In this document: piece after piece, positions 1 to 36,154 of the stretch
Layout of the letters: the number at the start of each line of letters is the position of its first letter
Position numbering within the stretch: position 1 is the first letter of the stretch
Assembly: GCA_003136355.1 (NCBI GenBank)
Contig: PLED01000109.1
Span: forward strand, 6,808 to 42,961
Direction: 5' to 3'
Length of the DNA stretch: 36,154 nucleotides
From: Vulcanimicrobiota bacterium
GTDB taxonomy: Bacteria > Vulcanimicrobiota > Vulcanimicrobiia > Vulcanimicrobiales > Vulcanimicrobiaceae
Notes under the pieces: generated by a model
Database searches by the model: none
What the model was told of the DNA's origin: nothing
Seen by the model: the letters and a program-made list of their open reading frames with translations, nothing else
Position numbers and translations under genes: made by a program

Positions 1-544
1 ATGACACGTGTAGGCGGTCGAGCATGAGATAGATCGACGCGACGTGCGTTACCGAATCGATCGTTCCGTCGCGCACGAAACCGCGCAACTCATCGAACGT
101 GGCGAGCTCGACCGTGATATCTTCGCCCAGCCCGAGATGTTGTTTACCGGTGCGCGCGACGTTGGGCGCGTAGAAAAGATGCGCGATCGTGTTGGCGTTG
201 GTTGGGTCGGTGCAAAACGAATGCACGTGCTCCATCGCGCCTTCGTAGCCGGTCTCTTCGGAAAACTCGCGTATCGCGGTCTGCAGCGGCTGCTCGCCCG
301 GATCGATCGCGCCCGCGGGAAGTTCCAATAAGACCCGGTCAATGCCGTGCTTGTATTGACGCACCAGGACCACGCGCCGGTCGGGCGTCGTTGCGAATAT
401 GACGACGAAGCCGCGGCTTTCGCGAACGTAGTAATCGTCGATGGTGCGCCCGTCGGGAAGTTCTATCCGGTCTTTGCGCAGACGCAAATGCTCGGTGTCC
501 ACGACGAAAGACGAAGAAGTTACGCGCCAACGCGATTGGGCCAT
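1..544 (-). CDS. Nudix hydrolase, ADP-ribose pyrophosphatase-like (3' end outside the window)
   Basis: Reading the minus strand from an ATG at 544-542 gives an open frame that runs off the left edge, about 181 residues visible. It begins MAQSRWRVTSSSFVVDTEHL and carries a perfect Nudix box (GX5EX7REUXEEXGU) encoded at 313-245: Gly, then GE, RE-F-SEE-T-G-Y. The box is preceded by LLELPAG, typical of ADP-ribose/sugar-nucleotide pyrophosphatases, which cleave the pyrophosphate of ADP-ribose using Mg2+ held by the Nudix glutamates. A second in-frame ATG lies at 562-560. I prefer 544 because relatives start a few residues before the W-R-V segment, and G-rich sequence lies just upstream. The gene is divergent from the dehydrogenase at 595, leaving only about 50 bases for both promoters. 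The C-terminus is not seen, so the exact substrate class cannot be assigned. Confidence 0.85.
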   Translation of the reverse strand, partial: MAQSRWRVTSSSFVVDTEHLRLRKDRIELPDGRTIDDYYVRESRGFVVIFATTPDRRVVLVRQYKHGIDRVLLELPAGAIDPGEQPLQTAIREFSEETGYEGAMEHVHSFCTDPTNANTIAHLFYAPNVARTGKQHLGLGEDITVELATFDELRGFVRDGTIDSVTHVASIYLMLDRLHVS

Positions 545-594
545 TCCCGCCCCGTTCGGCATGGACTGCGGGCGTCCCCGAACAAAGAGTAAGC

Positions 595-2220
595 GTGATT
601 ACGGTAGTGATTGGGGGCGGGACCATGGGCGCGGGGATCGCCGCCGTTGCGGCGCTTGCCGGCGACGACGTCGCGCTCGTCGAGCCGGATGCGGCTGCCC
701 GCGAACGAGCGCGCGGGCTCATCGCACATGCGGCTAACGAAAGCGCCGGCAAGGTGCAGTACTATGAAACGATTCCGGCGGGGCTGCAGGCCGATCTCGC
801 GATCGAAGCCGTGCCGGAGCGGCTCGACCTGAAGCAATCCGTTTTTACGACGCTCGCGCAAGCGCTCGGACCGCAAGCGTTGCTTGCGACCAACACGTCG
901 TCGCTTTCGGTGAGCGAGATTGCGCAAGGAGTAGAAAATCCCGAACGCGTGCTGGGTTTGCATTTTTTCAATCCGCCCACCGCGATGAAACTCGTGGAAA
1001 TCGTGCGGGGCGAAAAAACCGGCGACGAGGCCGTCGAGCGCGCGCGCAGTGCGGCAACCCGTTTCGGAAAGACCGCCGTCGTTACGGCCGACACGCCCGG
1101 CTTCATTGTGAACCGAGTGGCTCGTCCGTTTTATCTGCAGGCAATGCGCGCGTACGACGCAGGCACCGGCACGTTGGAAGAGCTCGATCTCTTGGCGCGC
1201 GGCGCCGGTTTTCGGATGGGTCCCTTCGAACTGATGGATCTGATCGGCCTCGATATCAACCTCGCCACGTCGGAGTCGATTTACGAAAGCACCGGAGCGG
1301 CGCGGCTGAAGCCGGTCGAGCTGCAGCGCGAGCTGGTGCGTGCCGGAAAACTTGGCCGCAAAAGCGGCGCCGGCTTTTACGACTATAGCGGCGGAACGCC
1401 GAAGCACGACGATTCGCCGCCGGCGTTGCCCGCACAGATCAATGCCGAGGAGAGGATTCTCGTCGTCGGCTTGACCAACGCCGCTATCGAATTGCGTGAA
1501 GCGATCGACAAAGCGTATGCGCACGTAAATGTCTGTGAAAATCCCGAAGCAGTCGAGGAGATGCCGCTGGATTCGACCGTCGTCATCGACGGCGGCGACG
1601 GCGTGAGCGATCGCGGGTCGTTCATCGCCGAATTGGACGGCCTGTTCGCTCCCGACACCGTTCTTCTCGTCGACGCCTACGCAACCGACCTCATCGCGCT
1701 CGCGAAGCGGCTGCGTCATCCCGAAAGGGTGGTCGGTTTTGGTTTGCTCGGATCGCTTTCGCGTCAGAGCGCGATCGAGATCGTCGATGCGGAAGAAACG
1801 AGCGACGATGCGCTCGAGCTCGCGCAAGAGCTCTTCGAATCGATCGGCAAACGTGTGGTGCTCGTTGGAAACAGTCCTGGGCTCTTTCTGGGCCGCACGG
1901 TCGGCTCGATCGTCAACGAAGCGGTCTGCGCCGTGCAAGACGATGTCGCGACGCCCAACGACGTCGACCTTGCGATGCGCCTAGGGACGAACTATCCGCT
2001 CGGACCGATCGCATGGGGCCGCGAGATCGGTGGGGACCGCGTCGTTCGCATACTCCAGCGACTCGCCGGCGCCGAAGGTGCAGCCTTCGCGCCGCATCGC
2101 GCGTTGTGGGTGTTGGATGTCGAAAGCGACCAAGATCCGATGGACGTAGCCGTTGCGGAAGGCGTCGTCGACACGAAGCCCGGCAGCGGCTTTGTGGGTT
2201 ATCCAGGTATTCCGCTGTGA
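595..2220 (+). CDS. 3-hydroxyacyl-CoA dehydrogenase, two-domain PaaH type
   Basis: The product has 541 residues and starts at GTG 595, so that the N-terminal strand and the Rossmann loop GGGTMGAG (residues 7-14) are intact. [11 protein letters not shown] and LGLHFFNPP are signatures of NAD-dependent L-3-hydroxyacyl-CoA dehydrogenases; the His of HFFNP is catalytic, and a Glu in the MKLVEIVRG stretch completes the dyad. The first C-terminal 3HCDH domain ends near residue 280. A second unit follows, with a degenerate Rossmann-like part and another 3HCDH-type helical domain ([17 protein letters not shown]). This layout matches PaaH-type enzymes of about 475-510 residues rather than the short 280-residue Hbd form. 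It should oxidise a 3-hydroxyacyl-CoA (3-hydroxyadipyl-CoA in PaaH) in the cytoplasm. It is first in an operon; the thiolase starts 2 bases after its stop. Confidence 0.88.
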
Positions 2221-2222
2221 CC

Positions 2223-3392
2223 ATGCGTGAGGTTGTCGTCGTCGACGCGGTGCGTACGCCGATCGGAAGATACGGCGGCGCGCTTGCGCACGAGCGCCCC
2301 GACGATCTCGCGGCGCTCGTCATAAAAGCTCTCATCGAACGCACCGGCATCGATCCGAAAAAGATCGAAGACGTCTTTTTCGGCGCTGCCAATCAAGCCG
2401 GCGAAGATAACCGCAACGTCGCGCGCATGGCCGCGCTGTTGGCGGGTCTGCCGGTGGAAACTGCCGGCGCGACGATCAACCGTTTATGCGGCAGCAGTTT
2501 ACAGGCTGTGAACTCGGCGGCGCATGCGATCGCATACGGCGAAAGCGACGTCATCATCGCGGGCGGCGTCGAATCGATGACGCGCGCGCCCTTCGTGCAG
2601 CTGAAAGCCGAAAAGCCGTTCGAGCGCGCTCCCGAGCTTTACGATACGACCCTCGGCTGGCGGATGGTGAACCCTCGCATGCAAAAGCTGTATCCGCCGA
2701 TCTCCCTCGGTGCCACTGCGGAAAATGTTGCCGAACGCTATGGCATTTCGCGTGAAGAACAAGATCGCTTCGCATACGAGTCGCAGACGCGCGTAAAAGC
2801 GGCGGTCGCCAAGGATGCCTTCAAAAACGAACTCGTTGCCGCCGGCGCCGTTACCGCGGACGAACATCCGCGCCCGGAGACGACGCTCGAGTCGTTAGCG
2901 AAGCTCAAGCCCGCGTTCAAAACCAACGGCACGGTGACGGCCGGGAATTCGTCGGGAATAAACGACGGCGCTGCCGCGCTGCTTCTCTGCGAAGCCGAAG
3001 CCGCGAAACGGCTTGGTCTGAGGCCCATCGCGCGCGTCGTCGCGACGGCGTCGGCGGGCGTGCATCCCGACTTCATGGGCCTGGGCCCGGTTCCGGCCAC
3101 GCGCAAAGCCCTCGCGCACGCGGGTTTGGCGATCGATGCTATCGACCTGGTCGAGATCAACGAAGCGTTCGCGGCCCAATCGATTGCATGCTTGCGCGAC
3201 CTGGAGATCGACCCAGCCAAGGCGAACGTCAACGGCGGCGCGATTGCGCTCGGGCACCCGCTCGGTGCGAGCGGCGCGCGCATCGCTACGACGCTGCTGC
3301 ACGAACTGCGGCGCCGCGGCGGGCGTTACGGTTTAGCAACGATGTGTATTGGCGTCGGGCAAGGCGTCAGCACGATTTTCGAAAGGCTTTAA
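2223..3392 (+). CDS. Acetyl-CoA acyltransferase / 3-oxoadipyl-CoA thiolase family
   Basis: The product has 389 residues and starts at ATG 2223 ([15 protein letters not shown], the canonical thiolase N-terminus). Catalytic residues are visible: nucleophile Cys89 in NRLCGSS, His345 in [11 protein letters not shown] and Cys375 in [15 protein letters not shown] and [11 protein letters not shown] are further family signatures. It is full length for a degradative thiolase. With the PaaH-like gene just upstream, the likely role is the last step of beta-oxidation: CoA-dependent cleavage of a 3-oxoacyl-CoA, such as 3-oxoadipyl-CoA, to acetyl-CoA plus succinyl-CoA. The exact chain specificity (PaaJ/PcaF versus general FadA/AtoB) cannot be told from sequence alone. 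Its TAA overlaps the next ATG by one base (TAATG), implying translational coupling. Confidence 0.9.
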
Positions 3393-4885
3393 TGGCGGTA
3401 ACTGCAGCGGCTCCCAAAACTGAACTCTTCATCGGCAACCAATGGGCCGGCGCATCCGACGGGGCGGTGTACGACGATACCAATCCCGCTACGGGTGCAA
3501 CCATCGCTCAGGTCGCAAACGCCTCTGCCGCCGACGTCGATCGCGCGGTGACCGCCGCGCGCAACGCGCTCGAGCGTGGAAAATGGGCCACGATGGCCGC
3601 ATCGCGCCGCGCAAAGATCATCTACAAGATCGCTCAGCTGATCGGCGAGCGCGCGAACGACATCGCGCTCCTTGAGGTGCGCGACAACGGCAAGACTTTG
3701 GGCACTGCCAAGGGCGAGTTGGGCGCTATCGTCGATTGTTTCGAATTCTACGCCGGCGCCGCGACGAAAAATTACGGCAACAGCTTGCCGGGTCCGCTGC
3801 CCAATTATCTGGCGCAAACGGTGCGCGAACCGGTCGGTGTGGTCGGCGCGATCGTCCCGTGGAATTTTCCGCTGCTGCTCGCATCGTGGAAAGTCGCGCC
3901 CGCGCTGGCCGCAGGCTGCACGATCGTGTTGAAGCCGGCCGGGCAAACCCCGCTCTCCGCGCTCGAGCTGGCGAAGATTGTGCTCGAAGCCGGTTTACCG
4001 GAAGGCGTGCTCAACGTCATCACCGGTGAAGGACGGGATTTGGGCCAAGCGATTGTCGAGCATCCCGGCATCGACAAGATTGCGTTCACCGGCAGCACGG
4101 CAACCGGAAAGCGCGTTGCGGCGACCGCGGCGCAAACGGTGAAGCGCGTCACGCTCGAACTCGGCGGCAAGTCGCCATCGATCGTTTTCGACGACGCCGA
4201 CGTGACGCAAGCCGTCAACGGCGCGCTCTACGGCGTTTTCTATAACGCGGGCCAATGCTGCGAAGCGCGTTCGCGCGTTTTAGTCCACGAAAGTATCGCC
4301 GACGAATTCATCGCGGCGTTTACCGGCAAAGCGCGCAAATTGCGCGTCGGCAACCCGGAGGATCCGCAGACGCAGATCGGCGCGATTACTACCCAAGAGC
4401 AGTACGACAAGATCAAATCGTACTGCGAAATTGGCGCCGGCGAGGGCGCGAAGCTGCTGCTAGGCGGCGAACCGGCGCGCGCGGGCGAGGGCTTCGAGGA
4501 CGGCAAGTTCTGGAGCGTGAGCGCTTATGAAGCGCAACCGGCGCACCGCATTTCGCGCGAGGAAGTTTTCGGGCCGGTCGCGACCATTACGCGCTTTAAA
4601 GATGAAGCCGAAGCGATCGCGTTCGCAAACGACAGCGAATACGGTTTGTCGGCCAGTGTCTGGACGCAGAACCTCGGGCGCGCCGGCCGCACGGCGCGAG
4701 CGCTGCGCACCGGATGCGTCGCGATCAACACGCCGTACTCGGTTTTTCCGGGCATACCGTTCGGCGGTTACAAGCAATCGGGATACGGGCGCGAGTTGGG
4801 CATCGAAACGATGGCGCTGTACTCGGAAATCAAAAGTATCATTACCTACATCGGCGAGAAGCCGATCGATCCGTTTGGAGTTTAA
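3392..4885 (+). CDS. NAD(P)-dependent aldehyde dehydrogenase
   Basis: The product has 497 residues and starts at ATG 3392 inside the thiolase stop codon. It is a standard ALDH-superfamily protein: VPWNFP with the oxyanion Asn158, FTGSTATGK at the cofactor loop, general base Glu256 in LELGGKSP, nucleophile Cys in GQCCEA (289/290) and EEVFGPV near the C-terminal third. The fold class resembles betaine/phenylacetaldehyde/gamma-aminobutyraldehyde-type enzymes rather than the ALDH half of the PaaZ fusion. In this operon it could oxidise a CoA-linked semialdehyde, the role BoxD (3,4-dehydroadipyl-CoA semialdehyde dehydrogenase) plays in the benzoyl-CoA epoxidation pathway, or it could feed in a free aromatic aldehyde. 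Both are inferences from context. Its end (GGAG at 4877-4880) supplies the only Shine-Dalgarno-like sequence near the next gene. Confidence 0.9.
   Translation: MAVTAAAPKTELFIGNQWAGASDGAVYDDTNPATGATIAQVANASAADVDRAVTAARNALERGKWATMAASRRAKIIYKIAQLIGERANDIALLEVRDNGKTLGTAKGELGAIVDCFEFYAGAATKNYGNSLPGPLPNYLAQTVREPVGVVGAIVPWNFPLLLASWKVAPALAAGCTIVLKPAGQTPLSALELAKIVLEAGLPEGVLNVITGEGRDLGQAIVEHPGIDKIAFTGSTATGKRVAATAAQTVKRVTLELGGKSPSIVFDDADVTQAVNGALYGVFYNAGQCCEARSRVLVHESIADEFIAAFTGKARKLRVGNPEDPQTQIGAITTQEQYDKIKSYCEIGAGEGAKLLLGGEPARAGEGFEDGKFWSVSAYEAQPAHRISREEVFGPVATITRFKDEAEAIAFANDSEYGLSASVWTQNLGRAGRTARALRTGCVAINTPYSVFPGIPFGGYKQSGYGRELGIETMALYSEIKSIITYIGEKPIDPFGV
4877..4880 (+). promoter_or_regulatory. Candidate ribosome binding site (GGAG) pointing at an ATA start
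   Basis: GGAG at 4877-4880 lies inside the end of the aldehyde dehydrogenase gene. It sits 8 bases before an ATA codon (4889) that is the first plausible initiation point of the following open frame. No ATG, GTG or TTG occurs in that frame until GTG 4976, which has no Shine-Dalgarno sequence. Confidence 0.35.
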
Positions 4886-4888
4886 GCC

Positions 4889-5209
4889 ATAGAAGCCCTC
4901 AGGATCGGCACGACGTATCAAACCACATACGGCACGCTGTGGAAAGATGGAACGTTCTTTCCGCGCGGCACGCACGTGCTGGTCGTCGGCCTGCACCTCG
5001 TCGAAGGGTTTTGCGTACGCTTCCCCGTTGAAATAGACGGCGAGCCGCTCGAGACGTGGGAGGATTGGGAAGAGAGCGATTTCCTCGCTGACGAAGGCGA
5101 GGTCGAAACCGCGCCGCCGGTCTCGCAAGCCATGCTTTCCGAAGCGCGCGAAGTATTGCGCGACGCCGAAGATGGCTGTCATCTGCATTTCCACGAAGAC
5201 GCGGATTAG
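4889..5209 (+). CDS. Small acidic protein of unknown function in the BoxB-like operon
   Basis: The frame is open from directly after the ALDH stop (4883-4885) to TAG 5207-5209. Counting from ATA 4889 gives about 106 residues beginning IEALRIGTTYQTTYGTLW. The GTG at 4976 would give only 77 residues and would start inside the strand THVLVVGLHLVEGFCVRFPV. The upstream part reads as ordinary protein (LWKDGTFFPRGTHVLVVG), so the longer form is likely real. The middle is very acidic (WEDWEESDFLADEGEVE). The C-terminus DGCHLHFHEDAD places one Cys and three His close together and might bind metal. I do not recognise the family. Position between the aldehyde dehydrogenase and the di-iron oxygenase suggests a helper role for that pathway, but nothing in the sequence proves it. 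Confidence 0.6.
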   Translation: MEALRIGTTYQTTYGTLWKDGTFFPRGTHVLVVGLHLVEGFCVRFPVEIDGEPLETWEDWEESDFLADEGEVETAPPVSQAMLSEAREVLRDAEDGCHLHFHEDAD

Positions 5210-5217
5210 CCGTCCGG

Positions 5218-5241
5218 GGGTCTCCGCGAGGCTCGGAGCCC
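5218..5241. repeat. Intergenic hairpin before the BoxB-like gene
   Basis: GGG (5218-5220) and CTCCG (5222-5226) pair with CGGAG (5234-5238) and CCC (5239-5241) around a 7-base loop, with one bulged T. It lies between the small acidic gene and the BoxB-like gene. It has no T-tract, so it is more likely an mRNA-stabilising or processing hairpin, or a small palindromic repeat, than a terminator. Confidence 0.4.
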
Positions 5242-5262
5242 ATGGTGGTATAAGGAGTATTG

Positions 5263-6381
5263 ATGGCGCGCATCGCGACGTTCGATGACTGGCTGGCTCT
5301 GCTGGCGGATTGGCAAAACGACATCGGCTTGAATAGAGAGCTGATCGATCGCTACATGCCCGGCTACCAATTCGAGGCGAAATACGGCGAGCTCCCGACC
5401 GAGGAAATTTATTTCGGCGATTTCCAGGGACAGCGGCGTTGGGATAAGCTCATGGAAGTGCCCGATCAGCGCATGCGCGACGCGCTTATGAACATGATCG
5501 TCTATCAGGGCGATACCGAATTCGCTTCCAACGAACAGCAACGGTTCTTGGTGAACAACTCGCCTTCCGAGTACGACTTGGCGTCGCTCGTGCGCATCAT
5601 GGTCGAAGAGACGCGACACGGCTATCAGATGTGCCATTTGCTGATCAAGCATTTCGGCAACGACGGAAAGATTGAAGCGCAGAAATTACTGGAGCGCCGC
5701 GCCTATGGAAAGAAGAACCGGCTGCTCAACGCGTTTAACGACGACGTGACGCACTGGCTGGATTTCTTCGCTTACACCAACTTCATGGACCGCGACGGCA
5801 AATTTCAACTCACGATGCTCTCGCACTCTGGCTTCGCGCCGCTGGCGCAATCCATGGGCCCGATGCTTCGCGAGGAGTCCTACCACATGGGAACCGGCAT
5901 CTCGGGGTTGAGGCGCATCGCGCAGGCCGGCGTCATTCCGGTCGAGCTGCAGCAAAAATATTACAACAAATGGATTTCAGGTTCGCTCGATCTCTTCGGA
6001 ACGGATCACTCCGGTTCGGCACAGTGGGCGTACACATGGGGCATCAAGGGCCGCGTCGATGAGGACAAGGCCGGCGAAAAGGCCGACAAAGAACACCTTA
6101 ACGAGCGTGCGCGCGGACAATTCTATGACGAGATCGGAAAAACGGTGGAGCGCGTCAACGCCGTCAACGCCTCGGAGACCAAACTCTATCTGCCCGACAT
6201 ACGCTTCAACCGGAAGATCGGACAGTTCGCCGGTCAGTACTGGGCCGTTGACGGGCGCTCGCTCACGCAACCCGAATGGGAAACCTATCTCCCGACGGTA
6301 TTGCCGACGGCTGAAGACGAGAAGGCGGTCCAAGAATTGACCAAAGACTCCAGCTGGATCGCATCAAAAGGAAAAGATTAA
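5263..6381 (+). CDS. BoxB-like di-iron oxygenase (benzoyl-CoA 2,3-epoxidase / PaaA superfamily)
   Basis: The product has 372 residues from ATG 5263, preceded by an ideal AAGGAG (5252-5257). The ferritin-like di-iron ligand set is complete: Glu86 (YQGDTE), Glu116 and His119 (EETRH), Asp176 (FMDRDGKFQL) and Glu205 and His208 (EESYH). The spacing of 30 residues between the first two and 29 between Asp and the last Glu matches BoxB as I recall it. QGDTE-AS-EQQR, LLERR, TAFN/NAFN, DRDGKFQL and RFNRKIGQFA also recall BoxB, the catalytic subunit that epoxidises benzoyl-CoA. The protein is about 100 residues shorter than BoxB (around 470), missing an N-terminal extension and loops in the C-terminal half. 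It is less like PaaA. The substrate could therefore differ from benzoyl-CoA. The reductase (BoxA) and dihydrolase (BoxC) that normally accompany BoxB are absent here. Confidence 0.82.
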   Translation: MARIATFDDWLALLADWQNDIGLNRELIDRYMPGYQFEAKYGELPTEEIYFGDFQGQRRWDKLMEVPDQRMRDALMNMIVYQGDTEFASNEQQRFLVNNSPSEYDLASLVRIMVEETRHGYQMCHLLIKHFGNDGKIEAQKLLERRAYGKKNRLLNAFNDDVTHWLDFFAYTNFMDRDGKFQLTMLSHSGFAPLAQSMGPMLREESYHMGTGISGLRRIAQAGVIPVELQQKYYNKWISGSLDLFGTDHSGSAQWAYTWGIKGRVDEDKAGEKADKEHLNERARGQFYDEIGKTVERVNAVNASETKLYLPDIRFNRKIGQFAGQYWAVDGRSLTQPEWETYLPTVLPTAEDEKAVQELTKDSSWIASKGKD

Positions 6382-7259
6382 TGGCTACTACCGCAAACCC
6401 TTCGACAAACTCAGGGCAGGCTGGCACGTCGCAAACTCCGTTCGGGCGCGAAGCGCGCGCATTCGACGGAAAGCGCGTCATCAATTATTCGAAGGACGGG
6501 CACGTCGCCGTCATCGAGATGGACGATCCGCCGGCCAATACGTACACGCACGAAATGATGCGCCAGCTCGACGAGGCGATCTTGAACGCGCGCTTCGACC
6601 AGGAGGTCGAAGTCATCGTGCTCACCGGCAAGGGCGAGAAGTTCTTTTCGGCCGGCGCGAACATCGCGATGCTCAACTCGGTCACGCCGGAATTCAAGTA
6701 CAATTTCTGCCTGCACGCCAACGAGACGCTCTCGAAACTCGAACAGACACCCAAACTCGTTATCGCCGCGCTGAACGGCCACTGCGTCGGCGGCGGCTTG
6801 GAAATCGCGATGGCCTGCGACATCCGCATCGGCCGGCAAGATGCCGGCAAGATCGGACTGCCCGAAGTGGCCCTCGGCGTATTGCCGGGAACCGGCGGCA
6901 CGCAGCGGCTCGCGCGTTTGGTGGGCAAGTCTCGAGCGATCGAATTGATGGCGATGGGCCGCACCTTCAGCTTCGAGCAAGCGCTGGAGTGGGGCATCGT
7001 CAACGACGTGTACGAAGGCGACGCCGCGAGCTTCCGCGATCAAGCGCTTACGTACGCCAAACAATTCACGTCGCCGAACAAGGCGCCGATGGCGGTCGGT
7101 CATATCAAGCGCGCGGTGCAGACCGGCATGGAACTGCCGCTGCAAGATGCGCTTGCGCTGGAGCGCGAGCTGCAGTCGCTGCTGTTTAAGAGTGAAGACG
7201 CCAAAGAAGGGTTGGCGTCGTACAACGAAAAACGCACGGCGCGCTTCAAGAACAAATAG
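6381..7259 (+). CDS. Enoyl-CoA hydratase/isomerase (crotonase family)
   Basis: The product has 292 residues; its ATG at 6381 overlaps the stop of the di-iron oxygenase (TAATG). The crotonase fold is clear: FSAGANIAML forms the CoA-binding/oxyanion region, GHCVGGGLEIAMACD carries catalytic Glu141, and GLPEVALGVLPGTGGTQRL carries catalytic Glu162, the two acids of classical enoyl-CoA hydratases. Both are present, so hydration of a 2-enoyl-CoA is likely. It is not BoxC, which is about 550 residues long. The first 35 or so residues are unlike the family, and residues 6-14 (NPSTNSGQA) are encoded by a dispersed-repeat-like DNA sequence (see the repeat at 6398). In pathway terms it supplies the hydroxyacyl-CoA for the dehydrogenase at 595. 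Confidence 0.92.
   Translation: MATTANPSTNSGQAGTSQTPFGREARAFDGKRVINYSKDGHVAVIEMDDPPANTYTHEMMRQLDEAILNARFDQEVEVIVLTGKGEKFFSAGANIAMLNSVTPEFKYNFCLHANETLSKLEQTPKLVIAALNGHCVGGGLEIAMACDIRIGRQDAGKIGLPEVALGVLPGTGGTQRLARLVGKSRAIELMAMGRTFSFEQALEWGIVNDVYEGDAASFRDQALTYAKQFTSPNKAPMAVGHIKRAVQTGMELPLQDALALERELQSLLFKSEDAKEGLASYNEKRTARFKNK
6398..6422 (+). repeat. Dispersed-repeat-like sequence inside the enoyl-CoA hydratase gene
   Basis: CCCTTCGACAAACTCAGGGC (from 6398) followed by AGGCT is one base from the CCTTCGACAAGCTCAGG element that I know as a short dispersed repeat in many bacterial genomes. Such repeats are often found translated as PFDKLR or PSTSSGQA peptides. Here it reads in frame as NPSTNSGQAG in the N-terminal extension of the hydratase. 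Confidence 0.6.
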
Positions 7260-7260
7260 T

Positions 7261-8430
7261 ATTCTAACGCTGGCGCGCAAAACGCTGTTCGAAGACTTGC
7301 CGCGCTTCTTTGTGGCGCTCTGTGGCATCGTTTTCGCGGTCACATTGCTTACCGTCCAGGTAGCGCTCTTCAGCGGTTTCTCGAACTCCACCACGCTTCC
7401 GATTGCCGAATCGAGCGCCGACGTCTGGGTCTGTGCGCCCGAGATGCTGTACTTCGAAGGCACGCTGCCAATCGCGTACGGCACGGTCGCTAAGATCCGC
7501 GCCATTCCCGGAGTCGCGCGAGCCGAAGCGCTGTCACTGGGCATCGCGCGTTGGCGCAGCCCGCACGATGAATTGGCGCTCGGGCGCGTGATCGGTTTCG
7601 ATCCGCGCGGGACACTCTTTAATCCCGGGAATTCCAACCGCGCCACGGTGGATCTCTTGCGCAAACCGTACGCTTTTGCGGTCGACGCCACACAGCTGCA
7701 TATCTTGGACCTGCGCGCCGGACAGAGCGGCGTGATCGGCACGCTGCCCGCGCATCTAGCCTACGTAACGCGTGGCACACAGCCCATCGTTTCGGCGACG
7801 TTTTTCTATACGTCGCTCGAGACCGCGAATGCGTACACGCCGTCGGCGCTGTCTTTTTTTTCACCGCCCGGATCGGCGCCGCCGCCGTTGGAAGATACCG
7901 ATCCCATCATGTATGTCTTGGTGAAAGCGAAGAACCCGGCGGCTTCGGCTCAACTGGCAGCCGCAATTCAGCGCAGCATTCCACACGTCCGCGCGTTGAC
8001 GCGCGCGCAAATGCTGGCGGCAACTCGCGACTACTGGGTCAAGCGCACGGGCATCGGCTTCATCCTGTCGCTGATCGCGCTGATGGGCGCCTTCGTGGGA
8101 ATCGTCATCGTCGGCCAGATTCTCTACACGTCGATTAACGAGCATTTCCAGGAATATGGGACGCTCAAAGCGATCGGCGTGAACGACGCCTACCTCTACG
8201 GTGTGATCGCGTTGCAGGCAACGTGCATGGCGGTCATCGGTTATGTGCTGAGTTTGGCGCTGACGTTCTCGATTCGCGGGATCGCGGCCGAACGCGGCGT
8301 CGATATCCTGATCACGCCGGGTGGGGCGCTACTCGTGCTTGCCGCAGCGCTGGTTATTTGCATCGGCGCGGGCATGGTCGCGATGCAGCGCGTCGTTCGC
8401 TCCGATCCCGCCTTGGTGTTCCGAGCGTAA
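7261..8430 (+). CDS. ABC transporter permease, FtsX/DevC type
   Basis: Reading from the end of the hydratase gene gives ILTLARKTLFEDLPRFF, the usual amphipathic start of DevC/MacB-type permeases. It is followed by one membrane segment (VALCGIVFAVTLLTVQVALF), an extracytoplasmic domain of about 230 residues and three C-terminal membrane segments of the FtsX domain (GFILSLIALMGAFVGIVIV, IALQATCMAVIGYVLSLAL, LLVLAAALVICIGAGMVAM). The start is uncertain. There is no ATG/GTG/TTG at the expected place, and ATT 7261 sits one base after the upstream stop. GTG 7192 or ATG 7147 would add about 23-38 basic residues from within the hydratase gene. With the ATPase that follows it should form a type VII exporter or lipoprotein-release-like complex; the membrane-fusion partner is not here. 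About 389 residues from 7261. Confidence 0.85.
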   Translation: MLTLARKTLFEDLPRFFVALCGIVFAVTLLTVQVALFSGFSNSTTLPIAESSADVWVCAPEMLYFEGTLPIAYGTVAKIRAIPGVARAEALSLGIARWRSPHDELALGRVIGFDPRGTLFNPGNSNRATVDLLRKPYAFAVDATQLHILDLRAGQSGVIGTLPAHLAYVTRGTQPIVSATFFYTSLETANAYTPSALSFFSPPGSAPPPLEDTDPIMYVLVKAKNPAASAQLAAAIQRSIPHVRALTRAQMLAATRDYWVKRTGIGFILSLIALMGAFVGIVIVGQILYTSINEHFQEYGTLKAIGVNDAYLYGVIALQATCMAVIGYVLSLALTFSIRGIAAERGVDILITPGGALLVLAAALVICIGAGMVAMQRVVRSDPALVFRA

Positions 8431-8431
8431 C

Positions 8432-9103
8432 GTGCTCGATAAAGTTGCGGTATCGGTGCGCGACCTGCGCATGACCTACACGAGCACGAAACCGGTGCAT
8501 GCGCTCAAAGGCGTCTCGATCGATATCCGGGAGGGAGAGATGCTGCTCATTATGGGCCCATCCGGATCGGGAAAGAGCACCCTGCTCTCGATCATCGGAG
8601 GGTTGCTGACGCCGACCGCCGGCAGTGTAGCGGTGCTGGGGAGCGAAATCACACGCTTGAGGCGGAAAGAATTGGCGCGCTTCCGCTTACGGAATTTCGG
8701 ATATGTCTTTCAGGGATTCAATCTCTTCAACGCGATGACCGGAGCCGAGAACGTGGAACTCGCCTACAACGTCCGCGGCATTCGCGGCCGGCGCGCGCGC
8801 AAAGCTTCTCGCGACTTGCTCGCGCAGCTCGGTTTGGAGGAACACGCGAACCGGCCCGCGCGCGACCTTTCCGGCGGTGAGAAGCAGCGCGTCGCAATCG
8901 CCCGGGCGTTGGCCGGCGATCCGTGCGCGATTCTCGCCGATGAGCCGACCTCGCAGCTCGATACCGAAAACGGCGCAATCGTCACGAATATTCTGAGCGA
9001 TCTGGCACGCAAGCGCGGGACGACGATCGTGATCACGTCGCATGATGACCGGATCCGCCGTGGCGCCGAACACGTCGTTCAGCTTGATGATGGGAGACTG
9101 TAA
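8432..9103 (+). CDS. ABC transporter ATP-binding protein (LolD/MacB/DevA family)
   Basis: The product has 223 residues from GTG 8432, one base after the permease stop. All nucleotide-binding motifs are present: Walker A GPSGSGKST, Q-loop VFQGFNLF, signature LSGGEKQRVAIARAL, Walker B AILADEPTSQLD and H-loop ITSHD. The size and the ADEPTSQLD variant are typical of the LolD/MacB/FtsE group, which energises FtsX-domain permeases by mechanotransmission rather than substrate pumping. It is clearly the partner of the permease at 7261. The transported molecule is unknown. DevBCA-like systems export glycolipids, LolCDE releases lipoproteins and MacAB exports peptides or macrolides; no adaptor gene next to it allows a choice. 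Confidence 0.93.
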   Translation: MLDKVAVSVRDLRMTYTSTKPVHALKGVSIDIREGEMLLIMGPSGSGKSTLLSIIGGLLTPTAGSVAVLGSEITRLRRKELARFRLRNFGYVFQGFNLFNAMTGAENVELAYNVRGIRGRRARKASRDLLAQLGLEEHANRPARDLSGGEKQRVAIARALAGDPCAILADEPTSQLDTENGAIVTNILSDLARKRGTTIVITSHDDRIRRGAEHVVQLDDGRL

Positions 9104-9107
9104 AGAC

Positions 9108-9587
9108 ATGCGCACGCTTACCGCATCCGCTGCAGTCCTGGTTTTCGCGATCGCGCTAGCGCAGCCGGCCGATGCGCGGTGCGGGCGAGGATCGTACCAA
9201 ACGTTTTTGCACGGGTTTGAATCGGCGCGCGACTCGATGCGTACGAAACCGCAGCCGGCGTATAATGCCTTCGTGGGGCTCAAATCCAAAGCCGAAGCGT
9301 GCGGCCGGGGAGAAGACCGCGCCGACGTCCGCTACAAGCTGCAGCTCTTCGAAACCGGACTGGATGCCTATATCGGCGCCGCCGACGCCGAACGCGGAAA
9401 TGTCGCGCGGGGCCGCGCGCAAGCCGATGCGGCGATGACGCAGGCGCTCGCAATCGAGCGCGCCCATCGCTCCAAGCCGTCCGATCTGCAGCTCGCGCAA
9501 GAGCTCGTCGCCCAGTTGAGAACGCCGCTGCAAATTATCGACGGCCTGCAAGGCTCGCCTTCGCCCGGGCCGAAGGCGACGCCATGA
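9108..9587 (+). CDS. Small secreted helical protein, unknown function
   Basis: The product has 159 residues from ATG 9108, five bases after the ATPase gene. It starts with a clear Sec signal peptide (MRTLTASAAVLVFAIALAQPADA, cleavage after ADA). The mature part is Ala/Arg-rich and predicted helical. Its two Cys lie near its start (RCGRG) and middle (AEACGRG), which could form a disulfide. It ends in a Pro-rich tail. I recognise no family. Its stop overlaps the start of the DUF885 peptidase (ATGA), so the two are probably co-translated and act in the same extracytoplasmic compartment. Confidence 0.7.
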   Translation: MRTLTASAAVLVFAIALAQPADARCGRGSYQTFLHGFESARDSMRTKPQPAYNAFVGLKSKAEACGRGEDRADVRYKLQLFETGLDAYIGAADAERGNVARGRAQADAAMTQALAIERAHRSKPSDLQLAQELVAQLRTPLQIIDGLQGSPSPGPKATP

Positions 9588-11323
9588 TGTTGATTCGACG
9601 TTTCGTCGCCGCCTGCGCCGTTGTCACGCTGGCCTGCGTTACCCCGGCCGCGGCTCCCGCCGCCAACGCCCCGAGTGCGAACGCGCAATTCATTGCGCTC
9701 GCGCAGACGTTTTTCTACAACGGTTTTCGCGAACAGCCCGCGACGGCGACGGGGGCCGGCGTGCACACCTATGACGCGGTTCTCGACGACATGTCGGCCG
9801 CGGCCGTTGCGCGGCGCATCGCCGAAGAGAAGGGCTACCTCGCAAAGTTTGCGGCGTTCGCGCCGGCAACGCTCGACGCGGGTAACCGGATCGACCGGAC
9901 CCTGATTGTGAACGCCATCCGCGACGATCTGTTGTCGGCGGAGACCCTCCAAGATTGGCGCCATAATCCCGATGTTTATACCGGCCTGGCCAGCGGCAGC
10001 GTCTTCGCGCTGATCAGCCGCGACTTCGCGCCACTCTCGACGCGGCTGCGCGATACCATCGGGCGCGAGAACGCGATTCCGAATCTCATTGCGCAGGCCA
10101 AAGCAAATCTGACGACGGTCAATTCGGCGACGCAAGAGATTTCGCAGGAACAAGCCGCCGGGGCCGCCGGATTCTTTGCCCAGACCGTCCCGGAGGCGTT
10201 TGCGGGCGTCCACGACGCCGCGCTGCAGGCGCAACTCAAGGCGTCCAACGCCGCCGTCATTGCGGCAATGCAGTCGTACGTCGCGTTCATCAAGGCGATG
10301 AAACCGAGCGGCACGTTCGCGATCGGCAGCGCCGCCTACGAAAAGCGCTTACAGTATGAAGACGCACTCAACATGCCCGTCGCGCAGTACCTCGGCTATG
10401 GCGAGCGAGCCCTCGCGCAAACCCGCGCGTGGTTCATTGCGACGGCGAAGAAGATCAATCCAAACGAATCTCCGGCAGCAGTCTACGCGTCGCTCGCGAA
10501 AGTGCATCCCAAACCGGCTGCGCTCTTGGATGTCGCGCGCGGCGATCTCAAGAAGCTGCGCGCGTTCGTCGTCGGACACCGGATCGTAACGCTGCCGCCG
10601 AGCGCCAACATCAGCGTGATACCGACGCCGCCGTTTGAACGCGCGTTCATTACCGCCGCCGAAGATTCGGCGGGCCCGCTCGAGACAGTTTCGACGCAGG
10701 CGTATTATTTCGTAACGCCGGTAGACACGGCATGGCCGGTCGCTCGCCAAGAGGGGTTCCTAGCGCAGTTCAACGACTACCAATTTCCGATCATCTCCGC
10801 GCACGAAGTCTATCCAGGACACTTCACCAACTTCAGCATCGAGCGCGGGCTGACGCTGAGTTTAACGCGCAAACTGCTGCAAAGTTCGGAGTTTGCCGAA
10901 GGCTGGGCGCATTACGACGAGCAGATGATGGTCGACCAAGGGTGGGGAAACGGCGATCCGCACGTGCGGCTCGCGCAGTTGGAGGAAGCGCTTTTGCGCG
11001 AATGCCGTTACGTTGTCGGTGTGAAGCTCCACACGGCCGGGTGGACGCTCAAGCAAGCGGAGGATCTCTTTCAGACGCAATGCTTCCAGACGCCGGCAGT
11101 GGCCCTGGAAGAAACGATGCGCGGCACCCAGGATCCGATGTACGGCTACTACACGCTGGGCAAACTCATGATACTCAAACTGCGCGCGGATTACCAAAAG
11201 AAGATGGGCTCCGCATTTTCCTTGCAGAAATTCCACGATGCGTTGCTGGCGCACGGCGATCCGCCGCTGCCGCTGGTTCGTCCGCTTCTTTTGGGAAAAG
11301 CCGACGACGGAAAGCCGCTGTAG
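9584..11323 (+). CDS. DUF885 family metallopeptidase-like secreted protein
   Basis: The product has 579 residues from ATG 9584 (a second ATG follows at 9587). It has a signal peptide (RRFVAACAVVTLACVTPAAAPA). The Cys17 in TLACV does not sit in a convincing lipobox, so secretion is more likely than lipidation. The DUF885 hallmark HEVYPGH (residues 407-413) is present, a zinc-ligand motif HExxxGH, together with EGWAHYDEQMM (residues 439 onward), whose Glu is probably the third ligand. The length fits the family, which has a gluzincin-like fold and is annotated as peptidase, though few members have a known substrate. It ends head-to-head with the minus-strand gene below: the two stop codons are directly adjacent, without a terminator between them. 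Confidence 0.88.
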   Translation: MMLIRRFVAACAVVTLACVTPAAAPAANAPSANAQFIALAQTFFYNGFREQPATATGAGVHTYDAVLDDMSAAAVARRIAEEKGYLAKFAAFAPATLDAGNRIDRTLIVNAIRDDLLSAETLQDWRHNPDVYTGLASGSVFALISRDFAPLSTRLRDTIGRENAIPNLIAQAKANLTTVNSATQEISQEQAAGAAGFFAQTVPEAFAGVHDAALQAQLKASNAAVIAAMQSYVAFIKAMKPSGTFAIGSAAYEKRLQYEDALNMPVAQYLGYGERALAQTRAWFIATAKKINPNESPAAVYASLAKVHPKPAALLDVARGDLKKLRAFVVGHRIVTLPPSANISVIPTPPFERAFITAAEDSAGPLETVSTQAYYFVTPVDTAWPVARQEGFLAQFNDYQFPIISAHEVYPGHFTNFSIERGLTLSLTRKLLQSSEFAEGWAHYDEQMMVDQGWGNGDPHVRLAQLEEALLRECRYVVGVKLHTAGWTLKQAEDLFQTQCFQTPAVALEETMRGTQDPMYGYYTLGKLMILKLRADYQKKMGSAFSLQKFHDALLAHGDPPLPLVRPLLLGKADDGKPL

Positions 11324-11803
11324 TTAAGACTTAACGCAAACACTGTGCGTCAGTATCTTCTTGCCCTGCAGGTTGCCGGTGGCATCGAGCGTGTATTTCA
11401 GCGGAGTCAGGCGATTGTACACGACCGCGAGCGCGAGCTTCGGATAGACCGCGTGGAACGCGATGTGAGTGCTCCCGGACTCGGTTCCGTGCAGCACGTC
11501 GTAACTGCCGGGCAGAAACTCGTCGAGGACCACCCACGTACTGTCGGCTTTGCTGAACGTCACGGTGTGTTCCGCGGTCACTTGCCCCTTCGTGCTGTCC
11601 GTCGCGCGAATCCACGTGCCGCCGATCACGGGGGTCCAATCTTGGTCGAACGTTCCGGTCGAGCTGCCGGTTTGCGCGCATACCCAGTGTCCCCTTAACT
11701 GGAGAGCAACCAGGGGAGATGCGGCCGTTGCTGCGCGTCCGATCCCGGTGCCGCTCGCAAACACGGCAAACGCGATGCCGGCCAGCAAAAATTTTTGAAT
11801 CAT
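11324..11803 (-). CDS. Secreted protein of about 159 residues, unknown function
   Basis: The start is chosen at ATG 11803-11801 because GGAGG lies 7 bases upstream (minus-strand GTGGAGGTCACGAC); an earlier ATG at 11833 lacks such a site. The product starts MIQKFLLAGIAFAVFASGTG, a signal peptide, and the mature domain begins LRGHWVCAQTG. It looks like a single beta-sandwich or lipocalin-like domain (GGTWIRATDST, VTFSKADSTWVVLDEF, KYTLDATGNLQGKKILTH), somewhat like DUF1579-type proteins that measure extracellular small ligands. That likeness is weak. Two Cys, one near each end (WVCAQ and SVCVKS), could pair. It lies 29 bases downstream of the antiporter gene and may share its transcript. Confidence 0.7.
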   Translation of the reverse strand: MIQKFLLAGIAFAVFASGTGIGRAATAASPLVALQLRGHWVCAQTGSSTGTFDQDWTPVIGGTWIRATDSTKGQVTAEHTVTFSKADSTWVVLDEFLPGSYDVLHGTESGSTHIAFHAVYPKLALAVVYNRLTPLKYTLDATGNLQGKKILTHSVCVKS

Positions 11804-11832
11804 GTCGTGACCTCCACGAGTTGGCTTACCCA

Positions 11833-12978
11833 TTATGGGACCTCGGCCTCCATCTCTTCGGGCTCTTCGGCCGGCTTAAAGCGTGCCTGCGCGACCAACG
11901 TCGGCACGATTGCCGTCAATATAACGACGGTAACCAGAGCCGTATATTGCGCCTGATTGATGTAGTGGTGCGTTAGTCCGTACAAACTCGAGATCGTCCC
12001 AAACGTCAGGCCGGTCGCCATCAGTAGCGTCAGGTAGGCTGCGTTGTCCCGCGAGAATCGAAAGCCGTATCGCGCAATCGGCAGCACGGCGACGATTTTC
12101 GCGATGATTTTTAGGAAAAAGAGAATCACGATCAGCCACGCGCTCCCCGCGGCGGCTGAAAATGATATATACGTTCCGGCTTTGATGAAATAGAAGGGAG
12201 CCAGCAGTGTCATCGTCATGGTTTGCAGCCGGCGCTTGATATCGGGATAGGTGAACATGAAACCGGCGCACGCTATGCCGAGGAAATACGCCGGCAGAAC
12301 GCCTTCGCTCTTCGCGTACGTCGCCAGCGCCGCCAAAACGAAGATGACGGCGAAGAGTATCCGCAAGCCCGGTTCGCTGACGTAGCGGCGAGTGCGTTCC
12401 ACGACGGCGGGAAGTAATTTTGGCATGACGATCATGCCGCCGACAATGCCCGCGATCAACAGCGCTAACCAGAGATTATAGTTTGCAAAGAGCAGCCCGA
12501 GCGCGGCGACCGTGCCTAAGTCGGTAAAAAAGCATGCGGCCAAAATGAGCTGCCCGAACTCGCGCCCCGCAAGCCCCGACTCCACCATGACCGCGTAGAC
12601 GACCGCGACCGACGTCGTCGACATCGCAAGGCCGGCGATCTTGGCCGCCGGAAGAGACCAATGCGCGACGAAGAGCGCATAGCCCATCGCGGCCAGAAAT
12701 GGCGCCAGAAAAGATGCCGCACCGAGCACCGTCGATGGAACGAGCTGTTTGCGCAGTACGACCGGATCGATCTCCGCGCCGGCCAGAAACGTAAGCAAGA
12801 TGCTGCCGAAACCGGCGACAAAATCGATCCAGCCGTTGGTGTGCAGCATGATGAAATTGCCGGCGAGCATGCCGATGATGATCTCCGCCAGCGCTGCCGG
12901 CATCTTTACGCGGATCGCGATGAAAGCGCTCAAAGCCGCAAGCGACATCCAGATCGCCGCGACCAACCACATGTTCAT
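11833..12978 (-). CDS. Cation/proton antiporter, CPA2 (Kef/NapA-like) family
   Basis: The product has 381 residues, with 11-13 hydrophobic segments throughout and no C-terminal RCK/TrkA domain. Family features are LAEIIIGMLAGN in the first inverted repeat, FGSILLTFLAGAEIDP, the unwound-helix stretch STTSVAVVYAVMVE, and FFTDLGTVAALGLLF. In that last one, the ion-binding Asp is preceded by Thr rather than by Asp (electrogenic CPA2) or Asn (CPA1). It should exchange Na+ or K+ (or Li+) for protons across the inner membrane; which ion cannot be decided here. The start ATG 12978-12976 is preceded by GGGAG at the right distance. That site is embedded in a structured leader (12979-13084), so ligand-controlled translation is likely. 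The C-terminus is short and acidic (PAEEPEEMEAEVP). Confidence 0.88.
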   Translation of the reverse strand: MNMWLVAAIWMSLAALSAFIAIRVKMPAALAEIIIGMLAGNFIMLHTNGWIDFVAGFGSILLTFLAGAEIDPVVLRKQLVPSTVLGAASFLAPFLAAMGYALFVAHWSLPAAKIAGLAMSTTSVAVVYAVMVESGLAGREFGQLILAACFFTDLGTVAALGLLFANYNLWLALLIAGIVGGMIVMPKLLPAVVERTRRYVSEPGLRILFAVIFVLAALATYAKSEGVLPAYFLGIACAGFMFTYPDIKRRLQTMTMTLLAPFYFIKAGTYISFSAAAGSAWLIVILFFLKIIAKIVAVLPIARYGFRFSRDNAAYLTLLMATGLTFGTISSLYGLTHHYINQAQYTALVTVVILTAIVPTLVAQARFKPAEEPEEMEAEVP

Positions 12979-13084
12979 GAAAAACTCCCGTCATAGCGTT
13001 TGTGCAGACAGGAGCCATCAGCCGTTACCGGCGGTTAGCGGGAAGCTCCATTCCCTTCGAAGGCGGCGTTTTCGAGTTCGGAGT
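12979..13084 (-). ncRNA. Riboswitch-like leader of the antiporter gene (nhaA-I / Li+ riboswitch-like candidate)
   Basis: On the minus strand, GGAGCU (13049-13044) pairs with GGCUCC (13016-13011). This closes an aptamer-like element that contains GCUAACCGCC and GGUAACGGCUGAUG. The downstream segment CUCCUGUC (13014-13007) can instead pair over 8 base pairs with GACGGGAG (12992-12985), which holds the Shine-Dalgarno sequence GGGAG. The two pairings share 13011-13014 and exclude each other, the layout of a translational riboswitch. Location directly before a cation/proton antiporter, and the GGUAACGGCUGAUGGCUCC core as I remember that class, suggest the lithium-sensing nhaA-I motif. The structure is read directly from sequence; the class assignment is from memory and needs a covariance-model search. 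Confidence 0.6.
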
Positions 13085-15538
13085 TTAGTCCGTGCGTAGG
13101 AGCGCGAAGCACTCGGCGTGCGTTGTGGTCGGAACCCCGCAGAGCCTCCGGTACGGACCCGGATGGTAGTTCAGGCTGTTGTACGGGGCAGGAATGGTCT
13201 CACTTTCCGGACGGGCGAACGCGCCGGTGGCGCCATTCGGCGTGCCGAGCCCGGTCGGCCCGTCGTAGCCTACACCGGCCGTGCAGTAGTATGACGGACT
13301 GGTGCTACAAGGTCCATTTGTACCTGAAGTGACGTCGTACAGCGAGAGTGTGCGCGAGTACGGAAACGATCCGTAAACCACGGTCGCGCCGTTTCCGGCG
13401 ATGGCATAGACTGATGCGATAACCGGAGCGGATTCGCTCGTGCCGCCTACTCGTCCCCATCCGGGTGACTGGTACGTGTCGTACGTCCAGACTGCCGTGT
13501 TGGGATCGGCGTTGGCCGAAACGTCGGCCGTCATGCGCATCGCGCAGCCGGTATCCGTTTGCCAAACCGGCTTTGTGATGAACAAGCTGCAGCCGCTGCC
13601 TGTTCCGGAGCTCGCACCGCTGCTGCCCCATGCGGTTTCGGACCACCCCCGACCGCCTGCCGAGGCAACGAGAGCCGTACCGCCCACCGCCGTTACGAAG
13701 GCCGAGGAGGCCGGATAGCTCACGCCGGCCGCAAAAGCGTTGTCGCCGGTACTTGCCGTGATGGGTACTCCGGGATGATTGAAGTTGACCTCAAAGCTGA
13801 GTATCCCAGCTCCTTCGGTCCCGCCCCAGCTGTTGCTGACCTCGGTTGCGCCCAGGACCACCGCCTCGTTTTCGGCTGCGAACAAGCTGTTGAACGAATT
13901 ACTGGTCCCTTCGACAAGCAGAATTTTGCAGTTCGGGCAGATCGCAGAGACCATGTCGACATCCAATGAGATTTCGCCGGCCCAGCCTGCGTCGGGAATC
14001 GGATAATTCGTTGAGCCGTCTTGCGCGCGTTTCTTGAAACAGCCGTTCGCCGAGGTGCACGCCGGCAGGCCGAACGCGGCGCGATACACCGCTAGATCGC
14101 TCTCGGCCGTAGGATCATCATATGCATCGACGATCGCTACTGTTTGCGTTCCGCCGCCCGATGCCGAACTTGAGGCTAAGTTATATGCCGACTGCAAGTC
14201 GCACGGATAATAGCCCGCCCGCGAGACGCCTGGGGTCGGGATCGGGCACGGACCCGTTACCAGGAATGATCCAAGGATGACGCCGTTGACGAGGGCCCTG
14301 AAGCGCGTCCCGGTAAACGCTGTGCCGCCGTTGTACGTCATGGTAACCGGAGTGCTCGACGATGAAACCGAGGTGACGCTAAGCCCGGTGCTTCCCGTCT
14401 GATCGAGGGTTGTGAAAGTGATCGGGCTCGCGTAGGTTCCGGTAATCGTTTTGCCGTTGACGTCTTTTTCGACGATCGTCAACGGGACGGATTTCGGTGT
14501 CCCGAGTGTTACCGGCGTGAACGGCGATCCGGACGAGTCGGTAATGATGATGTTCGCGACGGGACCGAACGCGGGCAGCGGGGCCGAATAGATCGCGCCC
14601 GACGAGCTGGTCAAATACAGACTCGATCCTGCGGAGATACTCAGTAAGCCCGCGCCGTTTTGCGCGGTAAATCCCGGAGTGTTGAGATCGAAATAATAGA
14701 CTTGGTTGCCGCTCGGCGCGACGGGATAACCCAGCACGAAGAAGCCGCCGTTCGTCGTCGGCGTAATGGCCGAAGCCGCGCCCGGAACTTGGGAGAAGGT
14801 CAGATTCGCATTCTCATACCAAATCGAGCCCGAAGAACTTAGGATGTAGAGTCCGCCGGCGTTTATCGCGCCGGTCATGCCGGCTCCCGCCGGGAAGTTG
14901 TTGGTGTCCCAGTTCGCGGCGAGCACGACGCCCGAACCGTTGAGCTGCGTCCATCCGGCGCCTGCTGAGTAGTGCCAAATTGCGCGGTCGGGGCCGGAGC
15001 CGCCGTTTGACAGCACGTAAATTCCATTGGTTGAATCGGCGGTAATGCTGTTGGTGGCGCCGCCGCCGGGCGACGTCCACGTTCCGCTGACGTAATGCCA
15101 GATGCCGCCGCCCGAATTAATTGCCCACAATGAACCATCGGCTGCAACCGAGAGGCGCGATGCAAGTCCCGAGATATTCGTCCAAACACCTGAAGCATAA
15201 TGCCAGATGTACTTATCCGCGCTGCTGCTGGGCTGATCTGAGAGCACCCACAGCGTTCCGTCCGGACTGGCTGCAACGGCGCTAGCGGTGCCGGGCACCT
15301 GCGTCCAGCTCAGCGGCGGTTGAGCGATGTCGGAGTGGGGCGCAGTCGTCATCGCGCTCGCGGGAAGAATCTCGGTCTTCGCCATCGGCGCGGCCGGAAT
15401 GGTTCCGGGCGAGACCGATTGTGGCGTAACCGGCGGCGTCACGCCGCCGCCTGGAAGAAGCCCCGAGCTGCCGCCGCCATGAGAACACCCGGCGGCGAGG
15501 ACGGCAAAAAGAACGCTGATAATAATCGGCTTGCGCAT
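13085..15538 (-). CDS. S53 (sedolisin) family peptidase lipoprotein with N-terminal propeller-like repeats
   Basis: The product has 817 residues from ATG 15538-15536. Residues 1-18 are a lipoprotein signal (MRKPIIISVLFAVLAAGC, lipobox LAAGC, Cys18), so the protein should be anchored in the envelope. A Gly/Pro linker is followed by several repeats of the type DGTLWVLSD...IWHYASGVW, resembling tectonin/propeller blades, to about residue 300. Next comes an Ig-like domain with short Ser/Thr-rich strands (about 320-430). The S53 catalytic domain follows, with catalytic Glu522 and Asp526 (GEISLDVD), oxyanion Asp599 (STGDNAF) and nucleophile Ser701 (GGTSESAP). All sedolisin catalytic residues are present. 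The usual activation prodomain of S53 proteins is not visible; propeller and Ig-like regions take its place. Its likely role is acid-active proteolysis outside the inner membrane. A structured leader precedes it. Confidence 0.88.
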   Translation of the reverse strand: MRKPIIISVLFAVLAAGCSHGGGSSGLLPGGGVTPPVTPQSVSPGTIPAAPMAKTEILPASAMTTAPHSDIAQPPLSWTQVPGTASAVAASPDGTLWVLSDQPSSSADKYIWHYASGVWTNISGLASRLSVAADGSLWAINSGGGIWHYVSGTWTSPGGGATNSITADSTNGIYVLSNGGSGPDRAIWHYSAGAGWTQLNGSGVVLAANWDTNNFPAGAGMTGAINAGGLYILSSSGSIWYENANLTFSQVPGAASAITPTTNGGFFVLGYPVAPSGNQVYYFDLNTPGFTAQNGAGLLSISAGSSLYLTSSSGAIYSAPLPAFGPVANIIITDSSGSPFTPVTLGTPKSVPLTIVEKDVNGKTITGTYASPITFTTLDQTGSTGLSVTSVSSSSTPVTMTYNGGTAFTGTRFRALVNGVILGSFLVTGPCPIPTPGVSRAGYYPCDLQSAYNLASSSASGGGTQTVAIVDAYDDPTAESDLAVYRAAFGLPACTSANGCFKKRAQDGSTNYPIPDAGWAGEISLDVDMVSAICPNCKILLVEGTSNSFNSLFAAENEAVVLGATEVSNSWGGTEGAGILSFEVNFNHPGVPITASTGDNAFAAGVSYPASSAFVTAVGGTALVASAGGRGWSETAWGSSGASSGTGSGCSLFITKPVWQTDTGCAMRMTADVSANADPNTAVWTYDTYQSPGWGRVGGTSESAPVIASVYAIAGNGATVVYGSFPYSRTLSLYDVTSGTNGPCSTSPSYYCTAGVGYDGPTGLGTPNGATGAFARPESETIPAPYNSLNYHPGPYRRLCGVPTTTHAECFALLRTD

Positions 15539-15600
15539 CAGACGCGATTCCCTTCCTCCGGTAGGGCAACCCCCTTCCGTGGCTCCGGAAACGTTAGGAT
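15539..15600 (-). promoter_or_regulatory. Structured 5' leader of the S53 peptidase gene, unidentified
   Basis: In the minus-strand RNA, UCCGG (15589-15585) pairs with CCGGA (15561-15557). Inside it AGGG (15575-15572) pairs with CCCU (15566-15563) around a GGUUG loop. The closing strand CCGGAGG merges into the purine-rich Shine-Dalgarno region (GGAGGAAGGGA) before ATG 15538, so the fold could mask or expose it. GCCACGG and GGGUUGCC recall the 3' half of the GEMM-I c-di-GMP riboswitch, but the conserved 5' half is absent. Confidence 0.35.
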
Positions 15601-15617
15601 ATGCATAAGAATTGGGC

Positions 15618-17288
15618 CTAAGCAGGCGGCAAACGCTCGCGAGCAAGCATTTCCCGGTAGATTTCCTCGACCCGGGCGATGGTATCGATTTCACGGGGCG
15701 GCTTGTCGTCGCGCAGCCGGACGATGCGCGGAAAGCGCAGCGCGAAGCCGCTTTCGTGTAGACCGCTTGGTTGGATAATGTCAAAGGCGACCTCGAGCAC
15801 GACCTCCGGCTCGACCGCGATGGCGTGCCCGCGCTTTCCCCGCTGGTGCGCCAGGAACCACGGCGTGAGCTCGGCGATCTCCGCATCGGTTAAGCCCGAA
15901 TACGCCTTGCCGATCGTTTGCAGCTCGCCGCTGTTTCCGCGCACCGCGAACGTGTAGTCGGAAAGCACTTTAGCGCGCTTCCCATGTCCCCACTCGACCG
16001 CGACGACCACAACGTCGAGCGTGGAGAGCTCGCGCTTGAGTTTGAGCCACCATTTGCCGCGGCGCCCCGGATGATACGGTGAGTCGCTGCGCTTGAGCAT
16101 GATGCCTTCATGTCCGCGCTCGCGCGCCGCTTCGAACAGCTCGTGCAATTCTTCGGGTGCGGGCGTTTCGGAAAGGGGCGTGAACGGAGCGATTTCCAAA
16201 TGCCCACGTGAAGCAACTGTTTCGGCCAAGCGCGCCCGCCGCGAAACCAACGGCTCGTCGATCAAGAAATCGTCACCCGATGCGAGCATGTCGAAGACGA
16301 AGTAGCTGACAGGCACTTCCTTTAGAAGCTCGGGCTCGACGGTTTTTCGCTGCAGCCGCGCTTGCAAGTAGCGAAACGGCAGCACGTTCTCGCCTCGCGT
16401 GGCGACGAGCTCGCCGTCGAGCATGAAATTGCCGGGAATGGCTTCGAGCGCGGCGGCGACCTCGGGATACGATTGTGTGACGTCGTTCAACGTGCGCGAG
16501 AAGAGTTTTACGCTCTCGCCGGTTTTGTGCGCCTGTGCGCGAATGCCGTCGAATTTTTCTTCGGCCAGCCACGTGCCCGTGCGCAGATCTTTGTACTTGG
16601 AACCGTAGAGTATTGGAGTCGCCAGCATGAAGCCGATTGGCGAACCGTAGGTCACGCGCAGATCGCCGAGCTTTCCGTCGCGCGCCGCGGTCGCAACGGC
16701 GCCGATATCACCCGCCGCCATGACCGCGCGCCGGACGTCGCGCGCGTCGCACTCGAAAGCGGCGGCAACCGCGTCGGCGACGAGTCCTTCACGCAGGCCG
16801 ATGCGAAGATCGCCGGTCATAATCTTGATCACGTACGTGGCTTCGGTTGCGTCGGTGCACGCGCGCAGAATGCGCTCGCACAGCGCTTCACGTTTTTTTC
16901 CGGCGGCTTTGCCGCGCGTGTTTGCGATCTCTTCGAAGAGCGCATAGAGCGAAGCCGGCGTCAGCGTCTCGGAGAAAAGCGCGAGGTCCAACGCGGGCCG
17001 GACGAACGGTCCGAGCGCCGCGCCGAGATCCCCGTGTTCGCGGTAATTCGCGCCGAGCTCGGTTTCCTTAAAGCCCCACGCGTTTCGCGAGGCCGCTACG
17101 ACGGTGCGCCGGCCGATGCCCAGACTGCGGTTGTCGCGCGCGGCGAAGGGGTTGCCGGTGAAGAAGCGTGCCGCCGCGCTCAGATTGGGGTCATCGAGCG
17201 AGCGAAAGTACTCCGCGAGCAGCGCGATCTTTTCGAGCTTGCCGGCGCGCGCCGCAATCGCCGCGCAGGTTCCTCCGAAGCGGAGCAT
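15618..17288 (-). CDS. ATP-dependent DNA ligase
   Basis: The product has 556 residues, starting ATG 17288-17286. It has an N-terminal DNA-binding domain (about 1-210) with the conserved YVIKIMTGDLRIGLREG segment. The adenylation domain carries the nucleophile Lys245 in motif I (AEEKFDGIRAQ), FMLDGEL, motif III YFVFDML and motif IV EGIMLKR, and motif V with KWWLKLK. The C-terminal OB-fold ends with the RFPRIVRLRDDKPPREIDT segment seen in archaeal/bacterial ATP-ligases of this length. It seals nicks using ATP and is additional to the NAD-dependent LigA expected elsewhere. The MBL-fold exonuclease gene ends 3 bases upstream of its start. These two are the known pair of the ligase-associated exonuclease/helicase/phosphoesterase repair cluster. 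Confidence 0.93.
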   Translation of the reverse strand: MLRFGGTCAAIAARAGKLEKIALLAEYFRSLDDPNLSAAARFFTGNPFAARDNRSLGIGRRTVVAASRNAWGFKETELGANYREHGDLGAALGPFVRPALDLALFSETLTPASLYALFEEIANTRGKAAGKKREALCERILRACTDATEATYVIKIMTGDLRIGLREGLVADAVAAAFECDARDVRRAVMAAGDIGAVATAARDGKLGDLRVTYGSPIGFMLATPILYGSKYKDLRTGTWLAEEKFDGIRAQAHKTGESVKLFSRTLNDVTQSYPEVAAALEAIPGNFMLDGELVATRGENVLPFRYLQARLQRKTVEPELLKEVPVSYFVFDMLASGDDFLIDEPLVSRRARLAETVASRGHLEIAPFTPLSETPAPEELHELFEAARERGHEGIMLKRSDSPYHPGRRGKWWLKLKRELSTLDVVVVAVEWGHGKRAKVLSDYTFAVRGNSGELQTIGKAYSGLTDAEIAELTPWFLAHQRGKRGHAIAVEPEVVLEVAFDIIQPSGLHESGFALRFPRIVRLRDDKPPREIDTIARVEEIYREMLARERLPPA

Positions 17289-17291
17289 TCC

Positions 17292-18326
17292 TTAAAAAAG
17301 CGCCAGCTGCGTGTGTTCCTCTAAGTACTCTGCGTCGATGCCCAGGCGCCGCAAGCGATAGACGAAATCCGGCCAGCCATGGTTGAGTAAAACCTTCTTC
17401 GGCTGCGCCATTTCGATGTATCGCAACAGGGCCGGATAATCGGCGTGATCGGAGAGTGGGAAACAGCGATCGACGCCGTAGCGGAATTTCGCGCTGCGAT
17501 CCATCGACCAGCCGGTCAACACGGCAGTGCGCACGGGCTTGCCGCGCAGAGCTTTCGGCAGCGCTTTTCCGGAGGGCGGCCAGACGACAGCGCCGTTGGC
17601 GTTAAACGTCAGCACATCGTAGCGGTCGTATTTCGGCAGTTGCACGCCGCAGGTCTCATAGACGCGGCATAACGTCTCGATAGCGCCGTGCACGGTCACG
17701 CCGATCTGTGCGTTGCCGAGAATCGCGACGGCTTCTTGCGCCTTTCCTAACGAGTAAGCGAAGAAGACCGGTACTGCTCCGGCCTCGAGCGCGTCGCGCG
17801 CGAACGCGATCATTTCGGCCGCCACTTCCTCCCGGGGCGGAAATGCATATTGCGGACGGCCGAACGTGCATTCCATCAGCACGAGATCGCACTGTTTGAC
17901 CTCGGGAGGCTCGGCGGTGAGCGACGCGTCGAGTTTAAAGTCGCCGGTGTACACGAAACTGCCGTGCTCGCCTTCGATCAGAATCTGCGAGCTGCCGAGC
18001 ACGTGGCCGGCGGAAAATAACGTCAGCCGGTGATTCCCGGTGGTCCATGGTTCGTTGAAGCCATGTTCTTCGAAAACGCTGAGTGGACGCGGAGGTTTTG
18101 GCGTTTTGAAACCGGCGAGCAGCGACGGCTGCGTAGCGCGCGCTTCGCGGCGCGCGAATTTCGCGCGGCAGATCGCGGCGGTGTTGGGCGTGGAGACGAT
18201 CGTGTCGTGTTCGCGCGCGTGATCGGAGTGACCGTGCGAAACGTAGCAGCGTCCGCGCGAACGCATCGAGTCGATCCAAAGATCGATCGCTTCCACATAA
18301 AGCGACTTATCTGCCAGCGAGAACAC
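17292..18326 (-). CDS. Ligase-associated DNA exonuclease, metallo-beta-lactamase fold
   Basis: The product has 344 residues from GTG 18326-18324; this start keeps the N-terminal segment [13 protein letters not shown]. The zinc-binding motif HGHSDH lies at residues 31-36. Further family motifs are [28 protein letters not shown], a Ser-rich stretch and the beta-CASP-type [13 protein letters not shown], with VLLNHGW near the C-terminus. This is the ligase-associated exonuclease family (TIGR04122 type), predicted to process DNA ends before the ligase seals them. The gene is immediately upstream of the ligase on the same strand and probably co-transcribed. The helicase (Lhr-like) and phosphoesterase usually found with it are not in the window. 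It is divergent from cysK; the 72 bases between them must hold both promoters, but I see no clear consensus there. Confidence 0.9.
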
Positions 18327-18398
18327 CGTTCTATTTTCCGTCGGGCCGGGCGCGCGGCCTGTGCAGCTTTTGGCAGCCGGGCGCGGTTCTTGGCTTGC

Positions 18399-19361
18399 AT
18401 GAGCCGTATCTATGAGAATTTGGCCGACTCGTTCGGCAACACCCCGCTCGTTAAACTCCCCCGCCTTTCCAAGGGGCTGCCCGGAACGGTCGCCGTGAAG
18501 ATGGAGTCGTTCAACCCGGCCGGTTCGGTGAAGGATCGCATCGGGATTTCGATGATCGAAGCCGCCGAACGCGAGGGACGCCTTCGTCCGGACTCGGTGA
18601 TCATCGAGCCGACCAGCGGAAACACCGGCATCGCGCTGGCCTTTGTGGCCGCCGCCAAAGGCTATCCGCTGATTCTGGTCATGCCCGATACGATGACCGT
18701 CGAACGCCGCAACCTCCTTAAAGCTTACGGTGCACAGGTCGTGCTGACGCCCGGCGCTGAGGGGATGAAGGGCGCGATTGCCAAGGCCAACGAGATTCGC
18801 GCAACCGACCCGCCCAAATATTTCATGCCGCAGCAGTTCGAAAATCCGGCGAACCCGGAGATCCACCGCCGCACGACGGCGGAAGAGATCTGGCGCGACA
18901 CCGATGGCACCGTCGACGTCTTCGTGGCGGCCGTCGGTACCGGCGGAACGATTACCGGCGTGGGCGAGGTGCTGCGCGAGCGTAGGCCCGGCGCGCGGAT
19001 CATCGCCGTCGAACCCGACACCTCGCCGGTGCTTTCCGGCGGCACTCCCGGTCCGCATAAGATTCAAGGAACCGGAGCGGGCTTCGTTCCGAAGATTCTC
19101 AACACGGAAATTTACGACGAGGTGATCCGCGTTACGGACGCGGACGCGATCGCCACAACGCGCCGGGCGGCGCGCGAAGAAGGCATGCTCGTGGGAATTT
19201 CTTCGGGCGCGAACATTTGGGCAGCGCTGCAAGTCGCGGCACGCCCCGAGTCGAAAGGCAAGCTCATCGTGACCATTGCTGCCGACACCGGCGAACGCTA
19301 TCTTTCTAACCCCGTGTTCGCCGAACAAGAAACGCGGATTGTCGAAGCCGCCCTCGTTTAA
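18399..19361 (+). CDS. cysK: Cysteine synthase (O-acetylserine sulfhydrylase)
   Basis: The product has 320 residues from ATG 18399 ([20 protein letters not shown]). It is a PLP enzyme with Schiff-base Lys45 ([10 protein letters not shown]), the substrate loop TSGNTG (72-77), the phosphate-binding glycine loop [10 protein letters not shown] and ISSGAN near the C-terminus, all as in CysK. It converts O-acetylserine and sulfide to cysteine in the cytoplasm. A CysM or cystathionine beta-synthase role cannot be fully excluded from sequence, but the PTSGNTG and GAGFVPKIL segments favour CysK. The next gene begins inside or directly after its 3' end, and metH follows, so a sulfur/amino-acid operon is likely. 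Confidence 0.92.
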
Positions 19362-20346
19362 CGTTTACGTTTCTCGCGGCGGTATCGTGGAATCGATCCA
19401 CGCTGTCGCCGCGTGCGCTGTCGACGCCCAAGAAAAAACGGTGCTCGCGTATGGGGACGCCGACGGCTTTCCCGTTTTCTTACGTTCGAGTGCGAAGCCG
19501 TTTATCGCCGCGGCCGTTATCGAAGCGGGCGCGCGCGAACGCTTTGGACTCGAACCGCGCGAGATTGCCGTCATGGCTGGCTCGCACGGCGGACAATCGT
19601 TTCACGTCGAAGCGGTGCGATCGATTCTCCAGAAGATCGAAATGCCGGAGGACGCGCTGCAATGCGGCGTGCATCCGCCATACAACGCGGCGGCGGCGTT
19701 AGAGCTGGAACGCGCCGGCATTCCGCTGACGCCGGTATACAACAACTGTTCAGGCAAACACGCCGGCATTCTGGCACTGTGTAAGATCATGAACGCCGAC
19801 GCGCGGACGTATCTTGAATTGGAGAATCCGGCGGAGCACCTGATCTTGGATTTTTGCGCGCGCGTTTCGGATGTGAAGATGGCGGAGATGCCGGTCGCTA
19901 TCGACGGCTGCGGCATTCCCGTCTACGCGGCTCCACTGCGCAACGCGGCGCTGTCGTTTCTGCGCCTAGCGACGCTCAATGGCGTGAGTGCGGAAGACGC
20001 GGCGGCATTGCGGATCGTGCGCGATGCCATGATGGCTTTTCCCGAATACGTTTCGGGCACCGGCGAATTCGACGCCCGTTTAATGGAGGCCGGCGGCGGT
20101 TCCATCGTCTGCAAAGCGGGAGCCGAAGGCGTGCACGGCGTCGGCGTGCTAGCTCCGGGCCTCGGCCTGGTCTGCAAGGTGCTCGACGGAACAGCGCGCG
20201 CTCGCGGCCCCGCGGTTCTGGCGCTGCTCAAGAGCCTTGGCGCGCTCTCAGCCGCGCAGCTGACCAAACTCGCGGACCTCGAGCGCCCAATAGTATATAA
20301 TCGGGCTGGGCGCGCCGTCGGCGACATCAGCGCCCGCGAAGGATAA
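19339..20346 (+). CDS. L-asparaginase II family protein
   Basis: The product has about 335 residues. The family N-terminus must include the segment [10 protein letters not shown], so the GTG at 19387 is too late. The nearest upstream start in frame is TTG 19339, which overlaps the end of cysK by 23 bases. Signature motifs of the asparaginase II (thermolabile, Rhizobium AnsA-type, COG4448) family are present: [21 protein letters not shown] and [13 protein letters not shown]. It hydrolyses L-asparagine to aspartate and ammonia. It is full length and ends four bases before the metH start, whose Shine-Dalgarno sequence lies in its last codons. Aspartate is the precursor of homoserine/homocysteine, a reasonable but unproven link to its neighbours. 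Confidence 0.85.
20296..20301 (+). promoter_or_regulatory. Possible -10 element for metH
   Basis: A perfect TATAAT (20296-20301) sits in AT-rich sequence inside the end of the asparaginase gene, 48 bases before the metH start. No good -35 element is found 16-18 bases upstream, so it is at best an internal promoter that needs an activator. Confidence 0.3.
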
Positions 20347-20348
20347 CT

Positions 20349-23300
20349 TTGGCAGACTACCTGCAACTCTTGGGCGAGCGCGTGCTCGTTTTCGATGGGG
20401 CCATGGGCACGCAGATCATGGACCTCGAACTCACCGCCGACGATTTCGGCGGTGTTCGTTATCAGGGCTGCAACGAAGCTCTCGTTTTGACACGCCCGGA
20501 TATCGTCCGCGACATCCACGAAAAGTACTTGGAAGCCGGCGCCGACGTACTCGAAACCGACACGTTCACGGCATCGCGTCTGAAACTGGATGAGTACGAG
20601 CTGGGCAGTAAAGTCGCCGAAGTCAACCGCACCGCCGCGCAACTCGCGCGCGCCGCGTGCGATAAATACTCCACACCGGATCGCCCGCGTTTCGTGGCCG
20701 GTTCCATGGGCCCGACGGGCATGCTGATCTCTTCGTCGGATCCGTCGCTTTCGAAAATTACATTCCAGGAGCTTGCGGACTTGTACGGCGAGCAAGCGCG
20801 TCATCTCGTGGAAGGCGGCGCGGATTTCTTGCTGCTCGAGACGATGCAGGATCTGCTTGAGCTCAAAGCCGCCGTCGCCGGCATCACGCGCGAATTCGCC
20901 AAGGGCATGCGCCGCGTTCCCATTCAGGCGCAGCCAACGCTCATCACCGAAGGCCGCATGCTGCTGGGAACCGACGTTCGCGCGATTTGCGCGACCGTGG
21001 GCGCGCTACCGGTCGACGTGATCGGTTTGAATTGTTCGACCGGACCGTCGCAGATGCGCGATCCGATCCGTTACCTCTGCGAAAACTCCGACCGGTACAT
21101 CAGCGTCATTCCGAACGCGGGCCTGCCGCTGATGGGGCCGCGCGGTGAAACGATCTATCCGGAAACACCTGCCGAGCTTTCACGCGAGCTGGCGGAGTTT
21201 GTGCGCGACTTCGGTGTGAACGTCGTGGGCGGCTGCTGCGGCACGACTCCGGAGCACGTCGCAGCGATCCGCGCGGAGGTCGACGCGCTGGCGCGCGCCG
21301 GAAAGCGCGGCCGCATTCCGATCGCGCAGCCCAAGCAATTCGCCGCGTCGGCTATGACCGCGATCGCGCTCGAACAAGAGCCGCGTCCGCTGCTCGTTGG
21401 CGAGCGCATCAATTCGCAAGGCTCGCGCAAGATCAAACGCCTGCTGCTCGAGGACAACTTCGACGACATCACGCTGGTCGCGCGCGAGCAAGTCGAAGGC
21501 GGCGCGCACGCGCTCGATATCTGCTGTGCGCTGACCGAACGCACCGATGAAGACGAGCAGATGCGGCTCATGGTGCGCAAGCTCGCGCAGTCGGTCGAGG
21601 TTCCGTTGATGATCGACTCGACCGAGCCGAAGGTGCTGCAGGCAGCGCTCGAAGCCTATCCGGGACGCGCGATCGTGAACTCCGTGCATCTCGAGAGCGG
21701 GCGCGCGAAGATCGACGCGGTACTACCGCTCGCGATGGAGCATGGCGCGGCCGTCGTCGCGCTGACGATCGACGAAACCGGCATGGCGAAAACCTCCGAG
21801 CGCAAGCTCGAAGTTGCCAAACGCATTTACGATATCGTCGTGAACGAATACGGCTTGCCCGCCGGCGCACTGATATTCGACGATTTGACCTTTACGCTCG
21901 CGACCGGCGATCAAGAGTACATCAACTCGGCGGTCGACACGATCGACGGCATCAAAGCGATCAAAGAAGCGTTGCCCGGCGTCTTGACCTCACTCGGCGT
22001 CAGCAACGTCTCGTTCGGATTAAATCCCGCGGCGCGCTCAGCGCTGAACTCGGTCTTCCTGCATCACTGCGTGCAAGCCGGACTCGACATGGCCTTAGTC
22101 TACGCTAAAGAGATTACGCCGTACGCCGAACTTGACGCAACCGAGCGCGAGTTGTGCGACGACATGGTTTTCAACCGCCGGCCCGATTCGCTGCAGCGGT
22201 TGATCGAGCACTACGAAGGCGCAGTTTCAACGGCCGATGGCAGAGGCGAGAAGAAGGACGACGACGCCGACGCTCCGCCGGACGTACGCATTCACAACGC
22301 GATCCTGCGCCGCCGCAAAGACGGCATCGAAGCCAAAATCGACGAGGCGCTGCTGGCGCGCGGCCCGGTCGAAGTGCTCAACGAAATACTGCTGCCCGCG
22401 ATGAAGGAAGTCGGCGACAAGTTCGGCGCGGGCGAGCTGATTTTGCCGTTCGTGCTGCAGTCGGCCGAAGTCATGAAAAAAGCGGTCGCGCACCTCGAGC
22501 AATTCCTTGAGAAAAAGGAAGGCCAGACCAAAGGCAAAGTCGTGCTTGCGACCGTCTTCGGCGACGTGCACGACATCGGCAAAAATCTCGTGCATACGAT
22601 TCTGGCCAACAACGGCTATACGGTGTTCGATCTCGGCAAGCAAGTGCCGATGAATACGATTTTGGAAAAGGCGGTCGAAGTGAAGGCCGACGCGATCGGC
22701 CTGTCGGCGCTGCTCGTCTCCACGAGCAAACAGATGCCGGTCTGCGTGCAAGAACAAGATACGCGCGGCTTGCAGTTCCCGGTGCTCGTCGGTGGCGCGG
22801 CCATTAATCGCGATTTCGGCCGCCGGATCTCCGTACTCGAAGGGAACCGCTACTTCGAACCCGGTTTGTTTTACGCCAAAGATGCGTTCGAAGGTTTGCA
22901 AGTGATGGAGACGCTGACCGGCGATCCGGTCGAGCGCGACAAGTTCATCGAGCAGGCCAAGCGCGAGGCGCTCGCACCGCGTGCTCCGCAGCAGCCGGCG
23001 AAGGCGAGCAACGGAGCTATTCAGTATTCGGCCGTTAAAGCCGATCGCGCGCCGGTTCCCAAGCCGCCGTTTTTCGGCGCGCGTTCGATGCGCGAGGTCG
23101 ACCCCGCCAAGCTGTGGCCGTGTTTCGACATGCGCAGTTTGTACCGGCTCTCGTGGGGAGCTGCCAACACCAAGGGCGATGCGTTCGAAAAACTCGTTCG
23201 TGAGGAATTCGACCCGCGCTTACATCGCTATCAAGAATCGGCCGCCGAGTTTTTGGATCCGCGTTTTGTGTACGGCTATTTTCCGGCGGCGGGAAGCGGT

Positions 23301-23831
23301 AACGATGCGATCGTCTACGATCCGGAAGATCCTTCGCGAGAAATCGCGCGCTTCACATTCACGCGGCAAGCGGGCGGCGAGCATTTGTCGCTGGCGGATT
23401 ACCTGCGCGAGCCGGAAAACGGGCGCGGCATTGATGTCGTTGCGTTACAAGTCGTCACCGTCGGATCGCGCGCTTCGGAACGAATCGCCGAGCTGCATGC
23501 GGCCGGCGAGTACAGCGAATCGTATTTCTTGCACGGCTTTTCCGTGCAGAGCGCGGAGGCGCTGGCTGAATATGCTCATCGCCACATTCGATCGGAATTG
23601 GGTTTACCGGACGATCGCGGCAAGCGCTACTCGTGGGGATATGGCGCATGTCCGGACCTCTCGCAGCACGAAATCGCGTTCCGTTTGCTCGACGCCGGCA
23701 ACGCCATCGGCGTAAAACTGACTGAGGCGTTCCAAATCGTTCCGGAGCAATCAACGGCGGCCATTATCATGCATCATCCGAAAGCCGCCTACTTCAATGC
23801 AGCGGCCGTGAGGGAACTCGAACCAGCTTAG
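20349..23831 (+). CDS. metH: Cobalamin-dependent methionine synthase
   Basis: The product has 1160 residues from TTG 20349, supported by AAGGA at 20339-20343. All four modules are present. The homocysteine domain (1-310) has DGAMGTQIM and zinc ligands Cys229 (GLNCSTG), Cys296 and Cys297 (GGCCGTTPEH). The pterin/methyltetrahydrofolate domain (about 345-600) has GERINSQGSRK and MIDSTEP. The B12 domain has DVHDIGKN (739 onward, cobalt ligand His741). The C-terminal AdoMet reactivation domain (about 895-1160) has RYSWGYGACPD. It methylates homocysteine to methionine with methylcobalamin. An acidic linker (GRGEKKDDDADAPPD) lies before the cap of the B12 domain. No cobalamin or SAM riboswitch precedes it, because the asparaginase gene ends only 2 bases upstream of its start codon. 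Confidence 0.97.
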   Translation: MADYLQLLGERVLVFDGAMGTQIMDLELTADDFGGVRYQGCNEALVLTRPDIVRDIHEKYLEAGADVLETDTFTASRLKLDEYELGSKVAEVNRTAAQLARAACDKYSTPDRPRFVAGSMGPTGMLISSSDPSLSKITFQELADLYGEQARHLVEGGADFLLLETMQDLLELKAAVAGITREFAKGMRRVPIQAQPTLITEGRMLLGTDVRAICATVGALPVDVIGLNCSTGPSQMRDPIRYLCENSDRYISVIPNAGLPLMGPRGETIYPETPAELSRELAEFVRDFGVNVVGGCCGTTPEHVAAIRAEVDALARAGKRGRIPIAQPKQFAASAMTAIALEQEPRPLLVGERINSQGSRKIKRLLLEDNFDDITLVAREQVEGGAHALDICCALTERTDEDEQMRLMVRKLAQSVEVPLMIDSTEPKVLQAALEAYPGRAIVNSVHLESGRAKIDAVLPLAMEHGAAVVALTIDETGMAKTSERKLEVAKRIYDIVVNEYGLPAGALIFDDLTFTLATGDQEYINSAVDTIDGIKAIKEALPGVLTSLGVSNVSFGLNPAARSALNSVFLHHCVQAGLDMALVYAKEITPYAELDATERELCDDMVFNRRPDSLQRLIEHYEGAVSTADGRGEKKDDDADAPPDVRIHNAILRRRKDGIEAKIDEALLARGPVEVLNEILLPAMKEVGDKFGAGELILPFVLQSAEVMKKAVAHLEQFLEKKEGQTKGKVVLATVFGDVHDIGKNLVHTILANNGYTVFDLGKQVPMNTILEKAVEVKADAIGLSALLVSTSKQMPVCVQEQDTRGLQFPVLVGGAAINRDFGRRISVLEGNRYFEPGLFYAKDAFEGLQVMETLTGDPVERDKFIEQAKREALAPRAPQQPAKASNGAIQYSAVKADRAPVPKPPFFGARSMREVDPAKLWPCFDMRSLYRLSWGAANTKGDAFEKLVREEFDPRLHRYQESAAEFLDPRFVYGYFPAAGSGNDAIVYDPEDPSREIARFTFTRQAGGEHLSLADYLREPENGRGIDVVALQVVTVGSRASERIAELHAAGEYSESYFLHGFSVQSAEALAEYAHRHIRSELGLPDDRGKRYSWGYGACPDLSQHEIAFRLLDAGNAIGVKLTEAFQIVPEQSTAAIIMHHPKAAYFNAAAVRELEPA

Positions 23832-23844
23832 CAAAGCCATACGT

Positions 23845-23873
23845 TTGACATACTACGCTGAGCGTAGTATACT
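23845..23873 (+). promoter_or_regulatory. Consensus sigma-70 promoter of higBA
   Basis: A perfect -35 TTGACA (23845-23850) and -10 TATACT (23868-23873) are separated by exactly 17 bases. Transcription should start near 23880, only about 3 bases before the GTG start of the toxin gene at 23883, which suggests a leaderless or nearly leaderless message. Confidence 0.8.
23850..23870. promoter_or_regulatory. Palindromic operator overlapping the higBA promoter
   Basis: ATACTACGC (23850-23858), a TGA centre and GCGTAGTAT (23862-23870) form a perfect 9-base-pair palindrome that fills the promoter spacer and overlaps both hexamers. A HigA dimer binding here would block RNA polymerase, the usual autoregulation of higBA modules. 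Confidence 0.8.
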
Positions 23874-23882
23874 GGCGTTAGG

Positions 23883-24158
23883 GTGATACGTTCTTTCGCA
23901 AACAAAGACACCTTGCGTCTTTTCGAGCAACAACAGGTCCTTCGGTTTCACTCGATTGAGCGAGTCGCGTTGCGACGGTTGCTGTTGTTAAATCAGGCGC
24001 GCTCCCTGCACGACTTGAAAGGCCCGGGGTTCGGGCTCGAAGCACTGAAGGGTCGGCGAAAAGGACAGCACTCAATTCGCATCAACGACCAATGGCGCAT
24101 CTGTTTTGCTTGGCACGGTGGGGATGCGTTTGATGCGGAAGTTACGGATTATCATTGA
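23883..24158 (+). CDS. higB: HigB family toxin (RelE/ParE superfamily)
   Basis: The product has 91 residues from GTG 23883 (MIRSFANKDTLRLFEQQQ). It shows the typical HigB pattern: ALRRLLLLNQARSLHDL, PGFGLEALKGRRKGQHSIRINDQWRICFAW, and a C-terminal EVTDYH strand. These are ribosome-dependent mRNA interferases; the basic residues of GRRKGQHSIRIN and the C-terminal His are in the expected active-site region. The toxin gene comes first and the antitoxin second, as is normal for higBA. The stop overlaps the region just before the antitoxin start. The module is somewhat more AT-rich than its neighbours, consistent with horizontal acquisition between metH and the liv operon. Confidence 0.92.
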   Translation: MIRSFANKDTLRLFEQQQVLRFHSIERVALRRLLLLNQARSLHDLKGPGFGLEALKGRRKGQHSIRINDQWRICFAWHGGDAFDAEVTDYH

Positions 24159-24163
24159 GGAAT

Positions 24164-24457
24164 ATGCGTACAAAGAAAATTGCACCGGTTCACCCGGGTG
24201 AGATCCTCGTCGAAGATTTTATGGCCCCTCGGGGGTTAACGGCAAATCGCCTGGCGTTGGATTTGCACATTCCCGCAAACCGGCTGACTGAGATAATCCG
24301 CGGACGCCGTAGCATCAGCGCGGACACAGCGCTTCGCCTAGCTCGCTATTTTGGCACGTCTGCGGAATTATGGCTGGGGCTGCAGGCCGATTACGAACTT
24401 CGCAAAGCCAAGGACGAGATTGGCAGTCGAGTTGAGCGCGAAGTCAGCATTGCTTGA
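24164..24457 (+). CDS. higA: HigA family antitoxin
   Basis: The product has 97 residues from ATG 24164 (MRTKKIAPVHPGEILVEDFM), with GAGG at 24157-24160; a TTG at 24155 in the same frame is possible. The XRE-type helix-turn-helix matches HigA closely: HPGEIL, LTANRLALDLHIPANRLTEIIRGRRSIS, ADTALRLARYFGTSAELWLGLQADYEL. It should neutralise HigB and bind the palindrome at 23850-23870 as autorepressor. The C-terminal tail (EIGSRVEREVSIA) extends about 15 residues past the HTH domain. Confidence 0.93.
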   Translation: MRTKKIAPVHPGEILVEDFMAPRGLTANRLALDLHIPANRLTEIIRGRRSISADTALRLARYFGTSAELWLGLQADYELRKAKDEIGSRVEREVSIA

Positions 24458-24507
24458 CCTGCGCAATTGGAAGGAGCTGTCGCACGCGTAAGTAACCGAA
24501 AACACAT

Positions 24508-25761
24508 ATGCGAATTTCTGCTGCATTAGCGATCGTCTTATTATCGGCATGTTCCGGTGCGAACAATGCCTCGACCTCAAAAAATACCACCACGACGACA
24601 ACGACCGCGGTGACTGCGGCTCCCAGCCCCGCCCCTCCGGGGCAGGTTGTGAAGATCGGAATCGATCTGCCGCTCTCGGGAGGCGACGCGTCGGTGGGTA
24701 TCAGCACCGAGCAAGGCGCGCTGCTCGCCATCGATCAGGCGCAAAAAAACATGCCGCGCGGATATACGCTGCAAGGCGAAGGGCTCGACGATTCCGTGCA
24801 AGGCGTGCACAATCCCGAACAGGGCGTCTCCAACGTGCGCAGCTTTATCAGTGATGCGGCGGTGCTCGCCGTTGTCGGACCGTACAATTCCAATGTCGCG
24901 CGCGCGGAGATTCCGGTGACCAACGCGGCGGGACTGGCGCAGATCGGCCCGTCGGTCGTTGCCGATAACCTGACCATCGGACCGGAAGCGGCGCAGCTGC
25001 GGCGTACCAATCCGTCGTGGAATACATTTTTCCGGGTCTGCACCACGGATTCGCGTCAAGGTGCGGCGCTCGCGCAATTCGCGCGTTCGCTCGGATTCAA
25101 ACGCGCGTACATCATCGACGACAACGAAACGTATGGACTCGATCTCGCCGATCGTTTCGAGAAAGACTTCACGAACGACGGCGGCACGGTTCTCGCGCGC
25201 GATCATCTTGCCAAGAACACGCAAGACTTTAAATCGTTGCTGCTCAAGGTGCTCGCTGCGAAGCCGGACGTCGTGTTTTTCGGCGGCGTCACCAGCACCG
25301 GCGGCGGGTTGCTCCGCAAGCAAATGTTTAGCGTCGGACTGGGAAAGACGGCGTATATGGGCGGCGACGGTTTGGCGGATCTCGCGACGGTGGCGGCGGC
25401 GCAGGCCGACGGAAGTTATTATACGCTAGCTGCGCCGAACGCGATGAAACTCTCCGCGGCGCAGGCATTCGTCAAAGCATACCGGGCGAAGTACAACGCC
25501 GACATTGGTCCGTATAGCGCCAATGCCTACGCGGCGGCGCAGGTGGCTGCTAGTGCGGTCGTTCGCGCGATCCGTAGCGGCCACGGCACGGTGCCGTCAC
25601 GCACGGCGGTCGTCGCAAATGTCGCGTCGACGAAGCTCGAGACGCCGATCGGTCCGATCAGTTTCGACAAGTACGGCGACGTGACGAATCCGGTGCTGAG
25701 CCTTTATGGCTTTAAGAACGGCCAGTCGTACTTTATCCGGCAGATCCAATTGAAACTCTAG
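24508..25761 (+). CDS. livK: Branched-chain amino acid ABC transporter, substrate-binding lipoprotein
   Basis: The product has 417 residues from ATG 24508, the only possible start because an in-frame stop lies 15 bases upstream. It starts with a lipoprotein signal (MRISAALAIVLLSAC, Cys15) and a Thr/Ala/Pro tether of about 30 residues. The type I periplasmic-binding fold follows: VVKIGIDLPLSGGDASVG, VLAVVGPYNSNVA, FFRVCTTDSRQG, RAYIIDDNETYGLDLADRF and PDVVFFGGVTSTGG. It is homologous to LivJ/LivK and to urea or amide receptors, so the ligand may be any amino acid or amide. It is tethered to the membrane in the periplasm and feeds the permeases encoded downstream. A palindromic repeat region separates it from livH, which commonly lets the binding protein be made in excess. 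Confidence 0.92.
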   Translation: MRISAALAIVLLSACSGANNASTSKNTTTTTTTAVTAAPSPAPPGQVVKIGIDLPLSGGDASVGISTEQGALLAIDQAQKNMPRGYTLQGEGLDDSVQGVHNPEQGVSNVRSFISDAAVLAVVGPYNSNVARAEIPVTNAAGLAQIGPSVVADNLTIGPEAAQLRRTNPSWNTFFRVCTTDSRQGAALAQFARSLGFKRAYIIDDNETYGLDLADRFEKDFTNDGGTVLARDHLAKNTQDFKSLLLKVLAAKPDVVFFGGVTSTGGGLLRKQMFSVGLGKTAYMGGDGLADLATVAAAQADGSYYTLAAPNAMKLSAAQAFVKAYRAKYNADIGPYSANAYAAAQVAASAVVRAIRSGHGTVPSRTAVVANVASTKLETPIGPISFDKYGDVTNPVLSLYGFKNGQSYFIRQIQLKL

Positions 25762-25784
25762 CAAGTAGCAAGCGGCTCATGTAT

Positions 25785-25860
25785 GTGTCATGGTGAGCAA
25801 AGTGGTGTCATGGTGAGCGGGCGCCATAGGGCGCCCCAGTCGAACCATGCCCGAGCTTGA
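25785..25860. repeat. Intergenic direct and inverted repeats between the binding protein gene and livH
   Basis: GTGTCATGGTGAGC occurs twice (25785-25798 and 25805-25818), 20 bases apart. The second copy opens a hairpin: CATGG pairs with CCATG (25845-25849), and inside it GGGCGCC (25819-25825) pairs with GGCGCCC around a 4-base loop. CGAACCATG and GAGCTTGACGAGG resemble parts of the same dispersed-repeat family as the element at 6398. There is no T-tract. Apart from these repeats the 114-base gap holds only the livH ribosome-binding region. Confidence 0.65.
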
Positions 25861-25875
25861 CGAGGCCCGCATAGC

Positions 25876-26787
25876 TTGCACGAGTTCCTAGCGCAGCTCT
25901 TCAACGGCATCGCCCTCGGAGGCATCTACGCGCTCATCGCGCTGGGCTATACGATGGTCTACGGCATCATCGGGCTCATAAACTTCGCGCACGGTGACGT
26001 CTACACGCTCGGTTCGTTCTTCGCGCTGACGATATTGACGGCGCTCGGCGTTTCGGGCGAACTGCACGGCGTGGCGTTGGTTGTGGATGTCGCGATCGCG
26101 CTGATCGGCGCGGCGCTCCTCTGCGGCATTGTTGGCGTGCTGATAGAGAGGCTCGCGTACCGCCGTTTACGTAACGCGCCACGTTTGGCGCCGCTGATTA
26201 CCGCGATCGGCATCTCGTTCATTCTGGAAAACGTGATGCAGATCTGGAAAGGGCCGGCGCCCGTTCCGTTTCCGGCAGTCGTGCCCAACCCGTCCGTCAT
26301 GATCGCGGGCGTTGCCGTTGGGGCTCAGCAGTTCTTGCTGGTCGGACTGGCGGTCGTGATGATGGTCGCGTTGCAACTGTTCATTCACAACACGCGGCTC
26401 GGCCGCGCGATGCGCGCCACGGCGGAGGATCGCGACGCCGCACAACTGATGGGCATCAACATCAATAAAACCATCATGCTGACATTTTTGATTGGCAGCG
26501 CGCTGGCAGGCGTGGCCGGCTTCGTCTCGGGCGTCTATTATCAGTCGACGTGGTTTTTCAACGGTTTCGGAGCCGGGCTGAAAGCGTTCACCGCGGCGGT
26601 GCTCGGCGGGATCGGGAACATCGCCGGCGCGATGCTCGGCGGGTTCTTAATCGGCATCATCGAGTCGTTTGCGACATGGAAGTTCGGCGGACAATGGAGT
26701 AACGTCACGGTCTTTGCGATTCTGATCCTCGTACTCGTCTTTCGTCCGTCAGGTCTGCTCGGTGAAGCTGTGTACGAGCGCGCATGA
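25876..26787 (+). CDS. livH: Branched-chain amino acid ABC transporter permease LivH
   Basis: The product has 303 residues from TTG 25876, with GAGG at 25862-25865. It has about eight membrane helices and the LivH signatures GGIYALIALGYTMVYGIIGLINFAHGD at the N-terminus, RAMRATAEDRDAAQLMGIN (the cytoplasmic EAA-like coupling loop) and AFTAAVLGGIGNIAGAMLGG. It forms the translocation channel with LivM in the inner membrane. The 3' end overlaps livM (ATGA). Confidence 0.95.
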   Translation: MHEFLAQLFNGIALGGIYALIALGYTMVYGIIGLINFAHGDVYTLGSFFALTILTALGVSGELHGVALVVDVAIALIGAALLCGIVGVLIERLAYRRLRNAPRLAPLITAIGISFILENVMQIWKGPAPVPFPAVVPNPSVMIAGVAVGAQQFLLVGLAVVMMVALQLFIHNTRLGRAMRATAEDRDAAQLMGININKTIMLTFLIGSALAGVAGFVSGVYYQSTWFFNGFGAGLKAFTAAVLGGIGNIAGAMLGGFLIGIIESFATWKFGGQWSNVTVFAILILVLVFRPSGLLGEAVYERA

Positions 26788-27842
26788 TTTACGCTTATTT
26801 TTTGGTTGCCATCGCCGTCGTCGTAGTCGCGCAGCGCCTACCGGATTTGCGCGCCAAGCGCGGGCTATTTTTACTGCTGGGCGTCGCGTTATTGTGCGCA
26901 CCCCTGTTCGACCGTAACGATTCGACGTTCAACGTACTTGCCGATGCCGGCATTTTCGTGCTGCTGGCGCTCGGACTGAACATTGTCGTCGGCTTCGCGG
27001 GCCTATTGGATCTCGGCTATGCAGCGTTCTTTGCGATCGGCGCCTACACGTACGCGATGATGGCCAGCCCGCAGTTCAATCTGCACCTGCCGTTTTGGCT
27101 GCTCCTGTTTTTGGCGGCTGCGTTTGCGGCGGTCTTCGGCATCATTTTGGGCGCGCCGACCTTGCGGCTGCGTGGTGATTATCTGGCCATCGTCACGCTC
27201 GGCTTCGGCGAAATCGTGCCGCAGATTTTCCAGAATCTCACCAAATACACCGGCGGACCCAACGGAATCGGGGCGCTTGATTTTCCATCGCTCTTTGGCC
27301 GCTCGTTCGGCCAGAACACGATTCCGTATTATTACGTGGTGCTCGCGCTCATCGCTTTGGCGCTATTCTTCGCCTACAATTTGCGCGACAGCCGCCTAGG
27401 GCGCGCGTGGATGGCGATCCGCGAAGACGAACTGGCCGCGCGCCATATGGGCATCAACACGACGGCCGTAAAACTCGCCGCGTTCGCACTAGGCGCGTCG
27501 TTCAGCGGTTTGGCCGGCGTCGTTTTTGCCGCCAAACTGAGTTTGGTCTCGCCCGACCTCTTTCAATTTCAAGTGAGTGTCCTGATCGTTTCGATGCTCG
27601 TGTTGGGCGGAATGGGAAACATTCCGGGCGTTATCGTTGGCGCGCTGGTCCTGGTGCTCGTGAACAACGTGGTGCTTCCGCAAGCGAATACCATCGCTGC
27701 GGGCGCCGGTCTGCACGTCGATTTTGGCAACTACCATTTCTTCATCTACGGCGCGATCTTAGTGGGCATCATGCTTTTCCGGCCGGAGGGACTGCTGCCC
27801 AGCCGTCAGCGCAAAGAGGAACTGCATCATGCTGCGGCTTGA
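26784..27842 (+). CDS. livM: Branched-chain amino acid ABC transporter permease LivM
   Basis: The product has 352 residues from ATG 26784, overlapping the livH stop by 4 bases. It is hydrophobic throughout, with the LivM motifs LGLNIVVGFAGLLDLGYAAFFAIGAYTYA, LRLRGDYLAIVTLGFGEI and WMAIREDELAARHMGIN (coupling loop), and the conserved VLGGMGNIPGVIVGA near the end. It is the second channel subunit, paired with LivH. The gene overlaps livG by 14 bases. Confidence 0.95.
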   Translation: MIYAYFLVAIAVVVVAQRLPDLRAKRGLFLLLGVALLCAPLFDRNDSTFNVLADAGIFVLLALGLNIVVGFAGLLDLGYAAFFAIGAYTYAMMASPQFNLHLPFWLLLFLAAAFAAVFGIILGAPTLRLRGDYLAIVTLGFGEIVPQIFQNLTKYTGGPNGIGALDFPSLFGRSFGQNTIPYYYVVLALIALALFFAYNLRDSRLGRAWMAIREDELAARHMGINTTAVKLAAFALGASFSGLAGVVFAAKLSLVSPDLFQFQVSVLIVSMLVLGGMGNIPGVIVGALVLVLVNNVVLPQANTIAAGAGLHVDFGNYHFFIYGAILVGIMLFRPEGLLPSRQRKEELHHAAA

Positions 27843-28587
27843 GGGCGTAACGAAGCGTTTCGGCGAGTTGGTCGCCGTAAACGATCTGTCGCTGAACGTT
27901 GCGGCCGGAAGCATTTCGGCGATCATCGGTCCGAACGGCGCTGGAAAATCTACCGTCTTTAACATGGTGAGCGGGATCTACCGGCCAAGCGCCGGTGAAA
28001 TACTCTTCGAAGATGCGCGCATCGATGGATGGCCGGCGCATCGCATCGCGGCCGCCGGCATCGCGCGCACGTTTCAAAACATCCGGCTCTTTTCGTTCAT
28101 GGCGGCCATCGATAACGTGCTGGCGGGAGAAGATGCGCACTTACATGCGCGCCTTTGGGACTCGCTGCTGCACACACCGCTTCAGCGCCGTGAGGAAAAA
28201 GCCGCGCGCGAACGTGCGCGAGAATTGCTGAGGTTCGTTGGTTTGGAAGGCGTCGCCGAAACGTACGCTCGCAATCTGCCTTACGGTTCGCAGCGCCGCC
28301 TTGAAATTGCGCGTGCGTTGGCGAGCCGTCCGAAACTGCTGCTGCTCGACGAACCCGCCGCCGGCATGAATCCGCGCGAAAAGGGCGAGCTCGCTGATCT
28401 GGTTGCAGCGATTCGCGAGCGCGGCATCACCGTGCTGCTGATCGAGCACGATATGGGGCTGGTTATGCGCGTCAGCGATGAGATAACCGTGCTCGACTAC
28501 GGCGAGAAGATCGCGCACGGCACTCCGGCGGAGATTCGAAACGACCCGCGCGTCATCGCGGCTTATCTGGGAACAGCCGTCGCGTGA
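27829..28587 (+). CDS. livG: Branched-chain amino acid ABC transporter ATPase LivG
   Basis: The product has 252 residues from ATG 27829, with AAAGAGGA just upstream inside livM. It contains Walker A GPNGAGKST, the Q-loop TFQNIRLF typical of LivG, the variant signature LPYGSQRRLEIARAL, Walker B LLLLDEPAAGMN and the H-loop LIEHDMGLVMRVSD. The signature GSQRR in place of SGGQ is normal for LivG. It hydrolyses ATP together with LivF on the cytoplasmic face of the transporter. It overlaps livF by 4 bases (GTGA). Confidence 0.95.
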   Translation: MLRLEGVTKRFGELVAVNDLSLNVAAGSISAIIGPNGAGKSTVFNMVSGIYRPSAGEILFEDARIDGWPAHRIAAAGIARTFQNIRLFSFMAAIDNVLAGEDAHLHARLWDSLLHTPLQRREEKAARERARELLRFVGLEGVAETYARNLPYGSQRRLEIARALASRPKLLLLDEPAAGMNPREKGELADLVAAIRERGITVLLIEHDMGLVMRVSDEITVLDYGEKIAHGTPAEIRNDPRVIAAYLGTAVA

Positions 28588-29300
28588 GTTTTCTCGAAGT
28601 ACGGGACCTCAGCGTTTCGTACGGCGGCATCCGCGCGCTGCGCGATATTTCGCTGCGAGTGGAAGAAGGCGAGATCGTCGCGCTGCTCGGTTCGAACGGT
28701 GCCGGAAAAACGACGACGCTGCGCGCGATAAGCGGACTCGCTCCCTACAGCGGTTCCGTGGTTTTCGATGGGAACGATCTGCGAAAATGCTCGCCCGATC
28801 AGATCGTGCGGCTCGGTTTGGGTCACGCGCCCGAGGGCCGGCGCGTCTTCACGCGCATGACCGTTCGCGAGAACCTCGCGCTCGGCGCGTACACCGTGCG
28901 TTCCAACAGCGAAATCGAACGGCGGCTAGCATTCGTCATCGAGGCCTTTCCCCGACTCGAGGAGCGGCTTTCGCAGTCCGCCGGCACGCTGTCGGGGGGC
29001 GAGCAGCAGATGCTGGCGATCGGGCGCGCGCTCATGAGTTCGCCGCGCTTGCTGATGCTCGACGAGCCATCGCTCGGATTGGCGCCGATTATTGTGCAAA
29101 CGATTTTTAGCGTTATCAGGTCACTCAACGCGAATGGCACGACGATTCTCTTGGTAGAACAAAATGCGCAACAAGCTTTGCGCATCGCACATCGCGGCTA
29201 TGTTTTAGAAACGGGCGAAATGCGTTTCGAAGACACCGGAGCCGCGCTGCTCGAAAACCCGGCAGTAGCGGAAGCGTACTTGGGAGTCACGCCGGCGTAA
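28584..29300 (+). CDS. livF: Branched-chain amino acid ABC transporter ATPase LivF
   Basis: The product has 238 residues from GTG 28584. It contains Walker A GSNGAGKTT, LGHAPEGRRVFTRMTVRENL (typical of LivF), signature LSGGEQQMLAIGRAL, Walker B LLMLDEPSLGLAP and the H-loop region LLVEQNAQQAL. It is the second ATPase subunit and the last gene of the liv operon, giving a complete set of one binding protein, two permeases and two ATPases. Its stop abuts the convergent regulator gene at 29301, with no terminator hairpin between them. Confidence 0.95.
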   Translation: MSFLEVRDLSVSYGGIRALRDISLRVEEGEIVALLGSNGAGKTTTLRAISGLAPYSGSVVFDGNDLRKCSPDQIVRLGLGHAPEGRRVFTRMTVRENLALGAYTVRSNSEIERRLAFVIEAFPRLEERLSQSAGTLSGGEQQMLAIGRALMSSPRLLMLDEPSLGLAPIIVQTIFSVIRSLNANGTTILLVEQNAQQALRIAHRGYVLETGEMRFEDTGAALLENPAVAEAYLGVTPA

Positions 29301-30053
29301 TTAGAAGTGTGCGTTCGTCGAGCGCATCAGCCCGCCGAATTGTTCGCGGGCGACCTCATAGCACTCGCAAGACGCACCCTCGAGTCCTTCGCGATCGAGA
29401 ATGGTGATCACGCCGCGCGCGTACCGTATGAAGCCGGCTTGCTGTAAAGTGCCGGCGGCAATGGTGACGCCGGAACGCTGCGTGCCGAGCATCATCGCCA
29501 GATATTCGTGCGTTAGGCCGATCTCGTTCGTGCCGACACGGTCCTGAGTCATCAGCAGCCACCGCGCGCAGCGTTCGTAGACGTTGTGAAGCCGGTTGCA
29601 CGCGGCGAGCTGGCCAAGCATGTTCACGTACGCCTGCACATACCGATCGAGCAAGCGTCCGAACTTTTGGTCTGCCCGGAGCGACTGAAAAACGTCCGCG
29701 TCGATTTTTAGGGCGGTGCCTCCGACCTGACAGTAAGACTCGTTCGCGGTCGTCGTCGCGCCTAGGAGCAAGGGTATGGCCGAGCAGCCTTCCCGGCCAA
29801 CCGTGCCAACCTCGATGGCGTTGCCGTCCTTCATGCGCGTGACGATCGAGAGCACGCAGTCAAACGGGAAAAAAACCTCCCCGATTTTTTCGTTTGGCTG
29901 ATAGATTCGGTCGCGGACCGCGAGATCCACCAGTTCGGCGCCGTCCAGGACCGTCGCCGTTTCCAGGGGGCCCAAGCCATGGAGGATGGCGTTCATCCCA
30001 AGGTTCTCCGGCGTCACTTTTGAGCCGTTTAGAGCGGTCACTGATTTTCGCAT
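29301..30053 (-). CDS. Crp/Fnr family transcriptional regulator
   Basis: The product has 250 residues from ATG 30053-30051. A GTG at 30095 would lengthen it, but the -10 box at 30090-30085 predicts a transcript that starts after that codon. It has an N-terminal cyclic-nucleotide-binding-like barrel (IYQPNEKIGEVFFPFDCVLSIVT, VGREGC), a long dimer helix (YVQAYVNMLGQLAACNRLHNVYERCARWLL) and a C-terminal Crp-type winged helix (LTHEYLAMMLGTQRSGVTIAAGTLQQAGFIRYARGVITI). The family is common in Alphaproteobacteria and Acidobacteria. The cAMP-contact arginine pair of true CRP and the Cys cluster of FNR are not seen, so the signal is unknown. It is divergent from the STAS gene and convergent with the liv operon. 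Confidence 0.9.
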   Translation of the reverse strand: MRKSVTALNGSKVTPENLGMNAILHGLGPLETATVLDGAELVDLAVRDRIYQPNEKIGEVFFPFDCVLSIVTRMKDGNAIEVGTVGREGCSAIPLLLGATTTANESYCQVGGTALKIDADVFQSLRADQKFGRLLDRYVQAYVNMLGQLAACNRLHNVYERCARWLLMTQDRVGTNEIGLTHEYLAMMLGTQRSGVTIAAGTLQQAGFIRYARGVITILDREGLEGASCECYEVAREQFGGLMRSTNAHF

Positions 30054-30084
30054 TTTTTCATCCCGGGCCGGTGTTAAGTCTGCA

Positions 30085-30090
30085 ATTATA
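30085..30090 (-). promoter_or_regulatory. Probable -10 element of the Crp/Fnr regulator gene
   Basis: The minus strand reads GGGTATAATTGC here, a perfect TATAAT at 30090-30085; the -35 region is poor. A start of transcription near 30078 would leave about 25 bases of leader before ATG 30053. An imperfect dyad GTGT-N7-ACAC (30115-30129) lies just upstream and could be an operator for the regulator itself. Confidence 0.4.
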
Positions 30091-30192
30091 CCCACTGGGG
30101 GGCGCTCGTTCCTTGTGTTAAAAATACACCGTCGAAAAACTCGGTCAGAAATGCGCAGACGGTACCGTGTGGCGAGCCCATACTGAGGGTAT

Positions 30193-30522
30193 ATGCAGGT
30201 CGTGCGGGAGTTTGCTTTTCACGGGGACTTCGATATTTCACAGAAAGCCGAGATCGAACGAGAGTTTCAGCCCATGCGCAAAACCGGGTCACCCGCGACG
30301 ACGATTCTCAATCTCACCGACGTGAGCTTTCTGGACACAACTTTTCTCAACGCTATGGTCGCGCTGCAAAAATGGACGGTGAATGACAACGCCGAGAGCC
30401 ATCTGTGCGTCGCGGCCGGCCGGAACTTGTCACGCATCTTTCACATCACTGCACTTGACAGAATGTTCCCGGTGTTCGCAACTATGGCTTTGGCGCGCGA
30501 ATACGCCATACTTTTACGGTGA
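30193..30522 (+). CDS. STAS domain protein (anti-sigma factor antagonist-like)
   Basis: The product has 109 residues from ATG 30193, with GAGGG just upstream. It forms one STAS domain: FAFHGDFDISQKAEIEREF, TTILNLTDVSFLDTTFLNAMVAL, and a C-terminal helix after HITALDRMFPVF. In antagonists of the SpoIIAA type the phosphorylated residue is Ser in a D-S-T-G-L motif; here the matching site reads DTTFL, so Thr49 or Thr50 would have to serve. It probably takes part in a partner-switching or general stress circuit in the cytoplasm. No anti-sigma kinase gene is next to it. It is divergent from the Crp/Fnr-type regulator. Confidence 0.85.
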   Translation: MQVVREFAFHGDFDISQKAEIEREFQPMRKTGSPATTILNLTDVSFLDTTFLNAMVALQKWTVNDNAESHLCVAAGRNLSRIFHITALDRMFPVFATMALAREYAILLR

Positions 30523-30547
30523 TGTATTTTGGAATTTCAGGTGAGTA

Positions 30548-31822
30548 ATGGTAAGTAAGACGATGTATGCTGCGGCAGCAATGCTTCTCGCTTTGCTGTT
30601 GGGCGGATCTCCCACGGCGGTCCGCGCGGCCGTGGTTCAAGTCGCGCAGGCTTCGCCCGCGCCGCCGCCGCCCGCATTCGGCACCCCGCCGTCGGGCGAG
30701 ATTCCAATTCTTTACAATGACCACACGGTCTACGCGAAGCCCGACGTTCTGAAGCAAGGCCGCGTTCTCGCCGCCTTGGTGAAGAACGGGCAGATCTACG
30801 TGCCGCTTCGCAGTATGTTCGAACAGATGGGCGCTACCGTCTCGGCATCCGCCGACGGAAAAACCGTAACCGCCACCAAAAGCGGAGCAACCGTTTCGGT
30901 AACGCTCGATAAACCCGAAGTGATCATCAACGGCGAGACGCGCCCGCTCGATGTGCCTCCTATAATGTATCAAGGCATTTTACTCGTTCCCGTACGGGTG
31001 ATATCCGAGGGCATGGGCGCCTACGTTCAGTGGGTTCCCACAAGACGGCTCGTCGTCGTGCGTTACATACCGCCGACACCGCCTCCGACGCCTGCGCCTA
31101 CCGCCGCGCCGACAGTTGCGCCAAGCCCGACTCCGGTGCCGACCGAACCGCCGTATACGATGTTCGTCCAAGCCGCGTACGCGCACGATCAGAACTACAA
31201 TGAGTTTGTGGCAGGCGGATACTGCAAGGCCCTTTTGGCCGCCGCAGCAATCGTCTTCAAAAATTCGCCTTTCGCCGTGAAAGTCGACTATCGCCTAGAC
31301 TCCTATGTCACCAGTGATAATCTGACCGACGGATATGGCACCCATTATACGAAGTTCTCAACTATCGACGGCGGATCGGCACTTACGCCGGTCTTCATGG
31401 CGCGGCAGAGCAGCCTCGATGCGCGATTGGAATATAAGATCGCCGATCCGAAGATCTATGTGGGACTGGGTTACCTCAAAACCACGACCAATTACGGATA
31501 CCCGAGTCTCAACGCGATCGGTCTCGGTGTCGAGAAATTGCCTGAACTGCGCAACGGAATCAGTTGGTTTGGCTCCGCGTTCTATTATCCAAGTGCAAGC
31601 GGCACGTATACGATCGCAAGCGCGGGCAGCCCCAATAACGGCAAGAGCTATCGCCAGCAGTACGGCATAACGAAACTCGATATCGGTCTCGCGCTCGCAC
31701 TGTCGCATTTCCCGCTGTATATCTACGGCGGCTACAGCGCCGACCAGTATGCCGCGAAATCAGCCGCCCCAATCGGGCAGACGCATAACGGTCCGTACCT
31801 CGGACTCGGCTTGAAGATCTAG
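30548..31822 (+). CDS. Secreted protein: copper amine oxidase N-terminal-like domain plus barrel-like C-terminus
   Basis: The product has 424 residues from ATG 30548. A signal peptide (MVSKTMYAAAAMLLALLLGG, cleavage near VRA-A) is followed by a domain of about 110 residues. Its pattern YVPLRSMFEQMGATVSASADGKTVTATKSG and LLVPVRVISEGMGAYVQW is that of the copper-amine-oxidase N-terminal domain, a stand-alone envelope domain with no oxidase activity. A Pro/Thr/Ala linker (about 175-200) leads to a region of about 220 residues with alternating amphipathic strands (FAVKVDYRLDSYV, SSLDARLEYKIADPKIYVGLGYL, DIGLALALSHFPLYIYGGYSAD). It ends in YLGLGLKI, like an outer-membrane beta-barrel closing strand. 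The architecture suggests an envelope protein that ties peptidoglycan or surface polymer to the outer membrane, an inference only. The ice-binding lipoprotein gene follows after 9 bases. Confidence 0.75.
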   Translation: MVSKTMYAAAAMLLALLLGGSPTAVRAAVVQVAQASPAPPPPAFGTPPSGEIPILYNDHTVYAKPDVLKQGRVLAALVKNGQIYVPLRSMFEQMGATVSASADGKTVTATKSGATVSVTLDKPEVIINGETRPLDVPPIMYQGILLVPVRVISEGMGAYVQWVPTRRLVVVRYIPPTPPPTPAPTAAPTVAPSPTPVPTEPPYTMFVQAAYAHDQNYNEFVAGGYCKALLAAAAIVFKNSPFAVKVDYRLDSYVTSDNLTDGYGTHYTKFSTIDGGSALTPVFMARQSSLDARLEYKIADPKIYVGLGYLKTTTNYGYPSLNAIGLGVEKLPELRNGISWFGSAFYYPSASGTYTIASAGSPNNGKSYRQQYGITKLDIGLALALSHFPLYIYGGYSADQYAAKSAAPIGQTHNGPYLGLGLKI

Positions 31823-31831
31823 GTGAGGATC

Positions 31832-32833
31832 ATGAACATGCTTAAGACCGTCCGCCTCTCTTACGTTCTGCGGCTCGCTGCGTTGGTGGCCCTAATGGCG
31901 CCGGCGACTCTGGTCGCCTGCAGCGGCGGTAGCGGTGGGTGCGGCAGTAATTGCACGGTACCGGCGTTCCACACGCCCACTCCGTCCCCAATCCCGACAC
32001 CGTCACCAACGCCATCGCCGACGCCTTCACCGACGCCCTCCCCGTCGCCGACTCCCACGATCGCTCCGCTGTCGTGCAACCAAGGCGCGTCGGCCATCAC
32101 GCTCGGACCGGCGCTCGCGCCGTTCGCCCTGCTCGCCGGCTCCACGATCACCAACGTTGGTAATACGCTCGTTACCTTTGCGCCCGGCGCGGTCACCGGT
32201 ACGACGAACGACGATCTCATCGGCGTTTCGCCGGGGACTGCAGTCACGGGATTCTATCCGCCCGGAACCGACACGGATGGTCCCAACGCAATCTACGCGG
32301 CTACGTTTAATACGAATGCCGCCGTACCGTTGGCCGCTGAGAATGCTCTGACGACCGCTTATAACACGGCTGCCGGACGCCCGGCGACGACCTCGTTTGT
32401 TGGAACGCCGGATCTCTCGCAGCAGAGCGTGCCCGGCTTCCCGACGGGGACCCTTCCTGCGGGCGTGTACAAAGCCACTTCATCGGCAGCGATTGCGGCC
32501 GGTAACCTGACACTTGACGGCGGCGGCAACCCGCAGAGCGTCTTTATCTTCCAGATAGGGTCTACGCTCACGACAACGCTAAACGGCACGACCAGCGGCA
32601 ACGTGCTGCTGCAGAACGGCGCCAGCGCTTGCAATATCTACTGGCAGATCGGCAGCTCCGCGACGTTGGGCGGCGCGACGTTCTTTGGAAACGTGTTCGC
32701 GTTTTCATCGATCACGATCAATGCGTCGAACTTCACCGGCCGCGCATTGGCGGGCGGCCCGTCACTGGGAACGGGCGCCGTCACCATTCCGGTCGCGGGT
32801 GGATCACTGATTACAAACCCCGGCGGCTCGTAG
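31832..32833 (+). CDS. DUF3494 / ice-binding-like lipoprotein
   Basis: The product has 333 residues. ATG 31832 is chosen because AGGTGA (31821-31826) lies 5 bases before it. A lipoprotein signal (LAALVALMAPATLVAC, lipobox LVAC) is followed by a Gly/Cys-rich stub and a (PTPS)n linker of about 30 residues. The DUF3494 ice-binding-protein domain begins at about residue 90: LGPALAPFALLAGSTITNVG, LIGVSPGTAVTGFYPPG, GNLTLDGGGNPQSVFIFQIGSTLTT, ACNIYWQIGSSATLGGATFFGNVFA and ITINASNFTGRALA. This beta-solenoid fold binds ice in cold-adapted microbes, but many members in non-polar bacteria have no known ligand and may be adhesins. It is anchored to the envelope and displayed on a spacer. It is the last gene of a two-gene unit, closed by the terminator at 32867. 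Confidence 0.88.
   Translation: MNMLKTVRLSYVLRLAALVALMAPATLVACSGGSGGCGSNCTVPAFHTPTPSPIPTPSPTPSPTPSPTPSPSPTPTIAPLSCNQGASAITLGPALAPFALLAGSTITNVGNTLVTFAPGAVTGTTNDDLIGVSPGTAVTGFYPPGTDTDGPNAIYAATFNTNAAVPLAAENALTTAYNTAAGRPATTSFVGTPDLSQQSVPGFPTGTLPAGVYKATSSAAIAAGNLTLDGGGNPQSVFIFQIGSTLTTTLNGTTSGNVLLQNGASACNIYWQIGSSATLGGATFFGNVFAFSSITINASNFTGRALAGGPSLGTGAVTIPVAGGSLITNPGGS
31974..32059 (+). repeat. Tandem codon repeat encoding the (Pro-Thr-Pro-Ser)n linker
   Basis: Short, slightly diverged repeats of CCNACNCCNTCN encode PTPSPTPSPTPSPSPTPT within the ice-binding-like lipoprotein. Such repeats change copy number easily, so the linker length may vary between strains. Confidence 0.7.
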
Positions 32834-32866
32834 CGACCAAGATACGCCTCGGTTCTACTCGGTTTT

Positions 32867-32899
32867 GGCGGCCCACGCTAAGGGGCCGCCTTTTTTTTT
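32867..32899 (+). terminator. Rho-independent terminator after the ice-binding-like gene
   Basis: GGCGGCCC (32867-32874) pairs perfectly with GGGCCGCC (32883-32890) around an 8-base loop, followed directly by nine T (32891-32899). It ends the plus-strand transcript. The T-tract overlaps the stop codon of the convergent nagA gene. Read from the minus strand there is no T-tract after the stem, so it works in one direction. Confidence 0.95.
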
Positions 32900-34046
32900 A
32901 CGCCGCGGCCGGTGCGAAGACGTCGCCGAAAACGGTGGTCCCGCCGACCATCGTGCCGATGACGTTGTACTCGGCGTCCCAAAATGAGAGATCGGCACGC
33001 GCGCCCGGAGCGATGTGCCCCATTTCGCGATCGAGTGAAAGAAGTTTTGCCGGGGCATGCGTCGCCGCGACGATCGCTTTTGCAAACGGCAGTTCGGTGT
33101 AAGCCATGTAATTGCGAACGGCATCGTCCATGCGAAGCGCACTGCCGGCGATCGTGCCGTCCTCCGCCCGCATGACGCCGCCCGCAATGTGGTAACCAGG
33201 TCCCGCCGAAGGCATGATGTCGGTTGCGAGAATGAAGCGCTCGTGCAGCGTACGGTAGAGCAAGTCCACCATGACCGGCGCGACGTGAATGCCGTCGCAG
33301 ATGACTTGTACCGCCGTCCGGCCGTCCTGAATGAACGCCGCGAGAATAGACGGGTCGCGATGGTCGAGCGGCGGCATGGCGTTAAAGGCGTGTGTCAGCG
33401 AGCGGAAGCCCAAGCCGATGGCGAGCATGCCTTCACGGTAGCGCGCCGCGGTGTGGCCCGCCGAACAGACGATGCCGTGCTCCATAAAAAAACGCGCCGC
33501 ATCGGAAACACCGTCAACTTCGGGCGCCATCGTGACCATTAAGCATGCGCCTTTGCACGCTTCAACGAGCGCGCGCGTGCGCTCGCGCGTCGCAGGCAAA
33601 ATCCATTGCTGCTGATGCACGCGCCGGAATTTCGGATTGAGAAACGGTCCTTCGAAATGAATGCCTAAGCAGCGCGCGCCGCGCGGCAGATCCTCTTCGA
33701 GTTGATGCGCTGCTTCCACGACTTCGCCGGCCGCGTGCAGCATCGACTCCCACGGCGCCGTCATGATGCCGGCAAGGAAAGCGGTCGTGCCTTGCCGCGC
33801 ATATTCGACCGCGGCAACGGGAACCGCGTAGCCTTGATCGCGGTTGAACAAGAATTCGCCGGCGCCGTTGGTGTGGACGTCGATCAGCCCAGGTGCGATA
33901 CGCGTTCCGGCGGGCAGGCGATGATCGGTCGCGCCATCGGCCGGTAGTATTCCGGTAATGTGGCCATTGTCGACCGCGATACGGCCTTCGATTGACGATC
34001 CGTCGCCGATAGCGACGTGAGCGGGTCCCACTACGAAGGCGTTCAC
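32898..34046 (-). CDS. nagA: N-acetylglucosamine-6-phosphate deacetylase
   Basis: The product has 382 residues from GTG 34046-34044, overlapping the stop of the phosphomutase gene (GTGA). It is an amidohydrolase TIM barrel with metal and catalytic residues in place: PGLIDVHTNG (His58), HFEGPFLNP (metal ligand Glu132), GHT (His199), LTHAFNAM (His220), CDGIHV (His255) and catalytic Asp277 in ATDIMPSAG. It removes acetate from GlcNAc-6-phosphate to give glucosamine-6-phosphate, in peptidoglycan/chitin amino-sugar recycling. The phosphomutase just upstream fits a sugar-phosphate operon; NagB is not present in the window. Confidence 0.93.
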   Translation of the reverse strand: MNAFVVGPAHVAIGDGSSIEGRIAVDNGHITGILPADGATDHRLPAGTRIAPGLIDVHTNGAGEFLFNRDQGYAVPVAAVEYARQGTTAFLAGIMTAPWESMLHAAGEVVEAAHQLEEDLPRGARCLGIHFEGPFLNPKFRRVHQQQWILPATRERTRALVEACKGACLMVTMAPEVDGVSDAARFFMEHGIVCSAGHTAARYREGMLAIGLGFRSLTHAFNAMPPLDHRDPSILAAFIQDGRTAVQVICDGIHVAPVMVDLLYRTLHERFILATDIMPSAGPGYHIAGGVMRAEDGTIAGSALRMDDAVRNYMAYTELPFAKAIVAATHAPAKLLSLDREMGHIAPGARADLSFWDAEYNVIGTMVGGTTVFGDVFAPAAA

Positions 34047-35383
34047 GAGAGTATCAATCCAAGCGCCTCGTCGCGATGTTTCATCATGAGTTCGCGCGTG
34101 TCGCCTTCGACATTCAGGCGCAGCAGCGGCTCCGTATTAGAAGGTCGCACGTTCAGCCACCAGTCGGGATAAGAGATCGTGATGCCGTCCAAATGATCGA
34201 CCTGGGCACTTTTGAAAAATTCCTCGATCTCCCGCATTTTACCCCGGACGTCTTTGACCTCCGAGTTGATTTCGCCCGAGCGAAAACGCGTGTCGATCGG
34301 CGTGATGAATTCGCTCACGGGCTTGTTTGCTTCGCTGAAGAGTTCCAGGCACTGCATCAGCGCGATCATTCCCGAGTCGGCGTACCAATTATCGCGGAAG
34401 TAAAAGTGCCCGCTGTGTTCGCCTCCGAAAATCACGTCCTGCTCGCGCATCGTTTGCTTGATGAGCGAGTGCCCCACTTGGGAACGAACCGGAATCCCCC
34501 CGTTTGCCTTGATCAGCTCGGGAACGCTCCGGCTGCAAATGAGGTTGTACAAGATTTTGCTGCCCGGGTGACGCTTGAGCGTGTTGAGTGCGACGAGCGC
34601 AGTGACGGTGCTGCCGTCGATCAGATCGCCCTTCTCGTCGACGATGAACATGCGGTCCGCGTCGCCGTCAAAGGCGGCGCCGAGATCGCAGCCGTGTTTG
34701 CGCACCGCGGCCTGCAAGTCAATCATGTTTTCGGGTTCGATCGGACTTGCCGGGTGGTTCGGAAAGCTGCCGTTGAGTTCGAAGTACAGCGGCACCACCT
34801 CGCACGGTAAGTGCTTAAAGACGTGTGGGACCGTTTCGCCCGCCATGCCATTGCCGGCATCGATTGCGATCTTGAATGGCTTGATCTGCGCGGGATCGAT
34901 GAACGAAAGACAGTGGGCCGCGAACTCATCCAAAATATCGCGGTGCGTGATTTGTCCTTTTGCCGCAGCTGCCGGGGGCGGCAGATCTCCCGACGCGATC
35001 TGATCGCGAATCTGCGCCAGTCCCGTGTCGAGCGAAATCGCCTGCGCCTGCGATCGCGTGAACTTCATGCCGTTGTAGTCGGCGGGGTTGTGCGACGCGG
35101 TGATCATTACGCCGCCGTCGAGTTCGTACTTCCCAACTGCGAAGTAGAGTGCGTCGGTCGAGACGCGCCCGACGTCGAGGACGTTTGCACCCGCTTCGGA
35201 CGCGCCGCGGGCGAACGCCTCGAAGAGACTGTTGCCGGAGTCGCGCATGTCGCGCCCGACCGCGACGTTCTTCGCCGCGAGCAGCGGTACGAAGCAGCGA
35301 CCGATTTTGTAGGCGAGGTCGTCGTTGAGTTGGCCGGGATAGATGCCGCGTACGTCGTAGCTCTTGAAAATCGCCGAGAGCAT
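34043..35383 (-). CDS. Phosphomannomutase/phosphoglucomutase
   Basis: The product has 446 residues if started at ATG 35383-35381, which has GGGGACGGGG just upstream; a second ATG at 35395 adds four residues. It is an alpha-D-phosphohexomutase with the four expected motifs: the phosphoserine Ser97 in MITASHNPADYNG, the metal-binding loop DGDADR (239-244), the sugar-specificity loop GGEHSGHFYF and the phosphate-binding loop RPSNTEPLLRL. GEHSGH is typical of bifunctional PMM/PGM (AlgC/ManB) rather than of GlmM (which has GEQSGH). It interconverts hexose 1- and 6-phosphates for surface polysaccharide synthesis. It is followed by nagA and preceded by glnA on the same strand. Confidence 0.93.
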   Translation of the reverse strand: MLSAIFKSYDVRGIYPGQLNDDLAYKIGRCFVPLLAAKNVAVGRDMRDSGNSLFEAFARGASEAGANVLDVGRVSTDALYFAVGKYELDGGVMITASHNPADYNGMKFTRSQAQAISLDTGLAQIRDQIASGDLPPPAAAAKGQITHRDILDEFAAHCLSFIDPAQIKPFKIAIDAGNGMAGETVPHVFKHLPCEVVPLYFELNGSFPNHPASPIEPENMIDLQAAVRKHGCDLGAAFDGDADRMFIVDEKGDLIDGSTVTALVALNTLKRHPGSKILYNLICSRSVPELIKANGGIPVRSQVGHSLIKQTMREQDVIFGGEHSGHFYFRDNWYADSGMIALMQCLELFSEANKPVSEFITPIDTRFRSGEINSEVKDVRGKMREIEEFFKSAQVDHLDGITISYPDWWLNVRPSNTEPLLRLNVEGDTRELMMKHRDEALGLILS

Positions 35384-35450
35384 CCCCGTCCCCATAGACG
35401 GAGCCGTTCGAAGGGTCTCTGAGGTTTGCCTATCCCGATCAAGCGAAGCT

Positions 35451-35498
35451 GGGGTCGGCCGCAACCGCTAATCATACCCTGCGGTTGAGGCCGACCCC
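35451..35498. repeat. Large inverted repeat between glnA and the phosphomutase gene
   Basis: GGGGTCGGCCGCAACCGC (35451-35468) and GCGGTTGAGGCCGACCCC (35481-35498) are 18-base arms with one mismatch and a 12-base loop. It lies 9 bases after the glnA stop. Without a T-tract it is not a textbook intrinsic terminator, but it is the only strong structure after glnA. It may be a palindromic repeat acting as transcript end or stabiliser. The rest of the 124-base gap holds the start region of the phosphomutase. Confidence 0.7.
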
Positions 35499-35507
35499 GG
35501 CTAAGCG

Positions 35508-36154
35508 TTACGCGTCGTAGTAGAGATAGAACTCGTACGGATGCGGACGAATCTCCACCGGCTTCAGTTCGCGTTCGGTTTTGTAGGCGATCCACAGATC
35601 GATGAAGTCGTCGGTAAAGACCCCGGTGTCGGTGAGGTACGCGTGGTCGTCGCGAAGTGCGTCGAGCGATTCGCGCAGCGAACCTGGTACCGAACGAATC
35701 TTTGCGGCTTTCTCGGGGGGCAGGTCGTAGATGTTTTCTTCGAGCGGTCCGAAACCCGCGGCGACCGGATCGATCTTGCGCTTGATGCCGTCGAGTCCCG
35801 CACAGAGCAGCGCGGAGAAGGCAAGATACGGGTTCGCCGTCGGATCGGGCGGCCGGAATTCGAGCCGCTTGGATTTCGGATTACCTTGGAAGAACATCGG
35901 GATGCGAATTGCGGCCGAGCGGTTGCGAGCAGAAAACGCAACGTTGACTGGTGCTTCATAGTGCGGCACCAGACGCTTGTACGAGTTGGTCGTCGGTGCG
36001 CAGAACGCCATCAGTGAATCGATGTGCGTGAGCAAACCGCCGATGTAGTACAGCATCGTCTGCGAACATTCGGCGTAGCCGTCCTTGTCGTAGAATAGCG
36101 GCTCGCCTTCGTTCCAGAGTGATTGATGCACGTGCATGCCGCTGCCGTTATCGC
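35508..36154 (-). CDS. glnA: Glutamine synthetase type I, C-terminal part (5' end outside the window)
   Basis: The visible part, about 215 residues, begins in [13 protein letters not shown], the GSI ATP/ammonia-site segment, and runs to the normal C-terminus [11 protein letters not shown]. Also visible are [22 protein letters not shown] (active-site Arg segment), [21 protein letters not shown] and [10 protein letters not shown]. The last contains the Tyr (codon 35729-35727) that matches the adenylylation site of GSI-beta enzymes, so control by a GlnE-type adenylyltransferase is possible. It makes glutamine from glutamate, ammonia and ATP as a cytoplasmic dodecamer. It is transcribed towards the phosphomutase gene, from which a large inverted repeat separates it. 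Confidence 0.96.

Follow-up and report, generated by a model that had tools for sequence, protein, structure and literature searches.

A fluoride riboswitch precedes a CPA2-type antiporter gene

The window analysed here, the whole 36,154-nt stretch of DNA, carries on its minus strand a gene for a CPA2-type cation/proton antiporter of 381 aa (11833..12978), which PF00999, profile and motif comparison place in a fluoride-linked subfamily. A leader of about 100 nt separates its ATG (12978) from the stop codon (13085) of the upstream gene. The upstream gene (13085-15886, minus strand) is a 933-aa frame whose true start is probably internal; Tectonin is its sole domain match, and the C-terminal part of its product shows motifs that recall subtilase/sedolisin proteases, by eye only.

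Comparison of the whole window with all Rfam families revealed a single match above cut-off, to the fluoride riboswitch (crcB motif, RF01734), at 13064-13002 on the minus strand (cmscan, 52.4 bits; gathering score 34). The match covers the full model (1-64 of 64; E 6.8e-12 over the whole window) and ends in the 5' leader, 23 nt ahead of the CPA2 start codon, a transporter-gene position that is itself shared with known members of the class. All structural elements of RF01734 are present. Helix P1 is formed by GGGA (13052..13055) and UCCC (13040..13043), and the second hairpin by GCCG-GUAA-CGGC (13021..13032), which follows the Rfam structure line, as P1 does, and also appears in the minimum free energy (MFE) fold. 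A loop-tail pseudoknot pairs GGAGC (13045..13049) with GCUCC (13011..13015). The conserved core, AACCGCC / GGCUGAUG, agrees with the fluoride consensus at each position. We consider the assignment to the fluoride class very secure at the level of sequence; the leader RNA adds a member to an established class, and the class of gene that it precedes is likewise a known target.

The stems and letters that the initial annotation had placed on the minus strand were all borne out by a sequence check, as was its description of a riboswitch ahead of a CPA2-type antiporter gene, now backed by the RF01734 match and the PF00999 protein. What it had called the aptamer stem, GGAGCU/GGCUCC (13049-13044 with 13016-13011), does exist, but is the pseudoknot of the aptamer, joining the P1 loop to the 3' tail. 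The hairpin GGGAA/UUCCC (13055-13051 with 13044-13040), read there as a third, alternative state, turned out to be P1 of the same aptamer, formed together with the pseudoknot.

The aptamer shares a strand with a Shine-Dalgarno-masking stem

On the minus strand, CUCCUGUC (13007..13014) forms the anti-Shine-Dalgarno arm of the expression platform. It pairs over 8 bp with GACGGGAG (12985..12992), the Shine-Dalgarno (SD) region of the antiporter gene, which lies 6 nt ahead of the ATG. As had been claimed, the 3' strand of the pseudoknot also belongs to the masking stem, as the start of its anti-SD arm, and ligand binding should therefore turn translation on. When the leader RNA was folded alone, the masking stem was the predicted ground state (MFE; pair probabilities 0.89-1.0) and the SD was nearly all paired in this unliganded fold. 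Blocking the pseudoknot strands in a crude secondary-structure model left the SD still 0.71-0.86 paired; the model backs the direction of SD opening and not its size, and how far the site opens is uncertain. Taken as a whole, the 121-nt leader has a fold energy that does not stand out (z -1.33).

Comparison of orthologous leaders was more informative on the two stems. On a composite alignment of fixed-length blocks, covering 25 distinct ortholog sequences, P1 and the pseudoknot were paired in 100% of cells; 34 cells were doubly changed, compared with 11 after shuffling. All four P1 pairs change on both sides among the orthologs, and a C-G/U-A double change in the pseudoknot (13 UA, 12 CG) leaves every cell paired. 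The masking stem occurred in 26 of 28 leaders with 6-12 pairs, and its 3' arm ends 2-8 nt ahead of the start codon in most of them; leaders L061 and L062 have the riboswitch with poor masking. With the invariant CUCC/GGAG core set aside, pairs formed in 105 of 125 cells, compared with 80 in shuffles, and none of 5000 shuffles reached 105. On the composite alignment, 90.7% of masking-stem cells were paired against 79.6% when shuffled; each 3' arm was chosen for its pairing among a few GGAG candidates, a slight bias in favour of the stem. The stem contained 21 doubly changed cells, against 7.4 in shuffles and far above all slid controls, although the leaders are related and the independent events are fewer than the cell counts.

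Both stems thus covary in homologous leaders, the check that the initial annotation had proposed. Because P1/pseudoknot and masking stem are both conserved and covarying, both mutually exclusive structures look to be under selection. The idea that aptamer formation frees the ribosome site gains support from the shared 3' strand and from the recurrence of the masking stem, and a translational ON switch is well supported by this comparison of leaders. We infer ligand binding and the direction of switching as follows. Without fluoride, CUCCUGUC would pair with GACGGGAG and hide the Shine-Dalgarno site. Binding of F- and Mg2+ would stabilize the GGAGC/GCUCC pseudoknot, which would keep its 3' strand from the masking stem and let ribosomes load, and the transporter made would then help the cell survive fluoride.

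The antiporter belongs to a CPA2 subfamily with a changed ion site

The antiporter matched PF00999 (1.2e-36, 126.8 bits against a cut-off of 26.2) as its sole Pfam match; the same scan placed it in neither PF02537 (Fluc/CrcB) nor PF00654 (CLC). TIGR00932 (CPA2) matched at 4.8e-26 and 91.9 bits, under its curated cut-off of 238.3. Searching the PDB with the single protein (phmmer) gave no match, and a profile was needed to reach the nearest solved structures, NapA (PDB 4bwz, 5bz3; 1.9e-17) and KefC (8bxg; 2.2e-10). An AlphaFold model from five sequences had a pLDDT of 37.

Like NapA and KefC, the protein is by profile a member of the CPA2 family. In the alignment with NapA, Asp153 falls on the second Asp of the ion-site pair and Lys294 on the TM10 Lys, whereas the first Asp of that pair is Thr152 here and Asn in some relatives. 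The subfamily also differs from both proteins in an extra invariant Lys290, STTS ahead of VVY, and TGLTFG (322-327 here), and at 381 aa there is no room for the C-terminal domain of KefC. Electrogenic clades are marked by Asp at the first position together with Lys in TM10, and some CHX and Kef types have Asn or Gln at the first position (PMC6181914). The protein therefore departs from the electrogenic (NapA/NhaA type) pattern at CPA-motif position 6, which is Thr152 and not Asp, and agrees with it at position 8, Lys294. STTS, (T/N)D, Lys290, Lys294 and TGLTFG were near-invariant in 33 family members, and four distant CPA2 proteins had most of them missing. One ortholog behind a fluoride riboswitch (L049, genome G112) carries Gly at position 153, where Asp is otherwise near-invariant; CrcB is also present in its genome.

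The CPA2 gene follows a fluoride riboswitch in several phyla

We found the fluoride riboswitch in 74 of 149 Eremiobacterota genomes. Among the 147 searched for proteins, CrcB was present in 73, CLC in 53 and the CPA2 subfamily in 34. Of these 34 genomes, 32 have a fluoride riboswitch ahead of the CPA2 gene. In 30 of them a distance of 22-177 nt separates the end of the riboswitch from the CPA2 match downstream; in G034 the riboswitch heads a crcB-CPA2 operon, in G012 it precedes a fragmentary CPA2 copy, and the orthologs of G119 and G106 have no riboswitch ahead of the CPA2 gene. Computation thus establishes the linkage to this gene across genomes, alongside the identity and geometry of the aptamer and the covariation of both alternative stems. 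Short CPA2-like fragments, decayed or rearranged in appearance, were also seen (G037:C66:25343-25686, G053:C177:3393-3461 and G051:C1:311595-311720).

Outside the phylum, a fluoride riboswitch stands ahead of relatives (43-50% identity) in Rubrobacter, Rhizobium, Caulobacter, Enterobacter and Klebsiella, and most of these have a universal stress protein gene next. This order, antiporter gene then universal stress protein gene, was seen on Rubrobacter, Caulobacter and enterobacterial plasmids (L105, L107, L108, L109), with a MutS-like gene following in the enterobacterial cases. No fluoride riboswitch was seen with a Methylocystis relative (42%) or with a Lactococcus relative (23%) that adjoins Trk genes, and the phage records searched contained no relative.

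In some Eremiobacterota genomes the number of fluoride riboswitches reaches about seven, most of them clustered within 10-25 kb and some in back-to-back pairs. Such fluoride islands were noted at L085 (G108:C5:364001-384000), L086-L087 (G033), L088-L089 (G118), L090 (G077), L091-L092 (G099) and L094 (G106), and Rfam confirmed the riboswitches at six loci. Genes downstream encode MutS domain V proteins, complex-I/hydrogenase-like subunits, DUF190, dynamin-like GTPases, NUDIX and metallophosphoesterase proteins, as well as CrcB and an enolase-like protein, the last two by eye. When the motif was first described, the genes named with it already included those for K+ and Cl- transport, mutS and formate hydrogen lyase (PMC2864571).

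Weighing alternative explanations

Taken as a whole, we are highly confident in a fluoride riboswitch that would turn on translation of a CPA2-type antiporter. The initial annotation had instead placed the leader in or near nhaA-I and suggested an Infernal scan against nhaA-I and nhaA-II. Li+ riboswitches of these classes are indeed ion-sensing RNAs known ahead of cation transporter genes (PMC9646797), and the target here is a member of a cation/proton antiporter family. The scan left RF01734 as the one match above cut-off: neither nhaA model matched at E<=10 in 12940-13120, where a permissive search added to RF01734 only two unrelated sRNA matches far below cut-off, and the core fits the fluoride consensus by position. 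The lithium reading is wrong on this account, the leader differing from both nhaA classes in model match and in ligand class; we rejected an nhaA-I/II identity on the evidence of the sequence and structure models, and even kinship with these RNAs is extremely improbable. It is also quite unlikely, if less so, that the fluoride riboswitch works through transcription termination or Rho and not through SD masking. Many fluoride riboswitches use terminators (PMC2864571), among them the best-studied ones, whereas the expression platform here is an SD-masking hairpin; this is no essential departure from the class, and some fluoride riboswitches are treated as translational (PMC13273304). In this leader, the SD itself forms the downstream arm, the U stretch after that arm is short and the start codon comes immediately next, although Rho may still play some part. 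No terminator-like site was found in 12900-13250, and neither promoters nor terminators turned up in simple scans.

What the protein transports is likewise a matter of inference. As a member of the fluoride regulon, the antiporter probably keeps pH or cations in balance when the cell is under fluoride stress; its default role would be to correct the cytoplasmic acidification and cation imbalance caused by HF entry. It is unlikely that it instead exports fluoride itself, as a third class in addition to Fluc/CrcB and CLC-F, although several observations point that way. The source genome (96.6% complete) has a single fluoride riboswitch, the one at the CPA2 gene, and neither CrcB nor CLC was detected in it. 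Both were undetected in 21 of 34 CPA2 genomes, and in 16 of the 24 that are at least 90% complete, the source genome included. The association of CPA2 with known exporters was negative (either exporter, p 0.001; CLC alone, p 9e-5), although these p values are overstated, as the genomes are related and relatedness was uncorrected. The ion-site motif is altered, the first Asp of DD being replaced by T/N and Lys290 being an extra invariant residue. A precedent exists in the CLC-F proteins, variants within a chloride family that are selective for fluoride (PMC7266159). Against fluoride export, eleven genomes have CPA2 together with CrcB, some adjacent or in one operon, and lack of a known exporter is common in this phylum, with 33 of 147 genomes having none of CrcB, CLC and CPA2. 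Moreover, to our knowledge, the CPA proteins characterized to date all move cations. It is doubtful that this subfamily of CPA2 fold, with its altered ion site, is an unrecognized exporter class that pumps F- (or exchanges HF/F- for H+ or a cation) and replaces Fluc/CLC-F in many Eremiobacterota, with relatives on enterobacterial plasmids. Because of the 33 genomes without all three and the 11 that also have CrcB, we treat replacement of the known exporters by CPA2 as purely hypothetical. With homeostasis as the preferred reading, the transporter may still carry the main share of fluoride resistance in genomes without CrcB or CLC.

An antiporter in the fluoride regulon

Na+/H+ antiporters are the second commonest class linked to fluoride riboswitches, after fluoride exporters, and their place in the fluoride regulon has been explained by pH homeostasis (PMC11139923). 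This general statement was the only one on a fluoride role that we found for CPA2 proteins in the literature. As far as the antiporters of Baker 2012 can be judged from their citation in PMC11139923, they share with the present gene the regulatory RNA and the broad transporter superfamily; here, by comparison, the CPA2 gene is the sole riboswitch gene of a genome in which CrcB and CLC were not found. In the literature searched we found no description of the subfamily signature or of such sole-target status, which is not in itself proof of novelty.

Correcting the call from lithium to fluoride leaves a well-supported translational fluoride riboswitch from a largely uncultured phylum. Its less ordinary part is the target gene, a CPA2 subfamily that stands behind fluoride riboswitches in Eremiobacterota and several other phyla. 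The result bears on the question of what job antiporters do in the fluoride regulon, and genomes with the antiporter as sole riboswitch target and no known exporter found are suited to asking whether these proteins move F- or protons and cations.
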